This document shows, piece after piece, positions 1 to 64,000 of a stretch of 64,000 nucleotides of DNA. Position 1 is the first letter of the stretch. Each line of letters opens with the position of its first letter. The notes under the pieces were generated by a model that saw nothing but the letters and a program-made list of their open reading frames with translations, ran no database searches and was not told where the DNA came from. A program made the position numbers and the translations under genes. Source of the stretch: Fimbriimonadaceae bacterium (GTDB lineage: Bacteria > Armatimonadota > Fimbriimonadia > Fimbriimonadales > Fimbriimonadaceae); contig CP075365.1 of assembly GCA_019454125.1 (NCBI GenBank), forward strand, positions 1,048,218-1,112,217, written 5' to 3'.

Positions 1-766
1 TGTTCGTCGCGTTCTCGCGGTCGAGTTGGTAGCCGCGGAGCAGGTAGTACCACCGCTCTCCGCCCACGCTGCCGAAAGCCCGCCGAAGCTGGGCCGGCGA
101 ACGGGCCAGCATGTCGTCGCTCGTGAAGATCCCCGCGCCCTTCAGGCGCGCTTCCGTCCGGGTGTTGATCCCAGGGAAGGTCGTGAGCTTGAGCCCCTTC
201 AGCCGGTCGGGCAGCTCGTGCGACTGGATCGTGGCCAGTCCGTCCGGCTTTTCGAACTCGGTTGCGAGTTTTGCCAAGAAGCCGTTCGGCGCGATGCCGA
301 TGCTACAGGACATGTTTTCGGCGACGCGCTCGCGGATCGCCTTCTTCAGTCTCCGTGCGATCGCCTTCGCTTCCTCGGGCTGGCGTTCCTTGCCGATCAG
401 TTGGAACCGCATCTCGTCGATGCTGCAGACCTTCTCGATCGGCAGCACGTCCTCGCACACCTCGAGCACCCGGTGGTGGTAGTGGACGTAGAGCGGGGGC
501 CGGGCCTCGACCAGAACGAGGTCGGGACACAACAGCTTCGCCTCGCCGACCCGCGTGCCCGTCTTGATCCCGAACCGCTTGGCCTCGTAGCTCGCGGCGA
601 TCGCGAAGGTCGTGTCCGCCATGAGCGGCACGACGATGACCGGCCGCCCGCGCAGCTCCGGCCGCTCCGCCTGCTCGACGCTGGCGAAGTAGGCGTTGAG
701 GTCGAGGAAAAGCGCCCGCAAAGGCCGCTCGTCCTTGAACTCAAAAGGTAGCCGCGCGTCTACCAC
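1..766 (-). CDS. Y-family DNA polymerase (DinB/Pol IV-like), partial
   Basis: Translesion DNA polymerase of the Y family; the 3' end runs off the left edge, so about 255 N-terminal residues are visible. I chose the GTG at 766 because an in-frame stop lies just upstream. Visible motifs are the first palm element LDLNAYFASVEQ (residues about 21-32), the YEAKRFGIKTGT block, the catalytic SIDE motif, the SIGIAPNGFLAKLATEF block, and the helix-hairpin-helix region around LTTFPGINTRTEARL. The second acidic position of the first motif, usually D-x-D, is D-x-N here. The first Asp and the SIDE pair are kept, so activity is plausible. The part that would separate DinB from UmuC/ImuB is cut off. It is divergent from the TPR gene to the right. 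Confidence 0.85.
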   Translation of the reverse strand, partial: MVDARLPFEFKDERPLRALFLDLNAYFASVEQAERPELRGRPVIVVPLMADTTFAIAASYEAKRFGIKTGTRVGEAKLLCPDLVLVEARPPLYVHYHHRVLEVCEDVLPIEKVCSIDEMRFQLIGKERQPEEAKAIARRLKKAIRERVAENMSCSIGIAPNGFLAKLATEFEKPDGLATIQSHELPDRLKGLKLTTFPGINTRTEARLKGAGIFTSDDMLARSPAQLRRAFGSVGGERWYYLLRGYQLDRENATN

Positions 767-873
767 ACCTCATTATACGCCTGCGGCTCCCCCCAAGGAC
801 CAGCTTAGCTGGACATTAAGGCAGGGCCGGTAGCCCGGAGCGTCGGCGGGGCGGGTAGGTAATCTCATACCTC

Positions 874-2820
874 ATGCAGATCGCCGTCCTGCCCCTGAAC
901 GCCGGGCCTGACACCCGTCCCGCCTTGGCCCGCCAGATCTCGAACTTCGCGTGCGAGATCGCCCGGAACGTGACCGGACAGGAGATCCACGCCGTCAACT
1001 ATCTCGCCCAATACCAGGACGAGGGCGTGCAGCGGGTGGCGATGGTGAACCCGAGCGAAGCCCTGAACGAGCCGGAGATGATCGGCCAGTTCTGGCAGCA
1101 GGCGCCGATGGAGACCTTGATCGACGGCCTGCTGAACGAGCGTGACGGGGCTGGATCCATGATCCTTCGCGTCTACCAGCGCCCGGAGACCGAGCCGCAG
1201 GAGACACAGGAGTTCGACTTCATCGGCGGCGCCCTCTTCGCGCCCGTCCGCGGATTCGTCGAGACTTTGCTCCGGTGCTACGGCGCTTCACTGCCGGAGC
1301 AGATGGGCGACGACATCGGCCTCTTCGGCACCGAGAACGCGGAGGCGTTCGCGGAGTTCCTGCTGGGATTCGACGCCGTCCAGTATATCGAAAAGGCGAA
1401 CGGCATGGTCGCCCGCGAGTTCAACCCGCAAGGCGCCTATGAGTCGCTGGAGAAAGCCATGGCCCTCGACCCGGACTGGGAGGCGCCGTACCTCGCGCTC
1501 CTGAACCTGGCACGGCTTTGCACCCAGTTCCGCATCGGTGCCGGAGACGCGGCCGAAGCGGCCCTGAAGAAGGTGACCGAGACCGAACCGGACGACCCGC
1601 GCGGCTTCTATGCCTTGGCCGAGTTCTACGGCGCGGTCAACAACCTGCAGGCCTCTGCCGACACCCTGGAAAAGACCCTGGTCAAGCTTCAACAGCACGC
1701 CGCCAAGCTCCGCAAAGAAGCGGAAGGGGCCAAGGCCGTCGGGGACGTCGAGGCCTCGCAGAGCCTCCTGCAAGAAGCGGACCAGACCGACCGGGACCAG
1801 TCGCCCGTCCTCGCCCGCCTAGGCATCGCCCAGATGAACATGGGCATGCCCGCCAACGCGGAGCGGAACCTGCGAAAGGCGGTGGAGAACGAAGGGGAGG
1901 ACAAACCGAGCCTCGCCCTCCTGAGCCAGGTCCTCACCCAGACTGGTCGCGCCCACGAGGTGCCGCCCATGTGGAAGGAGCTGATCGACAAGTCCCCGCA
2001 GAACGCGGTGGCCCATGTGAACTACGCCCAGGCGCTGATGGCCAGCGGCAACCAGGACGGGGCGACCCGCGCCCTGGACGTCGCGCTAGAAACCCTGGAA
2101 GACACATCCTTCGTCAAGAGGTTCTACGCGCCGCTCCTCGCCCAAAAGGAGGAGTTCGACCGGGCGATGGACTACTACGAGGACTACCTCGACGAGAACC
2201 CGACCGACGTGCAGGTGATGCTCGAATACGCCCAGACGCTCCAAAACGCCAAGCGTGAGTTCGAGGTGCCGCAGGTCCTCAAGAATGTGCTGTCCGCCAA
2301 TATCGACCCCAACACCAGGGCGCAGACCCAGGCTTGGCTGATCGAGCTCGAGCAGAAGAACCGGGTGGAAGCGGTGCGGGCCGCCAGCGAGAAGGTGGAG
2401 TCGGGCGACTTCCAGGGCGCGGTCAACGAGATCAAGCCGCTACGCAACTGGCTCGCCGACTACTGGAAGATGTGGGCGATCCTGGCCGCCGCCTACAACC
2501 GGCTCGGCGAGTACACCGAGGCGGAACAAGCCGCCCACCAGCTCCTCAACATCTTCCCGGGCTGCGAGCCGGCCTACAACGAACTGGCCAACGCCCTCGG
2601 CGGGCAGGGCCGGAACGAGGAGGCCTACAACGTCCTTCGTGCCGGTATGCAGAACGTCCAGAACTCCCTGCCGATCGCCGTGAACTTTGGCCTGGCCGCG
2701 AAGCGGACCGGCCGCGGCGATGAGGCCAAGGCCATGGCCCGGCAGCTCCGCGAAGCAACGCGGGGACAGGAACAACCTGGGCTGGGAGAACTGCTGGACG
2801 AAATGGAAAGCGACCTCTGA
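874..2820 (+). CDS. Large tetratricopeptide-repeat protein
   Basis: A 648-residue soluble protein. The first ~50 residues (MQIAVLPLNAG...) resemble the opening strand of TolB-N/CsgG-like domains, but this is a weak likeness. From about residue 165 to the end the sequence is a series of TPR helices, for example FNPQGAYESLEKAMALDPDW, DDPRGFYALAEFYGAVNN and GCEPAYNELANALGGQGRNEEA. TPR arrays usually scaffold protein-protein contacts; no enzyme motif is visible. There is no signal peptide. The start has no clear Shine-Dalgarno sequence, but TAATCT sits 8 nt upstream (860-865), which fits a leaderless transcript. Partner unknown; the next gene is a pilus platform protein, so an assembly role is possible but unproven. 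Confidence 0.85.
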   Translation: MQIAVLPLNAGPDTRPALARQISNFACEIARNVTGQEIHAVNYLAQYQDEGVQRVAMVNPSEALNEPEMIGQFWQQAPMETLIDGLLNERDGAGSMILRVYQRPETEPQETQEFDFIGGALFAPVRGFVETLLRCYGASLPEQMGDDIGLFGTENAEAFAEFLLGFDAVQYIEKANGMVAREFNPQGAYESLEKAMALDPDWEAPYLALLNLARLCTQFRIGAGDAAEAALKKVTETEPDDPRGFYALAEFYGAVNNLQASADTLEKTLVKLQQHAAKLRKEAEGAKAVGDVEASQSLLQEADQTDRDQSPVLARLGIAQMNMGMPANAERNLRKAVENEGEDKPSLALLSQVLTQTGRAHEVPPMWKELIDKSPQNAVAHVNYAQALMASGNQDGATRALDVALETLEDTSFVKRFYAPLLAQKEEFDRAMDYYEDYLDENPTDVQVMLEYAQTLQNAKREFEVPQVLKNVLSANIDPNTRAQTQAWLIELEQKNRVEAVRAASEKVESGDFQGAVNEIKPLRNWLADYWKMWAILAAAYNRLGEYTEAEQAAHQLLNIFPGCEPAYNELANALGGQGRNEEAYNVLRAGMQNVQNSLPIAVNFGLAAKRTGRGDEAKAMARQLREATRGQEQPGLGELLDEMESDL

Positions 2821-2958
2821 GGAGCCTCGCTGGACCCAGGGCTAGCCGGGCCGGAGACCCCCGGCAAGCTTTGTAGTCCCCGAAAATAAGGAAGGGGCTT
2901 TCGCAACCGTCCCGTCCGAGTCCAAGCCTCCTGCAGAGGCTCAGCTTTTCGCCGTATA

Positions 2959-2989
2959 AAAGCTAAAGTTTTCAACTTTTATTAGCTTT
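2959..2989. repeat. AT-rich inverted repeat upstream of pilC-like gene
   Basis: AAAGCTAAAGTT (2959-2970) pairs with AACTTT (2974-2979) around a TTC loop, and the outer AAAGCT pairs with AGCTTT (2984-2989) after a short bulge. It stands out as AT-rich in GC-rich surroundings, between the TPR stop codon and the pilC-like start. There is no uridine tract, so an intrinsic terminator is doubtful. An operator or leader hairpin is equally possible. Confidence 0.4.
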
Positions 2990-3096
2990 CTCCAAGATCG
3001 CGAATCTAGCAATCCGCCCTGGGGAAGCGGCTCCAGAGGTTCCGACAATCCTTGTTGGGAAAGGGTGGCCAGGACGGCACCCTGGAGCACGGCAAG

Positions 3097-4302
3097 ATGC
3101 CACACTATGCTTACACTGCGGTAGATCGGAACGGTCGCCAAGTCAAGTCCGTCATGGAGGCGGAGAACGAAGCCCTTGTTCTGAGTAACTTGCGCGAGAG
3201 CCAGCTTCAGATCCTTGACCTCAGGGAGACGAAGAAGGGCGCCGGCATGAAGTTCGGCAAGAAGAAGATGAAGCCGAAGGCTCTGGTCGTCTTCTCCCGG
3301 CAGTTCGCCACGATGATCGACGCAGGCATCCCGATCCTGCGCTGCCTGGACATCCTGACCTCGCAGACGAAAGACCCGACGCTGAAAGAGGCGCTCGAAG
3401 GGGTCCGCTCCGACGTGAAGAGCGGCGCGACCTTGCACGAGGCGATGGCCAAGCACCCCGTCGTCTTCAACAAGCTTTACGTGAACATGATCCGGGCGGC
3501 GGAGCTCGGCGGCATCTTGGACACGATCCTTGACCGCCTCAGCGGCTTCCTGGAGTACGAGGCGGAGGTCAAGGGCAAGATCAAGAGCGCGATGATGTAC
3601 CCCGTGCTCGTCCTCTGCTTCTCGCAGCTTATGCTCTTCGTGCTCTTCAGCTTCGTGCTTCCCAAGTTCAAGGACATTTTCAAAGGCATGAACGTCGAGA
3701 TGCCCGCCATGACCGCCATGCTCTTCGGCATCGGCGACTTCATGTCCGGCTTCTGGTGGGTGATCCTGCTGGCGATCGGCGGTGTGATCGTCGGCATCAA
3801 GATCTGGGGGGCCACGCCGAAAGGGCGCTACCAGCTCGACTTCTTCAAGCTCAAACTGCCGATCATCGGCGAGCTTACGCTCAAGATGAGCGTGGCCCGT
3901 TTCTGCCGCACGTTCGGCACGCTCATCAATAGCGGCGTCCCTATGATGCGATCCCTGGAGATCGTTGGAGAGACCCTGGCGAACGCCGTCTTGGCGCAGG
4001 CCATCGACGACACCAGGGCGAGCATCCGAGAGGGTCGCAAACTCAGCGCTCCGCTGGCCGAGTCCGGCCTCTTCCCGTCCATGGTCACGCACATGATCGA
4101 CGTCGGCGAAGAATCGGGCCGCCTCAGCGACATGCTCGTGAAGGTCGGAGACTTTTACGACCAAGAAGTCGAATCGACGGTCAAAGGCTTGACCTCGATG
4201 ATCGAGCCTATGCTTATCATCTTCCTCGGTGGCGTCGTCGGCTTCATCGCCATCTCCGTTATGACCCCGATCTTCTCGATCGTGAATAACGTGGACAAAT
4301 AA
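3097..4302 (+). CDS. pilC: Type IV pilus / type II secretion inner-membrane platform protein (PilC/GspF family)
   Basis: The platform protein of type IV pilus or type II secretion machines sits in the inner membrane and transmits work from the assembly ATPase to the growing pilin filament. The ATG at 3097 (MPHYAYTAVDRNG, the usual family opening) has GGAG at 3084-3087 with good spacing; an upstream in-frame start at 3052 is less likely. The 401-residue protein has two T2SSF domains, roughly residues 55-180 and 255-380, each with the family pattern (FSRQFATMIDAGIPILRCL, then FCRTFGTLINSGVPMMRSLEI). Membrane segments lie near the middle (about 165-190 and 220-240) and at the end. Length is normal. 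No PilB, PilT or pilin gene is adjacent, so the machine is encoded elsewhere. Confidence 0.93.
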   Translation: MPHYAYTAVDRNGRQVKSVMEAENEALVLSNLRESQLQILDLRETKKGAGMKFGKKKMKPKALVVFSRQFATMIDAGIPILRCLDILTSQTKDPTLKEALEGVRSDVKSGATLHEAMAKHPVVFNKLYVNMIRAAELGGILDTILDRLSGFLEYEAEVKGKIKSAMMYPVLVLCFSQLMLFVLFSFVLPKFKDIFKGMNVEMPAMTAMLFGIGDFMSGFWWVILLAIGGVIVGIKIWGATPKGRYQLDFFKLKLPIIGELTLKMSVARFCRTFGTLINSGVPMMRSLEIVGETLANAVLAQAIDDTRASIREGRKLSAPLAESGLFPSMVTHMIDVGEESGRLSDMLVKVGDFYDQEVESTVKGLTSMIEPMLIIFLGGVVGFIAISVMTPIFSIVNNVDK

Positions 4303-4428
4303 TCCGCCCTGACGGCGGTCGCCAAGTACAAAAACAGTTTCGCATTGTCCGGGATGCTTTCTAGTCCAAGGATGGACTGACTGCGCCCCCCTGACCAGAC
4401 AAACAACGACTGATCGAAGGAACGAAGA

Positions 4429-5694
4429 ATGTCGGAATCTATCGCACAAAGCCGGGTTGACGGAGAACGCCTCGTCAAGGACTATGTCGCTGACCCGCGG
4501 CCAGACATGAAGGACATCATCATCGTCCACTATTCGACGATGGTCGAGCGGATCGCGCGCCGCTTTAGCGGAGTGGAACCGTTCGAAGACCTTGTCCAGG
4601 TCGGCTATATCGGACTGCTCAACGCTTTGAGCAAGTTCGACCCCTCGGAGGGCGTGAGGTTCAACACCTACGCCACCCACCTTGTCGCCGGTGAGATCAA
4701 ACACTATCTCCGCGACAAGACCCAGATGATCCGCCACCCAGCCTGGGTGCAGGAGCTGCGCCAGAGGCTGAACCGGGCCTCGATCGAGCTGCAAGCCCGC
4801 TATGGGCGGGTGCCCTCCCATCGGGAGATCGCCGACCATTGCAAGGTCAGCGAGCAAGCGGTGCAGGAAGTCTTGGCGGCGCAGGACCTGTTGCGAGTTG
4901 CCTCGCTCGACACTCCTATCCTTGAGGACGAGGAAGGCGACAGCGACCTCGATAAGCTCGAATCGGGAGGCGGCAACCCTGTGCCGGTCGAAGACCGCGT
5001 CGTGCTGGAAGCGGCCATGCGCCAGCTCCGAGAGCTTGAACGCGAAGTCCTCGTCATGTTCCACTTCGACGGGCTGAGCCAGACCGAGATCGCGACGGAC
5101 CTCGGCATCTCGTGCAACTACGTCTCACACATTCTGCGCCAGTCTGTCTCCAAGCTCCGCAAGATCCTGACGAACGAGGAGCGGGCCGACCGCGCCCTGC
5201 GACCGGAGTCGGACCACGCCCAGGACGTCCTATGCCCCGAGACCGGGGTCTATTCGAGCCACTATTTCAAGGGGCGCCTGACTGAAGAGGCGCACCGGGC
5301 GGCGGCCGGCGAAGGCGAGGTCGCCACGATCATCGTCCGCTTTGACGGCCTTGAGTCCTTGCGCTCGTTCTATGGCGATGACAGCGTCCGAGACTTCCTT
5401 GTGGACGCGGGGGAGTATCTCAAGGCCTGTGTCCGTGGACTGGACGTTGTGTGCCGATATGACAAGACTGGCTTTGGCATCGTGCTCCCGCTGACGGGTG
5501 CGAACGCCATCGTCGTCCGTCAGAGGATCGAGGCGCGATGCCAGCAGTGGGTCGCCTCGCGCCTGGGCCCGATCGGTGGCATCTCGGTTTTCGTCGGCCA
5601 CGCGTTCGCCCCGGAGGCGGGCAGATCCTACCAGGAGCTCCTCGCCGTCGCCCTCTCCGAGACCGGCCGGCCCGAAGCGCAGAAAGCCGCCTAG
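4429..5694 (+). CDS. Sigma-70 family factor (SigB/SigF/WhiG class) fused to degenerate GGDEF domain
   Basis: The first ~250 residues form an RNA polymerase sigma factor: region 2 (EPFEDLVQVGYIGLLNALSK, FNTYATHLVAGEIKHYLRD), region 3 (VPSHREIADHCKVSEQAVQEV) and region 4 with its helix-turn-helix (LSQTEIATDLGISCNYVSHIL). After a linker, residues ~268-415 fold as a GGDEF domain: PETGVYSSHYFKGRL matches the usual LTGLYNRRYF opening, and CRYDKTGFGIVLP matches ARYGGDEFAILLP. The signature is DKTGF (345-349) instead of GGDEF, and the first metal-binding Asp is Arg304, so cyclase activity should be absent. The inhibitory-site motif RxxD is intact (R336-G-L-D339), exactly five residues before DKTGF as in active cyclases. 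I infer a c-di-GMP-binding regulatory domain. GAAGGAAC precedes the ATG. No anti-sigma gene is adjacent. Confidence 0.9.
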   Translation: MSESIAQSRVDGERLVKDYVADPRPDMKDIIIVHYSTMVERIARRFSGVEPFEDLVQVGYIGLLNALSKFDPSEGVRFNTYATHLVAGEIKHYLRDKTQMIRHPAWVQELRQRLNRASIELQARYGRVPSHREIADHCKVSEQAVQEVLAAQDLLRVASLDTPILEDEEGDSDLDKLESGGGNPVPVEDRVVLEAAMRQLRELEREVLVMFHFDGLSQTEIATDLGISCNYVSHILRQSVSKLRKILTNEERADRALRPESDHAQDVLCPETGVYSSHYFKGRLTEEAHRAAAGEGEVATIIVRFDGLESLRSFYGDDSVRDFLVDAGEYLKACVRGLDVVCRYDKTGFGIVLPLTGANAIVVRQRIEARCQQWVASRLGPIGGISVFVGHAFAPEAGRSYQELLAVALSETGRPEAQKAA

Positions 5695-5718
5695 CGGGAG
5701 GGCCGTTGGGCCTGTTAC

Positions 5719-5736
5719 AACAAACTCCGGTTTGTT
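5719..5736. terminator. Hairpin after the sigma-GGDEF gene
   Basis: AACAAAC (5719-5725), loop TCCG, GTTTGTT (5730-5736): a perfect 7-bp stem 22 bases after the stop codon. The tail has only a short T stretch, so termination would be weak; it may act as an mRNA 3'-end structure. Confidence 0.4.
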
Positions 5737-5793
5737 TCGAATCATAAAGATGATCGTGGCCCGGCCGTTCGGTCGGCCCGACGTCTTAACGAG

Positions 5794-6489
5794 ATGCCCT
5801 CGAACCTAGCCAATCCCGTGTACGAAGGGCTCTCGTTTCCCGATCCTCCCGCAGACCGGCCCTACGTCTTCCTGAACATGGTCACGACCATGGACGGAAA
5901 GATCCTCACCGGTCCGCGAGACGAGCACGTCATGGACCTCGGCAGCGCCGTCGACCATGCGACCATGCGGTTCTTGGAGGGCCAGGCCGACGCCGTCATG
6001 ATCGGTGCGGGCTCGTTGCGGGCGACCCCCGGGCTCTGGTACGGGGGGCACCTCTACCGCTTTGTTGTGAGCGGATCGGGCGTCGTGCCCGAGACGGGCC
6101 GCTTCTTCACGGACGCGCCGGACAAGGCGTTCATCGTGACGCCGGCGGGCCGTGGGCAAGGCCGCGAGAACCGGATAGAGAGCCCAGGCGCCACGGTCGA
6201 CTTCAATGCGCTGCTTAACCAAATGGTGGGCCGCTTCGGAATCCGGCGCCTTCTGGTGGAGGGGGGCAGCGAGCTGAATGCCAGCCTCTTCGAATCGGAC
6301 CTGATCGACGACGTTTTTTGGACGGTCGCGCCGAAGGTCAAGCTGGGTCGCGACGTTCCGACCATGGCCGACGGCGACCCTTTGCCAGGTCGCCAGACCT
6401 TGGCCTTCCGGCTCGTCGAGTCCCACGTCGTGGGCGACGAGCTTTTCCTGCGCTATCGGCGCGACCGGGAGGCGGCGGATGGCGGTTAA
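5794..6489 (+). CDS. RibD C-terminal-like (dihydrofolate-reductase-fold) reductase
   Basis: 231-residue protein of the RibD-C/DHFR-like reductase fold, which uses NADPH to reduce pyrimidine or pterin-like substrates; RibD itself acts in riboflavin synthesis. Family features seen are the opening YVFLNMVTTMDGKI, ADAVMIGAGSLRATPGLW (substrate/cofactor loop) and RRLLVEGGSELNASLFESDLIDD near residue 150. The deaminase half of RibD is absent, and no other riboflavin gene is near, so the true substrate is unknown. The last codons overlap the start of the following ABC permease by 11 bases, suggesting translational coupling. Alternative: a stand-alone reductase of unrelated heterocycle metabolism. 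Confidence 0.85.
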   Translation: MPSNLANPVYEGLSFPDPPADRPYVFLNMVTTMDGKILTGPRDEHVMDLGSAVDHATMRFLEGQADAVMIGAGSLRATPGLWYGGHLYRFVVSGSGVVPETGRFFTDAPDKAFIVTPAGRGQGRENRIESPGATVDFNALLNQMVGRFGIRRLLVEGGSELNASLFESDLIDDVFWTVAPKVKLGRDVPTMADGDPLPGRQTLAFRLVESHVVGDELFLRYRRDREAADGG

Positions 6490-7681
6490 GGAGCAGAGCG
6501 CAGAGGGACCGGCGGCCGACCAAGTCGAGTATTCCAAGGCGAACCCCCTCTCGCCGACCGTCTTCCTCCGGCGCAATTTCGCCAAGACGGCGCCGCTGGT
6601 CGCGGTCATCGTGCTCGCCGTGATGCTGATCGCGGGGATCGTCTCCATCATGAACTCGATACCGCTCTCGATCCGGACGACCTACGGCTACAGCCGCAAC
6701 TATTTCGGGGTCTCGCCGCGGGGCGACAACGCCCTCACGCCGCGCCTGCGCTCCATCATCGAAGGCGAGGCGCCCGTCCCGATCGAACCCATCATGGTCT
6801 GCAGGGCCAGCGACTGCGAGGTGAAGAGCATCGTCGGGCCATGGCGCTTCGTGGTCCTTGGGCTTGGACATGAGGACATGACCCGGTACATCGACCGCCT
6901 CGGCGGGGCGAAAATCGAAGGGCGTCTCCCAATGGGCGGCGAGGCGCCGGAGGCGGTCGTCAGCGAGCCGGTCGCTCGGAACCTAGGGCTTAAAATGGGC
7001 GACACCATCCTCGGCCCGGACAATCCGGACTCCTATTCGCCGAAGGAAGTCCGCGTGGTCGGCATTGCCCAGATGGACTCCTGGATGATCTTGGTGCCCA
7101 TTGAGTATCATCGCGCGAACCACTTTCCGCCCATCGATCTGATGATCGTCATGGCGAAAGACCCCAAGCAGCAGGGGAGGCTCGACAAATGGGCGTTCGA
7201 CCGGTTGCAAGGGGAGAGGGCGCGGGTCTTCGCGTTTTTCCGACTGGAACGCGAAACCGACGAGATGTTCAGAATCCTCTACTCGATCCTGAACGTCGTA
7301 ATTGGGTTACTCGTCGTCGTCATCACCATCATGATGGCCATGTTGATCAACATTTATCACTCCCAGCGGCTTCAAGAGTTCGGCCTGTTGCAGGCCCTGG
7401 GCTACACGCGGAAGTGGCTTTTGCGCCGGACGCTAGGAGAAACGGCCCTTGTTGTGGTGGTTGGATGGTTCCTTGGAGTCATTTGCGCGTTTGGATTGTT
7501 ACAAATCGTTAAGAGCATCCTGATGGATCCCCGAGCCTTTATGCTGGATCCCTCCGATCCGGCCGCGTTGAGCTACACGCTGCCCGTCCCGGCGGCCATT
7601 TTCCTGGCCGCTGCCTTTTCGGTCGTGGCCCGTTTCCGCCATGTCGACCCCGTGAGCATCGTCGAGAGGAGGCTCGCTTGA
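6479..7681 (+). CDS. ABC transporter permease, FtsX/MacB family
   Basis: 400-residue membrane protein with the typical FtsX/MacB/LolC layout: one N-terminal membrane helix (about residues 37-60, TAPLVAVIVLAVMLIAGIV), a large extracytoplasmic domain (~60-265), then three C-terminal helices (ILNVVIGLLVVVITIMMAML, ALVVVVGWFLGVICAFGLL and AAIFLAAAFSVVARF). Such permeases couple ATP hydrolysis to mechanical work on the periplasmic side, exporting lipoproteins, peptides or antibiotics rather than moving substrate through a channel. It overlaps the reductase gene upstream and shares TTGA with the ATPase downstream (stop 7679-7681, start 7678), so the pair forms one transporter. Substrate not deducible. 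Confidence 0.9.
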   Translation: MAVKEQSAEGPAADQVEYSKANPLSPTVFLRRNFAKTAPLVAVIVLAVMLIAGIVSIMNSIPLSIRTTYGYSRNYFGVSPRGDNALTPRLRSIIEGEAPVPIEPIMVCRASDCEVKSIVGPWRFVVLGLGHEDMTRYIDRLGGAKIEGRLPMGGEAPEAVVSEPVARNLGLKMGDTILGPDNPDSYSPKEVRVVGIAQMDSWMILVPIEYHRANHFPPIDLMIVMAKDPKQQGRLDKWAFDRLQGERARVFAFFRLERETDEMFRILYSILNVVIGLLVVVITIMMAMLINIYHSQRLQEFGLLQALGYTRKWLLRRTLGETALVVVVGWFLGVICAFGLLQIVKSILMDPRAFMLDPSDPAALSYTLPVPAAIFLAAAFSVVARFRHVDPVSIVERRLA

Positions 7682-8340
7682 TCGAAGTCAGCAACGCCTC
7701 TTTGGTCTATAAGGACCAGGGGAGGAAGATATTCGCCTGCCGCGAGCTAGACCTCGAAGTGCGGGACGGCGAGTTCCTCGGCATTCTGGGCCCAAGCGGC
7801 AGCGGCAAGTCCTCGCTGCTCTATCTCATGAGCGCGTTGAAGGTGCCGACGAGCGGCGACGTTCGCTATAAGGGCCGGTCCTTGACCGAGATGTCCGAGT
7901 CCCAGCGGGCCAACCTCCGCCTCACCGAGTTCGGCTTCGTCTTCCAGTACCCGTACCTCCTGGGCTATCTCTCCGCCCTGGAGAACATCGTGGTCGGCAC
8001 GCCGGGCCCGCCGCGACGGAAGGAAGCGATCGAACTGCTAGAGTCCCTGGGACTCGCCCACAAGAGCCACCGGCTCCCCCACGAACTGAGCGGCGGGGAA
8101 CGCCAGCGGGTGTGCATCGCCCGGGCCGTCCTTGGCGACCGAAGCTGCGTCTTTGCCGACGAGCCCACCGCCAACCTCGACCACGAGAACGGCCATGCCG
8201 TGGTCGATATGCTCGTCGCCCTGCGGGGCAAGGGAAGCCTTGTCATGGTCACCCACGACCCCGAGATGCTTCAGAAGGCCGACCGGATCATTAGAATCCG
8301 GGATGGAAGGCTCGACGAAGACACGGCCATTCCGGCCTGA
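7678..8340 (+). CDS. ABC transporter ATP-binding protein, LolD/MacB-like
   Basis: 220-residue nucleotide-binding subunit partnering the permease just upstream. Walker A is GPSGSGKSS (residues ~39-47), the Q-loop lies in FVFQYPYLLGYLSALEN, the ABC signature is LSGGERQRVCIARA, Walker B is SCVFADEPTANLD, and the switch His is in VMVTHD. Size and sequence match the LolD/MacB ATPase subfamily. The TTG start overlaps the permease stop codon, which strongly implies coupled translation. No accessory periplasmic adaptor gene follows; 385 bases without an ordinary gene come next. Confidence 0.93.
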   Translation: MIEVSNASLVYKDQGRKIFACRELDLEVRDGEFLGILGPSGSGKSSLLYLMSALKVPTSGDVRYKGRSLTEMSESQRANLRLTEFGFVFQYPYLLGYLSALENIVVGTPGPPRRKEAIELLESLGLAHKSHRLPHELSGGERQRVCIARAVLGDRSCVFADEPTANLDHENGHAVVDMLVALRGKGSLVMVTHDPEMLQKADRIIRIRDGRLDEDTAIPA

Positions 8341-8463
8341 CGGCGCGTGGGCCGGCCGGAGCCGGGCTCCTGGGCCCCCGGGCCCAGTACGCTGAACATC
8401 GGCACGAAAGTTGCCGTTCTAATGGGGACGTCGCAGGATTTTCGACCATTTTTCCCAAGGTTG

Positions 8464-8492
8464 TTGACATGGGAAATGCGGGTCGGTATCAT
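8464..8492 (+). promoter_or_regulatory. Strong sigma-70-type promoter for speD
   Basis: TTGACA (8464-8469) is a perfect -35 box, followed after exactly 17 bases by TATCAT (8487-8492), a 5/6 match to the -10 box. This is the best consensus promoter in the window. Transcription would begin near 8499, giving an untranslated leader of about 227 bases before the speD start. Confidence 0.8.
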
Positions 8493-8498
8493 GCGGCA

Positions 8499-8725
8499 CT
8501 GCGCCCAAGCCATCGGTTTTCCCGGTAGCCGGCGCCAAGAGCGGAACGCCTCCTTCCTGGTTTACCGGAGGAGGGGCAGGTTGAGTGGACTGGTGCGTGA
8601 CGTACGGCGGTTCCTCAGCATGGCGGGTTACACGAACGGCCCGCAGGCTATCCGTCTCGCTGTTCGGTACCGCCGTGAAGGGGCTCGTGTTCTTCCGGCA
8701 TGACGGAAAAACGAGGAAAACTTGA
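8499..8725 (+). promoter_or_regulatory. Structured leader of speD, possible regulatory RNA
   Basis: The long leader between the promoter and speD contains several strong pairings. CCTCC-T-TCC (from 8549) pairs with GGAGGAGG (8567-8574) around TGGTTTACC. ACGGCGGT (8602-8609) pairs with ACCGCCGT (8669-8676), enclosing an inner stem GCGGG/CCCGC. The first hairpin would hide a strong Shine-Dalgarno sequence. I recognise no known riboswitch class. Its position suggests control of AdoMet decarboxylase by polyamine, AdoMet or translation of a leader peptide; this is inference. Confidence 0.45.
8581..8703 (+). CDS. Candidate 40-residue leader peptide upstream of speD
   Basis: A TTG start at 8581 follows GGAGGAGGGG (8567-8576), one of the strongest ribosome-binding sequences in the window, and reads 40 codons to TGA at 8701-8703, 22 bases before the speD start. 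The peptide is Arg-rich (RDVRRFL, RYRREGARVLPA) and matches nothing I know. It lies wholly inside the transcribed leader. It could be a regulatory upstream reading frame, functionally similar to those before eukaryotic AdoMet decarboxylase, or chance within a structured RNA. Confidence 0.35.
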   Translation: MSGLVRDVRRFLSMAGYTNGPQAIRLAVRYRREGARVLPA

Positions 8726-9331
8726 TTGGCTACCACTCTTATCATCCTGGGTAGCGCGTGCCTGATGGCCGCGCTCGCACCGCTTTCGGCCCGGCCCCTT
8801 TCGTGGCTGGACCGATTCGCCCGCCGCTTTAACCGCCGCGATATCGTCGCCGAGCCGCCGCGCATCAAGAACGACGCCGGCTGGCACTTGATCCACAGCG
8901 AGAACGAGGAGGACTTCCGAGGATGGCTCGGCAAGGACAGCGAAGGGCTGCCCTTCGAGCCCGGCGAAATGCCGTCGCTCGGGTCCCACCTTTTGGTCGA
9001 ATTGTTCGGCTGCGACCCCGAGACGCTCAAGACCGAGTCCGTCGTCGGCGAGGCGATGCGCTCCGCCGCCGTCGAAAGCAAGGCCACCGTCGTCGAGCAG
9101 TCATTCCACGAGTTCAAGCCTTGGGGCGTGAGCGGCGCCGTGATCATCCAGGAGTCGCACTACACGATCCACACCTGGCCGGAGCACGGCTACGCCGCCG
9201 TCGACCTCTTCTATTGCGGGGGCACCGTCCACGTCGATCAGGCGGTCGAAGTGCTCCGCAAGCGCTTCCAACCGAAGCGCATCAAATTCTTGGTCGTCCG
9301 ACGTGGCGTCCAGAGCGAAGTCGAGGCCTGA
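8726..9331 (+). CDS. speD: S-adenosylmethionine decarboxylase proenzyme with N-terminal membrane anchor
   Basis: Makes decarboxylated AdoMet, the aminopropyl donor for polyamines. The proenzyme cleaves itself at E143-S144 within QESHYTIHTWPEHGYAAVDLFYCGG; the Ser becomes the pyruvoyl cofactor, and H149 and C163 match the conserved processing/catalytic residues. The enzyme domain (about residue 85 onward) has the normal bacterial length of ~120 residues. The protein carries ~80 extra N-terminal residues starting with a hydrophobic stretch (TTLIILGSACLMAALAPL) and a basic segment (RFARRFNRR). This extension is read from a TTG start with GAGGAA upstream; a shorter start at M82 (8969) has no good ribosome site. 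The aminopropyltransferase gene is 2.2 kb downstream. The leader before it is structured. Confidence 0.93.
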   Translation: MATTLIILGSACLMAALAPLSARPLSWLDRFARRFNRRDIVAEPPRIKNDAGWHLIHSENEEDFRGWLGKDSEGLPFEPGEMPSLGSHLLVELFGCDPETLKTESVVGEAMRSAAVESKATVVEQSFHEFKPWGVSGAVIIQESHYTIHTWPEHGYAAVDLFYCGGTVHVDQAVEVLRKRFQPKRIKFLVVRRGVQSEVEA

Positions 9332-9348
9332 CCAGGCCTCTCTACAAC

Positions 9349-9385
9349 CATACTCCCCGCGCGGCACGGCCACGCGGGGAGTATG
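9349..9385. terminator. Bidirectional terminator hairpin between speD and the TolB-like gene
   Basis: CATACTCCCCGCG (9349-9361) and CGCGGGGAGTATG (9373-9385) form a perfect 13-bp stem with an 11-base loop between two convergent genes. No long T tract follows. Confidence 0.75.
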
Positions 9386-9434
9386 TCATTGTCGCCCCCC
9401 GGCAATGGGGTGACGCGAAGGCGCGGAGCCGCGC

Positions 9435-10547
9435 CTAGTCCACCCAGTCGGCCACAAAGATGTTCGTTTCGTGGGGAACGGACCCGTGGCGGTTCGAAGC
9501 CCAAATCAAGCGCTTGCCGTCCCGGCTGACCATCGGAAAGCCGTCGAAGTCGGGCGTGAACGTGACCTGCTTCAGCCCCGTTCCATCAACGTTGACCACA
9601 AAGAGGTCGAACTCGCGGCCCTGCGGGTCGTGGTGGTTGCTGCTGAAGATGATACGCTTGCCGTCCGGCAGCAGGAACGGCGCGAAAGAGGCGCCCGGCA
9701 GGCGCGTGACCTGGCGCTTGTTGCGGCCGTCCGCGTCCATGATCCAAACGTCCATTCGCGAGGGCCGGACAAGGTGCTGGTCGCGAAGGCTCTTGTACTC
9801 GTCGGTCTCGGCCTGGCTCGTCAACGGGCCCCTGCGGTAGACGATCTTCTTGCCGTCCCAGCTGATGAAGGGGCCGCCGTCATAGCCGACCGCGTTGGTC
9901 AAGCGCTTGATCTTGGTGCCATCCAGGTTTGCCCGGTAGATGTCGATGTCGTTCTCGAAGTCGCCGGTGAAGACCATAAACTTGCCGTCCGGCGAGATGG
10001 TCGTCTCGGCCACATAACCGTTCTTCTTGAGGACCGCTTCCGGGGCGCGCCCTGAAGGCGCCGTCATCGAGACACGGTAGAGCGCGAAGTCGGGGTTCAC
10101 CCGCCAGACGTAGCCCTTGCTCATATCGACCGCCTGTTGCGCCCCTCGGTTGCGCTCGTGGGTCGAGCTGAAATAGAGCCACTTTCCATCCGGCGAAAAG
10201 TAGCTGCAAGTGCAGCGTCCGAGCCCGGTAGAGCGCAGGGCCTTCCTCGAACCGTCCGCGTCCATCGTAAAGATCTGTTCGTCCGGGTACCCAGGCTGCC
10301 GGGTCTGGTAAGTGATCTGACGGCCGTCCAGGCTCCAATAGGCCTCTGCGTTTTGGCCGCCAAAGGTGAGCTGGCGAATGTTCTTAAGGTGGGTTTCCTT
10401 GGCGTCCGGCTTCCAGGGCTTGTTATCCGGCCATTCGGCCATGGGTCTCGCCTCCTGGGGCCCTTCGGGCAAATAGGCGTGGCACGAGCAATCGGCGACA
10501 GTCGGGCTGGCATGGGAACCTAAGGCGCAGAGCGCCAAGATGAGCAT
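9435..10547 (-). CDS. Secreted TolB-like beta-propeller (PD40/WD40-like) protein
   Basis: 370 residues with a short signal sequence (MLILALCALGSHASP). The rest is built from repeated propeller blades of the PD40 type, each with the mark SPDGKxxxF/Y or close: AYWSLDGRQITYQT, SYFSPDGKWLYFSS, TTISPDGKFMVFTG, FISWDGKKIVYRR, FLLPDGKRIIFSS and MVSRDGKRLIWAS, about six blades in all. TolB itself belongs to the Tol-Pal envelope system, but the TolB N-terminal domain is missing and no tol/pal genes are near. It is probably an exported propeller that binds a ligand or protein; no catalytic motif is seen. Convergent with speD, divergent from the next gene. Confidence 0.85.
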   Translation of the reverse strand: MLILALCALGSHASPTVADCSCHAYLPEGPQEARPMAEWPDNKPWKPDAKETHLKNIRQLTFGGQNAEAYWSLDGRQITYQTRQPGYPDEQIFTMDADGSRKALRSTGLGRCTCSYFSPDGKWLYFSSTHERNRGAQQAVDMSKGYVWRVNPDFALYRVSMTAPSGRAPEAVLKKNGYVAETTISPDGKFMVFTGDFENDIDIYRANLDGTKIKRLTNAVGYDGGPFISWDGKKIVYRRGPLTSQAETDEYKSLRDQHLVRPSRMDVWIMDADGRNKRQVTRLPGASFAPFLLPDGKRIIFSSNHHDPQGREFDLFVVNVDGTGLKQVTFTPDFDGFPMVSRDGKRLIWASNRHGSVPHETNIFVADWVD

Positions 10548-10651
10548 GGCTTGAAGCTACCCCCGGGCTCCCCGGGCGGGCTTTGCCCTCGTGCCGGAGC
10601 CTTTGCGCGCCTGACGAACCCGCAAGGGACGGTTCCGCGTCAGAATAGGGG

Positions 10652-11434
10652 GTGTTGCCCGTCCTCTTGTGCCTCTGCACGTTGGTCATTCAGGATCGCA
10701 CGGAGTGGTTCCCAGACCATCGCGTCGTGACCCTGCCAGCGAACACCTTTGCCTTCCAAGAAGGAGGGACCCAGACCGTCAAACTGGTCGCTCTCAGTTC
10801 GGGGAGCGGGGACGTGGTGACCGTCTGGGCGCCCGACGGCAAGCGGCTGCCGGACCTACCGGAGGGCCACACACTGACGGAAAAGGGGACGGAAGCGGTC
10901 CATGCCCACTTCGACGTCACGGGCCCGCAGAAAGAAATCGAGAAGGCGCTCGACTTTGAGCGGACCGAGCAGACCGGGCCAACTCTTGCCTCGACGTACA
11001 GCTGGTCAGACGACGTCGGCCGGGCCACCCTCGCCTTTTCGCCGAGGGACCGTGGGGCGCTAGACCTGAGGGTTCGTGTGCCAATTGAAGAGCGGTGCGT
11101 GGCCCGTTATCCGTTCGCCACCGAGAAATGGACGCAAGACTTCACCGAGGGCAAGGTGGAACTCGTGACGGCGAAAGAAGAGGCCGAGGGCCTTCTTGTC
11201 AAGGTCAACTTGTTCCTCGGCGAGCGAGATTTTCCGACCCTCAAGGTGGTGCTGAACAACGGGAGAACCCTTAGGGGGACGCACACCGGCAAGGGCATTC
11301 AGGCCCGCCCTGGCTGGGTAGAAGTCGAAGCTGTCTTCGAAGGAGTGGGGAGGCAGGACGTCAAGGCCGTTGAATTGAAGGTGATGGACGCAGTGACCGT
11401 GGTCTTTCCCGGCGTGCGGCTTTCGCCCAAATAG
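10652..11434 (+). CDS. Exported protein of unknown function
   Basis: 260 residues beginning with a short hydrophobic stretch (MLPVLLCLCTLVIQ) that could be a signal peptide. I do not recognise the family. The body is beta-rich with no repeats or metal motif, and only one Cys after the signal (ERCVARYPF). A GTG start is preceded by CAGAAT (10641-10646) five bases upstream and no Shine-Dalgarno sequence, which fits a leaderless mRNA. It stands alone between a divergent propeller gene and speE. Confidence 0.7.
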   Translation: MLPVLLCLCTLVIQDRTEWFPDHRVVTLPANTFAFQEGGTQTVKLVALSSGSGDVVTVWAPDGKRLPDLPEGHTLTEKGTEAVHAHFDVTGPQKEIEKALDFERTEQTGPTLASTYSWSDDVGRATLAFSPRDRGALDLRVRVPIEERCVARYPFATEKWTQDFTEGKVELVTAKEEAEGLLVKVNLFLGERDFPTLKVVLNNGRTLRGTHTGKGIQARPGWVEVEAVFEGVGRQDVKAVELKVMDAVTVVFPGVRLSPK

Positions 11435-11532
11435 TCGCGCAAACGGCCTGCCCGCAACGTCCGGCTCGCCCTCCTCCTGACCCGCACAAGCCATCAGGCC
11501 GCATCGGAGAAGCGGGCTGCGGAGCCGGTATC

Positions 11533-12486
11533 ATGTCGCGTCCCATGAGCGAGCGCCTCTTCAGTCAGAGCACAGGAATGTTCATTGCGGAGACGCACAC
11601 CGAGGGCGTCACGTGGTTCTTCAGCGTCGACCGATTCCTGGTCGAAGGCAAGTCCCAGTATCAGCAGTACCAGATCGTCGACATCCCGGTTTGGGGCAAG
11701 ACGCTCTTCCTCGACTACAAGATCCAGTCGAGCCTCCTCGACGAATACGTCTACCACGAGAGCATGGTCCAGCCTGCCATGACCACGCATCCGAACCCGA
11801 AGAAGGTTCTGGTCTGCGGCGGGGGCGAGGGCGCGACGCTCTGGCAGGCGCTGCGTCACAGCACGGTCGAGGAGGCCCACATGGTGGACCTCGACGAGGA
11901 ACTGATCCAGTGGGTGAAGGTGCACATGAAGGAGTGGCACCATGACTGCTTCGACGACCCCCGTGTGACGCTGGTGCACCAAGACGCGCGCAAATGGGTC
12001 GAGGACCACAAGGGTTATGGTTACGACGTGATCCTCAGCGACCTGCCTGGCCCGCATGAAGGTTCGCCGGCGAGGATGCTCTATACCAAGGAGTACTTCC
12101 AGCACATCGCGGAGGCGTTGAGCGATGACGGGGTGTTCGTGCTCCAGTCCGGAGCGTGCAACGAGACCTATCCCTACCTGTTTGCCCAAATCCACGCGAC
12201 CCTCGGCTCGATGACGGACACTTTCGCCTTCGTCCGCGGCTACTACGGGTTGGTCACCACGTTCCAGATGCCCTGGGGCTTCATCCTCGCGAGCAAGAGG
12301 CACGACCCGGCCGCACTGAGCGTGGACGAGGTTGCGGCAAGGCTCGGCCAACGAGGAGTCGCCAACCGCTACGCCACCCCGCGGTTCTTCCCCGCGATGT
12401 TCACCCTCCCCGAATACATGTTGCGGGCGATCGAGGAGCACGGCAAGGTCTTGACGGACTCCGAGCCCTTCCTTTGGACGGCGTGA
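11533..12486 (+). CDS. speE: Spermidine synthase-family aminopropyltransferase (ACL5-like)
   Basis: Transfers the aminopropyl group from decarboxylated AdoMet (made by speD) to putrescine, agmatine or spermidine. The N-terminal beta domain (residues ~15-80) includes SQYQQYQIVDIPVWGKTLFLD. The Rossmann part has VLVCGGGEGATLW and the acidic loop VDLDEELIQWVK. The catalytic loop reads YDVILSDLPGPHEGSPARMLYTKEYF. It resembles the DLADPxEGGPxxxLYTKxFY loop of thermospermine synthase (ACL5) more than the DSTDPxGP loop of classic SpeE, so the product may be a longer or branched polyamine. The ATG overlaps a TATCAT hexamer (11529-11534); if that is the -10 box, translation starts at the next ATG (11545, MSERLF). 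Confidence 0.9.
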   Translation: MSRPMSERLFSQSTGMFIAETHTEGVTWFFSVDRFLVEGKSQYQQYQIVDIPVWGKTLFLDYKIQSSLLDEYVYHESMVQPAMTTHPNPKKVLVCGGGEGATLWQALRHSTVEEAHMVDLDEELIQWVKVHMKEWHHDCFDDPRVTLVHQDARKWVEDHKGYGYDVILSDLPGPHEGSPARMLYTKEYFQHIAEALSDDGVFVLQSGACNETYPYLFAQIHATLGSMTDTFAFVRGYYGLVTTFQMPWGFILASKRHDPAALSVDEVAARLGQRGVANRYATPRFFPAMFTLPEYMLRAIEEHGKVLTDSEPFLWTA

Positions 12487-12529
12487 CGGGACTGGTTTTC
12501 GATCCTGGTACCCTCCGCACCTGGGAACA

Positions 12530-12850
12530 ATGAAGTTTCGAAAACTCTACTGGGTCACCGAGCAGGTGGGGGAATGCGGGTGCTCGACGGTTGCAGGTGT
12601 CTATACGTCGATTCACGACCTCCTGAACCGGGGCGTACGGTGGATGGAAGGCATCGAGCACGACCACAGTTACCGCATCTCCTTGGTCCAGCTCGATTCG
12701 ATCCAGAAGCCGTTGGGCACGTGGTCGGCGCCTGCCTTTGACCACCTTGAGAACGACTTGCAACACTACGTGCAGACCAACGAGATGACGGAAAGCGAGA
12801 TCCTGGAGCTCGGAACCGGGCTGCGCAGGTTCTATGAAGAGAAGGCGTAA
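12530..12850 (+). CDS. Small protein of unknown function
   Basis: 106 residues, acidic, soluble, no signal peptide. MKFRKLYWVTEQVGECGCSTVAGVYTSIHDLL opens with a C-x-C pair (ECGC); no second Cys pair exists, so metal binding is doubtful. Not recognised. It starts 43 bases after speE on the same strand and ends at a strong terminator, so it may share the speE transcript. Composition matches its neighbours. Confidence 0.75.
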   Translation: MKFRKLYWVTEQVGECGCSTVAGVYTSIHDLLNRGVRWMEGIEHDHSYRISLVQLDSIQKPLGTWSAPAFDHLENDLQHYVQTNEMTESEILELGTGLRRFYEEKA

Positions 12851-12856
12851 ATGAGA

Positions 12857-12888
12857 ACGGCCCTCGGCGGAAGCCGGGGGCCGTTTTT
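12857..12888 (+). terminator. Intrinsic terminator after the speE operon
   Basis: ACGGCCC...GGGGGCCGT followed by TTTTT: a GC-rich stem directly followed by a T run, 7 bases after the stop codon of the 106-residue gene. Confidence 0.85.
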
Positions 12889-12911
12889 CTCTGTCGCTGG
12901 ACTGGCCGGCT

Positions 12912-14003
12912 CTAGCCGCCGGTCCCAGGGATGGCCGAGTCGTCCTTCGGAGTGACGCCCGTGGTGCCCGTTGCCGGCGTCGAGCCCGACTTCTGGTTCG
13001 CGGCCTGGTCGGCCTGGGCCTTCAGCAGGTCGGCGAAGCGCTTCCAAGCTTCCTTGAGCGATTCGCGCTTGACTTCGATATTGCTCTGGCGGACGCGGTC
13101 CACGAGCCTGGTGCGGAGGTCGTTGGCCTTGTTGCCCTCTTGGAGGGCGAGGCTGCGCTTGACGTTCTCAAGTCGCTCCTTGGTCTTTTCGATCTCCTTC
13201 TCCGGGTTCTTGGAGTCTATGTAAAACTTCGCCCAACCCTCGGTGAAGCGGATCCAATCGGTCGCCTGCCCCTGGCTGGTCTTTTCGACCTGAGACCGGA
13301 GGTTTTCGGCTAGGCGCTCGATAGGCAGTGGGCCGCGCTCCGGCAGGTACTTGCCCTCGACGAGGGCCGCGCTAGGAGCCTTGCTGTACCGGACGGCCAC
13401 GTCCTTAAAGGACTGGCCGGACTTCAGCGCTTTGTCCGCTTCGTCCCGCTCGGTGGGGGTCGTCGCGAGGATCCAGCTCATCTCGACCTTGGCGGGATCG
13501 ACGAAGGCCCGAGGATTCTCCTTGAGCCATTGCTCGACCTCTTCGTCCGTCACTTGGATGCCCTTGGTGATGAGCTTCTCTTGGACCAAGCTGAACATGA
13601 CTTCTTGTCGGATCTGGCCGATCGTCATGCCGCGTGCCTGATAGTTCCGGATGAAGTTCGGGTCGAGGTTCTTCTGGAACTCCAGCTCGGCGTTCACGTC
13701 CTGCTCGGAAGGCATCATGTTCTCGTCCTTCGCCATCTGGAAGAGGACGGTGCGGGACACCAAGTCCTGCATGGCCTGGAAAGCCAGGGTGTCGGAAACG
13801 GGGAGCTCAACGACCTGGCCCTGCACGAAGACGCGGGCCGTCGGCTTGACGCCGAGGTAGGAGTTGAACTGGTCGATCGTGATTGGCTCGCCTTCGACAG
13901 TCGCGAGAGTCTCCCCTCCGCCGCCACCGCTGTTGCACCCCCCGAGAAGTGCGAGGGCGGCAAATGCGCCCAGAACCAGAAGGGAGTTCGTCCTTGTCAT
14001 CAT
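12912..14003 (-). CDS. SurA/PrsA-like lipoprotein, peptidyl-prolyl isomerase-type foldase
   Basis: 363 residues. Signal peptide with lipobox ending ALALLGGC (Cys at about residue 23), so it is an envelope lipoprotein. The SurA N-terminal pattern follows: TVEGEPITIDQFNSYL, LQDLVSRTVLFQMAKDENMMPSEQDV-like helices, and the RGMTIGQIRQEVMFSLVQEKLI repeat. The region from about 175 (VEMSWILATTPTERDEADKALKSGQSF) is where a parvulin isomerase domain would sit, but it is short and diverged, so chaperone activity is more likely than isomerase activity. The C-terminal 60 residues are charged helix then a Gly/Thr/Pro-rich tail. Last gene of the minus-strand group that includes the WhiG-type sigma. Confidence 0.82.
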   Translation of the reverse strand: MMTRTNSLLVLGAFAALALLGGCNSGGGGGETLATVEGEPITIDQFNSYLGVKPTARVFVQGQVVELPVSDTLAFQAMQDLVSRTVLFQMAKDENMMPSEQDVNAELEFQKNLDPNFIRNYQARGMTIGQIRQEVMFSLVQEKLITKGIQVTDEEVEQWLKENPRAFVDPAKVEMSWILATTPTERDEADKALKSGQSFKDVAVRYSKAPSAALVEGKYLPERGPLPIERLAENLRSQVEKTSQGQATDWIRFTEGWAKFYIDSKNPEKEIEKTKERLENVKRSLALQEGNKANDLRTRLVDRVRQSNIEVKRESLKEAWKRFADLLKAQADQAANQKSGSTPATGTTGVTPKDDSAIPGTGG

Positions 14004-14130
14004 ATTTCGTCGCTCGTCGAATTCTTGAGTCGGCGAGATCGTACCCGCCCATTAGCCCCCGCACCGGGGACGGGAGGTTCAACACCGCCGGGAGGGCTTC
14101 AAGTGCCCGGAATCTTTTGCCGTTTGAATC

Positions 14131-14913
14131 TTATGCCACTTGGGCGGCGCCGTGGTCCCGCATGTAGGTGCGGAGCCGTCCCATCGCCTGGGTGTGCAGC
14201 TGATAGACCCGGCTTTCGCTCACGCCGAGGACTTTGCCGATCTCTTTGAAGGTCAGCCCTTCAAAGTAGTAAAGCGCGACCACGAGGCGTTCGCGATCCG
14301 GCAGGTGGTCGACACCGCCTGCCAGGATGCGGCGAAGCTCTTTGCCCTCGACCTCGCCGGACGGGCTCGCGTCCTCGTCCACGATCATCTCGATGAAGTG
14401 GATGTGGTCCTCACCGTCGTGCCCGCCTCCCACCACGTCGTCCAGGCTATAAACGCCGGTGCGGCTGATGCGGACCATAAGGTCGCTGATTTCCGACTCC
14501 GACAGGCCCATGTGGTCGCTAATCTCGCGGACCGTGGGCGGTCGGCCCAGCCGAGTCTCCAGGGCGTGCTGCGCACGCTCGAGCCCTTTCAGCTTCTCGC
14601 GGATGGAGCGGGGCACCCAGTCCTCGTCGCGGAGCATCTCTAGGATCGCGCCGCGGATCAAGGCGATCGCATAAGTCTCGAACTTGACGTCCCGGGAGGG
14701 GTCGTACTGGTCGACGCTCTTAATGAGGCCGATCACCCCGGCGCTCACGAGGTCTTCGCGGTCCAGGCCCCCGGGGACGTTCGCCACAAGGCGCCCGGAG
14801 GTGATCTTAACGAGATAGGAATAGTGGTTAATGAGTTCGTCGCGGGCCCGCTGGTCTTTGTACACCTTGTACTCGACCCAAGCCCGCTGCAACTGGTCAT
14901 GTGAAATTGCCAT
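14131..14913 (-). CDS. FliA/WhiG-type RNA polymerase sigma factor
   Basis: 260 residues, normal for sigma-28/WhiG factors that direct RNA polymerase to motility, development or differentiation promoters. Region 2 contains GGLDREDLVSAGVIGLIKSVDQYD and FETYAIALIRGAILEMLRD. Region 3 has RPPTVREISDHMGLSESEISDLM. Region 4 has the helix-turn-helix LTFKEIGKVLGVSESRVYQLH. The spacing is that of a full FliA/WhiG protein. No flagellar gene is present nearby, so a developmental WhiG-like role is at least as likely as motility. It starts 11 bases after the small membrane protein gene upstream, so the two are probably cotranscribed. This is the second such sigma factor within 10 kb. Confidence 0.9.
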   Translation of the reverse strand: MAISHDQLQRAWVEYKVYKDQRARDELINHYSYLVKITSGRLVANVPGGLDREDLVSAGVIGLIKSVDQYDPSRDVKFETYAIALIRGAILEMLRDEDWVPRSIREKLKGLERAQHALETRLGRPPTVREISDHMGLSESEISDLMVRISRTGVYSLDDVVGGGHDGEDHIHFIEMIVDEDASPSGEVEGKELRRILAGGVDHLPDRERLVVALYYFEGLTFKEIGKVLGVSESRVYQLHTQAMGRLRTYMRDHGAAQVA

Positions 14914-14924
14914 GATGTCCTCCC

Positions 14925-15185
14925 CTAGGCCGCAGCCTTCTCTTCGTCCGACACTTCGGTGGCCCCCGGCTTCAGAACCTCAAGTTCGACGACCGTATCG
15001 ACGTCCGAAGCAGGGAAAAGGGCGCACCAGAGCCCAGCCAATGACCTTCCCACTAGGTACGCGATACCTCCACGAACAAGGCTTGTGACAGGGTCGACCC
15101 CCGACATGAGGCAGGCCGTCAACGCTGCCAAAGCCATGAGGCCCGAAGCGAGCTGGGTCGCAAGGGGCACGGGCTTCCGCTTCAA
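14925..15185 (-). CDS. Small membrane protein upstream of the WhiG-type sigma
   Basis: 86 residues with two hydrophobic segments (LASGLMALAALTACLMS and LVRGGIAYLVGRSLAGLWCALF) and an acidic tail ending SDEEKAAA. The TTG start has GAGGAT seven bases upstream. Family not recognised. Its stop lies 11 bases before the sigma gene start. A small membrane protein directly before a sigma factor could be a membrane anchor or anti-sigma partner, but no anti-sigma motif is visible. Confidence 0.7.
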   Translation of the reverse strand: MKRKPVPLATQLASGLMALAALTACLMSGVDPVTSLVRGGIAYLVGRSLAGLWCALFPASDVDTVVELEVLKPGATEVSDEEKAAA

Positions 15186-15277
15186 TTCGGGATCCTCACC
15201 ACATGAGTTCTCGGCACTACGCCCCGGCTTCTTTAGCCAAGATATCCAGTAATTCGTCAGGTTTCCGAGTTTGGGCC

Positions 15278-16048
15278 CTAAAGCATTAGACGAAGGCCGT
15301 CATAGGCCAGGCGAATTGAGGCCGGAAGTCCCAATTCGACCTCATCGTGGTCATAGTCGTCGCTCAAATGGGTGAAGTAGGTCCGCTTTGCCCCCAGCTC
15401 TTGGGCGACCTCCACCGCCTTCTCGAAGTGGAAGTGGTTTGGGTGCGGTTTGTAGCGGACGGCGTCGAGGATAAGGTCGTCCAGGCCGAGTAGCCGCTTC
15501 CAAGCCTGCGGCGGGATGTGTCCGACGTCGGTGACGTAGGCGAAGTTGCCGACCCGCAGCGCCAGGACGGGCAAGGGGCCGTGCTCGACCCACAGAGTCT
15601 CGATCTCGAGGCCCCCGAGCGAGACCACGTCCGGCACGTCGTGCAGTTCGAACCGCGGCACAAAGATGCCGGGGGGAAAGTCTTCGAAGGCGTAGGGAAA
15701 GAGTCGGCGGATGTCCTCTTGGTATTGGGGCGCCGTGTAAATGTCGATCGCTCGGCCGTACTTCAGGCAGAGCGACCGGAGGTCGTCCATGCCCATCACG
15801 TGGTCCGCATGGGTGTGGGTGATCATGACCGCCTCAAGGTCATAGATCTGCTCCCGCAGCATCTGGAGCCGGAGCTCCGGAGCGCAGTCCACAAGGACGT
15901 TGCCCGTGGGGCCGCAGATGACGATGGAGGGCCTCGTCCGGTGGTTCTTCGGATTCGCCAGGAAGTGGGGCGGGTAGTGCTTGCCCAGCGAGGGGACGCC
16001 GTTGCTCGTGCCGGATCCCAGCACGATAACTTCGCCCCGGCCGCCCAT
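15278..16048 (-). CDS. Metallo-beta-lactamase-fold hydrolase, PhnP-like
   Basis: 256 residues starting MGGRGEVIVLGSGTSNGVPSLG, the typical opening of the PhnP/RNase Z side of this superfamily. The metal motif H78-T-H80-A-D82-H83 is complete, and further ligands are likely the Asp in FAYVTDVGHIP and the His in TYFTHLSDD. Members cleave cyclic phosphodiester or phosphate ester bonds; PhnP opens cyclic ribose phosphate. No phn genes are near, so the substrate is open. Its ATG shares TGATG with the stop codon of the upstream gene, so translation is coupled. Confidence 0.88.
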   Translation of the reverse strand: MGGRGEVIVLGSGTSNGVPSLGKHYPPHFLANPKNHRTRPSIVICGPTGNVLVDCAPELRLQMLREQIYDLEAVMITHTHADHVMGMDDLRSLCLKYGRAIDIYTAPQYQEDIRRLFPYAFEDFPPGIFVPRFELHDVPDVVSLGGLEIETLWVEHGPLPVLALRVGNFAYVTDVGHIPPQAWKRLLGLDDLILDAVRYKPHPNHFHFEKAVEVAQELGAKRTYFTHLSDDYDHDEVELGLPASIRLAYDGLRLML

Positions 16049-16656
16049 CACCCCTCGAACGACTTCTCCATGACCTTCACTGCGACCAGGGTGCTGGGAA
16101 TCTCGGCGTATTGGCTGATGCGCTCGATGCAGCGCGCGAAGTTCCTTTCGGCAAGGTCGTCCGTGATCGGCGTATCGAGCAGGGCGTTCGCCACGATATC
16201 GACGGCGTCCAAGAAGAACCGGGCCCGGTTCTGAGGGAGCGACCGGTTGGGCGTCTCTGAGTACTTGCGGCTCAGCTGCTCGTAGATCCCTTCCCAACTA
16301 GAAGAGCTTTGCACCTGGGCTTTCGCCCGGGCGATCGCTTGTTCTTGGAGCCGTCGCTTTTCGCCGTCGCGCTTCTTCTCCGTCTCCCAGTCGGAAAGCG
16401 TGGTGCCCTCGATGACGCGCAGGGTCACGGCAGACTCGACGAGTTTGCCGACTTCCGTCTCGATAAGACGCCGTGTCTGCGGGAGGCGAAGGTGGCCCGC
16501 AAGTTCGGTCTCGGTAGGGGGAAGACCAAGTACGAGGACGCCGTCCTCCAGCGCCACAGGCTTTGCCGCGTTAAGCGCGGCCCAAACTCCGACCCCCGTG
16601 ACCGCCCTCCGGATATCCGGCAGGGTCTCCGACCAAACTTCGGCGAGTTCCGCCAT
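16048..16656 (-). CDS. Unknown protein coupled to the PhnP-like hydrolase
   Basis: 202 residues, soluble. An N-terminal alpha/beta part (VWSETLPDIRRAVTGVGVWAALNAAKPVALEDGVLVLGLP) recalls the small domain of DnaA or of DNA polymerase III tau, which contacts partner proteins, but the likeness is weak. A charged helix (TEKKRDGEKRRLQEQAIARAKAQ) and a helical C-terminus follow. No enzyme motif. The start has no Shine-Dalgarno sequence but CATAAT ends 7 bases upstream (16664-16669 on the plus strand), suggesting a leaderless mRNA and the first gene of this operon. Confidence 0.75.
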   Translation of the reverse strand: MAELAEVWSETLPDIRRAVTGVGVWAALNAAKPVALEDGVLVLGLPPTETELAGHLRLPQTRRLIETEVGKLVESAVTLRVIEGTTLSDWETEKKRDGEKRRLQEQAIARAKAQVQSSSSWEGIYEQLSRKYSETPNRSLPQNRARFFLDAVDIVANALLDTPITDDLAERNFARCIERISQYAEIPSTLVAVKVMEKSFEG

Positions 16657-16713
16657 TTAAGGCATTATGACGGAGCCCGCCAATTTCCGGCCCGGCGTCC
16701 GAGGGGCAGACTC

Positions 16714-16754
16714 AAAAAATGAACCGGGCTGCCAAGATCTGGCGGCCCGGTTTT
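16714..16754. terminator. Strong bidirectional terminator after the Wzz operon
   Basis: AACCGGGC (16722-16729) pairs with GCCCGGTT (16745-16752), with an inner stem GCCA/TGGC. TTTT follows on the plus strand, and A6 at 16714-16719 gives a U run on the minus strand. It would end the minus-strand transcript carrying the Wzz-like gene. Confidence 0.8.
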
Positions 16755-16773
16755 CGATCGAACTCGCGGTGCC

Positions 16774-16830
16774 TTACGCCTTCTCCCGGCGGCGAAGCAG
16801 GCCGGCGACGACGAAACAGAGGGCGGCCAT
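16774..16830 (-). CDS. Candidate 18-residue membrane microprotein after the Wzz-like gene
   Basis: Two bases after the stop of the Wzz-like gene an ATG opens a reading frame MAALCFVVAGLLRRREKA followed by TAA. GGAAGAG lies at ribosome-binding distance. The peptide is one hydrophobic helix followed by an RRR cluster and is strikingly like the membrane tail of the PEP-CTERM protein at 28517-29143 (MAALGLGIAALLRRRAR). It lacks the PEP motif. It could be a real small membrane peptide, a remnant of a sorting tail, or chance. Too short to judge by coding statistics. Confidence 0.35.
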   Translation of the reverse strand: MAALCFVVAGLLRRREKA

Positions 16831-16832
16831 GG

Positions 16833-18176
16833 TCACTCTTCCGCGTAAACGACGCGGCTCCGCAGGATCCACCACGAGCCTAGCGCGAGCGCGAGCGCGC
16901 CGACCGCGCCAGAAAGCAGCCCACGGCGAGGCGCCACGGGCCGCGGGTTTTCGTCCGGCGGATCAATGACCTGGTAACGGGCAGGGTCGCGCTCTTCCGT
17001 GATGCGCGCCTGTTCCAAACCGATCCGGTTGCTCGCGAGCAGCCGCATGGCGTTCTCAAAGTCGGCCTTGGCCCGCTGGACGGCGGCCGCGTCAGACGGA
17101 GCTCGCTTCAGCATCGCCTCGAACTGGCTCAGGGCCGCTTCGTAGGTCTTCACGGCCTGGTCGAGCGCGGCGAAGTCCGCCTCCGCGAGCGCGATGGGCG
17201 CGACGAACCGCTTGTCGATCCCGATCTTGATCTGATCGACAGTCCGCTCGGCTGTGATCTTCGCCGCCTCTGCGGAATCGACCGCCGCCTTGAATTCTGG
17301 ACTTTGCTCCGTAAAGGTCTTCTTTGCGTCCTCCAGCGCGATTCGCCGCTTCGTCAGTTCTGCGGCCAGGCTATTGATCGCCTGCGAGAGCCCGGCTTGG
17401 CCGCCCAAAGCCTGTAGCGCCTCCTCCTTGTCCTTGGTCTCCATCGCCCGGCGCAACGTGGATTCGATCTCCCTCAACTTCTGCTGCGACGCGTCGCGGG
17501 CGGCCCGCGCCTCCACGAGGTTCTTGAGTGAAGTCGTGAAAAGCTCTTGGAGCGCGTCCTGGTCTGTATAAGGATGCTCGCGCATCACTTGAGTCAGCCT
17601 GTCTTCAGAGCGGTCCACCACTCGCTCGGCCTCCTTGACCCGCGATTCCAGCACCTGGCGGTTCTTTGCGCCCAGGTTCAAGGTGAGCCGAACACCTTCC
17701 GAATCGAGGTGCCCGATGAGGGCTTTGCCGATCTCTTGGGCCAGCGCCGGAGACTCCACTTGGACCGAGATGTTGACCATGCCGTTCTCGTCCTGGCGGA
17801 TGCCGACCTTGTCAGATAGCTCGGCGGCGGCGTCCATGCGCGAGAGCTTCCACGCCTTGTCGAGCTCGAGTTTATCGACCACGAAAAGGCGGCAGGTCTT
17901 GCTCTTCAAGATGCCGATCGCGGTCTGTGGGCTGCTCCCGATGACCGGCGAGGAAAGACCGCCCGGCGCGGCATAGAGCGGCGAGTCACCTGCGTTGGCC
18001 GGGGAAGAGGAGATCGTCTGGCTCAGCAGCAACTGGGGCGCGCTGGAACTCGCCGGGAAGAATAGCGAAGCCTGGCTCTGATAGACCCTGGGAAGAAAGC
18101 CCGTGAACAGATAGGCCAGCGCGGCTGCAACACCGGAAACGGCGACGACGACGACGACTTGACGGCCCAAGCTCAT
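16833..18176 (-). CDS. Wzz/GumC-like polysaccharide chain-length determinant
   Basis: 447 residues with the standard architecture of polysaccharide co-polymerases: an N-terminal membrane helix (QVVVVVAVSGVAAALAYLFTGFLP), the Wzz domain with YQSQASLFFPAS, a long periplasmic coiled coil (about residues 165-390; KEAERVVDRSEDRLTQ, EIESTLRRAMETKDKEE), the Pro-rich motif VIDPPDENPRPVAPRR, and a second membrane helix near the end. It controls length or export of an extracellular polysaccharide in the inner membrane. No tyrosine-kinase domain is fused. It is divergent from the SLBB export gene with only 39 bases between starts, so the promoters must overlap. Confidence 0.9.
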   Translation of the reverse strand: MSLGRQVVVVVAVSGVAAALAYLFTGFLPRVYQSQASLFFPASSSAPQLLLSQTISSSPANAGDSPLYAAPGGLSSPVIGSSPQTAIGILKSKTCRLFVVDKLELDKAWKLSRMDAAAELSDKVGIRQDENGMVNISVQVESPALAQEIGKALIGHLDSEGVRLTLNLGAKNRQVLESRVKEAERVVDRSEDRLTQVMREHPYTDQDALQELFTTSLKNLVEARAARDASQQKLREIESTLRRAMETKDKEEALQALGGQAGLSQAINSLAAELTKRRIALEDAKKTFTEQSPEFKAAVDSAEAAKITAERTVDQIKIGIDKRFVAPIALAEADFAALDQAVKTYEAALSQFEAMLKRAPSDAAAVQRAKADFENAMRLLASNRIGLEQARITEERDPARYQVIDPPDENPRPVAPRRGLLSGAVGALALALGSWWILRSRVVYAEE

Positions 18177-18215
18177 GAGGCGGTGGCCCCGCGGGGACGG
18201 GAAGCATTATCGCCC

Positions 18216-19628
18216 ATGCTGTTTTTTGTACGGGACGCGCACTGGGGCCCCGGTATCCTGTCGCTTGTGCTCGGTGTCGTGTTGGTCGCCATCGTTGCGG
18301 GGTCGTCGCTGATTCAAGACGCTCAGCCCGTGCGAATCGTGCCCGGTGACAAGTTAAAGCTCGTTACGGCAGGTCTTCAGGAGTACAGCGGTGACTTCAC
18401 CGTCGCCTCCGACGGCACGATCCAGATTCCCGTCGCGGGTTCGGTGAAGGTCGTGGGAATGACGATCGAGGAAGCGCGCGTCACGGTGGAAGTGAAGGTG
18501 AGACAATACGTGCGGCGCCCGGTCGTGTCGCTCGTCCTCACCGAGCAGGCCGAGCGGTTCGTCTATATGGTCGGCGAAAACATCCCGACCGGCCCCGTGA
18601 CCTGGCGCCAGGGCCTCACCCTGCGGCAGCTCGTCTCCTCGGTGCCGAACCTTGCCGGGCTCGACACCTACGACGCGAGACTCTACCGCCCGGGCGAACC
18701 TTCGAGGCCGATCGACCTGAAGGAGCTCTTCACCCCCGGGAACGAGCACCTCGACGCGCCCCTTACCCCGGGGGACGTGGTCTCGTTCCTCCCTGCCGCG
18801 GATGTGCCGGTCTGGGTCTTGGGCCAGGTTAAGCTCCCGGGAGAGGTGAGGTTGCGGCCTGGCGGGACGGTTTCGCAAGCGATCGCGAAGGCGGGCGGTT
18901 TCGAAGAGCGCTCGTACCTGCAACAGGATATGTCGGTCCAGTACCGCACCAAAGGCGGATCGATGACCATGAGCCTGAGCGACGCGCTGAAGCGCGACGA
19001 CTTAGTGCTTTCGGCGGGCGACAGCGTGACAGTCCTCGATCCCGCGCTCGTGAACGTGACGGTGGGGGGCAAGGTCGGAAACGCCCGCCTGCTCAACCTG
19101 CGGGAAGGGGCGACGGTCGGCCAGGCGATAGAGGCGGCGGGCGGCGTCCAAGCAGAGGGCAGCCTGGAGCGCGTCCTCGTCTTTCGGAACGGCGAAGCCA
19201 CTCAGTACGACCTTCGCGACCTCGCCCGGGGCGAGGCAAAGGTCGGGCCCCAGGTGCGGCCCAACGACTTCATATACGTCCCCGAGAACCAGCGCCAGAT
19301 CCGCGTCCTCGGGTTCGTGCTGCGGCCCGGGCGCTTCCCGATGCCCGACGCGCGCGACCTCCGCTTGGACGACGCCCTCGCCTTGGCGGGCGGTCTCAAC
19401 CAACGCGGCACACTGCGCCGAGCTGTCGTGGTGCGCGCCGATTCCTTTGGTCACCTGGCCGGGCATAGGTATGACCTGGACCGGTATTTGCGGGACGGTG
19501 TGGGAGACCAGAACCCTCTCCTCCAGCCGGGAGACGTCGTCTATTTCGACAAGACGCAGACGACGGATTGGGCCGATTTGCTTAGGATCCTGCAGTCGGT
19601 CTATTTCTTCGACCGTCTGTTCGATTAG
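18216..19628 (+). CDS. Polysaccharide export protein with SLBB domains
   Basis: 471 residues from ATG 18216 (MLFFVRDAHWGPG); an earlier in-frame start at 18159 would overlap the divergent gene. One N-terminal membrane helix (ILSLVLGVVLVAIVAGSSLI) is followed by the Poly_export domain (VRIVPGDKLKLVTAGLQEYSG...GTIQIPVAGSV) and about four SLBB modules (FVYMVGENIPTGPVTWRQG, VWVLGQVKLPGEVRLRPGG, VTVGGKVGNARLLNLREG and IRVLGFVLRPGRFPMPDA). Proteins of this class carry exopolysaccharide across the envelope, as Wza does. There is no lipobox, so it is anchored by the helix rather than as an outer-membrane lipoprotein, which fits an unusual envelope. Confidence 0.88.
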   Translation: MLFFVRDAHWGPGILSLVLGVVLVAIVAGSSLIQDAQPVRIVPGDKLKLVTAGLQEYSGDFTVASDGTIQIPVAGSVKVVGMTIEEARVTVEVKVRQYVRRPVVSLVLTEQAERFVYMVGENIPTGPVTWRQGLTLRQLVSSVPNLAGLDTYDARLYRPGEPSRPIDLKELFTPGNEHLDAPLTPGDVVSFLPAADVPVWVLGQVKLPGEVRLRPGGTVSQAIAKAGGFEERSYLQQDMSVQYRTKGGSMTMSLSDALKRDDLVLSAGDSVTVLDPALVNVTVGGKVGNARLLNLREGATVGQAIEAAGGVQAEGSLERVLVFRNGEATQYDLRDLARGEAKVGPQVRPNDFIYVPENQRQIRVLGFVLRPGRFPMPDARDLRLDDALALAGGLNQRGTLRRAVVVRADSFGHLAGHRYDLDRYLRDGVGDQNPLLQPGDVVYFDKTQTTDWADLLRILQSVYFFDRLFD

Positions 19629-19712
19629 GTTTGGACCGCCCCTAGGTAGAATGGCTAGCGCCGGGAGAGGGCCACGGATTGCACCTTCGGCGAGTTGGGT
19701 TGGCAGGCAAGG

Positions 19713-21602
19713 ATGTCAGGCGAGACTGGATCGGTCAGGCAACGTCCGAGGTGGGTAAGTATTGCCGCAATTGTCGCGGCAGACCTCATCCTTACTAACG
19801 TTGCCCTCTGCCTAAGTATCGGCCTTTCCCAGAACTTTCGATATCCTGAAGGTTTGGCCGGATACATAACCCGGTATGGGGCACCGATCACCGCCCTCGC
19901 AGTGGCCCTCATCGCGTGGCGCCGCCTTTACCGGATCAACCCGCGCTACGTCGGCGTCCACGACCTCCTCGGGATCGCCTTGGTCGGCACCCTTTTGGCG
20001 GTCGCGCTCCGCGGGCTTGTGTCCCTTGGCGGCCTACCGCCCGAGACCAACCCGTGGACGAGCCCCGTGCTCTTCGGCTTCATGGTCACGGGGTTCTTGG
20101 CCATGGTGCGGATCTATCAGCGGCTGGTCGCCTCCAGGACCCTCGCCGCCATCCAAGCCAAACTTGGCGGCCGTCTTCGACGCGCCATGATCGTCGGCGC
20201 GGGGGACGCGGGCGAGTCGCTCCTGCGCGAGATCGCCAAACTCGACCCGCCCGAGTACGCCGTGGTCGGGTTCTTGGACGATGATCCCCGCCGGCACGAG
20301 ACCACGATCAACGGGGTCCCGGTCCTCGGCGACGTCAACCGTCTGCGACTCCTGGCCGAAGAGCACGAGATCGACGACCTCCTCATCGCCCTCCCCGAGA
20401 CCTCCGCCGAGGAGATCCGGCGTATCACGGCGCTCTGCAACGACACGAAGGCGCGCGTCCGCACTCTCCCGAACCTTTCGCGCTTCGTCCGCGGGGGGAC
20501 GAGCGTACTGCCGCTCTTGCAGGACGTCAACGTGGACGACCTGCTTCGAAGGGAGTCGACGATGCCGGAGGCCAAACCCGTCGCGCGGTACCTGAGCGGC
20601 GAGCGCGTGCTCATCACGGGGGCGGGCGGTTCCATCGGTTCCGAGCTCGCCCGCCAGGTCGCCCAGCTCTCGCCGGCGAGCCTCGTCCTCATCGGCAAGG
20701 GCGAGAACTCGATCTTTGAGATCGACCAAGAGTTGCGCCACGGCAACATTTTCCAGCCGATCCCCATCGTGGCGGACGTCCGGGACGCCTCCTCGATGGA
20801 GGAGCACTTCCGCGTCCATCGGCCCACCGTCGTCTTCCACGCAGCCGCCCATAAGCATGTCCCCTTGATGGAAGCGGTGCCGATCGAAGCCGTGCGCAAC
20901 AACGTGTTCGGGACGCTCAACACGGCCGAACTCGCCATCCGCAACGGGGTGCAGAAGTTCATCCTGGTCTCGACCGACAAGGCGGTGAACCCTTCCAACG
21001 TGATGGGCGCCACAAAGCGGGTCGCGGAGATGATCATCTCGGCGCTCGCCTCCCGCAGCGAGACGAGCTTCGCCGCAGTGCGGTTCGGAAACGTTCTGGG
21101 CTCGCGCGGATCGCTGGTGCCGGTGCTCAAGAAGCAGATCCTGGCCGGGGGGCCGATCACCATCACCCACCCGCAGATGACCCGGTTCTTCATGACGATC
21201 CCCGAAGCGGTGCAGCTCATCCTTCAGGCTGGCGCCATGGGCGACCGCGGCGAGATCTTCATCCTGGACATGGGCGAGCCCGTCTCGATCGTGGAACTCG
21301 CGAAGGACATGGTGCGGCTCCACGGCCTGGTGCCGGGGCACGACATCGAGATCAAATACACGGGCATCAGACCCGGCGAGAAGATCCACGAAGAGCTTTC
21401 TTACGAGACCGAGAACATCGTGCCCAGCGGCTACGAAAAGATCAGCCGGGTCTCGCACCAGCGTCCGGTCGATTGGCTCTGGCTCCGCGACCAACTCGCC
21501 GAGCTTAAGGACTTCTGCGATGCGGGCAACGCTGAAGCCGCCCGGGCCTTCCTTCTCGAACTCTCCTGGGGCAAGACCATGCCCCCGGTGCGGTCCTCCT
21601 GA
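19713..21602 (+). CDS. CapD/PglF-type membrane nucleotide-sugar 4,6-dehydratase
   Basis: About 629 residues. Four N-terminal membrane helices (residues ~15-115), a first Rossmann-like domain (RRAMIVGAGDAGESLLREI), then the SDR catalytic domain with cofactor loop ITGAGGSIGSELARQ and VFHAAAHKHVPLME. The active-site region VSTDKAVNPSNVMGATKR has Met where classic SDRs have Tyr, as is usual in the PglF/WbpM/CapD group of UDP-N-acetylhexosamine 4,6-dehydratases. It prepares a modified sugar for exopolysaccharide or protein glycosylation. Start chosen at ATG 19713 over TTG 19695. Downstream of the export gene on the same strand. Confidence 0.92.
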   Translation: MSGETGSVRQRPRWVSIAAIVAADLILTNVALCLSIGLSQNFRYPEGLAGYITRYGAPITALAVALIAWRRLYRINPRYVGVHDLLGIALVGTLLAVALRGLVSLGGLPPETNPWTSPVLFGFMVTGFLAMVRIYQRLVASRTLAAIQAKLGGRLRRAMIVGAGDAGESLLREIAKLDPPEYAVVGFLDDDPRRHETTINGVPVLGDVNRLRLLAEEHEIDDLLIALPETSAEEIRRITALCNDTKARVRTLPNLSRFVRGGTSVLPLLQDVNVDDLLRRESTMPEAKPVARYLSGERVLITGAGGSIGSELARQVAQLSPASLVLIGKGENSIFEIDQELRHGNIFQPIPIVADVRDASSMEEHFRVHRPTVVFHAAAHKHVPLMEAVPIEAVRNNVFGTLNTAELAIRNGVQKFILVSTDKAVNPSNVMGATKRVAEMIISALASRSETSFAAVRFGNVLGSRGSLVPVLKKQILAGGPITITHPQMTRFFMTIPEAVQLILQAGAMGDRGEIFILDMGEPVSIVELAKDMVRLHGLVPGHDIEIKYTGIRPGEKIHEELSYETENIVPSGYEKISRVSHQRPVDWLWLRDQLAELKDFCDAGNAEAARAFLLELSWGKTMPPVRSS

Positions 21603-21686
21603 TTCGCGGGCGCGGCACCTTGAGTCGGTGACAGATCGCATTGGGCCGACACGCCGCTCCTGCGGGCGATGTCGCACCGGGGCCTA

Positions 21687-21707
21687 GGCCGGGCCGAGAG
21701 CCCGGCC
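21687..21707. terminator. Perfect GC hairpin between CapD-like gene and ABC exporter
   Basis: GGCCGGGC (21687-21694), loop CGAGA, GCCCGGCC (21700-21707). No T tract; likely a transcript-end structure 85 bases after the CapD-like stop. The rest of this 270-base gap shows no clear gene. Confidence 0.5.
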
Positions 21708-21872
21708 ATACTAGAGACACCGCAGGATGCCGCCCCTGCGCCGCCCATTTCAGTCCGCTCTCCGGCTTCCCGCGCGTGTCACGCGGCCCTGAAAAGACGA
21801 AGCCCCCGAACCAGCGTCGAACTGACGTTGCGTCCCGTCGCATAGCTTGAACGGGACGGTCGAACACAGAGC

Positions 21873-24041
21873 ATGAGTTTCCCGACGGCCTTGATTGAAG
21901 AAGGCGTCTCCGATCCTTCGCGTCCGCTCATAGAACTGGACGCGGACCTGACCGAAGACGCGAACTATGGCGTCCGCCGCCTCGTCGTCACGCGAGAGGC
22001 GGTGGCCGTCACTTTGCCCGGCGGCGCGGAACTTCTCCGCGTCCCTATCGCCGACTTGACGACCGCCCGCCACGAACCGCTCGTGAGCGGCGGCCGCCTG
22101 TTGCTCCGAACCAAGACGGGGGAGGAGATCCCCGCCGTCACCTACTCCCTCAGCCACGCTCACCAGTTCAGCGAGGCCGCACGCGGCATCGAACAGCTGG
22201 CCAAGGGCGAAGAGCTGCTCATCAACCTCAACCCCGAGCAGACCCGGTGCACGAAGTGCGGCCGCCTGCTCCCGGAGAAGGACGGGGTCTGCCCGAGCTG
22301 CATCAACCGAGGCAAGACGCTCTTGCGCGTCGCCGGATACCTCGGCCCCTATAAGAAGCAAGCCCTCACCCTCGCCGGGGTGGCGGTCGTGCAGACCGGC
22401 ATCAACCTGGTGCCGCCGCAGATCCAGCGCCACATCGTGGACTCGTTCCAGTTCGGACGAGCGGACGTCGGCTTGCTTGTGCGCGACATCGGGCTCTGGC
22501 TGCTTATCATCGCAGTCGCCACGGTGCTGGACGTTTGGCGCGGACGGACGAACGCCTTTCTCGCGGCCAGCATCAGCGCGGACTTGCGCAGCGCCGTCTA
22601 CCGCGCGGTCGAGTTCCTCAACCTGAAGTACTTCGACAAGAAGCCGGTCGGCGCCATCGCCAGCCGCGTCACGAACGACACCGAGCGACTCTGGTTCTTC
22701 TTGGTCGACGGTTTGCCCTACCTGGTCATCAACCTGTTGATCCTAGTCGGCGTCGCCGTGTTCCTTCTCTTGACGAACTGGGCGCTCGCCCTGGCCATCC
22801 TCACCCCGATCCCGCTCATGCTGGGCATCGGTTTCGCCTTCTGGGGCAGGCTGGGGAACATGTTCCACCGCGTCAGCCAGAAGATGGCGCGGTTGCATAT
22901 GCACCTGAACGAGAGCCTGCACGGCATCCGCGTCGTGAAGGCCTTCGTGAAGGAGAACGACGAGTACGAGCGGTTCCGCCGCCGCAACCACGAATGGCGG
23001 GACGCGGCCATGCGCTCCGAGCAGACCTGGGTCACGAGCTTCGGACTCATGACGTTCTGCGTCGCGCTCGGCACGCTCATCCACTGGGGATATGGCGGCT
23101 GGCTGACCATGACTGGCAAGCTCACGCTGGGACAGTTCTTCATGGTCCACCTGTACCTGCAGATGATCTACGGGCCGCTGCAGTGGTTCGCCCAGATCAA
23201 CAACTGGTTCAGCCGGGCGATGGCCGGTGCCGAACGTGTCTTCGAGGTGCTCGACATGACGCCGGAGACCAAGAGCGGCCTTGTCCGCCCGATCGTCGGC
23301 GCGGTCGAGTTCGAGAACGTCCGCTTCGGCTACGACAAGTCGAACCCGGTGATCAAGGGCGTCTCGTTCAAGGTCAAGCCGGGCGAGATGATCGGCTTGG
23401 TCGGCCACTCTGGCGCGGGCAAGTCGACGACCATCAACCTCATCGCGCGGTTCTACGAGCCGGACGTGGGGTCGATCAAGATCGACGGCGTCGACTATCG
23501 CGACCTCGACCTCTCAGACTATCGTCAGCAGATCGGGATCGTGTTGCAGGAGCCGTTCCTCTTCAACGGGACGATCGCCGAGAACATCGCCTATGGCAAG
23601 CCCGGGGCGACGTTCGAGGAAATCATGGTCGCCGCCAAAGCGGCCAATGCCCACGACTTCATCCTTTCGAAGGCGGACGGTTACGACACCTTCGTCGGAG
23701 AACGGGGTGGCCGGTTGAGCGGAGGCGAGCGTCAGCGTGTCTCCATCGCTCGCGCCATCCTGCACGACCCGAAGATCCTGATCCTCGACGAAGCGACCTC
23801 CAGCGTCGACGTGGAGACGGAGAAGCAGATCCAAGAGGCGATCAGCCACCTTGTGGCGGGCCGGACGACGTTCGCGATCGCCCACCGGCTCTCGACCTTG
23901 CGCAACGCCAACCGGCTGTTCGTCTTGGAGCACGGCTCCATCAGCGAGGAAGGGACCCACGAAGAGCTGCTCGCCAAGAACGGCACGTTCAAGAAGCTGG
24001 TCGATACCCAGTCCCAGATAAACGCGGCCCTCACCAGCTGA
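21873..24041 (+). CDS. ABC exporter (fused permease-ATPase) with N-terminal domain and zinc ribbon
   Basis: 722 residues. A type-I exporter core has six membrane helices (about 165-455) and an ATPase domain with Walker A GHSGAGKST (~510), the Q-loop in GIVLQEPFLF, signature LSGGERQRVSIARA and Walker B ILILDEATSSVD. Before the core are ~145 extra residues: a beta-rich segment (RRLVVTREAVAVTLPGGAELLRVPIADL) and a zinc ribbon C126-TKC129-x10-C140-PSC143. This is not the MsbA layout. I recall such N-terminally extended exporters being associated with DUF1854 proteins, one of which is encoded at 43387-43839. Substrate unknown. A terminator hairpin follows. Confidence 0.9.
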   Translation: MSFPTALIEEGVSDPSRPLIELDADLTEDANYGVRRLVVTREAVAVTLPGGAELLRVPIADLTTARHEPLVSGGRLLLRTKTGEEIPAVTYSLSHAHQFSEAARGIEQLAKGEELLINLNPEQTRCTKCGRLLPEKDGVCPSCINRGKTLLRVAGYLGPYKKQALTLAGVAVVQTGINLVPPQIQRHIVDSFQFGRADVGLLVRDIGLWLLIIAVATVLDVWRGRTNAFLAASISADLRSAVYRAVEFLNLKYFDKKPVGAIASRVTNDTERLWFFLVDGLPYLVINLLILVGVAVFLLLTNWALALAILTPIPLMLGIGFAFWGRLGNMFHRVSQKMARLHMHLNESLHGIRVVKAFVKENDEYERFRRRNHEWRDAAMRSEQTWVTSFGLMTFCVALGTLIHWGYGGWLTMTGKLTLGQFFMVHLYLQMIYGPLQWFAQINNWFSRAMAGAERVFEVLDMTPETKSGLVRPIVGAVEFENVRFGYDKSNPVIKGVSFKVKPGEMIGLVGHSGAGKSTTINLIARFYEPDVGSIKIDGVDYRDLDLSDYRQQIGIVLQEPFLFNGTIAENIAYGKPGATFEEIMVAAKAANAHDFILSKADGYDTFVGERGGRLSGGERQRVSIARAILHDPKILILDEATSSVDVETEKQIQEAISHLVAGRTTFAIAHRLSTLRNANRLFVLEHGSISEEGTHEELLAKNGTFKKLVDTQSQINAALTS

Positions 24042-24052
24042 ACCCACAAATA

Positions 24053-24075
24053 GGGGCGGGCACCATGCCCGCCCC
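24053..24075. terminator. Terminator hairpin between convergent genes
   Basis: GGGGCGGGC (24053-24061), loop ACCAT, GCCCGCCCC (24067-24075): perfect 9-bp stem 11 bases after the ABC exporter stop and 10 before the convergent gene's stop. Followed by TTCCTTT. Confidence 0.75.
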
Positions 24076-24085
24076 TTCCTTTCCC

Positions 24086-24874
24086 TTAGCCCTTGCGCTT
24101 TGGTTGTCGCGCCGCCTTTGGTACGCTCGCCATTGCCCTGACCTTAGATTTGCCCGCTTGGCTCGGGGCCGCCATTGGCTTCGTCCCAGACCGGTCCCGC
24201 TTTTGCTCGATCTTGACGTTGCTGCCGTCACGCTCGCCGTCCCGCGTGCGGACTGTCTTAGCTCCCTGGGGGAAGGTGGTCGTGGTCTTCCGAGTCCATG
24301 AGTTGTCGCCCGTCTTCTGCCACGTGTCGCTCCGCGTCACGACCTCGCCGTTCGGCCCCGTGATGACGGCGTCGCTGTTCCAGCCGCTCTCCGTCCTTTG
24401 TCCCTGCCGGTTAACCGTGTAGACCGCGCCGTCCGGCCCGATGACCGTGTTCTCCACTGTCCGACTGCCCTCACCCGTGCGGGTCGCCACCTTGGTGGAC
24501 CTCCAATTGCCGCCGCGCGGGCCGGTGCCGGTTGTGACCTTGGTGTAGCCCATCGCGTTCATGATCCACTCGCTATCGGAGGTAGCGGACCTTCCGTTGG
24601 GGCCGGTGGTCGTACGGTGCCGCGTGGCGCCCGTGCTTGTGCGGGCGTAGTTTTCCGTGGCCGTGACCTGCTGGCCGCCAGGTCCGGTGGTCTCGATCAC
24701 CCGCAAAGCTCCACCCTCAGTCCGCGAGAGCTCGAAGTAGCGGGTGAACTCGCGCCCGTTAAGCGTATAGGTGACGGATCGGGTCGTGGGCTCAACCTGG
24801 GTCGCGAAGGCCCGGCCGAAGGCGAGGCACGCCACCAGGGCGAAGAGGAGTCCGTTGCGTCGGGTCATGGTCAT
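24086..24874 (-). CDS. Secreted Gly/Thr-rich repeat protein, unknown function
   Basis: 262 residues with a clear signal peptide (NGLLFALVACLAFGRAFA). The mature part carries about five imperfect repeats of 25-30 residues, each with a G-P-x-G turn: TTGPGGQQVTAT, TTGPNGRSATSD, GTGPRGGNWRST, VIGPDGAVYTVN and ITGPNGEVVTRS. Thr, Ser and Gly are very frequent, and the C-terminal 60 residues are strongly basic (KPKAARQPKRKG-type). The pattern suggests an extended surface fibre or matrix protein. Not recognised as a named family. No PEP-CTERM or LPXTG signal. Confidence 0.75.
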   Translation of the reverse strand: MTMTRRNGLLFALVACLAFGRAFATQVEPTTRSVTYTLNGREFTRYFELSRTEGGALRVIETTGPGGQQVTATENYARTSTGATRHRTTTGPNGRSATSDSEWIMNAMGYTKVTTGTGPRGGNWRSTKVATRTGEGSRTVENTVIGPDGAVYTVNRQGQRTESGWNSDAVITGPNGEVVTRSDTWQKTGDNSWTRKTTTTFPQGAKTVRTRDGERDGSNVKIEQKRDRSGTKPMAAPSQAGKSKVRAMASVPKAARQPKRKG

Positions 24875-24981
24875 TCTCCTTATCGGCCAAGGACGATGCC
24901 GCCCGAAAACCGTTCACCGGCCAGACTTCATTGGCAGGGCCGTCGGCCCCAGCCAGAACCCGGCTAACCCATACTTATCCC

Positions 24982-25920
24982 ATGAACCTCCTGGTCCTTG
25001 GCGGAACCCAGTTCGTCGGACGCCACTTCGTCGAGGCCGCGCTGGCCGGCTCTCATGAGGTCACGCTGTTCCACCGGGGGAAGACAGGCGCCGACCTTTT
25101 CCCGGAAGCTGAGCACGTCCTCGGGGATAGGCTGCAGAGCCTAGCCGCCTTGGAAGGGGGGAAGTGGGACGCGGTGGTCGACGTCAGCGCGTATGTGCCC
25201 CGCGCCGTGAGGATGGCAGCCGAAGCCCTGGCGGACTGCACCCCCTATTACCTGCAGGTTTCCACGGTCTCAGTCTATGCGACGGGCGCGGGGCATGTGG
25301 ACGAAACTTCGCCTCTGGCCACAGTCGAGGATCCTGCCGGCGAAGTGGTCGACGCGGAGACTTACGGCGGGCTCAAGGCGCTGTGCGAGGAGGCCGCCTT
25401 GGCCGGGTTTGGGCAAGTCGGAATCGTCCGTCCCACCTTCGTCGTGGGCCCGTATGACCACACGGAGCGCTTCACCTATTGGGTGGACCGAATCGGCCGC
25501 AACGCGCCCGTGACCCTGCCCCTGCGCGGGGACGGATCCTCGCCGCCGCTCCAGTTCATCGACGCGCGCGACCTTGGCGCCTTCATGCTCCATATGGTGG
25601 AGCAGGGCACGACGGGCGCCTATAACGCGGCCGCCCCTTCGCTCGCGTTCCTCGAGGCCTTGGAACGGACCAGGGCCGCGCTCGGCTCAGCCTCGGAGAT
25701 TTTCACGCCAAGGGCGGAAGGGGACGCGGACCTTCCGATGGTGCTGCCGAGCGACGGCTCGGCAGACCCGATGCTGACCATTCCAAACGAGAGGGCCGTG
25801 GCGGCCGGTCTGCGTCCAAGGACTTTGGAGGCGACGGTGCAAGACCTCTGGCAGTGGTGGCGCACGATGGGAAGGCCGACTAAGTTCGACGGCGTGCCGT
25901 GGCAAGGCAGCCGGTCTTAG
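24982..25920 (+). CDS. NAD-dependent epimerase/dehydratase family protein
   Basis: 312 residues of the extended SDR family. N-terminal cofactor motif LLVLGGTQFVGRHFVEAAL, then DAVVDVSAYVPRAVRMA and YYLQVSTVSVYATG. The usual Tyr-x3-Lys is seen as TYGGLKAL, followed by VGIVRPTFVVGPYDHTERFTYW. This subgroup is common near NDP-sugar or chloroplast RNA-binding-like (CSP41-type) proteins; the substrate cannot be named. Start chosen at ATG 24982, where family homology begins. It is divergent from the secreted repeat protein. Confidence 0.85.
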   Translation: MNLLVLGGTQFVGRHFVEAALAGSHEVTLFHRGKTGADLFPEAEHVLGDRLQSLAALEGGKWDAVVDVSAYVPRAVRMAAEALADCTPYYLQVSTVSVYATGAGHVDETSPLATVEDPAGEVVDAETYGGLKALCEEAALAGFGQVGIVRPTFVVGPYDHTERFTYWVDRIGRNAPVTLPLRGDGSSPPLQFIDARDLGAFMLHMVEQGTTGAYNAAAPSLAFLEALERTRAALGSASEIFTPRAEGDADLPMVLPSDGSADPMLTIPNERAVAAGLRPRTLEATVQDLWQWWRTMGRPTKFDGVPWQGSRS

Positions 25921-25975
25921 GGCTTATTCCCTGTGGCGCGTCCTCTGCATTTAGACCGATTCACGAGGTTGACAA

Positions 25976-26488
25976 ATGCAGCACACCGTTTTCCTTTTTG
26001 CGCTCGCCCTGACCAGCCCATTCGTGCCCGAGGGCCAGACCCGGCAGACCCTGCCGCCCGCTGACCGGAAAGCCGTCATGGAGGCGGCACAGGGCAACAT
26101 GGCTGAGGTGAGGCTCGGCAAGCTTGCCCAACAAAAGGGAAGTTCCGCGTTCGTTAGAGACTTCGGCAGAATGATGGTCCGCGACCACGGTGCGGCTTAC
26201 GCCGAACTGCAAAGGATTGAGAGGGAGTATTCCTTAAGCTTTCCGCGCGACATTTCGGCAAAGCACAAGGCGGTCTACAACCGGCTTTCTAAACTCTCTG
26301 GCACAGCCTTTGACCGCGCCTACCGCGCCGAAATGCGAAAAGACCACGAGAGGGACGTGAAGGTCTACACCAAGAACAGCAGGGTCCTAAAGAACGACGA
26401 CGTCCGCGGTTATTTCGTGAAGAACCTTCCGGCCATTGAGATGCACCTAAGGATCATCAAGGAAGGCAGAATGCCGACACCGCACTAA
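25976..26488 (+). CDS. Exported DUF4142-type four-helix protein
   Basis: 170 residues with a signal sequence (MQHTVFLFALALTSPFVPEGQ). The body has the DUF4142 pattern: AAQGNMAEVRLGKLAQQKGSSAFVRDFGRMMVRDHGAAYAELQ and FDRAYRAEMRKDHERDVKVY. The fold is ferritin-like. Members are small exported proteins, often stress-linked, of unknown biochemistry. Solitary gene; the last 20 residues (IEMHLRIIKEGRMPTPH) contain the usual HL motif. Confidence 0.85.
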   Translation: MQHTVFLFALALTSPFVPEGQTRQTLPPADRKAVMEAAQGNMAEVRLGKLAQQKGSSAFVRDFGRMMVRDHGAAYAELQRIEREYSLSFPRDISAKHKAVYNRLSKLSGTAFDRAYRAEMRKDHERDVKVYTKNSRVLKNDDVRGYFVKNLPAIEMHLRIIKEGRMPTPH

Positions 26489-26585
26489 AGCGCGCTTGTT
26501 GCCTGGGAAGGTCCGCACGAAGGTGGCACCGTGAGGTGCTATCCGGAGAGTCCGCGACTCTGCTTGCGTAGAATGCGGCAGCCGC

Positions 26586-28205
26586 ATGGCCTACCGCGAC
26601 TACCAGCACTTCCTCGACACCCTCGCCGCCGCAGGCGAGCTGAAGCGGATCACCGAACCCGTAAGCCCCCACCTTGAGATCACGGAGATCGCCGACCGGG
26701 TCATGAAGAAAGGCGGCCCGGCACTGCTGTTCGAGAACGTCGTGGGCCCTCCGCCGCGGATCGGCACGCCGGATCCGACGAGTGCGGTGATGGGAAGGCC
26801 GTCGATCCATCGCGAGGGGAGCTGGGGTTGGTCGGGAGTTGGTTCGGGGTCGGGTTCGGATGAGGAAGGCTTCCCCAAACCCGAACAAACCCCAACCAAC
26901 CCCAACCTCCTCCGCTACCCCATGCCCGTCAGCATCAACGCCATGGGCAGCCGCCGACGCATGAGCATGGCTCTGAGTTGCGACGATTACACGGAGCACG
27001 CCGAGCGCATCGCGGCTCTGCTCAAGCCCGATATCCCGAAGAGCCCCGTCGACGCCCTCAGGTTTGCCCAGCGAACGTTTGCCGAACTGAAGGACGTTCC
27101 CCCCCGCCGGGTCAAGAGCGGAATCTGCCAGGAGGTCGTCCTGCAGGGGGGCGAGATCGACCTCACCAAGCTACCGGTTCTTACCTGCTGGCCCGAGGAT
27201 GGCGGCCCCTACATCACGCTCCCGATGGTCTTCACCCACGACCCTTCGACCGGTCGCCGCAACGTCGGCATGTACCGCGTCCAGGTTCAGGGCCGGGACG
27301 TGTGCGGCATGCACTGGCAGATGCACAAGACCGGCATGCGCCATATGGAGGAGGCGGGCGCGAAGGGGAGACGGATCGATGTCGCCGTCGCGCTCGGGGG
27401 AGACCCGGTCTACGCCTTCGGGGCCATCGCCCCGCTTCCGCCCGGCATCGACGAGATGCTCTTCTGCGGCTTCCTGCGTCGCCGACGCGTCGACCTTGTG
27501 CAGTGCAAGACCGTGGACGTCGCCGTCCCAGCCGACTGCGAGATCGTCATCGAGGGCTATGTCGATCCGAGCGAGCGCCGGCTCGAGGGCCCTTTCGGCG
27601 ACCACACCGGCTACTACTCGCTCGCCGAGGACTTCCCGGTGCTGCACGTCACCTGCGTCACGATGCGCGAAAAGCCCGTCTACCCTGCGACGATCGTCGG
27701 TCGCCCACCAATGGAGGACGGCTGGATGGGGAAGGCGGTCGAGCAAGTCTTCCTCCCCATGATCCAACTCACCGTTCCCGAGGTTATCGATATGAACCTT
27801 CCAGTCGAGGCCACCTTCCACAACATGGCCTTCGTGCGGATAAGGAAGAAGTATCCTGGCCACGCGTTTAAGGTCATGAACGCGATCTGGGGACTCGGGG
27901 GCCTCGCCTTCACGAAGTTCGTCTTCGTCTTTGACGAAGACGTCGATGTCCACGACATCGGCGAAGTGCTTTTCCGGATCGGCGCTAACTGTGATCCAGG
28001 CCGGGACCACCTGCTTACCAAAGGGCCGGTAGACCAACTCGACCACGCGGCCGTTCAGGAAGGGTTCGGAGGGAAGATCGGCTTTGACTGCACGCACAAA
28101 TGGCCGGGCGAAAATGGGTTCAGCCGACCCTATCCCAAGTTGATCAGCATGGCCGATGACGTGATAAGACGTATCGACGACATCTGGCCGAAACTTGGGC
28201 TTTAG
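26586..28205 (+). CDS. UbiD-family prenylated-FMN decarboxylase with an in-frame insertion
   Basis: 539 residues. UbiD enzymes use prenylated FMN to remove CO2 from aromatic or unsaturated acids, for example in quinone synthesis. Typical blocks are MAYRDYQHFLDTLAAAGEL, SGICQEVVLQGGEIDLTKLP, NVGMYRVQVQGRDVCGMHWQMHKTGMRH, EGPFGDHTGYYS, and TIVGRPPMEDGWMGKAVEQ. Residues ~55-110, between LLFENVVG and PMPVSINAMGS, are an insertion (low-complexity Gly/Ser then Pro/Thr) absent from normal UbiD. At DNA level it is an imperfect palindrome. TAGAAT lies 11 bases before the start. No UbiX or menaquinone gene is adjacent, so the substrate is inferred only as a quinone precursor. Confidence 0.9.
   Translation: MAYRDYQHFLDTLAAAGELKRITEPVSPHLEITEIADRVMKKGGPALLFENVVGPPPRIGTPDPTSAVMGRPSIHREGSWGWSGVGSGSGSDEEGFPKPEQTPTNPNLLRYPMPVSINAMGSRRRMSMALSCDDYTEHAERIAALLKPDIPKSPVDALRFAQRTFAELKDVPPRRVKSGICQEVVLQGGEIDLTKLPVLTCWPEDGGPYITLPMVFTHDPSTGRRNVGMYRVQVQGRDVCGMHWQMHKTGMRHMEEAGAKGRRIDVAVALGGDPVYAFGAIAPLPPGIDEMLFCGFLRRRRVDLVQCKTVDVAVPADCEIVIEGYVDPSERRLEGPFGDHTGYYSLAEDFPVLHVTCVTMREKPVYPATIVGRPPMEDGWMGKAVEQVFLPMIQLTVPEVIDMNLPVEATFHNMAFVRIRKKYPGHAFKVMNAIWGLGGLAFTKFVFVFDEDVDVHDIGEVLFRIGANCDPGRDHLLTKGPVDQLDHAAVQEGFGGKIGFDCTHKWPGENGFSRPYPKLISMADDVIRRIDDIWPKLGL
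26817..26913. repeat. Imperfect inverted repeat inserted in the ubiD-like coding sequence
   Basis: A G/T-rich left arm (26817-26868, TGGGGTTGGTCGGG... type) is nearly complementary to an A/C-rich right arm (26872-26913, CCCCAACCAACCCCAACC type), separated by a short centre with GAGGAAGGCTTCC. Composition differs sharply from the host gene. It lies inside the extra residues of the protein and keeps the frame. It resembles palindromic elements that insert into genes without breaking them. Confidence 0.6.
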
Positions 28206-28452
28206 TCACTGGGGACCAACGCCTTACCCTACAGACGAAAGCCCTATAAGGACGCGGTTCTGCTTACTCGTTTTGCTGACAGTAAGTCCCGATGGTTCCT
28301 AGTAATTATCTGCGAGATCCGCTGGTAATTGTCTCGTACTTTTGGTCTAACGTACTATCCAGGAGCTAGATTGAGGGGCAAGCATGATATCATTGGTAGT
28401 ACTTTCGCAGGGAGTCAGGACTATTACTTGTATTGATAGTCCGTGGCCGGAA

Positions 28453-28468
28453 TTGGCACGGATGTTCC
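28453..28468 (+). promoter_or_regulatory. Possible sigma-54-type promoter of a PEP-CTERM gene
   Basis: TTGGCACG-GATG-TTCC: the -24 half is perfect and the spacing correct, but the -12 half is TTCC rather than TTGC. It sits 49 bases before the PEP-CTERM start. PEP-CTERM genes in some bacteria are known to use sigma-54, which supports the reading. The wider gap 28206-28516 is AT-rich and otherwise holds nothing I can name. Confidence 0.35.
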
Positions 28469-28516
28469 ACGCCCTAGCAAAAGTGAGATTGCGACTGCAA
28501 TCGGGACTTCTTGAAC

Positions 28517-29143
28517 ATGACGACTAAAACTTTCGCGCTCGCCTTGAACGTGGCAGGAATTCTGCTCTGCACAGGGGTGGCCCAAGCCATCACCTTCGAT
28601 TTCGACACCAAGGTCACCGGCGACAACCCGGTCGGGACGAACATTGCGACCCTGGAGATCGTGGACACGGCTGCGGACACGGTCACGCTGACCCTCACCC
28701 ACAACGCGAGCTCCGCCGCGGGCCAGTTTATTTCCAAGCTCTACCTCAACGTAGACCCGTACGTGTTCCTGGTCCAATCTGGCCAAACCCCCGCGAGCAA
28801 GTTCGACGGCGGCATTCAACAGTCGCTGAATGGATTGTTGGACGCGGGCCTCAACTTCGACCTCAGCCAGGAGTTCCAGGTCTCGGGTGCGAACAGTGGA
28901 GCCAATCGGCTCAAGCCGGGTGAATCGGTCAGCTTCATGCTCACGGGCACCGGCCTCACCGCGTCCTCGTTCCTTTCGAACGCCGTCCCGCAGGGCGGGA
29001 ACCGCGATGACGTCCTCGCCATGATCCACCTGCAAGGCATTCCCGGTGGTGGTTCGGTAAAGCTCGCCGCCGTGCCGGAACCGGCTTCCATGGCCGCTCT
29101 CGGCCTTGGCATCGCCGCCCTTCTTCGCCGCCGCGCGCGGTAA
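28517..29143 (+). CDS. PEP-CTERM sorting-domain surface protein
   Basis: 208 residues. Signal peptide (KTFALALNVAGILLCTGVAQA), a beta-rich secreted body (FDFDTKVTGDNPVGTNIATLEIVDTAADTVTLT), and the C-terminal sorting signal VPEPASMAALGLGIAALLRRRAR: PEP motif, hydrophobic helix, Arg cluster. Such proteins are cut by an exosortase and attached to or released at the surface, usually together with exopolysaccharide production; an EPS locus lies at 16.8-21.6 kb. The body has no recognised domain. Start at ATG 28517. A strong terminator follows. Confidence 0.9.
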   Translation: MTTKTFALALNVAGILLCTGVAQAITFDFDTKVTGDNPVGTNIATLEIVDTAADTVTLTLTHNASSAAGQFISKLYLNVDPYVFLVQSGQTPASKFDGGIQQSLNGLLDAGLNFDLSQEFQVSGANSGANRLKPGESVSFMLTGTGLTASSFLSNAVPQGGNRDDVLAMIHLQGIPGGGSVKLAAVPEPASMAALGLGIAALLRRRAR

Positions 29144-29155
29144 GGCCCGTGCTCG

Positions 29156-29189
29156 GGGCCCGTCCTAGTTAGCTAGGGCGGGCCCTTTT
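29156..29189. terminator. Terminator after the PEP-CTERM gene
   Basis: GGGCCCGTCCTAG pairs with CTAGGGCGGGCCC around a TTAG loop, then TTTT. It overlaps the last codons of the convergent ArsR-type gene. Confidence 0.85.
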
Positions 29190-29514
29190 CTGTGCCCAAA
29201 TCTTCCTCCAGCGACCGTTTGAGGGCAGTGAGCCGGGCATCCCAGCGCTCCTCAAGCTCCGCGACGAACCGCCGGGGCATGTCGAGCACGCCCTCGTTGA
29301 GTTCGACCAAAGTCTCGCGCCCAGAGGGCCGCAGGCATACCAGGCCCGCTTCCACCAGCACCTGTAAGTGCTTGCGGGCTCCTTGCCGGCTGATTCCGAG
29401 CCCGTCGGATAGCCGCGAGATCGGCTGGGGCTTCTCCGGTCCCAGCCTGCGCAGCATCTCTAGACGGATTGGATCGCCAAGTGCGCGGAAGACGAGGGCG
29501 ACGTTCTCACTCAC
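29173..29514 (-). CDS. ArsR-family winged-helix transcriptional regulator
   Basis: 113 residues with the ArsR fold: ALVFRALGDPIRLEMLRRLG, then the recognition helix ISRLSDGLGISRQGARKHLQVLVEAGLV and the wing LRPSGRETLVELN. No Cys-based metal site (the usual ELCVCDL is replaced by QPISRLSD), so it is not a metal sensor. It follows the AHSA1-domain gene by 42 bases on the same strand; ArsR/AHSA1 pairs are a common arrangement in which the regulator represses its own operon. Palindromic GGTTGC elements in the promoter are candidate operators. Confidence 0.9.
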   Translation of the reverse strand: MSENVALVFRALGDPIRLEMLRRLGPEKPQPISRLSDGLGISRQGARKHLQVLVEAGLVCLRPSGRETLVELNEGVLDMPRRFVAELEERWDARLTALKRSLEEDLGTEKGPP

Positions 29515-29556
29515 GCGGTGTCCCCCTCATCTTGCCCCACCCTGCGTCCGTTTGGC

Positions 29557-30015
29557 TCAATCTGCGTCCACGTACTTGCGAAGGTGCTCCAGCATCTCGG
29601 ACCACCCTCCCGTGTTGTCCTTCAAGTTCTGCGCGGCGTAAGCCTCCGGTAGCGAGGCAAAGCCGGATTCGACCACACGAACCCGCGTCCCTTCGTCCAC
29701 CTCGTCGATGAAGAACTCGACGAGCGTGTTCGGGTGCTGAAGGGGGTCGCCCTCGAAGCCTTGGGGGACGAACTCGCTCCCGCTCACCCATCGGTAGGCG
29801 AAGTAGCTGGGCGGCTCGGCGGCGACGATCGCATACCGAAACTTTCCGTACTTTCCGCAATCGACCAGGGGCTGGTCGCCCACGTTCATCGTGCCTTCCA
29901 CGCCGTCGGCGAACCAGGTGCCGATGCCCTCGGGCGTCGAAACGGCGCGGTAAACGCGCTCCGCGCTGGCCTGGACCAGGATTTCCTTCTCGATCTTGTC
30001 TTGAATACTCACCAT
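29557..30015 (-). CDS. AHSA1/SRPBCC-domain protein
   Basis: 152 residues from ATG 30015 (preceded by GAGAGG). The SRPBCC fold is recognisable from IEKEILVQASAERVYRAVSTPEGIGTWFADGV, with RYAIVAAEPPSYFAYRWV and the C-terminal helix GGWSEMLEHLRKYV. AHSA1-type proteins have a hydrophobic ligand-binding cavity; in bacteria they are often paired with an ArsR regulator, as here. Ligand unknown. First gene of the two-gene operon. Confidence 0.88.
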   Translation of the reverse strand: MVSIQDKIEKEILVQASAERVYRAVSTPEGIGTWFADGVEGTMNVGDQPLVDCGKYGKFRYAIVAAEPPSYFAYRWVSGSEFVPQGFEGDPLQHPNTLVEFFIDEVDEGTRVRVVESGFASLPEAYAAQNLKDNTGGWSEMLEHLRKYVDAD

Positions 30016-30017
30016 AT

Positions 30018-30033
30018 GCAACCTCTCGGTTGC
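30018..30033. promoter_or_regulatory. Palindromic operator candidate for the ArsR/AHSA1 operon
   Basis: GCAACC-TCTC-GGTTGC, a perfect 6-bp palindrome immediately before the AHSA1 start; the related word GGCAACC recurs at 30065-30071. Suitable as a dimer-binding site for the ArsR-family protein of the operon. Confidence 0.45.
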
Positions 30034-30098
30034 CTATTATCATGGCACACAAGATTCGCGAAAAGGCAACCTTTCGGATGCAATTCTCCGAAAACGGT

Positions 30099-30908
30099 CT
30101 AGAACTCGATCTTCAGGCCGTCGTAGCCGACGGTCACGCCGAACGGTTCCAGGGTCTGGCAGAGTTCCTCGTGGGTGGCCTCGCCGTTGTGGCTGTGGTG
30201 CGTCGTCACGATCTTTGTGCCAGAGTCCACGATGCCGGACCCACGGAGGCGGGCGACGACGTGCCGAAACTCGTCGATGTCCAGGTGCCCGTTGTAGGGC
30301 GTCAGGACAAACCCCTCGCTGCATTCAAGCACCAGGCAGTCGAACCGGAAGTCGCTCAAGAACTCCCACGTCTCCTCCTCCCATACCCCCGTGTCGGTGC
30401 CGTAGAGAAGGGTGCGGTGCCCGTCTTGCACGATCCAGTTGTGGGCGTCCTCCATGCCATTGCCGTGCTTGGCCCGAATCGGGGTGAGCAGGTATCCCGC
30501 GTGGCGGACGGGGCAATAGCTCCGCGTCGTCACCAGCTCGAAGGGCCAGTCCGGATAGCGGGCATCGATCGTGCGGGTCACCGCCTCGTTGCCGTAGATC
30601 GTGAACTCGGCCAGTTCGCACTCGTTAAAGGGGTAGAGCACGTACTGCAGTTCTTCCACTGCGAAGTGGTCGGCGTCGCTATGGGTGAAGACGACCCCAG
30701 TCCAGTCTCGCGCGTCGAGACCGTTCGCCGTCACTTGGTGCCACGTGTCCGGCCCAAAGTCGAGCTTCAGCGTCTCGTCGACGACGGCGGCGGCACGACT
30801 CCGAACGTCCTTTCCCCCGTGCTGCCTCGCGTATTGGCTCACGCGAGAGCCGCTGTACAGGGCAGGGACTCCATCGGCCCCGCCGGTGCCCAGCAAGTGG
30901 ACGACCAT
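30099..30908 (-). CDS. Metallo-beta-lactamase-fold hydrolase with altered metal motif
   Basis: 269 residues, opening MVVHLLGTGGADGVPAL as in PhnP/RNase Z-like members. The metal motif is H76-S-D78-A-D80-H81: the second His of HxHxDH is Asp. Other ligands are present (RAKHGNGMEDAHNW, LLYGTDTGVW and TTHHSHNG). Many active family members have this substitution, so loss of function should not be assumed. Substrate unknown. The gene is 7 bases downstream of the DUF1015 gene, so they probably share a transcript. Confidence 0.82.
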   Translation of the reverse strand: MVVHLLGTGGADGVPALYSGSRVSQYARQHGGKDVRSRAAAVVDETLKLDFGPDTWHQVTANGLDARDWTGVVFTHSDADHFAVEELQYVLYPFNECELAEFTIYGNEAVTRTIDARYPDWPFELVTTRSYCPVRHAGYLLTPIRAKHGNGMEDAHNWIVQDGHRTLLYGTDTGVWEEETWEFLSDFRFDCLVLECSEGFVLTPYNGHLDIDEFRHVVARLRGSGIVDSGTKIVTTHHSHNGEATHEELCQTLEPFGVTVGYDGLKIEF

Positions 30909-30915
30909 CTCTTAC

Positions 30916-32196
30916 TTAGTAGTCCTTCAACGACCAGATCGCAAGCCCACTTAGCAACTTTGGGTAGTAATAGGTGGATTTTTGTGGCATTTTCTCCCCG
31001 CCGAGGGCAATTTGCCTCATGTCTTCGACTGTCGGGGGATTCATGAGGAAACTTGCCGGAGAGCCCTCTTCGACGGCGCCGACCGCCTCCTTCTCGTCCC
31101 TCGTGTAGCCGAAAAAGTCCATGCCGGTCAGGCCCAGAAGCTTCGCGAAGATGTAGCCGTGGAGGATCGAGACGTCCAGCGATTTCAGCGAAAGGGAGGC
31201 GTCCCCCTCGATCTGCCCTGCAATCGCGTCCGCGCTCGAAGCGGCCGCCACAAAGCCCTGTCCGCCCGGAAGGGCCACGCCGAAGGCGATCTGCCCGCCT
31301 TGCTGGACCTCGGCGATCCGCGTCATGAGGCCGTCGTTCGGGCAGTCGAAGACGTCGAACGCCTCGGACATTCGCTTGCGCAGCTCGGCCGCGTCGATCG
31401 GCATCGTCTTGAGGATCCGGTGGGTCGGCAGGAGCACCAAACCGGGGTCGGTCATGCTGCAGACCGCCATCATCATGAAGTCTTCCGCGACCAAGCCGTC
31501 CCGTTGGCCAAGCGCCTCGCGGAAGGCCAGCGCCGTCTCGTAGCGGTGGTGCCCGTCCGCGATCCAGAGACGCTTGGCGGCTAAGCCTGTCACGATGCTC
31601 GCGGTCTCCTCAGGGCCGTCGATGATCTCCAACTGGTGCTCGATGCCGTCGTCGTCGGTGACGATGTCGGCCAAAGCGCGCGCGGGGGCGCCCGTCACCA
31701 GCGAGTGGAGGGCGTTGTCGTCGTCCTCATAGAGCCCAAAGATGCACTCCAGGTGGGAGCGCGTGGCCTCCAGAATGCGGAGTCGGTCTTCCTTGTGCTT
31801 CGGGAACGTCTGCTCGTGGGGCAGGACGACGCCGTTCGCATAAGGCTCGACCTTCAGCAGCACGATCAATTTCGTGCGGCTCAGGCGCTCGCCGCTTCCC
31901 GGAACGGTGAAGGTCTGGGTATACCGATAGAAGCCGGGCTCCTGCTCTAAGGCCAGGACGCCCTCGCGCCTCCAATCTTCCAGCCGGGCGGCCGAACGGG
32001 CGTACTTCACGAACTTCGACCGGTCGCCTTCCTCCTGTTCCGGCAACGTCAGGTGAACGACGTTATACGGCGAGCGGCGGGCGAGTTCCTCCCTCTGCGA
32101 CTCGCTAATGACGTCGTAGGGCGGCGCGACCAGGTCTTTCAGGTCGCCAGCGGTTTCGGCATAACGAAGTCCGCGAAAAGGCCGAATAGTCGCCAT
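30916..32196 (-). CDS. DUF1015 family protein
   Basis: 426 residues from ATG 32196 (MATIRPFRGLRYAETAGDLKDLVAPPYDVIS, the standard family start). Other conserved blocks are SPYNVVHLTLPEQ, GVVLPHEQTFPKHKEDRL, LWIADGHHRYETALAFRE and MMMAVCSMTDPGLVLLPTHRIL. The family is widespread in anaerobes and deep-branching bacteria; often called a putative HTH-containing protein or kinase-like SerK, but the biochemical role is not settled for this branch. The GHHRYE motif matches SerK-type free serine kinases, so a kinase role is possible. Confidence 0.88.
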   Translation of the reverse strand: MATIRPFRGLRYAETAGDLKDLVAPPYDVISESQREELARRSPYNVVHLTLPEQEEGDRSKFVKYARSAARLEDWRREGVLALEQEPGFYRYTQTFTVPGSGERLSRTKLIVLLKVEPYANGVVLPHEQTFPKHKEDRLRILEATRSHLECIFGLYEDDDNALHSLVTGAPARALADIVTDDDGIEHQLEIIDGPEETASIVTGLAAKRLWIADGHHRYETALAFREALGQRDGLVAEDFMMMAVCSMTDPGLVLLPTHRILKTMPIDAAELRKRMSEAFDVFDCPNDGLMTRIAEVQQGGQIAFGVALPGGQGFVAAASSADAIAGQIEGDASLSLKSLDVSILHGYIFAKLLGLTGMDFFGYTRDEKEAVGAVEEGSPASFLMNPPTVEDMRQIALGGEKMPQKSTYYYPKLLSGLAIWSLKDY

Positions 32197-32303
32197 CGGT
32201 TTGCCGACGTTACCCGGCGAAAGCAGTGCCGACAGGTAACAAAGCGGTAAACGCGAGCAAGGAATAGGCACTTGGACGAGCGCCCATTCCCGGTCGCCGA
32301 GCG

Positions 32304-34430
32304 CTATCCTTCGGCGAGGGTCTTGACTTGGAGCTCGCGCAAAGTCAGGCTGCCCCCGCGCGGCAGGCGCACGCGCAGGAACCGGGCACGGACCCCGCCC
32401 GCCCGGTACGTTGCCTTCTGGTCGAAGGTGACAAAGCGGAGCTTCGCATAGGGCTCCCGAATCCAGATGCGGGAGTCAGAGACGGCTTCGCCCGTGGTCC
32501 GGACGTCGATGACCAAGTCGCTCGCCTCGCAGGAATCTGCGTGGAGTGTCACCTCGCCGACGAGGAGGTCGCGTCCAAGGTCCACTTCGAGCCAAGCGTT
32601 GTCCCCTTCCAGGGTGACAGTGGTGTCAGCGTTCCCATCCACCAGAGCGAGCAGCTGGGCGGGGAAGCGGCCCCCGCTGTCGGTCACGGCCCGGTTCAGG
32701 GCGGCGTTCTCCTCGCGGAGAGGGCCGTTGGTCATGGGCACGCGCACCTTGATAAAGGCTGCCGCGCTGCGGCCCCGCGCCATCTCGCGAAGCACCTCGT
32801 AGGCGGGAAGCCAGGCGGTTCCCCGCGCCGTGCCCCGTTCCGCGTCGATCCGCACCCAGCCGTTCTTGCCGCCCGGGTCGAGGGTCTCGCCAAAGAGCGC
32901 GGTGCCGCGCCCCGCCATCATGTCGCCCTGCGCCCCCGTGAGCTTGTTCACTTGGCGGGCCGAAGCCGACGGTTGACCGTCGGCATAAGGCGTCAGCGTC
33001 ACGGACGTCTCTGAAAGGGGCTGTCCCGCATCGTCGACCAAGCTTAGGAAGAGCGTCGCCTCCGGCTTAAGCTGCAGGCCCGCCCGGGCGGCCAGAGGCT
33101 TGCCCGCCAGTTCGTTCAGGACCGCGACCTCCGCGCCCCCAAGGCCCTCGTTGGGCGTCAGGTTCAGTTGGTCCATTTCGGGCGCGCCCCAAGGAAAGTC
33201 GGGCAGGGGCGAAAAGGACGGCCAGAACGTGTCGTCCCGGGTGTCCGGGATCGCGCCGCCTCCGAAATCGATCCGCGCGGAGCCGTCCGGCGGCTGTCGC
33301 CACGAGTCTCCGAACACCGTGAGCGCGCGGAGCACACGTCTCGCGAGCTCCGCAGAGCCTGGCTCCAGTCCAGTGCCGTCGACCTCGATGGCAGGCTCCC
33401 CTTCCGAGGCCCGCCGGACGCGCATCCGGCACCCGTCGGCGGCGAACGAAAAGCGGCTCCGCACCAGGGCCTCGTTCACCTGGCCCACCCAATCGCCCAG
33501 CCCGCGGTCCCCGGAGATTCTCACGGGCTGGCCGGTCGCGTAAGTGTATGCGGAGGCGCCGCCGGTCTCCACGACGAGGCGGTTGAACCTCTCATCGCCG
33601 GCGATCGCCCGTGCGGGGATCGGCGCGGCGACCGTGGCCGTCTCGCCCGGGGCGACGGCAGGCGCCCGGCTTTCTGCCACCTGCCGCCCGTCCAGCGACC
33701 ACGTCACCTTCTGGGCTTGGGTCTCGGCGCTGCCGTAGTTCCGTAGGGTCGCGACCCATTGGCCGTCGCCCGCGGCGGGGACGACCGATTCGATCCGCAG
33801 CCCGCTCGGAGCGCTGGCCCTCGTGCCGCGCACGACCAGGCTCGGCCCTTCGGGCGACTCCGAACTCACGAATGCGCACTCGCCCTCGAACTCAAGCCGC
33901 AAGCCGTAGTTCCGGGACGGGTGCCTCGCCCAGTCCTCGACGATACGCCCGAGGCCCGCAATGACGAACTGGCCCTCTTGAACGACGCCCGCCGCGCCCT
34001 CGACATCGATCGCGTCCCGCTCTCCGGCAGCTCCGTTCGAGTCCCAAGCGCCGTTCGGCGCATGGGTCCAGCGCGCCTTCCAGGTTGCGGCGAAGCGCGG
34101 GGTCTTGTCCTCGGGGTCGATGGGCGGGTCGAAAGGTTTGCCCGGCCCCTCGCCCCAGCCGACGACCATGCGCCTCACTGACTTGAGCCGGGGAACGGAG
34201 TCCGAGGCCATCGTCAGCCGGAGCGCCGTCTCGGTCGGTGTGAACCCTTCGCCCAAGCGAAAGGTGTCGAAGCGCACCAAGACCACCTTGCCCGGGCCAG
34301 CCACGAGGATCGGGTCGCGACCAAGGTTGATCTCGGGTTGGCTCGAGTCCAGGACAGTGTCTTCCGCGGGGCCGAGCGTTACCGTGGCGGCCTCTTGCCT
34401 GGCGACGAAAGCGAGGACGAAAGCAAGCAT
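32304..34430 (-). CDS. Secreted DNRLRE-domain protein with C-terminal discoidin-like region
   Basis: 708 residues from ATG 34430 (MLAFVLAFVARQEA, a signal peptide). Residues ~15-215 form a DNRLRE-type beta domain: AATVTLGPAEDTVLDSSQPEINLGRDPILVAG and VLVRFDTF, then IVEDWARHPSRNYGLRLE, typical of surface or carbohydrate-linked proteins. A CARDB-like segment follows (VPAAGDGQWVATLRNYGSAETQAQKVTWSLDG). The end (LALVDGNADTTVTLEGDNAWLEVDLGRDLLVGEVTLH) resembles an F5/8 discoidin domain. No catalytic motif. TAGAAT lies 10 bases before the start. Likely a cell-surface or extracellular polysaccharide-binding protein. Confidence 0.8.
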   Translation of the reverse strand: MLAFVLAFVARQEAATVTLGPAEDTVLDSSQPEINLGRDPILVAGPGKVVLVRFDTFRLGEGFTPTETALRLTMASDSVPRLKSVRRMVVGWGEGPGKPFDPPIDPEDKTPRFAATWKARWTHAPNGAWDSNGAAGERDAIDVEGAAGVVQEGQFVIAGLGRIVEDWARHPSRNYGLRLEFEGECAFVSSESPEGPSLVVRGTRASAPSGLRIESVVPAAGDGQWVATLRNYGSAETQAQKVTWSLDGRQVAESRAPAVAPGETATVAAPIPARAIAGDERFNRLVVETGGASAYTYATGQPVRISGDRGLGDWVGQVNEALVRSRFSFAADGCRMRVRRASEGEPAIEVDGTGLEPGSAELARRVLRALTVFGDSWRQPPDGSARIDFGGGAIPDTRDDTFWPSFSPLPDFPWGAPEMDQLNLTPNEGLGGAEVAVLNELAGKPLAARAGLQLKPEATLFLSLVDDAGQPLSETSVTLTPYADGQPSASARQVNKLTGAQGDMMAGRGTALFGETLDPGGKNGWVRIDAERGTARGTAWLPAYEVLREMARGRSAAAFIKVRVPMTNGPLREENAALNRAVTDSGGRFPAQLLALVDGNADTTVTLEGDNAWLEVDLGRDLLVGEVTLHADSCEASDLVIDVRTTGEAVSDSRIWIREPYAKLRFVTFDQKATYRAGGVRARFLRVRLPRGGSLTLRELQVKTLAEG

Positions 34431-34485
34431 TGCTACGATGATTCTAGACGTGCGGCCACGCAAGGTGGCGCGGTCCGGCCCCCGC

Positions 34486-35235
34486 CTAAGGGAGGCACGC
34501 GGCGATATGGATCCTGTCGCTCCGCTTGCGCGGCGGGTCCAAGGTGTAGCTGTTGAAGCTTCGGATCTCGACAAATCCAGCCTCGGCGAGGTACGCCCGG
34601 ACCTCCTCCTCGGGGTGCGCCCGTTGCACGTGTGTCTCGTGCATGACCACCCCGTCCCGCTCGAACTCCATGGCCACATGGATCACGCGCGTGCCGGGGT
34701 CGTAGTCGCCCTTCCACTTGTAGCGGATCGGCGCCTTGGCGCGGCTCTCGCTCTGGTCGAACATCTTCTTCTCGAACGCGTAGGCGGTGTTGAGGTCGAA
34801 GATGAAGGTGCCGCCCGGGCTGAGGTGCGCGGCCACACGCGCCAGTCCGAGCCGTAGCCGGCCCGGGTCCACAACGTAGTTCAAGCTGTCAAAGAACGAA
34901 TAGGCCCCGTCGAACCGACGGCCGAGCGCGAGTTCGGCGACGTCTGCCACGTGGTAGTCGATCTCCAGACGCCCGGCCTCAGCCTTCCTCTTAGCCTCCT
35001 TGACCATCGCCTCGCTGAGGTCGAAGCCGGTCAGGCAATAGCCCTTCGCGTCCAGCATCTCGGCGACCGTCCCCGTGCCGCAACACACGTCGAGCAGCGT
35101 CGCGGGATCCGCGTCGAGTTGCAAGAGCAAGAGCTCGTAATAGCTCACCCACATGTCGTACGGCACGTTCTGCATGAGCACGTCGTAGTGCTCCGCGATT
35201 GGGCCGAAGCTGGCTAGCTGGTCCGATCTACGCAT
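34486..35235 (-). CDS. Class I SAM-dependent methyltransferase
   Basis: 249 residues from ATG 35235 (MRRSDQLASFGPIAEHYDVLM). Motif I is LLDVCCGTGTVAEMLDAKGY, followed by the acidic FDLSEAMVKEAKRKA, DVAELALGRRFDGAYSFFDSLNYV and LSPGGTFIFDLNT. This is the methyltransf_25 type that methylates small molecules; substrate unknown. The first 22 bases overlap the end of the polyprenyl synthase gene, so translation is likely coupled and the substrate might be isoprenoid or quinone related. Confidence 0.9.
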   Translation of the reverse strand: MRRSDQLASFGPIAEHYDVLMQNVPYDMWVSYYELLLLQLDADPATLLDVCCGTGTVAEMLDAKGYCLTGFDLSEAMVKEAKRKAEAGRLEIDYHVADVAELALGRRFDGAYSFFDSLNYVVDPGRLRLGLARVAAHLSPGGTFIFDLNTAYAFEKKMFDQSESRAKAPIRYKWKGDYDPGTRVIHVAMEFERDGVVMHETHVQRAHPEEEVRAYLAEAGFVEIRSFNSYTLDPPRKRSDRIHIAACLP

Positions 35236-36080
35236 CGTGTCGCGATCTCGATGAGAAGGGTGGGGTCCCCGGGCGCGTCCTGCAGGCCGGAGACGGCGTG
35301 GGCGAGAAGGGTATGGGCCTCCAGGCGGCTCGCCTCCACGCCAATCTTCGCAGGGTAGGTGGCTTTGGAGCGTTCGCGGTCCGATCCCCCGGCTTTGCCA
35401 AGTTGCTCTGTGGTCGCGGTCTCGTTGAGGACATCGTCGATGATTTGGAACGCAAGTCCGACTGTCGCGCCAAATTCTCTCAAGCAAGCGACAACGCCCT
35501 CCGGTGCACCGGCGCAAAGACCTCCCACCGCGCACGCGCAGGCGATGAGCGCGCCGGTCTTCTTTTGGTGTATCTCGCGAAGGGCCTCGAGGGTGGTCTC
35601 TTGGCCCTCCGCCTCTAGGTCGAGCGTTTCACCGCCGACCAGACCGTCGCTCCCGGTCGCTCGGGCAAGCTCGGCGAGGGCGGACGGAGGCGCGGTGGAT
35701 TCGGCCAAGGTTCGGAACGCGAGGGCGAAGAGGGCGTCCCCGGCCAACACCGCAGTCGCTTCGTCGAACGCCCGGTGGACGGTCGGTCGCCCGCGACGAA
35801 GGTCGTCGTCGTCCAAGGCGGGCAAATCGTCGTGGACGAGGGAAAAGCAGTGGGTGAACTCGATGGCGCAGGCCGCGTCGAGCGCCGAAACGGCCTCGCC
35901 ACCGGCGGCCACCGCGGCTGCGAGGCACATCGCCGGGCGCAGGCGCTTGCCTCCACCCAAGACTGCGTAGCGCATCGCGCGGTGCAGCCGTGAAGGGGAA
36001 GTGTCTTCCGGAGGGAGGAGCGTCCCGAGGCGCGCGTCTACTGTGGCGACGACCTCGGCCCATGGCTCTGTAAGGAGCAC
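35214..36080 (-). CDS. ispA: Polyprenyl (farnesyl/geranylgeranyl) diphosphate synthase
   Basis: 288 residues. Head-to-tail prenyl transferase that condenses isopentenyl diphosphate with allylic diphosphates. The first Asp-rich motif is D84-D85-LPALD-DD-LRRGRPT with the two-residue insertion of short-chain bacterial enzymes. GGGKRLRPA is the diphosphate-binding block. The second motif is DDVLN (215-219), where Asn replaces the usual last Asp, followed by QLGKAGGSDRERSKATYP. Short-chain product (C15-C20) is expected. It precedes and overlaps the methyltransferase gene. Confidence 0.9.
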   Translation of the reverse strand: MLLTEPWAEVVATVDARLGTLLPPEDTSPSRLHRAMRYAVLGGGKRLRPAMCLAAAVAAGGEAVSALDAACAIEFTHCFSLVHDDLPALDDDDLRRGRPTVHRAFDEATAVLAGDALFALAFRTLAESTAPPSALAELARATGSDGLVGGETLDLEAEGQETTLEALREIHQKKTGALIACACAVGGLCAGAPEGVVACLREFGATVGLAFQIIDDVLNETATTEQLGKAGGSDRERSKATYPAKIGVEASRLEAHTLLAHAVSGLQDAPGDPTLLIEIATRCVDRTS

Positions 36081-36112
36081 GCTTCTGAGTCTACCAGCGG
36101 GGCTCGGCGGGT

Positions 36113-37231
36113 TCAGGAACGCCAGGATCGGTAGAAATGCCCGCGCGCGCGGCGCACGGTCTCGACTGCGCCGGGGCCGACGGCGTTGATGTGCCCCATC
36201 TTCCTGCCCGGCCTACTCTCGCCCTTGCCGTACCAGTGGAACCGGGCCTCGGGCACCGCCTCCAACATGGCCCGCATGGCGGGCCGCCAGTCGCCGGACC
36301 CTTCGCCGGGGGTTCCTTGGCCGAGAATGTTCGCCATGGCCGCCAGCTGCCCCTCCGGCTCGACGCACGGGGCGCCCATTGCCAAACGCACGTGCTGCTC
36401 GAATTGGCTCACCCCGCCCCAATCGAGGGTGTAGTGGCCCGTGTTGTGCGGCCTCGGCGCGATCTCGTTGACCTGGAACGAGCCGTCCTCCAGTTCGAAA
36501 AGCTCGACCCCAAAGAGCCCGAAACCCTCGACCGCCTCGACCGCGGCGATGGCGATCTCGCTTGCTTCGACGTCGGCCGGGTAAACGACGTCGCAGACAT
36601 GGTCGACCTGCTCGGTGACCATTGTCGGGAAGGTCCCCGTCTCGCTCGGCGAGCGGTAAACCATCACCGCCAGCTCACGGCGGAACGGCACGTACTCTTC
36701 GGCGAGCCAGCCCCCCCCTTGCCAAAAGTCCGTGAACGCGTGCAAGTCCGCTTCGGAGCGGACGGTGCGGGTGCCTTTCCCGTCGTAGCCGCCAAAACGC
36801 GCTTTGATCACGTACGGCGTCGTGAAAGCGGAGGCGTCGGCGGCGCTTGTGAGGGCGATGGCGTGCGGGCTTGGGACGGATGCGGCGGCCAACCTCTCCC
36901 GCTGGCGCAGCTTGTCGTTGATCCAGCCGAGCGTCTGCCAACCAGGCGTCACCGCCGTTGCGGCGCGGCCCGCCGCCAGGACTCCCGCTTCGAGCACGTC
37001 CGCCGGGATGAACTCGTTCTCCAGCGTCACGCTGTGGCAACGGCGGCAGACTTCGGCAATCGCCTCGGCGTCGTCGAGCGGGCCCTCAATGGAGTCTGCA
37101 ACATGCCCGGCCGGGGTGCCGCGGCCGGGGTCTAGCGAGAGGCAACGCAACCCCATCCGTTGCGCGGCCATGATCGTCATCCGCGCGAGTTGGCCCCCGC
37201 CGAGAAGGCCAAGGTCGTAATCGAACGCCAA
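36113..37231 (-). CDS. purK: N5-carboxyaminoimidazole ribonucleotide synthase
   Basis: 372 residues. ATP-dependent carboxylation of AIR in purine synthesis. ATP-grasp architecture: LGLLGGGQLARMTIMAA, ENEFIPADVLE, YVIKARFGGYDGKGTRTV, FGVELFELEDGSFQVNEIAPRPHNTGHYT, and C-terminal HWYGKGESRPGRKMGHINAVG. The TTG start has GACAAT eight bases upstream and no Shine-Dalgarno sequence. purE is not adjacent; purC lies at 51538. Good match in length. Confidence 0.95.
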   Translation of the reverse strand: MAFDYDLGLLGGGQLARMTIMAAQRMGLRCLSLDPGRGTPAGHVADSIEGPLDDAEAIAEVCRRCHSVTLENEFIPADVLEAGVLAAGRAATAVTPGWQTLGWINDKLRQRERLAAASVPSPHAIALTSAADASAFTTPYVIKARFGGYDGKGTRTVRSEADLHAFTDFWQGGGWLAEEYVPFRRELAVMVYRSPSETGTFPTMVTEQVDHVCDVVYPADVEASEIAIAAVEAVEGFGLFGVELFELEDGSFQVNEIAPRPHNTGHYTLDWGGVSQFEQHVRLAMGAPCVEPEGQLAAMANILGQGTPGEGSGDWRPAMRAMLEAVPEARFHWYGKGESRPGRKMGHINAVGPGAVETVRRARGHFYRSWRS

Positions 37232-37312
37232 AACGTCCTATTGTCCCTTGCGACGGCACGTTTGTTAAGGCAAGACCCTTGCTGCTCTTGCTTTAGCCCT
37301 AGAGCAGCGACC

Positions 37313-39145
37313 ATGATCAGAAGTTCCTCAGGTGCACAAGACACTGATATGAGAAAGTACGTCTTGTCCGGAGTCTGGTCGGGTGTGTTAGCCGTTGTCA
37401 CCCTGAGCGCCGTCGCCTTTGGCATCCTCTTCCTCAGGTTGGGCGGCAGCTGGGAAACGGGCTCGTCACAGGCCCCCGCGACTGGGGGCGGCTCGTTTTG
37501 GAGCCGCTTGGACTCCGTGTACACACCGCGCATCGCCTGCATGGGCTTCGAACAGCCGGTCGTGTGGCTGCACTTGGTGTCCGACATGCTGATCGGGATC
37601 GCGTACTTCTCCATCCCGATTGCGCTCCTCACCTTTGCCCTGAAGCGTAAGGACTTAGGGTTCAACTGGGTCATCTGGCTTTTCGCTGTGTTCATCTTGG
37701 CTTGCGGCACGACCCACTTCTTTGGTGTTGCGAACCTGTGGACGCCCCTTTATAAAATCGATGGCTTGGTGAAGGCGGTGACCGCCTTTGTTTCCATCGT
37801 GACGGCCATCGTGCTCTGGCCTTTGATCCCGCACGCTCTTGCCGTGCCGAGCCCGGCGATGCTCGAGCGGCAGGTCGCGGAGCGCACGGCCCAATTGGCC
37901 GAGACGAACGAAAACTTAACTGCAGAAGTCGCCGCACGTCGGCTCGCCGAGGCCGAGAACCAGCGCCTGCTCGAGAGCGAGAAGGCGGCCAGGGCCGAGG
38001 CCGAGCGGCTCAACCAGGTCAAGGACGACTTTGTCTCGACGCTCTCCCACGAGCTCCGGACGCCTTTGACCGCCATCCTGGGCTGGTGCCACATCTTGCG
38101 CTCGCCCCTGCGCGATGAGCAGTTGGAGGAGGGGCTCGCCGTCATTGAACGCAGCACCAAGACTCAGAGCCGACTTGTCGAGGACTTGCTTGACATGAGC
38201 CGGATCGCCTCGGGCAAGCTCACGATCGCTTCCGAACCGATCCTCCTGGCTGCGCCGACCCGGGCGGCGATCGAAACGATACAGCCCACCGCGGACGCGA
38301 AGTCAATCCGCATCCATGCCAGGGGTCTGGAAGAGACCTGCATGGTACTTGGCGACTTCGACCGGCTCCAGCAAGTGGTCTGGAACCTCCTTTCAAACGC
38401 GGTTAAGTTCAGTCAGCCCGGCTCCACGGTCACGCTTAGTCTGACCTCGGAAGAGAACACATGTGAGCTTAGGGTGCGAGACGAGGGCAAGGGTATCTCG
38501 CCCGAGTTCCTGCCCCAGGTCTTCGAGCGATTCAAGCAGGCCGACTCCTCGACGACCCGCGAGACGGGTGGGCTGGGCATCGGGCTTTCGGTAGCGCGGC
38601 ATATCGTCGAGCTTCACGGGGGCACGCTAACCGCGCACAGTGACGGGCTGGGCGCCGGGGCCGTGTTCTCGTTGCGCTTGCCGATCTTCGCTCCTTCGCC
38701 GCATGAAGCGGTGAGCGTCCCGACCTTCGAGTCCCCGAGCAATTTCTTGCTCGAGGGGCTGCACATTCTGGTGGTCGATGACGAGGAGGACACGCTGGAG
38801 ATGGTGAAGACGCTCCTGGAGCGCCACGGCGCGACCGTGACCGCCTGCCGATCGGTCAACGAGGGCTTCGTGCAGCTGGTCACCGCGCGTCCCCACCTTT
38901 TGGTTAGTGACATTGGGATGCCGAGCACCGACGGCTACGACTTCATGCGGATGGTGCGCGATTTGCCAGACAGCGAGCTGCGCCAGGTGCCGGCCCTCGC
39001 CCTCACGGCCTATGCGCGTCCGGACGACCGGCTGACCGCGATCCGCGCTGGCTACGACTGGCACCTGGGCAAGCCTTTCCCGCCGAACGAGCTCGTAGAG
39101 ACCATCGCCTGGCTGGCCGTGACTAAAGGCTCCGCGCGTCCGTGA
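37313..39145 (+). CDS. Hybrid histidine kinase with ethylene-receptor-like sensor
   Basis: 610 residues. The N-terminal membrane domain (residues ~20-175) matches plant ETR1: [19 protein letters not shown] and [17 protein letters not shown]. Relative to ETR1, D91, Y98, I101, P102, C131 and H135 fall at a constant offset from D25, Y32, I35, P36, C65 and H69, the copper/ethylene-binding residues. A coiled coil (185-235) leads to the kinase: H-box SHELRTP (H246), N-box [10 protein letters not shown] boxes DEGKG and GLGIGLS. A C-terminal receiver (485-600) has DD at 489-490 and phospho-acceptor D533. No separate response regulator is adjacent. Start could also be ATG 37349. The 3' end overlaps convergent leuC by 23 bases. 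Confidence 0.9.
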
Positions 39146-40505
39146 GCCGACCGGTCAGGGCGGTCGCGGCGGCCGTGAGCGGCGAGACCAAGTGAGTCCG
39201 AGCGCCGGGGCCCTGACGGCCTTCATAGGGCCGGTTCGAGGTCGAAGCGCTCCGGTGGCCCGGCTTCACGATGTCGCCGTTCATGCCCAGGCACATCGAG
39301 CAACCCGCCCTGTGCCACTCGAATCCCGCCTCCCTGAACACGTCCGCAAGGCCCTCTTTCTCGGCCTGGTCGCGGACGCTGGCGCTCCCCGGAACCACCA
39401 AGGCGCGCAGGGTCGATGCGACGCGTCGCCCACGGACGATACGAGCGGCCTCGCGAAGGTCCTCAATGCGTGCGTTCGTGCAAGAGCCGATGAAGACGGT
39501 GTCGATCGGGAGCCCCGCCATAGGCGTGCCGGGGGTCAGCCCCATGTAGCGGAGGGCGCGCTCTTCGTTGGCGTCGTGCGGTTCTGGAACGGCCTGGTCG
39601 ATGTCGACCGTCATGGCCGGGGTCGTGCCCCAGCTCACCTGGGGCTTGAGCACGTCCACCGCGAGGGTCTCGGTCCGGTCGAAGACGGCCCCGGGTTCGG
39701 TGGGAAGGGAGAGGGCGTACTCCGCCATCCGGTCGAAGTCCGCGCCTTTGGGCGCAAAGGGGCGGTCGCCTTCGGCGACGTAGGCCAGGGTCGTCTCGTC
39801 CGGCGCCACCATGCCGGCGCGAGCCCCCATCTCGATGCTCATGTTGCAGATGGTCATGCGCCCGCTCATCGGTAGGTCCACGATGGCCTCGCCACGGTAT
39901 TCCACCACGTAGCCCGCGGCCCCGCCCGCTCCGAGCTTGCGGATGATCGCGAGGATGATGTCCTTAGCGGTCACGCCTGATTGGAGCCGGCCGCTGGTTT
40001 CGACCGCGAGGGTCTTTGGCTTGGTCGCTTGCCGCAGGGTTTGGGTGGCAAGGACGTGTTCGACCTCGGTGGTGCCGATCCCGAAGGCGAGGGCGCCGAA
40101 GGCCCCATGGGTAGAGGTGTGGCTATCGCCGCAGACGATTGTCAGTCCGGGCAGGGTGAGGCCGAGCTGGGGGCCGATGATGTGTACGATGCCCTGGCGA
40201 GGGTCGTTGTAGCCGAAAAGGGGCACCCCGAACTCGGAAGCGTTCCGGTCCAGTGCGGCAAGCTGCTTGCCGCTGAGGGTGGTCTCGTCAATCGGCCGGC
40301 CGTCTGTCGGCACGTTGTGGTCGACCGTCGCAAACGTGAGGTCCGGCCTCCGGACTTTGCGGCGCGCTTCCCGCAGACCGTCGAAGGCCTGGGGAGAGGT
40401 GACCTCATGGACCAGGTGCCGGTCGATATAGAGTAAGGCGCCTCCACCCGGGAGGTCTTCCACCTTGTGCGCCTCCCACACCTTCTCAAAGAGCGTCTTG
40501 GCCAT
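39123..40505 (-). CDS. leuC: 3-isopropylmalate dehydratase large subunit
   Basis: 460 residues from ATG 40505 ([15 protein letters not shown]) with GAGG upstream. LeuC isomerises 2- to 3-isopropylmalate in leucine synthesis with a [4Fe-4S] cluster. Visible are [75 protein letters not shown], and the cluster ligands in [17 protein letters not shown] and [10 protein letters not shown]. The small subunit gene leuD is not adjacent. The C-terminus overlaps the convergent kinase gene. Confidence 0.95.
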
Positions 40506-40680
40506 GGAGCCTCGATTGTACTGCCGCAACGATGCGTCTGCTGTTCCACCGTCCTCCGGTGTTAGGCGATTCTTACGTGCACAGGGCTCGTTTCTTACGG
40601 GGTTCCTACAGGGCCGTCCGTTCAACTAACAGTACGGAGCGAGAGCCACTAGCCTTGAGCCGTTAGGAGACACAGAACGA

Positions 40681-41325
40681 ATGAACACACTCTACTTTTC
40701 TTTCAACAATCCGGACAATGCGGAGAGGTTCGTTGGTGCCGTCCTTGATCGCGGCGCCAAGGATTCGGACGTCAGCGTCATCGCGCAAGAAGGCGTGATC
40801 CGCCGCGGCGACAAGACTATGGGCGAGATCGAAAAGACCGGTGAGCAAGGCATCACCACGACAACGGCCCAAGACGCGGCCAGCGGCGCCATGCAGGGCG
40901 CGGGAATCGGCCTTGGGATCGGCGTCCTAGCCGGACTTGCCGCCCTGACGATTCCGGGCGTCGGCCTTGTCCTGGGCGGCGGCGCGCTTGCGACTGCGGT
41001 CGCCGGTGCGGCCGGTACGACCGGCGCGGGCGCGATTGCCGGCGGCGTCACGGGCTTCCTTCGTGACCAGGGAGTCGAAGGCGAGGTGAGCGAGAACTTC
41101 GACCAGGACTATCGCGCGAACCACGTGATCGTGGGCGTCACACCCGATCCGGAGCACCTTCAGATGGACGAGCTCTGGAACCTGGCGAACAAGTACCACG
41201 CCACGCGGACGTCTGCGCCGATGACGGCGGGCGGTGGTATGGCGGTCGTCTCGGACCCGATCATGGAGGACCCGATCATGGAGCGTCCCGAGCCGATGAC
41301 GACCAGGGACCGTCCCCTGACCTAA
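40681..41325 (+). CDS. Glycine-zipper general stress-like protein
   Basis: 214 residues. The N-terminal ~45 residues (TLYFSFNNPDNAERFVGAVLDRGAKDSDVSVIAQEG) form a small alpha/beta domain like those of general-stress proteins of the YflT/DUF1269 type. A long Gly/Ala-rich membrane-inserting section follows (GAGIGLGIGVLAGLAALTIPGVG...GGVTGFL, residues ~65-125), then a second alpha/beta piece (NHVIVGVTPDPEHLQMDELWNLANKYHA). The tail has repeats DPIMEDPIME. AGGAG (40667-40671) precedes the ATG. A hairpin terminator follows the stop. Confidence 0.8.
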   Translation: MNTLYFSFNNPDNAERFVGAVLDRGAKDSDVSVIAQEGVIRRGDKTMGEIEKTGEQGITTTTAQDAASGAMQGAGIGLGIGVLAGLAALTIPGVGLVLGGGALATAVAGAAGTTGAGAIAGGVTGFLRDQGVEGEVSENFDQDYRANHVIVGVTPDPEHLQMDELWNLANKYHATRTSAPMTAGGGMAVVSDPIMEDPIMERPEPMTTRDRPLT

Positions 41326-41348
41326 AGACTTTCACCATCCCCTCCTCC

Positions 41349-41384
41349 AGGCGGTCCCACACCGGGGCCGCCTTCCGCTTTTCT
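41349..41384 (+). terminator. Intrinsic terminator after the stress-like gene
   Basis: AGGCGG-T-CCC ... GGG-G-CCGCCT stem (41349-41373) followed by TCCGCTTTTC. Confidence 0.6.
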
Positions 41385-41441
41385 TGGCCTCGGTGCCAAT
41401 CGGGACTCTGCCGAAAAGGTATCATGCGGGACTCTCAGTCT

Positions 41442-41527
41442 GGGGGTGTGCCCGAGTGGCCAATGGGAACAGACTGTAAATCTGTCGGCGAATGCCTACG
41501 CAGGTTCGAATCCTGCCGCCCCCACCA
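41442..41527 (+). tRNA. tRNA-Tyr (GTA)
   Basis: 86-base class II tRNA with encoded CCA. The acceptor stem GGGGGTG pairs with CGCCCCC; anticodon GTA is at 41476-41478 in a loop closed by AGACT/ATCT pairing; a variable arm (GTCGGCGAATGCCTAC) and the T arm GCAGGTTCGAATCCTGC are complete. The long variable arm is expected for bacterial tRNA-Tyr. Confidence 0.97.
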
Positions 41528-41693
41528 GGTTTCCTCTCAGGAGCCGCAAGCTTCGCCGCGCGTTTCTGCGCCGGTTAAAGTCGCGGGCGATGTCGCGGAT
41601 CCTTGGGATCGGCTGGGAATGGCACGAAGTTTGTGCTACCCAGAGGCCTCAGCGCCCGCGGGTTTTGATGCGCGGTAAACTCCTAAATCACGG

Positions 41694-41768
41694 GCCTTTG
41701 TAGCTCAGCGGTAGAGCATCCCCTTGGTAAGGGGAAGGTCACGAGTTCGATTCTCGTCAAAGGCTCCA
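41694..41768 (+). tRNA. tRNA-Thr (GGT)
   Basis: 75 bases with encoded CCA. Acceptor GCCTTTG/CAAAGGC, D arm AGCTCAGCGGTAGAGC, anticodon stem TCCCC/GGGGA with anticodon GGT at 41726-41728, T arm ACGAGTTCGATTCTCGT. It lies 166 bases after tRNA-Tyr; the stretch between holds no gene I can support. Confidence 0.97.
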
Positions 41769-41799
41769 GACATTCGATAAAGACCGCTAAAATAGGGTC

Positions 41800-42258
41800 T
41801 TGCACCCCTATCTCACGAATGTCCTTGAATTCGGCCCGAAGCTCATGGCCTACTCGTGCCGGCGTTTGCCGACTGAGAGTTGGGACGAGCCGACAGGGCC
41901 GGGGCGCTTCACCCCCCGCGAGATCCTTGCCCACCTGGCTGACTGGGAGCCCGTTTTCCTGGCCCGGATGCAGCAGGCTGTGCGCCTTCCCGGCAGTGTC
42001 CTGAAGGTTTGGGACGAGGGCCAGTGGGCCATCGACCATCGCTACGCCGAGTCCGATCCCGAAGCCTCTTTGGCCGCGTTCGCCAAAGCCCGGTCGGAGA
42101 CCGCCGAATTCCTGCGGAAAGCCCCGATCGAATCCTTCGCCGCTGCCGCGCTGCATCCGGAGAAGGGGCTGATGACGGTGGACGACATGGCCAACATGCT
42201 CTTGGGCCACGACCTCTACCACCTGGAGCAGATCGAAGAGGCGAGCCTCAGATACTAG
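41800..42258 (+). CDS. DinB-family (DinB_2) putative metal-dependent protein
   Basis: 152 residues of the DinB/YfiT four-helix bundle, whose members bind a metal with three His and often act as thiol transferases or damage-inducible proteins. The His triad candidates are REILAHLADWEPVF, and LLGHDLYHLEQIEEA near the end. The TTG start lies 31 bases after tRNA-Thr, with TAAAAT (41788-41793) ending six bases upstream and no ribosome site, so the mRNA is probably leaderless with its own promoter. Confidence 0.85.
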   Translation: MHPYLTNVLEFGPKLMAYSCRRLPTESWDEPTGPGRFTPREILAHLADWEPVFLARMQQAVRLPGSVLKVWDEGQWAIDHRYAESDPEASLAAFAKARSETAEFLRKAPIESFAAAALHPEKGLMTVDDMANMLLGHDLYHLEQIEEASLRY

Positions 42259-42287
42259 GACACCCCGGCGCGAGAGCCGGGGTGTCC
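42258..42287. terminator. Terminator hairpin between convergent genes
   Basis: GGACACCCCGGC (42258-42269), loop GCGAGA, GCCGGGGTGTCC (42276-42287): perfect 12-bp stem starting at the last base of the DinB-family stop codon. No T tract. Confidence 0.75.
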
Positions 42288-42310
42288 ACGGAACGGAGAG
42301 AAGCTCTAGC

Positions 42311-42928
42311 TTACTTTCGTCGGCGTCGAGCGGCGATCGCGGCGATGCCGGCACCAAGAGCGACCATAGTGGCCGGCTCGGGCACGACGTTCACGCGGAA
42401 GGCGCCGCGGGTGGCCTGCGAAATAGCGTAGGGACCACCGTTGGTCTGGAACGCGTGGAGTCCGACGTCGCCGGTGCTGTTGAGGTTCCAAGCGAGCCAG
42501 GAGTTCGGGTCGCTGCTCGCCATGAGCCAGTAGTTCTGGCCGGCGACGATGTTCACGGCGCCGCCGACGTTGATCGTCGTGGCGATGCCCGGGTTACCGA
42601 AGTTCCCCATGTTCGTGATGTGCCAGGAGCCGATGACCGCGCCAGGCTCAGAGTTGTTGTCGGTGTGCAAAGTGATGGTGGCGCCGTTGGTGCCCGTCAC
42701 GTAGCCGAGGGCGATCGTGATCGTGTCGACCGGGCCGCCGGCGGCAGCGGTGAACTGGTCGCCCTGGTTGAAGTCGTTGTTGATCGGCGGCCCTTCGGAG
42801 ATCGTGTAGCCGTTGCCGTTGTTGTAGGTGTCGCCAGGGCCGAAGTTGTTAAAAGCGACGATCTGAGCGTTGGCCAGCGTAAAACCAACGAGAGCGGAAG
42901 CGGCGAAAGCCGCGCGTAAGCCTTTCAT
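42311..42928 (-). CDS. PEP-CTERM sorting-domain surface protein
   Basis: 205 residues. Signal peptide (RAAFAASALVGFTLANA), a Gly/Asn-rich beta body (VAFNNFGPGDTYNNGNGYTISEG, GATITLHTDNNSEPGAVIGSWHITN, WLMASSDPNSWLAWN) resembling choice-of-anchor domains, and the sorting tail VVPEPATMVALGAGIAAIAARRRRK. Second such protein in the window, so an exosortase should exist in the genome. Upstream are an attenuator-like hairpin and palindromic sites. Confidence 0.9.
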   Translation of the reverse strand: MKGLRAAFAASALVGFTLANAQIVAFNNFGPGDTYNNGNGYTISEGPPINNDFNQGDQFTAAAGGPVDTITIALGYVTGTNGATITLHTDNNSEPGAVIGSWHITNMGNFGNPGIATTINVGGAVNIVAGQNYWLMASSDPNSWLAWNLNSTGDVGLHAFQTNGGPYAISQATRGAFRVNVVPEPATMVALGAGIAAIAARRRRK

Positions 42929-42940
42929 GAGTATCCTCTC

Positions 42941-42961
42941 AAAAACCGAGATTTACCTCGG
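42941..42961 (-). promoter_or_regulatory. Attenuator-like hairpin with T tract just before the PEP-CTERM ribosome site
   Basis: On the minus strand CCGAG-GTAAAT-CTCGG (42961-42946) is followed by TTTTT (42945-42941) and then directly by GAGAGGAT and the ATG at 42928. A short terminator placed before the ribosome site could act in attenuation or RNA-binding control. Confidence 0.5.
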
Positions 42962-42995
42962 CACTCGTCTTATTACGTACGAGACCCTTCCAATA

Positions 42996-43034
42996 TAACA
43001 CGTATTCCTTAACACGTGACAGGTATATATACCT
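42996..43034. promoter_or_regulatory. Direct repeats and palindrome upstream of the PEP-CTERM gene
   Basis: TAACACGT occurs twice 14 bases apart (42996-43003, 43010-43017), and AGGTATATATACCT (43021-43034) is a perfect 14-base palindrome. The region is AT-rich and lies where the promoter of the minus-strand gene should be; both are plausible regulator sites. Confidence 0.45.
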
Positions 43035-43052
43035 GATTCCCGAAGTCTGCCG

Positions 43053-43081
43053 AAAAAAAGGGCGGCGCAGGGTGCGCCGCC
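43053..43081 (-). terminator. Minus-strand intrinsic terminator
   Basis: GGCGGCGC (43061-43068), loop AGGGT, GCGCCGCC (43074-43081); read on the minus strand the stem is followed by seven T (43059-43053). It ends a minus-strand transcript coming from 43082 or beyond. Confidence 0.8.
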
Positions 43082-43386
43082 GAACTCGATTCAGAAGGTT
43101 TCTGCTCTCGGAAAGTCGTGTAAGTGCCTTTATCAGGCTTGCGCTTGCTGTCTCGCTATCTCTCAGCCTAGCTCGGTTTGCGTAGAAGAACCGTGTTGCG
43201 TGCCCACCTAGCTTCGTGGGCCGGACGACAACTCCATCTCGTTCTGCGAACCTCTCAACGTGAACAATCCCATAGCGGATGTCACGCCTTCACCAGACGA
43301 TGTCTAGTATGCGCCAAGACATGCGCAAAAGTGCCCAGCAATAATGCTGGTTTGCGCGAATTTTTAGGGTGGCAATTTAAACGGCG
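43082..43386 (-). ncRNA. Candidate structured non-coding RNA or long 3' UTR
   Basis: 305 bases without a credible protein gene, markedly less GC-rich than the neighbours. Stable pairings include GCCCAC/GTGGGC (43202-43221), CGGTT/AACCG, and CCAGCA-ATAA-TGCTGG (43335-43350) inside GCGCAAA/TTTGCGC (43323-43357). A minus-strand terminator closes the left end, and on the plus strand the right-hand hairpin is followed by TTTTT, so either strand could yield a discrete RNA. I recognise no known RNA family (not SRP, tmRNA, RNase P or 6S by their hallmark sequences). Confidence 0.35.
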
Positions 43387-43839
43387 TCAGACCGTTTTCT
43401 CGATCAGGCCGCGGCTTGCCTCGTCCATCTTGGTGGTGTCCAGCTCGTAGCGGTTCCCGTCGACGTCGAGGAGCAGCAGCGTGGTCGAAGTGAGCCAGTT
43501 CGCGTTCTCTTGGAGGCTCTGGGTGACCAACTCCCGCTCGCCGCGGTCGGTCACGACCGTCCAATAGGTGACCCCGAACTCGGTCTTCACGCTCTTGACC
43601 GCGTTCACTCGCGCAGTGAGGTAGCGCCGGTGCAGCTCCTCGTCGATGATCGCGCGGTTCTCGGGATCGAGCGTGTCCAGGTCTTCGACCATGGCGATCT
43701 CTCTCCCTTTTCCGTCGAGCAGGGCCAAGTACTTCCCTGGATGCGAGATCGGCGAGGCCCAAGCGGGCTTGACCTCTAGGTAGCTCCGGTCGTCCTTGGT
43801 CAGGCGCAACCGGCCCTCGGGCTTATAAAACAGCTTCAT
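43387..43839 (-). CDS. DUF1854 family protein
   Basis: 150 residues with the family's conserved blocks: SYLEVKPAWASPISHPGKYLALLDGKGREIAMVEDLDTLDPENRAIIDEEL and RYLTARVNAVKSVKTEFGVTYWTVVTDRGER. The function is unknown. As I recall, DUF1854 genes often accompany an ABC exporter with an N-terminal extension; such an exporter is at 21873 in this window but not adjacent. No signal peptide or membrane helix. Confidence 0.85.
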   Translation of the reverse strand: MKLFYKPEGRLRLTKDDRSYLEVKPAWASPISHPGKYLALLDGKGREIAMVEDLDTLDPENRAIIDEELHRRYLTARVNAVKSVKTEFGVTYWTVVTDRGERELVTQSLQENANWLTSTTLLLLDVDGNRYELDTTKMDEASRGLIEKTV

Positions 43840-43895
43840 GGGTCAAGAGTAGCGGATTCGCGCCGCTCCTCCTGGGGACGCCCGACCCGAAAGCG

Positions 43896-45308
43896 CTACC
43901 CCCGGGTCTTGCCCTGGTCGAGGTTCACCATCGTGCCCATCAACGTCTTTTCTGCCCCCCCGGTATCGCCCCGTTGGATCGCCTGCATGGCGATCGTCAC
44001 TTCTTGGGCTTCCTGGACGCGGCCTTGGGAGAGAAGCAGCGCTTGGGTCTTCTGGAGGTCGGCCACGGCCACCGCACTGGTGATCGCCTGCGTCTTCAAC
44101 CCCATGATCGTCCGCTCGACCGCGCGCCCGGCCGCGGAGACCTCAAACGCCGAGGAGACGCGCGGGTCGACGGGCGCCGAATAGCGGGCCGCATCTGCCG
44201 TGAACTCCATGACGAGGTCGACGTCCACGGACTTCTGCCCGCCTCCGTCCGCATACGTCAGCTTTCCGCCCGCGACCCGGTAATGGCCGAGCGGGTGGTT
44301 CGGGAACTCGAAGTCGAAGACTTGCTGCAGGGTCGCCCCCCGCTCCAGGTCTGCCATCTCCACGGTGAACTCGCGCTGGTCCGGGACGACCGACATGCCC
44401 GTGGCCGCCCGCAGGTTCACCCACCTCGCCAGCTTCAGGGAAAGCTTCAGCCCAGTGACGGCGGTGGTCATCAGCTTCTCCAGTTCCGTGCGGAAGATCT
44501 CGGGGATCAGCTGCGGCTGCGGAATGTAGTAGTAGTTGCCCCCAGACCGCTTCGCCATCGAGGCGAGCAACTCCTCGTTGTACTCTGCGCCGAAACCCAG
44601 GAACGTCGAGGTGACACCGCGGCCCTTCATGTCCCCGGCGAGTTGGACCAGCGACGAGAAGTCCTTGATCCCGGCCGTCGGCTCGCCGTCGGTGAGCATC
44701 ACGAGGCGCGTCGCCCGCCCCGTCTCGCCGCCAAATTGGGCGAGCTGTTGGCTGGCGAGGGTGAGAGCGTCGCTGATGTTCGTCGTATAGCCGGGGCGCA
44801 ACTGCGCGATGCCGTCCTTCACCGCTTGCCGGTTCGTCACCCGCTGCGGGGCCATCAAGACTTCCACGATCTCGTCGAAGACGACGATCGAGAGGACGTC
44901 GTTCGGTCCCAGGAGGTCGACGACGTAGTTACAGGCTTGCTTGGCGTATTCCAGCGGAGGGCCCTCCATGCTGCCGCTCCGGTCCACGACAAGGCACAGG
45001 TTCACCGGCGTGCGCTGGCCACCGGAGACCATGCCAGGCAGGGCGGCGTCGCCGGGCGCCGTGATCTCCACCAAGAACTGCTCACGCGCCGGGCCGTTGG
45101 CCATGGCGGCCTTTCGGCTTGGGGTGGCGACCACGTTCAGCTCGGTCGAAGGGGGCGTCCAGGCGGTCGTCCGGTTCGGGTCTCCCGAAGCGGGCGGGGC
45201 ACTGATCGCGACTGTCCGGTTCGGGTCCGGCCCACCGCCCAGCACGGTCTTGTTGGGGTCGAACCCCGTCATCTGTGTCTTGTTAGGATCGGGCGGCACC
45301 TGGCTCAT
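43896..45308 (-). CDS. VWA-domain protein with N-terminal DPN[KR]T repeats
   Basis: 470 residues. Residues 1-50 hold four DPN-K/R-T motifs (Thr at 11, 21, 32 and 47) in a disordered Gly/Pro segment. A von Willebrand A domain follows (about 95-270) with MIDAS motif VVDRSGSMEG, Thr in the LRPGYTTNIS loop and Asp in VMLTDGEPTAG. The C-terminal half is a beta domain (VVPDQREFTVEMADLERGATLQQVFDFEF) and a helical tail. Two FHA-domain genes follow upstream in the same direction. FHA domains bind phosphothreonine, so the repeated Thr motifs are likely kinase targets that dock there; this is inference. Confidence 0.88.
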   Translation of the reverse strand: MSQVPPDPNKTQMTGFDPNKTVLGGGPDPNRTVAISAPPASGDPNRTTAWTPPSTELNVVATPSRKAAMANGPAREQFLVEITAPGDAALPGMVSGGQRTPVNLCLVVDRSGSMEGPPLEYAKQACNYVVDLLGPNDVLSIVVFDEIVEVLMAPQRVTNRQAVKDGIAQLRPGYTTNISDALTLASQQLAQFGGETGRATRLVMLTDGEPTAGIKDFSSLVQLAGDMKGRGVTSTFLGFGAEYNEELLASMAKRSGGNYYYIPQPQLIPEIFRTELEKLMTTAVTGLKLSLKLARWVNLRAATGMSVVPDQREFTVEMADLERGATLQQVFDFEFPNHPLGHYRVAGGKLTYADGGGQKSVDVDLVMEFTADAARYSAPVDPRVSSAFEVSAAGRAVERTIMGLKTQAITSAVAVADLQKTQALLLSQGRVQEAQEVTIAMQAIQRGDTGGAEKTLMGTMVNLDQGKTRG

Positions 45309-45380
45309 AGTGAAAAGCGTAACCCTGTAGACGTATTCTCGGCTCTTCTCGTTCTTGACGTGCGATTCTGGGCCATGGGT

Positions 45381-46778
45381 CTATTCGACCCGAAACTGGG
45401 TAGAGCCGATCAAGATCGTGTCTCCCGGCCGGGCTTGGGCCGAAGTCACCCGCTGCCCGTTCACGAACGTGCCGTTCGTGCTGCCAAGGTCAGTGACGAT
45501 GAGTCCGGCTTGGGTCGGGGTCACGGTCGCGTGACGGCGGGACGCTTGGGAGTCGAACCCGAGCGCGAGCCCCGCCGCCTCCCGGCCGATTTCGAGGGAA
45601 CCGGCCACCGGGACCCGCTGCCCGGTCAGAGGCCCGCTCACGGCCACCAAGGAGAAGGCGGCCGGGGCCACCGTCGCCACGCCGGGCTGGGGCATGTGGG
45701 CCGTGGGTGAGGGCGAAGCCTGATGGGGCTGTTGTTGCGGCGCCGACCAAGGTGCCGGCTGCGCCGGGGCGGGACCGGCCGCGAACTGCCCGTGGGAGAT
45801 CGCGTGCGCCTTTGCGCGGCCCTCAGCGGCGGCCTGCGCCGAGCCCGCGCGCATGAGGAACTGAAGGTTCAGGGAACCGACCTGGATCGTGTCCCCATGG
45901 CGCAGCAGCGCCTGTGGGACGCGGATGCCGTTGTGCCCTACCCCGATGGGGCTGTTGGGGTCTACGAGCATGTATGTCTGCCCCTGGCGCTGGATCACGG
46001 CGGCCAGGGCAGGGATTTGCGCGTCGCCGAAAAGGGGAACGTGGGCGCGCTCGTCCCTGCCGATCAGCGTCTGGCCCGCGTCGATCGGCCACTCGCGGCC
46101 CTCGTTCCGGCCGACGACAAGACGCAACCAGGCGCGTCGCGTCACCCGGTCTACTAGGGCCGTGAAGAGTCCGATGAAGAGGCCGAGGCCGAAGGCCATC
46201 GCGGCCCGGCCCGGTGCCCCGGTCTCGACCTGCTGCCCCGCGGCAACGGAGCCCATGTTCCCAAGCATCGTCACCGAGGCGAGCGCTGCGGCCAGGGGGT
46301 CGAAGACCATTCCCGTGATGAACCCGGCGATCGCGCCGCCGATGGCTCCGGAGAACAGCGAGCGGACTGACATCTGCGACGCCCCCACCGCCGCGCCGAT
46401 TGCCAGCGCCATCGGCACGAAAGCGGCGACCCGCGCGATCGGTCCGGGCCCGCCCGTGCCCATCACGACCGCGGCGAAGACCGCCCCGCCGATGATCTTC
46501 CCGAGCCCGCCCCCGACCGCGCCGAAGACGAGCCCGAGCGCGCCCGAGACCAGAATGTTGCGCCTTCCGCCCCGTGCCGCCCCGTGGAGCACCCCCGAGG
46601 TACCGCCGACCAGGGCTCCCAGCAAGAGGAAGAGGATCTGTTCGACCGCTGCCCAGCGCGCGTCGACCTGCATCGCGCCAAACCCGGAGAAGACGCGAGG
46701 GAAGAAGGGTTCGCAAATGATCCAGGCGAGCGTGCCTGCGAGGGCGCATGCGAAGGCGCGAACAACGACGCTCCCCAT
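45381..46778 (-). CDS. Polytopic membrane protein with two FHA domains
   Basis: 465 residues. The first ~215 are Gly/Ala-rich membrane helices (FACALAGTLAWIICEPF, ILFLLLGALVGGTSGVLHG, ALGLVFGAVGGGLGKIIGGAVFAAVVMG, AMAFGLGLFIGLFTALVDRV). A first FHA-like domain (about 220-310) begins LIGRDERAHVPLFGD but has lost the Ser-x-x-His core (IPALAAVI). A Pro/Gln linker leads to a canonical FHA domain (LEIGREAAGLAL...ASRRHATVT...DLGSTNGTFVNGQRV). Adjacent to a second FHA gene (stop and start touch) and the VWA gene, suggesting one membrane signalling complex. Confidence 0.88.
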   Translation of the reverse strand: MGSVVVRAFACALAGTLAWIICEPFFPRVFSGFGAMQVDARWAAVEQILFLLLGALVGGTSGVLHGAARGGRRNILVSGALGLVFGAVGGGLGKIIGGAVFAAVVMGTGGPGPIARVAAFVPMALAIGAAVGASQMSVRSLFSGAIGGAIAGFITGMVFDPLAAALASVTMLGNMGSVAAGQQVETGAPGRAAMAFGLGLFIGLFTALVDRVTRRAWLRLVVGRNEGREWPIDAGQTLIGRDERAHVPLFGDAQIPALAAVIQRQGQTYMLVDPNSPIGVGHNGIRVPQALLRHGDTIQVGSLNLQFLMRAGSAQAAAEGRAKAHAISHGQFAAGPAPAQPAPWSAPQQQPHQASPSPTAHMPQPGVATVAPAAFSLVAVSGPLTGQRVPVAGSLEIGREAAGLALGFDSQASRRHATVTPTQAGLIVTDLGSTNGTFVNGQRVTSAQARPGDTILIGSTQFRVE

Positions 46779-48041
46779 CTATGCCTCGTAGCGCAGGGCC
46801 ACCGACCCGAACTGGACGGAGTCCCCGGGGTTCAGCGCAGCGCTTCCTTCCAGCCGCACGCCGTTCACGAAAGTGCCGTTCGTACTGCCCAGGTCGGCGA
46901 TGGTGAGGCTGTCCCCGGTCCGCGTGATCTGGGCGTGCCGTCGTGAGACGGTGGACTCGCCTGCCAGCACGATCTCCGCGCCCTCCTCGCGGCTGACCAC
47001 GGCGGTGCCTTCCGGCAGTAGGTAGATCGAACCGTCCGCGCGCACGAGCCTCGGGTTCGAGACAGCGCCGACGGCGGGAACGCTGGCCGGGGCGGGGACG
47101 GGACCGGGGGGGCCGTCCCCGAGCACGATCGGTTGGATCGGTTGCGGGGCCTGCGGCACGGGGGCAGGGTCCCCTCCGGCTTGGGCTTGCTGGCCCTGGT
47201 CTCCAAGCCCGACCTGCTTCAGGGCGTCTTGGACCTTGGCGGGGTTGTTCTTGACGAACCAGAAAATTCCATAGCCGACCCCGCCCACGACGGCAAGACC
47301 TATAACAAGGTTGATAATTGAGGCGAGGGGGTTCAAGGGTTCTGTCGGCTTTGGCGGTGCCGCTCCGCTTTCTGACGCGGCCGCACCGCCGCTTCGTTCT
47401 GGCGCCCCCTCTTTTCGACCGGTCGCTGCGTCCGGCTTTTCTGCGGGCACGGTCTCCACGGGGTCGGCGATTTCGATCTTTCGGGGCTCCGTGACGCCTG
47501 CCCCCAGCTTAGCCACGAACGTTTGGGCCGGGGTCTGCTTTTCGTCGCCGCCCGATTTGAACTTCACGGCCACGGTGAAACTCCCCTCGGGAAGGTTTAG
47601 GAACTCGGCAATTCCCTTGTCGCTTGGAGTGACCAGGGCAGTCCGCTTTTCGTCCCCGGCGACGACCTCGACCACCGCCGTCGAGACAGGCTCGCCCCCG
47701 TGGGTCAGCAAGAAGGCGCTTCGAAAGACGCGGGCGTCGTCTTCGGGCAGCACCCGCCACCGGCCTTCCTGGACCTTCGCCAAGGCGCGGACGGCGACGT
47801 TTCCAGTCTTACGGTCGTGGACGAAGATCGCGAGCTTGCCGGGCTTGTCACCGACGGGCAGCTCTAGCGAAGTGCCGCTTGCGCTAACCGGGCCGTCGAC
47901 CTTGCCGGGCTCCTCGAGCGAGCCGAGCCAGGCCACGCGGTCTCCCTCGCCCGGAAACTCCAGGCGCACAAACTTGGACTGTCCGAGCGATGCGGCGGCT
48001 ACGAGCAGGAGGACGAGCAGGCAGACCGGTCTTCTTTGCAC
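46779..48041 (-). CDS. Single-pass membrane protein with C-terminal FHA domain
   Basis: 420 residues. Signal peptide (CLLVLLLVAAASLG), an extracellular beta-sandwich region (residues ~25-190, with SFTVAVKFKSGGDEKQTP), a Pro/Ala-rich stretch, one membrane helix (IINLVIGLAVVGGVGYGIFWFV, ~240-262), and a cytoplasmic FHA domain (GTAVVSREEGAEIVLAGESTVSRRHAQITRTG...DLGSTNGTFVNGVRLEG). The layout would link an outside sensor to phosphothreonine binding inside. The first 43 bases overlap the end of nnr, and its stop touches the next FHA gene start. Confidence 0.88.
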   Translation of the reverse strand: MQRRPVCLLVLLLVAAASLGQSKFVRLEFPGEGDRVAWLGSLEEPGKVDGPVSASGTSLELPVGDKPGKLAIFVHDRKTGNVAVRALAKVQEGRWRVLPEDDARVFRSAFLLTHGGEPVSTAVVEVVAGDEKRTALVTPSDKGIAEFLNLPEGSFTVAVKFKSGGDEKQTPAQTFVAKLGAGVTEPRKIEIADPVETVPAEKPDAATGRKEGAPERSGGAAASESGAAPPKPTEPLNPLASIINLVIGLAVVGGVGYGIFWFVKNNPAKVQDALKQVGLGDQGQQAQAGGDPAPVPQAPQPIQPIVLGDGPPGPVPAPASVPAVGAVSNPRLVRADGSIYLLPEGTAVVSREEGAEIVLAGESTVSRRHAQITRTGDSLTIADLGSTNGTFVNGVRLEGSAALNPGDSVQFGSVALRYEA

Positions 48042-49567
48042 GTTAGCGTGAGTTTAGCCCGGGCGGCGGGAAGGCGCGAGATCACGTCTCGCGCGGTGTA
48101 GCCGACCGCACCCAGTTCCATCGCGGCGAGGTCGCCCGCCAGGCCGTGCCAAAACATCCCGGCTGCGGCCGCCTCAAGGGCCCCGGCGTCCTGGCCGAGG
48201 AGGGTCGTGACCACCCCGCCCAGAACGTCACCCATCCCTGCGGAAGCCATGCCGGGGTTGCCAGTCTGGTTCACGAGGAGGTCTTGGCCCGGCCCGGTGG
48301 CCAGGCTGTGCGCGCCCTTGAGGAGCACCGTCTTGCCCAGCCGTTGGGCCGCTTCCGCGACGCAGCCGAGGCGGTCGGCCTGGATCTGATCGGCGGACTT
48401 TCCGAGCAGGCGGCCCATTTCGCCCGGGTGCGGGGTCAGGACGCACTCGCAAGGCGGCAGGGTCAGCCCAGAGGCGATCGCGTTGAGGGCGTCGGCGTCG
48501 ATACAGCTCGGCACCTCCCAGCGGCACCAGACTTTGGCCAGAAAGTCCTTGACGGGCTGCGTTTGGCTCATCCCGGGGCCGAAGAGGGCGGCGTCAAAGT
48601 GGTGCTGGTTTTCAATGACCCGCTTGAACGCGGCGGGGTCGATCACGCCGTCCGTCTCCGGGAGCGGCATCAGCACGCACTCCGGGCAGTGGGCCATCAC
48701 GGTCTCGAGGACGGGTTCGACCGAGGCGACCGTCACCACGCCGGCCCCCGACCGGTAGGCAGCCTTTGCTGCCAGCGCCGCCGCCCCGCGCATTCCACGG
48801 CTCCCCGCAACGATCAGCACGTGGCCGTTCATGCCCTTGTGGCTGGACCGTAGGCGCTCGGGGACGAGGCTGGCCACCCAGTCTTGGCAGACCATGCGCG
48901 TGCCCGTCGGCTCGTTCGCGACTTGGCGCGGGAAGCCGATGTCCGCCACCGTCCAATAGCCGGAGTGCTCCAGCCCCATGGCTTGGAACAAGTAAGGCTT
49001 GGGAAGCCCGAATGTCACCGTCCGGAGCGCCCAGACGCTGTCGCCGAGCTCCGCGCCCGTGTCCGTCTCGATCCCGCTCGGGACGTCGATGGCGAGGACA
49101 GGCACCCCCGAACGGTTCACCGCGCGGACGGCTTCGGCAACGTTGCCGAGAAGCGGGCCGTGGGCGCCTATCCCCAGGATCGCGTCGACGATGAGGTCAA
49201 AACTGCCGAGGCACTCGAGCTTGCGCTCCCAGCGGGGGTCGCCCGCGAAGACGGGCCGCAGGCCCAGCCCTCGGGCCTGGAGCATCTGCTGCCGGCACTC
49301 CTCGCGAAGGGACGCTTCGTCCGAGGTGACCAGGCAGGTGACGCCGTAGCCGTGCTCGTGAGCAAGCCGGGCGACCACGAAACCGTCCCCGCCGTTGTTG
49401 CCGGGGCCGCAGAGGACGATGATCCGGCCCCCTTCCGGGAGCATCTGGCGAAGGGTCTCGAAGACGGCCAAACCGGCCCTCTCCATCAGCACCATGGCCG
49501 GGATGCCGAACTCTTCGGTCGCTCGACGATCGATCTCGCGGCAACGGGCTGTATCGGCGATCCACAT
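47999..49567 (-). CDS. nnr: Bifunctional NAD(P)HX epimerase / ADP-dependent dehydratase
   Basis: 522 residues repairing hydrated NADH/NADPH. N-terminal YjeF epimerase domain: MVLMERAGLAVFETL, VLCGPGNNGGDGFVVARLAHEHG, DLIVDAILGIG and VLAIDVPSGI. C-terminal ribokinase-like dehydratase: HKGMNGHVLIVAGSRGMRGAA, VLTPHPGEMGRLLG, VLLKGAHSLATG and GNPGMASAGMGDVLGG. Overlaps the downstream FHA gene. TAGAAA lies 12 bases before the start. Confidence 0.93.
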   Translation of the reverse strand: MWIADTARCREIDRRATEEFGIPAMVLMERAGLAVFETLRQMLPEGGRIIVLCGPGNNGGDGFVVARLAHEHGYGVTCLVTSDEASLREECRQQMLQARGLGLRPVFAGDPRWERKLECLGSFDLIVDAILGIGAHGPLLGNVAEAVRAVNRSGVPVLAIDVPSGIETDTGAELGDSVWALRTVTFGLPKPYLFQAMGLEHSGYWTVADIGFPRQVANEPTGTRMVCQDWVASLVPERLRSSHKGMNGHVLIVAGSRGMRGAAALAAKAAYRSGAGVVTVASVEPVLETVMAHCPECVLMPLPETDGVIDPAAFKRVIENQHHFDAALFGPGMSQTQPVKDFLAKVWCRWEVPSCIDADALNAIASGLTLPPCECVLTPHPGEMGRLLGKSADQIQADRLGCVAEAAQRLGKTVLLKGAHSLATGPGQDLLVNQTGNPGMASAGMGDVLGGVVTTLLGQDAGALEAAAAGMFWHGLAGDLAAMELGAVGYTARDVISRLPAARAKLTLTCKEDRSACSSSCS

Positions 49568-49609
49568 GGCTTGCCGCTTTCTACGGAAGGCAGGGCGGGG
49601 TGTTTCGGC

Positions 49610-49957
49610 CTATTCGTCGACCCTGGAGAAGTAAATCACCGTAACCAAATGGGCCGGGGTCACGAAGTCTGTGTAGATGCGGGTCAGAAGGCCGATCACG
49701 TCGTCCTGGCTCCGGAGCTCCGGGTTCTCCCGCTCGATGTCCCTCGGGCTGAGCTCAGTGATCGGTTTCACCTCGACACGGTCCAAAATAGCGCAGAACA
49801 GCTTCTGGCGGCGTCCGAACCGGGGGCCCACCGTGACCCAAACGACCATGCCCGTCTTGTACTTGTCCGACTTGTCGCCCAGGCGGATCGTGGCCGTCTT
49901 CCGACTGTTCATCAGAAGCTCGTCGTAGAACTCAGAGTAAAAGTTAAGGGCGAACAT
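49610..49957 (-). CDS. ASCH-domain protein
   Basis: 115 residues. The ASCH fold (beta-barrel, PUA-like, RNA-binding) is recognised from MNSRKTATIRLGDKSDKYKTGMVVWVTVGPRFGRRQKLFCAILDRVEVKPITEL and the C-terminal VIYFSRVDE. Conserved Lys/Arg in KTATIRLG are typical. Possible role in RNA binding or as an RNase; the exact activity is unknown. 42 bases before nnr on the same strand. Confidence 0.8.
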   Translation of the reverse strand: MFALNFYSEFYDELLMNSRKTATIRLGDKSDKYKTGMVVWVTVGPRFGRRQKLFCAILDRVEVKPITELSPRDIERENPELRSQDDVIGLLTRIYTDFVTPAHLVTVIYFSRVDE

Positions 49958-50002
49958 GGTCTGGGAGCGCGTATTCTATCCTAGAAAGTCGGGAGCAACA
50001 CT

Positions 50003-50929
50003 TTGTTCTTGACCCCTTTCCTAATCTTCCTCGCCAGTATTCTTGGCATATACCTCCTTGTGGTGGCCGCCGTCGCGTGGTTCAGCGTCCATCCGTTCCG
50101 CATCCCCGTCTTCACGGCGCCGGGCATGATGGGCGAGGAACAGCACGTCTTCCGGGTCCAGACGGACGACGGGCTCACCATAAAGGGGTGGTGGTCGCCA
50201 GCCCCCAGCCCCCGGTGCGCCGTGGTCTTTTGCCACGGCTACATGATGAACCGGTGCGAGTTCGTCCCCTTCACGTCGCTCTTCACGAGCCGCGGCGCCT
50301 CCTGCACCTTCTTCGACTTCCGGGCCCATGGCTGGAGCGAGGGCGGGACCACCTTCCTGGGGGTCGAGGAAAGACGGGACGTCGCCGCCGTCGTGGCCCA
50401 TATCCGGGAGGTGAGCCCCGGGCTCCCCATCGTGCTCTGCGGGGCTAGCATGGGGGCGGCGGCAGCCGTCCGCGCCTGTGCCACTGACCCGAGCCTGGCC
50501 TCGGCGTTGATCCTGGATTCGCCCTACGAACGCCTGGACGTGGCGACGCGCGGCTGGTGGAACTACCTCGACCGGGGGCGGTGGAGCCGCTTCCTGGGTC
50601 CGGTCGCCTGGTTCGGCCGCCTCTTAACCGGGGTGGACCCAAAGGCGGTGGACACGGTCATGCTCCTGGAACAAATCCCGGACATCCCGATCCTCTGCCT
50701 CATCGGCCGCAGGGACCCGCTCTTGCCGCCGAGCTCCGCGGACCGCCTCCTGCGGGCGTGCGGCGACGACGTCCGCACGGTCTGGTTCGAGCAAAGCGGC
50801 CACTCTGAGGGCCGCTTCCACGAGCCCCGAAGATACGTGGAGGAGATGTTCTCCTTCCTGGAATCCCTGAATTTCTTGGATTCTCGCCAAGAGAACTGGA
50901 TCAAATCACAGGCAGCCTCCGTCGAATAG
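50003..50929 (+). CDS. Membrane-anchored alpha/beta hydrolase
   Basis: 308 residues. N-terminal membrane helix (FLTPFLIFLASILGIYLLVVAAVAWF), then an alpha/beta-hydrolase domain: VVFCHGYMMNRCEF (oxyanion HG), DFRAHGWSEG, nucleophile GASMGAAAA, acid in LIGRRDPLLPP, and His in FEQSGHSEGRF. Probably an esterase or peptidase acting outside or at the membrane. The TTG start (50003) has no strong ribosome site. Divergent from the ASCH gene. Confidence 0.87.
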   Translation: MFLTPFLIFLASILGIYLLVVAAVAWFSVHPFRIPVFTAPGMMGEEQHVFRVQTDDGLTIKGWWSPAPSPRCAVVFCHGYMMNRCEFVPFTSLFTSRGASCTFFDFRAHGWSEGGTTFLGVEERRDVAAVVAHIREVSPGLPIVLCGASMGAAAAVRACATDPSLASALILDSPYERLDVATRGWWNYLDRGRWSRFLGPVAWFGRLLTGVDPKAVDTVMLLEQIPDIPILCLIGRRDPLLPPSSADRLLRACGDDVRTVWFEQSGHSEGRFHEPRRYVEEMFSFLESLNFLDSRQENWIKSQAASVE

Positions 50930-51014
50930 TGCGGGTACCATGAAGCCCGCTGCAGGGACAACGGCGTTCCGGTATGCGAGTCAGGGCTCGCAAAGATATC
51001 GAGAAACGGAACGC

Positions 51015-51530
51015 ATGAAGACCATTTCAAACCACTGGGCGCTTTCCCAGCTAGAGCGGCTTGCCCGAAACGAGCCGGACAAGTTGGAAGTGCTCCTCAC
51101 AAAGATCAAGGAGTCCTTGCCGGACCTCTATGGCGAACTCGTTCTGATGTCGGTCGAAAGCGGCCAGACCTCGGAAGTCGACGCCGCCCGGCTACTCGAC
51201 ACGGATCCCGTCTCCGTCGGAATGCGGCTTGAGAGCTTCAGGCTCTCGGTCGGAGAGAACCAACTCGGGCACATCGTCCACGACGTTCACGGTGTGGCAA
51301 AGATTGAAGACAAACAAGTGACGGTCTGGGAGATCGTGCGCGAGTTTCGGCGCGCCGGTACGGTCTCGGCGATGCGCGACCAGTTCCCGGCCTTGAACGA
51401 GGTCGAACTGCGGGCCGCGCTCGCTTATGCGGGCCGAAACCCCGACGAGATCGGCGGCCAGATCCGCGCCTACGAAGAGCTCGTCGAGCGCAGCCGCGCC
51501 GCTTATCCGTTCGCCAAGACCTCGCCATAA
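51015..51530 (+). CDS. DUF433-containing protein
   Basis: 171 residues from ATG 51015 (MKTISNHWALSQLERLARN). The C-terminal ~75 residues carry the DUF433 helix-turn-helix-like domain: HIVHDVHGVAKIEDKQVTVWEIVREFRRAGTVSAMRDQFPALNEVELRAALAYAGRNPDEI. DUF433 occurs in VapB45-type antitoxins, but no toxin gene is adjacent. The N-terminal half is helical (KLEVLLTKIKESLPDLYGEL). An upstream ATG at 50940 is also in frame. Confidence 0.8.
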   Translation: MKTISNHWALSQLERLARNEPDKLEVLLTKIKESLPDLYGELVLMSVESGQTSEVDAARLLDTDPVSVGMRLESFRLSVGENQLGHIVHDVHGVAKIEDKQVTVWEIVREFRRAGTVSAMRDQFPALNEVELRAALAYAGRNPDEIGGQIRAYEELVERSRAAYPFAKTSP

Positions 51531-51537
51531 TCCCGGC

Positions 51538-52431
51538 ATGGCGCTTCTTTCGGCCGAGGGGGTGGGACTCCCCCTCGTCCACCGGGGCAAAGTCCGCGAC
51601 GTGTTCGACCTGGGCGACGCCCTCCTTTTCGTCGCGACCGACCGAGTCTCCGCATTCGACGTGGTGATGGAGAACGGCGTGCCGGACAAAGGCCGCCTCC
51701 TCAACCAGATCTCCAACTTCTGGTTCGAGAAGTTGGCCGCCACCGGCCCGAACCATTTGCTCTCCACCCAGGACGAGGAGATCGTTGCGCGCGTCCCCGG
51801 CTGGACGCCGGAGCTCGAAGGCCGCTCCGCCCTCGTGCGGAAGACGCGCCCGCTCACCTTCGAATGCGTCGTCCGCGGCTACCTCGCAGGCTCGCTCTAT
51901 AAAGACTATATGCGCGACGGCGGTCGCGTGCACGGACTCGACCTCCCATCCGGCTTGCTCGATGGGTCGCGGTTGCCGGAGCCCATCTTCTCGCCCGCGA
52001 CCAAGGCCCAAGAAGGGCACGACGAGAACGTCTCGTACGCCCGCATGGAATCGGAACTGGGCGCGGACGTCGCGCGGCAGGCACGCGAGTGGTCGCTCGA
52101 ACTCTTCCGGGCCGCCTCGGAGCACGCTGCGACCGTAGGGCTGATCCTGGCCGACACCAAGTTCGAGTTCGGCCTCGCCTCAGACGGGCTCGTCTGGATC
52201 GACGAGGCCCTTACGCCCGACTCTTCGCGCTACTGGGAAGCCTCCGCTTGGAAGCCCGGCGGACCGCAACCGAGTTTCGACAAACAGCCTTTGCGCGACT
52301 GGCTGGAGGCGAGCGGCTGGGACAAAAAGCCGCCCGGTCCGCGGCTCCCCGAGGCCGTCGTCAAAGCCACGCGCGAGAGGTATGTGTCGGCCTTCGAACG
52401 CCTCACCGGCCAAAGGTGGCCCGCCGCATGA
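51538..52431 (+). CDS. purC: Phosphoribosylaminoimidazole-succinocarboxamide synthase (SAICAR synthetase)
   Basis: 297 residues from ATG 51538. Joins CAIR and aspartate in purine synthesis. Blocks seen are HRGKVRDVFDLGDALLFVATDRVSAFDVVM, FECVVRGYLAGSLYKDY, FSPATKAQEGHDENVSY, LADTKFEFGLA and DEALTPDSSRYW. The longer (~300 residue) form, as in yeast Ade1 and many bacteria. CATAAT (51526-51531) ends six bases before the start with no Shine-Dalgarno sequence: a leaderless candidate. Other pur genes are not near, apart from purK at 36 kb. Confidence 0.95.
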   Translation: MALLSAEGVGLPLVHRGKVRDVFDLGDALLFVATDRVSAFDVVMENGVPDKGRLLNQISNFWFEKLAATGPNHLLSTQDEEIVARVPGWTPELEGRSALVRKTRPLTFECVVRGYLAGSLYKDYMRDGGRVHGLDLPSGLLDGSRLPEPIFSPATKAQEGHDENVSYARMESELGADVARQAREWSLELFRAASEHAATVGLILADTKFEFGLASDGLVWIDEALTPDSSRYWEASAWKPGGPQPSFDKQPLRDWLEASGWDKKPPGPRLPEAVVKATRERYVSAFERLTGQRWPAA

Positions 52432-52496
52432 ACGACGGAGCGCGGACGAGGACGTCCGCGCTCCGGGGAGGGGTGGCGCAATTCTGGGGAGCCTCC

Positions 52497-53267
52497 ATGA
52501 GTAGAATCAGGAGGCGCATGCGCGAGAACTACACGCTGCACAAGTTGCACTCGTTGAGCGGGATCATCCCTACGGGCTTTTACCTGTTGCAGCACCTGAC
52601 GCTGAACACGTTCAGCCTGGCCGGGCCGGAGCGGTTCAACGGGGTCATCGGCTTCTTCGAGGGAATGCCCAAGCATGTGCTCTACGGACTGAAGGCGCTC
52701 ATCTGGATCCCGCTCATCTTCCACGCGGTCTATGGGCTTTTCATCGTCAGCAACGGCGAGATGAACCAGTACGCGACCTCGGTGTACAAGTTCCGCGAGA
52801 ACCGTTACTACTGGCTCCAGCGCGTCTCCGGCATCGTGGCGTTCTTCTTCCTTGCGTACCACATGACGATGACCTCGGTGATGGGGCAGATCAAGGGCGC
52901 GGAGCAGACGATCACTTACGAAAACTGGGCGAGGATCCTCACCGAGCCTTGGGGGCCAGTCCCCTATGCGGGCATGGCGGTCTACGTTATCGGGATCGTG
53001 GCGAGCAGTTACCACTTCGCCTATGGCATCTGGAACTTCTGCATCCGGTGGGGCATCACGGTGAGCGACGCCTCTCAAAAGGCCACCGCCAAGCTTTCCC
53101 AGTTCGTCTTCATCGCGGTCTCGCTGCTCGGGATCATCGCCCTCAGCGGCTTCTTCAACCCCGTGCTGGAGGGCGGCGGCCACGGCGCGGTCGAGGTGCG
53201 TAAGGAGGCCCAACCGCTTCACGATGCGTCTTTGGAGACTCCGCTGCGAAAGCCTGGGTCAGAATAG
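52497..53267 (+). CDS. sdhC: Succinate dehydrogenase cytochrome b558 subunit
   Basis: 256 residues, five membrane helices, of the SdhC b558 type. The motif LHKLHSLSGIIPTGFYLLQHL opens the first helix; heme-ligand His candidates include HAVYGLFI, YHMTMTS and SYHFAYGIWNF. It anchors succinate dehydrogenase and passes electrons to the quinone. sdhA and sdhB are absent here; the next gene begins the ATP synthase cluster. Start uncertain: ATG 52497 or ATG 52518, which is preceded by AGGAGG. Confidence 0.9.
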   Translation: MSRIRRRMRENYTLHKLHSLSGIIPTGFYLLQHLTLNTFSLAGPERFNGVIGFFEGMPKHVLYGLKALIWIPLIFHAVYGLFIVSNGEMNQYATSVYKFRENRYYWLQRVSGIVAFFFLAYHMTMTSVMGQIKGAEQTITYENWARILTEPWGPVPYAGMAVYVIGIVASSYHFAYGIWNFCIRWGITVSDASQKATAKLSQFVFIAVSLLGIIALSGFFNPVLEGGGHGAVEVRKEAQPLHDASLETPLRKPGSE

Positions 53268-53271
53268 GCGG

Positions 53272-53709
53272 ATGGACGACGAGCGCTCTGAGGAAGAGGC
53301 TCGGCTGGCGGCAGAGGAACTCCGGTTGAAGGACATCGACGCGGCCATCGCCCGGGCGCGTCAGGAAGCGCGGCTGGCCGCGCCGCACGACGAGGACATC
53401 GAACTCCAGCTTCGCGACATCGAAGACCGGGCCCGCCGGGTACGCGCGCAGAAGGAGAGCCCCTTGCCCTCTGTCGGCGGCGGAAAGATGAGCGACGAAT
53501 CCTACCGGGACGCGGGAGTCGCCTTGGCCGTGGCCTATAACGTCGTCGGCGGCACGATCGGGGGCTGGGTGATCGGCCTCCTCATCGATATGGGCACCAA
53601 GAACCCGCCGTTGGGCCAGGCGCTGGGCGCATTGATCGGCGGGGTCGCGGGCGTGACGGGCGCGATCATCATGGCGCTGCGCGCGGATCAGAGGAACTCG
53701 AAGAAATGA
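53272..53709 (+). CDS. atpZ: AtpZ/AtpI-like F-ATPase accessory membrane protein
   Basis: 145 residues. The N-terminal half is charged helix (SEEEARLAAEELRLKDIDAAIARARQEARL), and the C-terminal half has two membrane helices with VALAVAYNVVGGTIGGWVIGLLIDMGTKNPPLGQALGALIGG, the AtpZ/AtpI signature. Such proteins help assemble the c-ring or supply Mg. The start has CAGAAT six bases upstream. It overlaps the next gene by 4 bases (ATGA), heading the operon. Confidence 0.85.
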   Translation: MDDERSEEEARLAAEELRLKDIDAAIARARQEARLAAPHDEDIELQLRDIEDRARRVRAQKESPLPSVGGGKMSDESYRDAGVALAVAYNVVGGTIGGWVIGLLIDMGTKNPPLGQALGALIGGVAGVTGAIIMALRADQRNSKK

Positions 53710-54011
53710 ACTGGCTCATCGCAATCGGCTGTTTCGCACTGGGATTGGTGACGGCGTGGGTGAGCGTGGCGGGAACGCGCGCCTATGTGCGGCTCGTCTC
53801 AGGCGAGGGGACGCCCCCCGGCCTCGGCCGTACTATGATGATCGTGCTCTTCGTTCTGAAGCTGCCGCTGCTCTGCGGGGCCGTTTGGCTCGCCACAAGA
53901 CCCGGGCCGTGGGGCTGGGGCCCTTTCTTGGTCGGCGCGGCAGTTGTATACTTTTTGACCGTCGGGAAGTCGGTCAAGCGACTTGAGAAGACCGACGCGA
54001 CCCAAGTATGA
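53706..54011 (+). CDS. AtpI-like small membrane protein of the ATP synthase operon
   Basis: 101 residues with three hydrophobic segments (WLIAIGCFALGLVTAWVSV, IVLFVLKLPLLCGAVWL and GWGPFLVGAAVVYFLTV). Position and topology match ATP synthase subunit I (AtpI/AtpR-like); sequence alone is not conclusive. Overlaps both neighbours by 4 bases. Confidence 0.75.
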   Translation: MNWLIAIGCFALGLVTAWVSVAGTRAYVRLVSGEGTPPGLGRTMMIVLFVLKLPLLCGAVWLATRPGPWGWGPFLVGAAVVYFLTVGKSVKRLEKTDATQV

Positions 54012-54796
54012 GAGACTTACTGCCGGGCCTCTTGCCAAGCCTGCTCGCGGAAGCGGAGCATGCCGCCGAGGGGGGACACAGCGACCACCACGCAGCGGGT
54101 TTCTATATCTTCATTTACGTCGGTATTACGATCGCCGTAATGGTCGGCTTCTTCATGCTGATGAAGCAGGGTCTTTCGACCCGCGGCGCCAAGACGCTGC
54201 CCGCGAAGCTCGGCGAGCACATCTACCTCTTCCTCGACCGGATGTGCGTTTCGATCATCGGCCCGCACGGGCGGCAGTACCTGCCCTTTCTCGCCACGCT
54301 GTGGTTCTTTATCTTCACGTCGAACATCCTCGGGCTCTTCATGGACCGCGCCGCGACCGGCAACCTCGCCATCAACGCGGCGATGGCGCTTATCACGGTC
54401 ATCTACGTCCAGTACGCAGGCATCCAGAGGAACGGCCTTGCCGGCCACTTGAAGCACTTCGCCGGCCCCGCCGGAATCCCAATTTTCATATCGGTCCTGC
54501 TCTTCGTCGTCGAGCTCGTCTCGGAGACGGCGAAGATCGGCTCCCTCACCCTGCGCCTCTTCGCGAACATTGAAGGGGGCCACTTGGTCGTCAAAAACAT
54601 CAACGACCTCTTGACCGGCCAGCTCGCGGGCATCCCGCTCGGCGGGCTGCTTCTGCCGATCAAGCTACTTTCGGCCATCTTGCAAGCCTTCATTTGGGTT
54701 ATGCTGACTTCGGTCTACTTGAACCTGGTCACCCACCACGAGGGCCACGACGAACACGACGACCACGACTCCCCCGTCCTTGCGGGGGCGCACTGA
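54008..54796 (+). CDS. atpB: ATP synthase F0 subunit a
   Basis: 262 residues, six membrane helices. The stator subunit that forms the proton half-channels; the essential Arg is in SLTLRLFANIEGGHLVV. N- and C-termini are His-rich (EAEHAAEGGHSDHHAAG; HHEGHDEHDDHDSP), which is unusual and could bind metal. Other family blocks are PFLATLWFFIFTSNILGLF and FVVELVSETAKIGSLTLRL. Confidence 0.95.
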   Translation: MRDLLPGLLPSLLAEAEHAAEGGHSDHHAAGFYIFIYVGITIAVMVGFFMLMKQGLSTRGAKTLPAKLGEHIYLFLDRMCVSIIGPHGRQYLPFLATLWFFIFTSNILGLFMDRAATGNLAINAAMALITVIYVQYAGIQRNGLAGHLKHFAGPAGIPIFISVLLFVVELVSETAKIGSLTLRLFANIEGGHLVVKNINDLLTGQLAGIPLGGLLLPIKLLSAILQAFIWVMLTSVYLNLVTHHEGHDEHDDHDSPVLAGAH

Positions 54797-54847
54797 CCTC
54801 AACCGCTTTTCAACTCGCAGACCACACTCGAAGGAGAAACTAAGGAA

Positions 54848-55087
54848 ATGGAGAACCTCATCGCCCAGGCAGGAGCCCCGCTCGCACCAGCCTTTGGATT
54901 CGGCATTGGCGCAGGCCTTGCCGCTCTCGGAATCGGTATCGGACAAGGGCTGCTCGCCGGCCAGGGCCTCGCGGCCATCGCACGGCAGCCGGAGAAAGCC
55001 GGTGACATCCGCACGTCGATGATCATCGCGCTCGTCTTCCCCGAGCTGATCTTCCTGCTCATGTTCGTCCTCTGCCTTATCAAGTAA
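54848..55087 (+). CDS. atpE: ATP synthase F0 subunit c
   Basis: 79 residues, the hairpin of the proton-turning ring. GAGLAALGIGIGQGLLAGQG in helix 1, polar loop ARQPEKAG, ion carboxylate Glu in VFPELIFLLMF. The Gln in GIGQG is shared with sodium-type rings, but the Glu is followed by Leu-Ile, not Ser/Thr, so proton use is more likely. AAGGAGAAACTAAGG precedes the ATG. Confidence 0.95.
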   Translation: MENLIAQAGAPLAPAFGFGIGAGLAALGIGIGQGLLAGQGLAAIARQPEKAGDIRTSMIIALVFPELIFLLMFVLCLIK

Positions 55088-55154
55088 GGCCGGGCGGACG
55101 CGCCGATTTAGCCGGGAGCGCCTGACGGGCCTCCCGGCGACGACCCCGCCCGCT

Positions 55155-55802
55155 GTGGCGAAACCATCAAGAGAAGTGAGCTCAGAAAGCACTGGGAATA
55201 ACAAGACGGGCAAGGTGCCGGCAACCACGTTCTTCGTGGTCGGCGTCGTGTTCTTGGCGGTCGGCTGGTTCCTGCACCAACAGGGCGCCAACGCCATCAT
55301 GATCGGCGGCCAGTTCGAGTTTGACTACGCGGTCATGGTCAGCATGATCGGCGTGCTCTTCCTCCTTTTCCCGGTGGTCGACATGTTCTATTTAAAGCCG
55401 CTGGGAGACATCCTCGAACAGCGGAACAACGAACTGGAATCCACCTTCGCGGAGGCCGAAGCGCTGCGCACGCAGATGACGGACATGAAGTCCGACTACG
55501 AGCGCCGGCTCGCCGACACCGAGGCGAAGGCCCGCGAACAGATCCAGGGCCAGATCCGCGAGGCCCAGGAACTCCGCAAGACGCTGATGGCGGAAGCCAC
55601 CCAGCGCGCGGACGAAATGGTCAAGCGGGCTCAGGAAGAGATCGCCGCCGAGCGCGACCGCGCCCTCGCCGGCATCCGCATCCAAGTGGCCGACCTCTCG
55701 CTGATGGCGGCCGAGCGCATCCTCCGCGAGAACATGGACGACGAGCGCAACCGACGGCTCGTCAACGAGTTCTTGGACACCGTCGAGGTGCCCTCAGCGT
55801 GA
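55155..55802 (+). CDS. atpF: ATP synthase F0 subunit b (two predicted membrane segments)
   Basis: 215 residues from GTG 55155. The C-terminal part is the typical peripheral-stalk coiled coil (ILEQRNNELESTFAEAEALRTQM...IRIQVADLSLMAAERIL). Unusually two hydrophobic segments precede it (FFVVGVVFLAVGWFLH and YAVMVSMIGVLFLLFPVVDMFYL) instead of one. A 4-base overlap with atpH supports coupling. Confidence 0.9.
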   Translation: MAKPSREVSSESTGNNKTGKVPATTFFVVGVVFLAVGWFLHQQGANAIMIGGQFEFDYAVMVSMIGVLFLLFPVVDMFYLKPLGDILEQRNNELESTFAEAEALRTQMTDMKSDYERRLADTEAKAREQIQGQIREAQELRKTLMAEATQRADEMVKRAQEEIAAERDRALAGIRIQVADLSLMAAERILRENMDDERNRRLVNEFLDTVEVPSA

Positions 55803-56353
55803 CGGACGCCAGGGTCGCCCGCCGCTATGCAAGGGCTCTCTTCAACGCCGCGAAAAAGCAAGGCATCGTGAAGAGCGTCGAGGACGACCTGGCCCTGATC
55901 GGGACCGTCACTTCCAACACGCCGGGCTTCCGGCGGTTCCTGAACGACCCCTCCGCGCCCCAAGCCACGAAGCTCTCCCTCTTTGAGAAGGCCTTCAGCG
56001 ACCGGGTCACGGCGACGACCATGGGCTTCCTGCGGCTCGTCCTGGAAAAAGGGCGCGAGGACAGCCTCGACCTGGTCCGGTACGCGTTCGTCGAACTGCG
56101 CCGCGAGGACGAAGGCGTCGTCCGCGCAGTCGTCACCACCACCCGCGACCTCTCGGAAGAGGAGCGGAGGCGCATCGTGGACCGGCTCACCCGCGCAAGC
56201 GGCAAAACGATCGAGGCCGAGTTCGAAATCGACCCCAGTTTGATCGGCGGCATCCGAGTCGCCTACGCCAGCTACGTGCTCGAAGGCTCTGTGAAGGGCG
56301 CCCTCGACCGGATGCGCGAAAGACTCATCTACGACGTTCTCAAGCAAAACTGA
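55799..56353 (+). CDS. atpH: ATP synthase F1 subunit delta
   Basis: 184 residues, normal length. RRYARALFNAAKKQGIVKSVEDDL at the start and FEIDPSLIGGIRVAYASYVLEGSVKGALDRMRERL at the end are standard OSCP/delta motifs. Connects the stalk to the alpha3beta3 head. Confidence 0.95.
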   Translation: MTDARVARRYARALFNAAKKQGIVKSVEDDLALIGTVTSNTPGFRRFLNDPSAPQATKLSLFEKAFSDRVTATTMGFLRLVLEKGREDSLDLVRYAFVELRREDEGVVRAVVTTTRDLSEEERRRIVDRLTRASGKTIEAEFEIDPSLIGGIRVAYASYVLEGSVKGALDRMRERLIYDVLKQN

Positions 56354-56371
56354 CCCTAACCACCAACGACC

Positions 56372-57898
<1,527 letters not shown>

Positions 57899-57930
57899 CG
57901 CGTCTTCTGGCCGCTTAACCGCTAACAGAA

Positions 57931-58803
57931 ATGGCAACCCTCAAGCAAATCCGCCAAAGAATCCGGACGTCGAAGAACATCCGGCAGATAACACGCGCCA
58001 TGAAACTCGTGGCCGCGGCGCGGCTCAACCGCGCGAAAATGCGGGTTGAGGAAGCCCGGCCTTACGCGGAGAAGATGAGGGAGTTCATGGGCAGCATCGG
58101 TGCGGCGGGCGAGCTTCCGCCGCACCCCCTGCTTGAACGGCGGCCGGTTAAAAAGACATTGCTCTTGCTTGTTACGGGCGACCGTGGACTTGCCGGATCC
58201 TATAACACGCTCTTGATCCGAAGGGCGGCTGACTTTCTGCGGTCGGTCGAAGGCGAAGTCGGAGTGATGGCGGTGGGTAAGAAAGGGTCGCAGTTCTTCG
58301 GAAAACGGGGCTATTCGATTGTCGAGACGATTACGGTCCCTACCGCCGGCGCCCGGCTCGAAGACGCCGTTCTTGTCACCGATAAGCTGCGCAAGCTGTT
58401 CGAGGACGGATCGGTCGACGCCATCCACATTTGCTACTCAAAGTTCTATTCTCCGATCCGCCAAGTGCCTCAGGTTGTGCAGCTCCTGCCAATCGAGCCG
58501 CCGCGGGCCGAAGAGAACGAAGCGGCGGCGGCTGGAGCCTCGAAAGAATATAAGTTTGAACCTGAGCCGGTTGAACTCCTCGCCCTGCTCCTCCCGAAAT
58601 ACTTGCTGACTGTGGTCTACCAAGCGATGCTCGAAGCGAGCGCAAGCGAGCACGGCGCGCGCATGACCGCGATGACCAGCGCGACCGACAACGCAGGCAA
58701 GATGATCGCGGACCTGACCCTGAGCGCCAACCGGGCCCGGCAGGCCGGTATCACCAAGGAAATCTTGGAGATCGTGGCCGGCGCCGAAGCGCTAAAGGCT
58801 TAA
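57931..58803 (+). CDS. atpG: ATP synthase F1 subunit gamma
   Basis: 290 residues. [32 protein letters not shown] at the start, [13 protein letters not shown] in the middle, [46 protein letters not shown] at the end are the central-shaft helices. Normally followed by atpD and atpC; here the operon ends at a convergent gene, its stop sharing TTAA with that gene's stop. Confidence 0.97.
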
Positions 58804-59471
58804 GACTTCTGGGCCCAGACGGACTGCATCAAACTGTAACCTTTGGGGTCAAAGGTAGCCAGTTCCGGCTTCGTAAAGGGGTAAAAGTCGTTCTGTCCGA
58901 AGAACGCCTCGGTAGCCTCGGCGAAGTATTCCATCTGGTTTGTTAACGCATAGTGACGGACATTCTTGCCGTCCCAATGGAGGACGCTCTCGTACTTCTT
59001 TGCGGCGACCGCACTTTGATAAGCCACCAAGACTTGGGGGTTCTCAAACCCAGAGTCGAGGAAACGGTCGTGATAGGCGTGAGCCAGCTCGTGCAAAACC
59101 ATCCATGGCTGTTGCTGCGTCCAATCAATGAAAGTCTGCAAATTGCCGACCTCCACGCCCTTCTCCATTTCTGGGTTTAATCCGTGCTGGACCAGCCAGT
59201 CGGCGCCGGGGTGGTAGGCCATGCAAGCGGTGTGCTTGTTGCCGTCGTTCACCCAAACTATGACTTCGCGCAGACGTGAAAGGTGTGGCTCTGGGACGAC
59301 GCGCGAGACTCGATAAAGTTGTGTCGCCAACTCCTTTCGAGCGCGCATCCAAGTCTCAGGTGACGCTTGGGCGATCCCCAAGTCAAACCGCACGTCCCAG
59401 CCTTCGATCTCCTCGAGACGATAGCTGCCCGGGGTCGCGAGAAGGGTCCATGCGACAAGGCATCCGACCAT
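58800..59471 (-). CDS. Exported zinc metallopeptidase-like protein
   Basis: 223 residues with a signal-like start (MVGCLVAWTLLATPGSYRL). A zincin motif WMVLHELAHAYHDRF (HExxH) and a downstream Glu in NQMEYFAEATEAFFGQNDFYPF match anthrax lethal-factor-like or gluzincin-type peptidases. No other genes in an operon. Convergent with atpG, overlapping by four bases. Confidence 0.8.
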   Translation of the reverse strand: MVGCLVAWTLLATPGSYRLEEIEGWDVRFDLGIAQASPETWMRARKELATQLYRVSRVVPEPHLSRLREVIVWVNDGNKHTACMAYHPGADWLVQHGLNPEMEKGVEVGNLQTFIDWTQQQPWMVLHELAHAYHDRFLDSGFENPQVLVAYQSAVAAKKYESVLHWDGKNVRHYALTNQMEYFAEATEAFFGQNDFYPFTKPELATFDPKGYSLMQSVWAQKS

Positions 59472-59500
59472 GGTTCGGATATCATACTGGAGCGAGCGGC

Positions 59501-59932
59501 ATGGAGCCAGAGGAGCCGACCAACGAGTCCCAGGCCACGACGGAGGCCTATCCCGATCCGCCCCCGGCCAACCCCCGAGAGCTGGCGTCCGTCGTAATTG
59601 GAACCCTCGCCGTCCTTGCCCTCCTCGTGGCGCTCGTGATCTTCACGACCCCCTACGACATAAAGGAGAAGAGTCCGATCCTGGAGACCGCACATATCTC
59701 AAGCCTTATCAAGGCAGAAGCGGTTAAGGGCGTCGCCGAACCTTCGTGGCCGACTTACGGCGAAGACGAATCAAAGCCACCGGGTACATACCGCCTGGTC
59801 AACACCTATTCTAAGCGCGAGAGGTTCTCGGTGAATTACTACGCAGACTATGACGTTATGGTGCTCGGCAAGCCACGAAAGCTCACCGTCTCCGTCTCTC
59901 AGGGCGAACTCACGCACGCCTCGCGGGACTAA
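59501..59932 (+). CDS. Single-pass membrane protein, unknown
   Basis: 143 residues from ATG 59501 (MEPEEPTNESQ), with TATCAT and GGAG nearby. Acidic, Pro-rich N-terminus, one membrane helix (VVIGTLAVLALLVALVIFTTPY), and an extracytoplasmic domain of ~85 residues (AHISSLIKAEAVKG, YRLVNTYSKRERFSVNYYADYD). Not recognised. Convergent with topA, overlapping by four bases. Confidence 0.7.
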   Translation: MEPEEPTNESQATTEAYPDPPPANPRELASVVIGTLAVLALLVALVIFTTPYDIKEKSPILETAHISSLIKAEAVKGVAEPSWPTYGEDESKPPGTYRLVNTYSKRERFSVNYYADYDVMVLGKPRKLTVSVSQGELTHASRD

Positions 59933-62562
59933 GACTTCTTGCGCCGGACGAACCGCTTCTTCTTGGTGGGCCCGGCAGCCTGTCGCGCGCGCAACAGCTC
60001 CATCGCTTGTTCTACAGTTAACTTTTCAGGATCCGTGCCTTTTGGAACCGTGGCGTTCGTCTTTCCGTCCGTGACGTAGGGGCCGTACCGGCCTGGCAAG
60101 ACGCGGACTTCACCCTCGAAACCTTCGAGTTTTCCAAACGACTTAATCGGCTCGCTCTTCGCGGCCGTTCCGCCCGATCCCCAGGCCTTGCGAGGCGCGT
60201 TCAGCCGTTCGAGCGCTTCGGCCAGGGCGAGGCTGCGCGCTTCGCGCCAATCGCCGACGTTTGCCCTCTTCTCCCCGCTCGAGAGATAAGCGCCATAGCG
60301 GCCGATGGCGAGGACGACGGGCTCGCCGCTCTCCGGATGGTTTCCGAGTTCCTTCGGAAACTTGAGGAGTTCGGCGACGTCCTCGTCGGAAAGCTGTCCG
60401 CCGTCCATGCCGGGGGGCAGGGTCACGCGCCTTGGCGTTGCTCCTCCCGCCCTTTCATCCTCGCTTTGGTCGACTTCCAGGTAGGCGCCGAAGCGGCCCT
60501 TCTTGAAGAAGACGCAGCGCCCGGAACCAGGGTCGACGGCGATGGCGGCAGGACCCTGAGCCTGGTTCTCGATGAGCCGCTTCGCCTCGTCCAGGCTGAG
60601 GTCGGCGGGCGGCATCTCCTCGGGGATTGAGGCTGTGTTGCCGGTGCCGCCTTCGCCGCGCTGCAGGAACGGGCCGTTGCGCCCGATCCGCACGACGATG
60701 TCGTCGCCGAGGGGCATGACGGGGAAGGGGATCTCCTTCGCTTTTGACTCGACCTGAGTCTCCAGGCCCGCCTCGTCGCCCTCGCCTTCATAGAACTTTC
60801 TGAGGTGCTGGACCGGGCTGCGCCTGCCGTCGGCGATCTCGTCCAACTGCTCCTCCATGTTCGCCGTGAAGCTGGTGTCCACAAGCTGCTGGAAGTTTTC
60901 TTCGAGCAGGCTCGTCACTGCAAAAGCGGTCCAGGTCGGCACAAGTTCCTTTGCCCGACGGAAGACATAGCCCCGGTCTTGGACCGTGCCGATGATCGTT
61001 GCGTAGGTGCTCGGTCGCCCGACCCCTTCTTGTTCGAGCTTCTGCACGAGCGATGCTTCCGTGTAGCGCGCGGGCGGCTTGGTCTGGTGGCTCGTCGCGG
61101 TGACGGCCTTGGCGGCCAGGGCCTCGCCCTGGCGCATGGCGGGGAGGATGCGCTCGCGGTCGCCGAGTTCGGCCTCCGGGTCGTCGGCGCCTTCGACATA
61201 GACACGCAGGAAGCCGGGGAAGACGATCCGCTTGCCGCTCGCAACGAAGGTCAGGGTCTGCCCGTCGTCTTCCACCTCGACTTCGACCCGGGTCCGCTCG
61301 ACCTCGGCCTGCTTCATCTGGCAGGCCAGAGTGCGCTTCCAGATCAGTTCGTAAAGCTTGTACTGGTCGGCGTCCAGGTGGCGTTGGACGTCCTGCGGGC
61401 GTCGCCCCAGGTCTGTCGGACGGATGGCCTCGTGGGCTTCCTGCGCGTTCTTCGCCTTACTCTTGTACTGCCGGGGCTTGGCAGGGACGTATTCCTTGCC
61501 GTAGAGGTCGGCGATCACGGTGCGGGCTTCAGAGACCGCGCGTTCGGCCAGGCTCAAGCTGTCCGTGCGCATGTAGGTGATGAGGCCGACGCGCTCGCCG
61601 CCGATGTCGATCCCTTCATAGAGCTGCTGGGCGATCTGCATGGTGCGGCGCGCGGCAAAGCCGAGTTTGCGGTTCGCCTCTTGCTGCAGGGTCGAGGTCA
61701 TGAAGGGCGGGGGCGGGTTCTCGACGCCGGGGTTCGTCTCAAGCTTTGTGACGGTCCAGGGCGCGGCCCTCTCCAGCCGGGACACGCGGGTCTCGGCCTC
61801 CTCTTGCAGCAGCCACCGCGCGTTGCGCTCCACCAGTTCGCCTCTTGGCGAGAAGCTTTGCCCATCGGCGACGGGCGCCCCTTCGATTCGGGCCAACCGG
61901 GCCGAGAACTCGCCTTCGGCGGCGCCCAGCTTGGCCTCGATGCCGCTATAGTCCACGACCACGAAGTCGCGCCGCTCTCTCTCGCGCATCACGATCAGCC
62001 GAACGGCCACGCTCTGCACACGGCCCGCGCTCAGGCCCTTCGCGACCTTGCGCCAAAGCAAGGGGCTCAGCGTATAGCCGTAGAGCCGGTCCAGGATGCG
62101 CCGCGTTTCCTGGGCCCGGACCAGCGCCTCGTCGATGGACCGCGGGGAATCGAGGGCGGCGCGGATGGCCTCAGGCGTGATCTCGTGGAAGACGATCCGC
62201 TCGACCTTCACCTTCTTCGCCGGCTTGAGGATCTGGAGGACGTGCCAGGAGATGCTCTCGCCCTCCCGGTCTTCGTCTGTCGCGAGCAGCAGCCGTTCGA
62301 TGCCCTTTGCCGAGCGTTTCAGCTCGTCGACCCGCCTCCGCTTGTCGCCGGGCACCACGTAGAGCGGCTCATACTCGCCCTCGACGTTCACGCCGAGCTT
62401 GGCCCACTTCTTCTTCTTGAACTCCTCCGGAATGTCGTCGGCGCTTTCTGGCAGGTCGCGGACGTGCCCATAGCTGGCCACCACGTCATATCCGGGACCA
62501 AGGAAGTTCGCGATCGTCTTGGCCTTCGCGGGAGATTCGACTATTACAAGGCTCTTGGTCAT
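59929..62562 (-). CDS. topA: DNA topoisomerase I
   Basis: 877 residues from ATG 62562 (MTKSLVIVESPAKAKTI). Relaxes negative supercoils by a single-strand break. Toprim domain with LLATDEDREGESI, active-site Tyr in LITYMRTDSLSL, and EGVGRPSTYATIIGTVQDRGYV. The C-terminus lacks the four-Cys zinc fingers of E. coli TopA. It has repeated Toprim C-terminal modules instead: GRNGPFLQRGE, GRFGAYLEVD, GRYGAYLSSGE and GRYGPYVTDGKTNATVPK, then a basic tail ending KKKRFVRRKKS. Confidence 0.95.
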   Translation of the reverse strand: MTKSLVIVESPAKAKTIANFLGPGYDVVASYGHVRDLPESADDIPEEFKKKKWAKLGVNVEGEYEPLYVVPGDKRRRVDELKRSAKGIERLLLATDEDREGESISWHVLQILKPAKKVKVERIVFHEITPEAIRAALDSPRSIDEALVRAQETRRILDRLYGYTLSPLLWRKVAKGLSAGRVQSVAVRLIVMRERERRDFVVVDYSGIEAKLGAAEGEFSARLARIEGAPVADGQSFSPRGELVERNARWLLQEEAETRVSRLERAAPWTVTKLETNPGVENPPPPFMTSTLQQEANRKLGFAARRTMQIAQQLYEGIDIGGERVGLITYMRTDSLSLAERAVSEARTVIADLYGKEYVPAKPRQYKSKAKNAQEAHEAIRPTDLGRRPQDVQRHLDADQYKLYELIWKRTLACQMKQAEVERTRVEVEVEDDGQTLTFVASGKRIVFPGFLRVYVEGADDPEAELGDRERILPAMRQGEALAAKAVTATSHQTKPPARYTEASLVQKLEQEGVGRPSTYATIIGTVQDRGYVFRRAKELVPTWTAFAVTSLLEENFQQLVDTSFTANMEEQLDEIADGRRSPVQHLRKFYEGEGDEAGLETQVESKAKEIPFPVMPLGDDIVVRIGRNGPFLQRGEGGTGNTASIPEEMPPADLSLDEAKRLIENQAQGPAAIAVDPGSGRCVFFKKGRFGAYLEVDQSEDERAGGATPRRVTLPPGMDGGQLSDEDVAELLKFPKELGNHPESGEPVVLAIGRYGAYLSSGEKRANVGDWREARSLALAEALERLNAPRKAWGSGGTAAKSEPIKSFGKLEGFEGEVRVLPGRYGPYVTDGKTNATVPKGTDPEKLTVEQAMELLRARQAAGPTKKKRFVRRKKS

Positions 62563-62742
62563 GGGCGGCGTCGGGTTTGTACCAACCTCAGTCAAGGGCA
62601 CCCCCGTCCATCGGGCCCAAGGCGAACCTTTCGGCTAAGCCTTTTCCCGCTTCCACCGTACCTAGGAGCGACGGTTCGCCTTCTGGCCCAATTGGGTGGA
62701 TCGCCTCCGCTTCGGAATCCGTCACACTGCTAGATAAACGCC

Positions 62743-64000
62743 ATGAGCCGAATCTGGTCCGCAATTGTGCTCGTCGCCTTCGCCGCCCTTTCTTGGGCGG
62801 GCGAGGAGTGGCTCGGCGTTTACCTCAACAACAAGAAGATTGGCTACGCAAGCCACATCTCGCGGCCCGAGGGGAGCGGCAAAGTCACCGAGAGCACGGA
62901 GGTGATCGACGGCCGGCTCCTGGGGGCGCAACTTGCCATGACGGTCGTGACGAAAACATGGCAGGACGGCTCGGGGCGCATCACTCGGATGCAGTCCAAG
63001 ACCGAGAGCGGCGGACGGGTCCAGCATGTGGACGCGGAGTTCGGCGAAAAGGAGATCGTCGCGACCACGTCCAACGGCGAGACGACCTCCAAGAAGACGA
63101 TCCCCATTCCTTCCGGCGCGCGGCTGGTCGAAGACCCCATGGCGCCGCTCCTCCAAAACGGCTTCGTAGGTTCCACGACCGTCCACGTCTTCGACCCGAA
63201 CACCCTGACCCTTTTGGAAACGAAGGTGCGGGTCGCTGGACACGAGGCGCTTCAGACTGAAGCCGGGGAAGTCCAGGCGACCGTGGTGCGGGTGGAAGAC
63301 CCGCGCGCGCCCTTGACCGTCTACCTCTCGCCGAAAGGGGACTTCATCAAAGCGGTCGGCCCCTTCGGCATGGAATTGCGGCCCGAAACTCGGGAGCATG
63401 CCCTGGCTGGGTTGGGCAACGACGTCGATATCGCGACGGCGAGCTCGATCGTGCCGGACCGGAGCATCGACGGCTACCTCTCCGCGACCCGCGTGAAGGT
63501 GAGGGTCACGGGTGTCGACCTTGCAAACTTGCCGAGCGACGCCCACCAGACCGTGACGAAGGACGGCGACGGCTGGATCGTCGAGGTCCACCCGGTCAAG
63601 CCGGGCGAAGGGCCGAAATCGGAGGAGAGCCCCGCAAAGTGGCTCTCCGAAGACACCTATGTCCCGGTCGGGAACGCGACCTTCCGGTCGCTGGCCCACG
63701 AGACCGCGCGGGCAGACGGCTCCAAGTGGGTCGTGGCGGAGAGCCTGCGAAAGATGGTCCATAACCGCGTGGAGGCCAACGCGGGCATCAGCGTCCTGCG
63801 GGACGCGACCGAGATTTGGAGCAGCGGGGAAGGCGTGTGCCGCGACCACGCCATAGTCCTGGCCACGATCCTCCGCTCGAACGGAATCCCAGCGAGGCTT
63901 GTGAGTGGGCTGGTCTACGGGGCCGGGGCCTTCTACTACCACGCCTGGGTCGAGGCGCTGATCGAGAACCGATGGATCGGGCTGGACTCCACGCGGAGCC
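62743..64000 (+). CDS. Exported transglutaminase-like protein, partial
   Basis: At least 419 residues; the 3' end lies beyond the window. Signal peptide (IWSAIVLVAFAALSWAG), a beta-rich region of ~270 residues, then a transglutaminase/protease-fold core with Cys in SSGEGVCRDHAIVLATILRSNGIPARLVSG, His in YYHAWVEAL and Asp in WIGLDSTRS: a complete Cys-His-Asp triad. Likely a peptidase or peptide-crosslinking enzyme outside the membrane. TAGATA (62731-62736) ends six bases before the ATG, a leaderless candidate. Confidence 0.9.
   Translation, partial: MSRIWSAIVLVAFAALSWAGEEWLGVYLNNKKIGYASHISRPEGSGKVTESTEVIDGRLLGAQLAMTVVTKTWQDGSGRITRMQSKTESGGRVQHVDAEFGEKEIVATTSNGETTSKKTIPIPSGARLVEDPMAPLLQNGFVGSTTVHVFDPNTLTLLETKVRVAGHEALQTEAGEVQATVVRVEDPRAPLTVYLSPKGDFIKAVGPFGMELRPETREHALAGLGNDVDIATASSIVPDRSIDGYLSATRVKVRVTGVDLANLPSDAHQTVTKDGDGWIVEVHPVKPGEGPKSEESPAKWLSEDTYVPVGNATFRSLAHETARADGSKWVVAESLRKMVHNRVEANAGISVLRDATEIWSSGEGVCRDHAIVLATILRSNGIPARLVSGLVYGAGAFYYHAWVEALIENRWIGLDSTRS

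Follow-up and report, generated by a model that had tools for sequence, protein, structure and literature searches.

The question raised by this locus is what lies between the promoter of speD and its coding sequence: an upstream peptide that controls the gene, as first proposed from the sequence, or a riboswitch for S-adenosylmethionine (AdoMet) or a polyamine, which had been offered as the alternative. The window, that is, the whole stretch of 64,000 nucleotides that was analysed, is carried by a single-contig genome of 2.65 Mb from the family Fimbriimonadaceae (Armatimonadota). Comparison with relatives indicates that the leader is deeply conserved and very probably regulatory, and that it is most likely a new riboswitch candidate.

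The speD gene and its promoter

speD occupies positions 8726-9331 of the forward strand and encodes an S-adenosylmethionine decarboxylase (Pfam AdoMet_dc, PF02675, E 4.4e-39, residues 88-194 of 201), as the original prediction had correctly called it. The gene starts with TTG, which is the start codon in 70 of 71 leaders of the family, the remaining one using GTG. It is preceded by the Shine-Dalgarno sequence GAGG (8713-8716, +), conserved in relatives, and a TGA in the speD frame (8723-8725, +) stands directly 5' of the start codon in the window and in 59 of the 71 leaders overall. These leaders derive from the 96 genomes, out of 113 in the order, that gave a SpeD match: 81 leaders were fetched, with 13 of a third family and two fragmented genomes left out. 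Of these, five from a second family were excluded, as was one with a wrong start; the remaining 75 were aligned, and the removal of four without a clearly placed -10 element (L047, L055, L059 and L076) gave the final 71. Among these 71, 22 belong to the window's type and others to a sister type, with the rest outside both. The sister-type RNA begins UGCGUCACGG, and this type counts 30 leaders, or 33 when a related subgroup is added and a few divergent ones are dropped.

A consensus scan located a sigma-70-type promoter at 8464-8492 (+), with TTGACA at 8464-8469 and TATCAT at 8487-8492 separated by 17 bases. This promoter matches the consensus at 11 of 12 positions, and shuffled sequences yield 0.1 sites per region. 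A -10 element with at least four of six matches is present in 66 of the 71 leaders and a -35 element in 52, of which 48 have a 17-base spacer. The near-perfect promoter that had been proposed is thus borne out, at the same place in most of the leaders. Transcription would start near 8499, about 6 bases past the -10 element, which delimits, at the 5' end of the speD mRNA, a structured leader of about 227 bases (8499-8725, +). Since relatives have this promoter at the matching position, the 227 transcribed bases proposed ahead of speD are credible, with the start taken from the promoter; the promoter-to-gene distance ranges from 196 to 302 bases across the 71 leaders. Between 8300 and 9500, no terminator-like site was found on the forward strand, and the sole one on the reverse strand lies inside speD, which fits translational rather than transcriptional control.

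A covarying RNA fold ahead of speD

The 22 window-type leaders were aligned (alignment A1), and 46 base pairs in eight helices, one of them a pseudoknot, were scored. Pairing was found in 85.9% of 1006 cells, compared with 71.7% in shuffles; 30 of the 46 pairs carry changes on both sides, compared with 19.3, and 156 double-changed cells were observed, compared with 47.4. None of 500 shuffles reached the observed value on any of these pairing and covariation measures, and when the partners were slid by 1-3 columns, only 37-49% of cells were paired. Folding of the window's leader as a single sequence was mildly unusual (z -1.64; 9 of 200 shuffles equally good). Because such folding is weak evidence, the hairpins in the window are judged real from the comparison with relatives. 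The several strong hairpins announced for the leader are present by this measure, and the covariation that the original prediction proposed to look for among speD leaders of relatives has been found in these 22 sequences.

In the fold shown by this comparison, the window-type leader is predicted to form a multibranch domain, in which one helix closes three hairpins, with a pseudoknot to a strand just downstream. The closing helix P2 (8541-8550 with 8646-8655, +) encloses P3, P4 and P5; eight of its nine pairs are changed on both sides and 91.4% of its cells are paired. Hairpin P3 (8552-8558 with 8569-8575, +) has six of seven pairs changed on both sides, and most of the covariation resides in P2 and P3. 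Hairpin P4 (8579-8620, +) consists of three helices (8579-8582 with 8617-8620, 8586-8590 with 8610-8614 and 8593-8597 with 8601-8605), with both sides changed in 12 of 14 pairs. The weakest helix is that of hairpin P5 (8622-8627 with 8640-8645, +; 71.2% paired), the CGAAC loop of which (8633-8637) forms the pseudoknot with 8662-8666 (+); this is 90.9% paired and mostly invariant, with one pair changed on both sides. A further hairpin, P1a (8513-8517 with 8521-8525, +), is paired in 83.5% of cells in the 22 sequences.

The 5' domain of the sister type has covarying hairpins of its own (43 double-changed cells vs. 16.1). The 3' part is common to the sister type and most other leaders, and its hairpin P6 covaries across 43 leaders (56 double-changed cells vs. 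19.4). Two further alignments were made, A2 from 43 of the 54 motif-bearing leaders after removal of near-duplicates and mis-hits, and A3 from 29 of 33 leaders after removal of near-duplicates; in one scan, the motif was detected in 58 of the 71 leaders. Covariance model R1 was built from the 22 window-type leaders and model R2 from the shared 3' part. The R1 search did not find the sister-type leaders, so that position and the shared 3' part are the grounds for deriving the two 5' domains from a common ancestor. The R2 search did not find the window's own 3' part, which is taken to have diverged too far for this model.

In the window's own genome, R1 has one copy, at speD (E 3.4e-37; next match 0.47). 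In the 113 genomes of the order, all 23 R1 matches at E ≤ 8.7e-6 are speD leaders, 22 being the model's own sequences and one independent (G058, E 8.7e-6); at E up to 0.05, the 28 matching genomes comprise the 22 model genomes, G058 and five with weak matches only (0.008-0.03). R2 gave 61 matches in 60 of the 113 genomes, 60 of them at speD and one weak match elsewhere (E 0.045). When 291 genomes of the phylum were scanned at E up to 0.001, R2 matched 55 genomes, all Fimbriimonadaceae, and R1 matched 25, namely 23 Fimbriimonadaceae together with G164 and G187. The matches outside the family (G187, E 2.0e-5 and 9.1e-5; G164, E 1.0e-4) were taken as chance, a verdict based on inspection of the G187 match at 2.0e-5 and the G164 match; one of these places lies inside a homoserine-dehydrogenase-like gene, named by reading its sequence, and the other in a long coding frame. 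A search of 84,980 species genomes with a pattern of the sister-type 3' part returned nine records, five from Fimbriimonadaceae or Fimbriimonas, two from Armatimonadetes, one from a 'bacterium' and one labelled Methanoregulaceae. From these searches, the structured RNA appears to occur only ahead of speD and in the one family, Fimbriimonadaceae.

Contig JADZEW010000016.1, labelled as a Methanoregulaceae archaeon, carries a sister-type leader, and its label is probably wrong. In the second family, a different conserved stretch, GGGTTGGGTCGGCGCGTGGGCGCC, is common to the leaders just upstream of speD (L077, L079 and L080, with variants in L078 and L081). This stretch is unlike the window's leader, and its loci in L079 and L080 gave no Rfam match.

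A scan of the window against Rfam at the gathering threshold returned two tRNAs only, and cmscan of 8400-9000 against Rfam 15 gave no match at E up to 5. Twenty relatives produced three Rfam matches at E 0.23-0.65, all far below gathering; at E up to 1, none belonged to a SAM family. In the open-licence literature, as judged from its listings, the speD leader of Fimbriimonas or Armatimonadetes was not found to be the subject of any paper. A large pseudoknotted leader that precedes speD only, in 26 genera of one family, and has no Rfam match makes a ready riboswitch candidate with a short list of possible ligands.

Predicted control at the speD ribosome site

Our preferred reading, to which we give a probability of roughly 0.62, is that the leader is a cis-acting structured RNA controlling speD translation, most likely by sensing an AdoMet/polyamine-pathway metabolite in the manner of a riboswitch. 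In the proposed mechanism, segment X (8665-8681, +), just past the pseudoknot strand, would form a duplex with the ribosome site of speD and the region around its start (about 8720-8735), predicted at -11.9 kcal/mol in the window; most leaders have the complementarity for such a duplex. In the sister type, an upstream strand E would pair with X instead, whereby the ribosome site would be freed, as is usual in translational switches. Binding of a ligand to the 5' domain would select which pairing forms, and the product of the pathway would repress speD.

In permutation tests of pairing, which do not remove the relatedness among the leaders, X and the start region of the 22 leaders paired better with their own partners than with permuted ones (2 of 5000), but not in 11 divergent leaders including the window (1328 of 5000). 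In a control, codons deeper in speD were nearly as good a partner for X (-13.5 vs. -14.7 kcal/mol). In the 33 sister-type leaders, the E-X duplex ranges from -7.5 to -16.2 kcal/mol, with permuted partners as good in 25 of 5000 cases under the same kind of test; the corresponding figure is 225 of 5000 for X with the Shine-Dalgarno sequence and 4991 of 5000 for the control, E with the Shine-Dalgarno sequence. The helix between the Shine-Dalgarno sequence and X is without double changes because both of its sides are near-invariant. Since the 3' part can hide the speD ribosome site, for which a third strand may compete in sister-type leaders, the leader is best read as a translational riboswitch-like element. 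As would be looked for in a riboswitch, a covarying conserved structure was found upstream of a metabolically coherent gene. A structured leader may also be a protein-binding site or an attenuator.

The presence of speD downstream points to AdoMet or polyamines as the candidate ligand. According to PMC11107197, a thermospermine synthase has been shown for Fimbriimonas ginsengisoli, which places thermospermine on the list of candidate ligands. The riboswitch-like RNA first raised as the alternative to a peptide is supported by the long conserved structured leader, with AdoMet and polyamines both as candidate ligands.

Among known systems, preQ1-II and SAM-II are translational riboswitches that hide the ribosome site. 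The speD leader resembles them in its pseudoknotted domain, directly upstream of a putatively sequestered Shine-Dalgarno sequence, but differs in size, junction layout and sequence and has no Rfam match. It also departs from the general layout of SAM-I, as its pseudoknot partner lies outside the closing helix. PMC10853860 (late 2023) describes a spermidine riboswitch, a SAM-I variant that acts by transcription termination before polyamine genes including speD; according to its authors, many earlier attempts, most of them unpublished, had preceded this first definitive class. The leader analysed here is likewise a structured bacterial RNA ahead of speD that would be expected to lower the expression of its own pathway; in contrast, it has no match to the SAM-I aptamer (E up to 5) and no terminator-like site on the forward strand.

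Reading frames in the leader and at the speD start

The original prediction had drawn attention to a very strong ribosome site, GGAGGAGG (8567-8574), and a 40-codon frame running from TTG at 8581 to a stop at 8701-8703, 22 bases before speD. Both exist as described, but GGAGGAGG is the 3' strand of the covarying hairpin P3 and is present in the window alone among the 22 window-type leaders. The codon at the place of TTG 8581 is ATG, GTG or TTG in only 6 of the 22, the window included, and the frames in window-type leaders do not exceed those of shuffles in length (median fraction 0.54). On these grounds, the upstream peptide from TTG 8581 is rejected. The combination of a conserved start codon and a conserved peptide upstream, as in uORFs of the AdoMetDC type, was not found in the leaders. 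A frame in phase with speD (frame 0), from GTG at 8585 or 8597 to the TGA at 8723-8725, is open for 46 codons in the window; it was discarded as inconsistent in relatives.

Translation may nevertheless take part in another way, which we consider unlikely as the main control: ribosomes initiated in the leader would end at or just past the speD start, on long frames in the sister types and on a 10-codon NUG-AUU-...-UAG frame in most leaders, and coupling or competition would set SpeD output. In the window, this 10-codon frame (TTG ATT GGC ... GGG TAG, 8722-8754, +) lies in the -1 frame relative to speD. It starts 4 bases before the speD start and 5 bases past GAGG, the speD TTG being 9 bases past it. 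The tetranucleotide NTGA precedes the speD start in 59 of the 71 leaders, as TTGA in 33 and as GTGA in 26, which creates a TTG or GTG start at -4. A stop in the -1 frame between +14 and +32 is kept in 51 of the 71 leaders (observed positions +20 to +29), whereas 1000 draws in which the same SpeD residues were encoded by synonymous codons from the later part of speD gave a mean of 4.3 and a maximum of 11. Counted with one leader per genus, the stop is kept in 19.9 of 26 compared with 1.55 expected; it is present in 21 of the 26 genera and absent in five. Start and stop go together, as the stop is kept in 50 of the 59 leaders with a -4 start and in 1 of the 12 without. The transcripts of 15 leaders offer no start in this frame other than the -4 codon, and the stop is retained in 10 of these, including the window. 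The stop is always TAG, followed by C in 48 leaders and T in 3; TAG would be the only stop compatible with the hydrophobic stretch of SpeD, with the shifted codon reading AGC or AGT (serine). From these counts, we conclude that the overlapping start/stop signal is real, with a decoy start or coupling as candidate roles. Such a conserved overlap is unusual in itself and could show how start-codon choice serves to tune an enzyme in bacteria.

Several observations argue against this control by leader translation. By eye, that of the 10-codon frame shows no conservation beyond what the speD overlap forces, and the window-type frames have the shuffle-like lengths given above. The long ATG frames of the sister types do exceed most shuffles (median fraction 0.18 and 0.15), with 2 of 30 and 2 of 19 leaders passing 0.05, but their frame relative to speD varies, and the overlapping stop is missing from the five genera. 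In one genus (L020, L029 and L032-L034), which has lost the -4 start and the TGA, a long leader ATG frame runs 10 bases into speD before it stops, and the stop codon differs between leaders. A programmed +1 frameshift at the UAG was rejected by eye, as the preceding codon varies and the speD start stays a start codon. Complementarity between the UAG and the P6 loop was seen by eye in some sister-type leaders and not in others.

In eukaryotes, AdoMet decarboxylase has a uORF near or overlapping the gene start. The speD frame is similar in being short and near or overlapping the start of the gene for the same enzyme, but it overlaps from 4 bases upstream, its peptide is unconserved and RNA structure is dominant; the relation is one of analogy only. 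A speculative and rather improbable extension would have two competing speD starts, 4 bases apart and in different frames (NUG-A-UUG), between which a folded leader sensing a metabolite or polyamine picks, with the decoy ending after 10 codons at the UAG inside the sequence for the N-terminal hydrophobic segment of SpeD. Bacteria would then have evolved, independently, an equivalent of the eukaryotic uORF that works through start choice and is joined to a new riboswitch class.

It also seems doubtful that what the leader binds is a protein regulator instead of a small molecule; SpeD itself and ribosomal proteins would be conceivable partners. Large conserved leaders hiding a ribosome site also serve autogenous proteins, and one relative (L050) has a sub-threshold match to L20_leader (25.7 bits, gathering 58.7, E 0.65); this match is at chance level and no protein candidate emerged, and about 170 conserved positions, arranged around a multibranch junction plus a pseudoknot, would exceed the usual protein site. 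That the leader is an RNA with its own job, either a small RNA or a stability element from whose promoter speD is read through, is very improbable despite its own strong promoter and compact fold, as it occurs only directly ahead of speD and its 3' part reaches into both the ribosome site and the start codon of speD.

Apart from these readings, several features of the gene and its product were observed. The SpeD protein carries an N-terminal extension of about 87 residues (8726-8986) ahead of the Pfam domain, with a hydrophobic stretch first and basic residues after it, which looks like a membrane anchor. It is found throughout Fimbriimonadaceae and also in the order's second family; neither 'transmembrane' nor 'N-terminal extension' appears in the text of PMC10407285. 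speD and the gene after it converge, and the space separating them holds a near-perfect hairpin of 12 base pairs (9350-9384), judged by eye to lack a T run, which is possibly a terminator shared by both genes. One relative encodes a second, distant SpeD homologue with 38% identity (G041:C5:214104-214442), which may be a decarboxylase acting on another substrate.

Follow-up and report, generated by a model that had tools for sequence, protein, structure and literature searches.

The 64,000-nucleotide stretch of DNA that we analysed (the window), from the genome of a Fimbriimonadaceae bacterium assembled as a 2.65-Mb single contig, encodes what we take, with a probability of about 0.62, to be the membrane and VWA half of a six-protein Ser/Thr phospho-signalling cassette in which a kinase writes, FHA domains read and a PP2C phosphatase erases. 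Its three genes, FHAB, FHAA and VWA, probably belong to a conserved, phylum-wide switch whose kinase would tag short repeats for membrane-anchored readers. The proposal is based on the conservation and confinement of the repeat motif, the FHA pockets, operon linkage, co-occurrence, co-loss and an ArnB-like predicted structure.

Gene layout and the DPN[KR]T repeats

The three genes are on the reverse strand and are transcribed in the order FHAB (46779..48041), FHAA (45381..46778) and VWA (43896..45308), with no gap between the first two and 72 nt before the third. FHAB consists of a signal or anchor segment, a predicted extracytoplasmic domain, one transmembrane helix by hydropathy (residues 245-263; 47253..47309) and a cytoplasmic FHA domain (residues 351-412; 46806..46991). 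FHAA is a polytopic membrane protein in which six transmembrane helices are followed by FHA1 (residues 216-309; 45852..46133), a disordered linker and FHA2 (residues 375-464; 45387..45656). The AF2 model of FHAA (pLDDT 89) and hydropathy agree on the six helices. This transmembrane part is glycine-rich and conserved, and a fold search with FHAA returned FHA matches only, with no informative match to the six helices. The sequence-only reading had described the genes adjoining VWA as two membrane FHA proteins, one with an outside domain and a membrane helix and the other polytopic. Pfam and hydropathy bear this out, and both genes lie upstream of VWA in transcription.

The NAD(P)H-hydrate repair gene NNR (47999..49567, reverse strand) is a conserved upstream neighbour of the cassette but is probably housekeeping and outside the mechanism. 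NNR and AcpS were both considered as functional partners and rejected as recurring yet housekeeping neighbours. The downstream DUF1854 gene (43387–43839) was also rejected as a member, as no match to it was found beside VWA in relatives.

The VWA protein has 470 residues and, from Pfam, AF2 and Foldseek, is divided into a disordered tail (residues 1-50), a beta-sandwich with the VWA domain, and a C-terminal four-helix bundle. The tail carries four repeats on the reverse strand: DPNKT at residues 7–11 (Thr11; 45276..45290) and 17–21 (Thr21; 45246..45260), and DPNRT at residues 28–32 (Thr32; 45213..45227) and 43–47 (Thr47; 45168..45182). Their positions agree with those proposed from the letters alone, and so does the disorder. 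The AF2 model has a pLDDT of 85 overall, mostly above 90 beyond the tail and 41–50 within residues 1–50, as expected for a phospho-tail. Thr21, Thr32 and Thr47 are each kept in more than 90% of 41 aligned orthologues, and the latter two are invariant in 15. The linkers between the motifs vary in length and sequence, whereas Thr32 and Thr47 stay. Successive motif threonines are usually 10–15 residues apart, with 13 the commonest spacing.

Conservation of the repeats in orthologues, on which the sequence-only reading had staked its proposal, held up. The strict motif occurs 79 times in the N-termini of 39 VWA orthologues against 0.02 after shuffling, and 59 times in those of 41 orthologues of a second protein, ZnR-FHA, against 0.03; each sequence was shuffled and the orthologues are related, so this excess is not a probability. 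A whole-genome motif scan found four repeats in the VWA gene and three in the ZnR-FHA gene. A DNA pattern of two motifs, searched in 37 genomes, matched at 22 places, all within VWA or ZnR-FHA genes, and the reversed pattern matched nowhere in the same genomes. At the level of sequence, the paired motifs are thus confined to two cassette proteins and the repeats are above chance. Codons differ among the four VWA repeats, which shows that they are not a recent DNA repeat. Chance or a simple DNA repeat is excluded by the shuffles, the codon differences and the restriction of the paired motifs to the VWA and ZnR-FHA genes. A coincidence of low complexity without function would suit the tail, a disordered stretch with much P, G, A, N and T, yet the same three observations make such a coincidence barely credible. 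A literature search for the motif returned no relevant paper with DPNKT.

The strict DPN form is mostly confined to Fimbriimonadia, and deeper lineages have only [KRA]TQ-like motifs. ZnR-FHA orthologues of one family (f2) have short tails with no DPN[KR]T. Both observations count against the cassette reading. The drift also bears on the idea that the repeats serve as docking peptides irrespective of phosphorylation, binding for instance the kinase or the zinc ribbon, with the threonine conserved for direct contacts. The whole pentapeptide (D, P, N, K/R and T) is kept, beyond what FHA recognition needs, which fits docking. However, the threonine stays where D, P and N drift, from the nearly invariant Thr32 and Thr47 to the deep [KRA]TQ motifs, and the neighbouring genes encode a kinase, a phosphatase and readers for pThr. 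We regard docking peptides as quite improbable.

Candidate FHA readers and the ArnB-like VWA protein

The pThr-binding residues of the FHA domain (PF00498) are essentially invariant in four of the five FHA domains of the cassette and lost in the fifth. The R, S, H and N ligand residues are invariant in FHAA FHA2 (35/35), and in both FHA1 and FHA2 of ZnR-FHA (42/42), and they are present in the FHA domain of FHAB in each of the 33 orthologues that can be aligned in this region. FHAA FHA1 is degenerate. It keeps R and N, but its ligand Ser is replaced, mostly by Ala and also by Pro or Val, in nearly all orthologues, so the earlier description of FHAA as having one dead and one canonical FHA domain is right and the arrangement is conserved. 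A fourth FHA protein (139 aa) was rejected as a cassette part, being unlinked and without repeats.

ZnR-FHA, which lies outside the window, has 311 residues comprising three DPN[KR]T repeats (C1:1128999–1129090), a CxxC/CxxC zinc ribbon and two FHA domains. The C-x2-C...C-x2-C ribbon is present in 42/42 orthologues. Since ZnR-FHA combines the repeats with two canonical FHA domains, its phosphorylated N-terminal repeats could bind its own FHA domains, with the VWA tail as a competitor, and the main event would then be the opening and closing of ZnR-FHA and not membrane recruitment. Structures of OdhI, Rv1827 (GarA) and Bdellovibrio DgcB with phosphorylated N-terminal segments and FHA domains, as far as the available accounts describe them, offer a precedent. 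Set against such a cis switch, FHAA and FHAB, which are membrane proteins without DPN[KR]T repeats and the most conserved neighbours of the VWA gene, supply two of the four active FHA domains. In addition, it is the VWA protein, itself without an FHA domain, that has the longer tail and the larger number of repeats. We consider the cis switch possible but rather unlikely.

The VWA protein matches PF00092 (Pfam, E=3e-18) and its MIDAS DxSxS is kept in 42/42 orthologues. A Foldseek search with its model gave ArnB (8s05) as the top match (E=3e-26, target TM 0.75), followed by 4FX5 (a Catenulispora vWA) and the ArnB paralogue 5A8J (TM 0.76). The family profile matches the 8S05 ArnB chain over 95-438, nearly the whole folded part (E=1.5e-15). 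AF2, Foldseek and the profile thus all give the VWA protein the ArnB architecture of vWA, beta-sandwich and C-terminal four-helix bundle. For the partner, the ZnR-FHA profile matches ArnA (E~1e-15), but over the FHA part only, with the RanBP ribbon below the cut-off, and GarA and FhaA score better. An N-terminal zinc ribbon and FHA protein encoded beside a vWA gene is found in relatives; in the source genome the two genes are not adjacent. From the models, the cassette is predicted to work like ArnAB, given the ArnB fold of the VWA protein and the ArnA-like domain layout of ZnR-FHA. Strict membership is established for the ArnB fold only, and homology of the ribbon is not.

The ArnB comparison also raises the possibility that the FHA domains mainly read the VWA C-terminal bundle (43914..44165, reverse strand; conserved segment and AF2), at the invariant EKTLMGT, as in ArnA/ArnB, while the N-terminal repeats, as kinase substrates, would adjust the level of phosphorylation or count it. 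The C-terminal KTL[M/I]G segment is present in 42/42 VWA orthologues, with Thr455 invariant in 41. The phosphosites of ArnB, multiple and redundant, are in the homologous bundle (PMC6509490, PMC12852372) and not in an N-terminal tail (PMC6509490), which weighs against the cassette reading. On the other side, ZnR-FHA shares the repeat and has no such bundle, suggesting that the repeat is the recognised element. We judge bundle reading unlikely.

Kinase, phosphatase and operon linkage

The window contains no Ser/Thr kinase or phosphatase gene, as first stated. The genome encodes, outside the window, two Hanks-type proteins and one PF13672 protein, so the enzymes that the sequence-only reading missed do exist as a cassette-linked PP2C and a Hanks kinase. 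The PP2C gene directly follows ZnR-FHA and belongs to the Stp1/IreP family (NCBIfam NF033484, 245 against a cut-off of 230 bits). PKN1 is a canonical kinase with intact HRD..K..N and DFG, an activation-loop Thr and one transmembrane helix. PKN2 is a degenerate PASTA kinase, with HGDLGARH as its catalytic loop and no DFG. It was rejected as the writer, as it lacks HRD and DFG and is retained in a genome (G029) without any FHA protein.

Several PKN1 orthologues from the window's class have FEPNLTMDGQVFGTPSYMSPE as their activation loop, and most others have an EP[NST][LI]T-type sequence there. The loop form EPNLTMDG resembles the repeat form DPNKTMLG, while three other active kinases that could be read from the same family have no repeat-like loop. 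PknB recruits the FHA protein GarA via its activation loop (Villarino 2005, as cited in PMC6213207). If a substrate repeat imitates the site on the kinase itself, it would serve both the kinase and the FHA reader, an idea we infer from this short similarity.

It had been proposed to search the genome for a Ser/Thr kinase that is conserved together with the cassette, and such a kinase is encoded within the operon of other Armatimonadota classes. There the order is NNR–FHAB–FHAA–VWA–ZnR-FHA–PP2C–PKN1, and all six cassette genes occur together in 12 distinct distant genomes. VWA and ZnR-FHA are adjacent in 22/22 distant loci. Within the window's order, two genomes (G038 and G039, families f3 and f4) keep FHAB–FHAA–VWA–ZnR-FHA–PP2C together, FHAB of G039 being truncated where its contig stops. 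The window's family has the operon in three parts: FHAB–FHAA–VWA, ZnR-FHA–PP2C, and PKN1, which in the source genome is unlinked to the other cassette genes, a further point against the cassette reading. FHAA is next to VWA in 30/40 loci, and ZnR-FHA next to PP2C in 30/42.

In a set of 291 Armatimonadota genomes, 182 have both VWA and ZnR-FHA, 19 have one without the other and 90 have neither; these are raw counts that ignore phylogeny, and many of the 19 are incomplete assemblies. One genome of 1.5 Mb (G029, 97% complete) lacks VWA, ZnR-FHA, any FHA domain, PP2C and PKN1, and retains only the PASTA kinase with its degenerate active site. As this genome is reduced and has lost many genes, its co-loss amounts to one weak event. 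Its sister (G157) likewise has neither VWA nor ZnR-FHA. The best 80 loci of a contig scan were labelled Armatimonadota or unclassified MAGs, except for one labelled as an archaeon. Across 19 distant loci, the only recurrent neighbours of the cassette are AcpS and NNR, and motility genes are not among them.

Proposed assembly and related systems

We propose that PKN1, a membrane Hanks kinase, would phosphorylate the threonines of DPN[KR]T in the VWA tail and in ZnR-FHA. The phosphorylated repeats would be bound by FHAB, FHAA FHA2 and both FHA domains of ZnR-FHA. The VWA protein and ZnR-FHA would then assemble together and with FHAA and FHAB, which would hold the complex at the membrane until PP2C stripped the phosphates and reversed the assembly. 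The VWA protein may serve as an ArnB-like hub (MIDAS, beta-sandwich and helix bundle) with ZnR-FHA as its ArnA-like partner, and the outside domain of FHAB and the region of PKN1 past its transmembrane helix may sense a signal. The core idea of the sequence-only reading, a complex written by a kinase and read by FHA domains, through which the VWA protein reaches the membrane, is partly supported by these comparisons: two comparative tests came out in its favour, and ZnR-FHA and PP2C had been overlooked.

A more elaborate and tentative version, unlikely as a whole, is a phylum-wide multivalent pThr signalosome in which graded phosphorylation makes a cluster assemble at the membrane, with an ArnB/Sec23-like VWA protein as its hub. 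Its candidate parts, as read from the sequences, would be the seven strict repeats of two soluble proteins, the similar loop site of the kinase, and four active FHA readers, two of them membrane-anchored. In animal receptors, multivalent phosphotyrosine tails cluster similarly.

The closest known system is the motility-repression pair ArnA/ArnB of Sulfolobus. It shares with the cassette a vWA/beta-sandwich/helix-bundle protein paired with a zinc-ribbon/FHA protein. As is predicted for the cassette, Ser/Thr kinases and a phosphatase act on this pair, and the FHA domain binds redundant sites in a phosphorylation-dependent way. The N-terminal zinc ribbon of ArnA binds unphosphorylated ArnB, and its FHA domain binds phosphorylated ArnB (PMC6509490, PMC12852372). 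The cassette differs in being bacterial, with two membrane FHA proteins, PP2C instead of PP2A and no archaellum. Its ArnA-like partner has two FHA domains, and its candidate sites are on an N-terminal tail common to both partners. Most ArnB-like proteins are said to have no part in multi-phosphorylation switches, ArnAB being described as a special case (PMC12852372).

Other systems share parts of the cassette. GarA/OdhI with PknB/PknG in Actinobacteria, and Bdellovibrio DgcB, have a short N-terminal pThr motif read by FHA, as is proposed for the cassette, and FHA docking on the kinase activation loop is a further parallel. In these systems the FHA domain belongs to one small protein or is fused to GGDEF, with no VWA hub, shared tandem repeats or polytopic FHA protein. 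A membrane kinase, a vWA protein and a PPM phosphatase are also encoded together as TscD/TscE/TscF of T7SSc (PMC11217815). However, T7SSc needs an EccC/EssC ATPase and WXG100 proteins, neither of which recurs beside the cassette in the 19 distant loci. The actinobacterial GAP1-N2 systems place a kinase, a PP2C and a standalone vWA gene adjacently, but are tied to GAP1-N2 GTPases, and the available part of their description (PMC7159879) mentions no FHA proteins for this theme. T6SS PpkA/PppA/Fha, as cited in PMC6213207 and PMC11217815, also combines a kinase, a PP2C and an FHA reader. By those citations that pathway is part of a secretion apparatus, and no such apparatus recurs beside the cassette. 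PADLOC defence models gave no match for VWA, FHAA, FHAB or ZnR-FHA and only generic matches for the kinase and PP2C. A defence system or T7SS was rejected, with no supporting matches or neighbours.

The cassette is a conserved bacterial operon that would join an ArnAB-type hub–reader pair to a kinase, a phosphatase and membrane readers. Its short tandem motif predicts the exact residues to mutate, and with two enzymes and four readers it would be a tractable system for multivalent pThr–FHA binding in bacteria. To our knowledge, essentially no signalling has been studied in Armatimonadota, and the cassette may explain the sole canonical Hanks kinase in an otherwise ordinary genome.

Segments and domains of the VWA and zinc-ribbon FHA proteins

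The C-terminus of the VWA protein (window 43914-44165) contains a near-invariant segment, EKTLMGT..LDQGK, located in the final helix of the VWA bundle. This segment is similar to the N-terminal repeats of the same protein (KTLMG vs KTMLG). A DnaJ (J) domain (PF00226) is present at the N-terminus of the zinc-ribbon FHA protein in some deep lineages. Examples are encoded at L261:9320-10582 (E=3e-12) and L279:134-2728, and L277:797-2065 probably encodes a further one.

Other FHA, kinase and neighbouring genes

A fourth FHA protein (139 aa; L130:2286-2705, G000:C1:299785-300204) has a canonical FHA domain and an acidic tail without repeats. Its gene is isolated in the source genome, and orthologues occur in two other genomes (G016 and G038). 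Immediately 3' of the VWA gene lies a stand-alone gene for a DUF1854 domain protein (PF08909; window 43387-43839, minus strand), whose position beside the cassette is not conserved.

The PASTA kinase (L002:520-2280, G000:C1:2612405) has an HGDL.. motif and lacks DFG, and by these motifs is a conserved apparent pseudokinase. It is retained even in a reduced genome from which PP2C and all FHA domains have disappeared. In the portion of the window that was read, phospho-signalling is otherwise represented by a single gene, which as judged by sequence encodes a hybrid histidine kinase with a receiver domain (37160-39145, plus strand) and is unrelated to the cassette.

Inversion and loss of cassette genes

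In genus g4 (L068, L206, and L221, the last from Armatimonadetes bacterium Uphvl-Ar2), the VWA gene and FHAA lie on opposite strands, facing each other, which is a local inversion. A record labelled Methanoregulaceae archaeon (L200, JADZEW010000001.1) encodes the Fimbriimonadaceae VWA protein (62% identity) on a contig equal in length to one in G011, and is probably mislabelled. Neither the VWA gene nor the zinc-ribbon FHA gene is present in two 1.5-Mb genomes of genus g29 (G029 and G157), which belong to the same family and represent a natural knock-out lineage.
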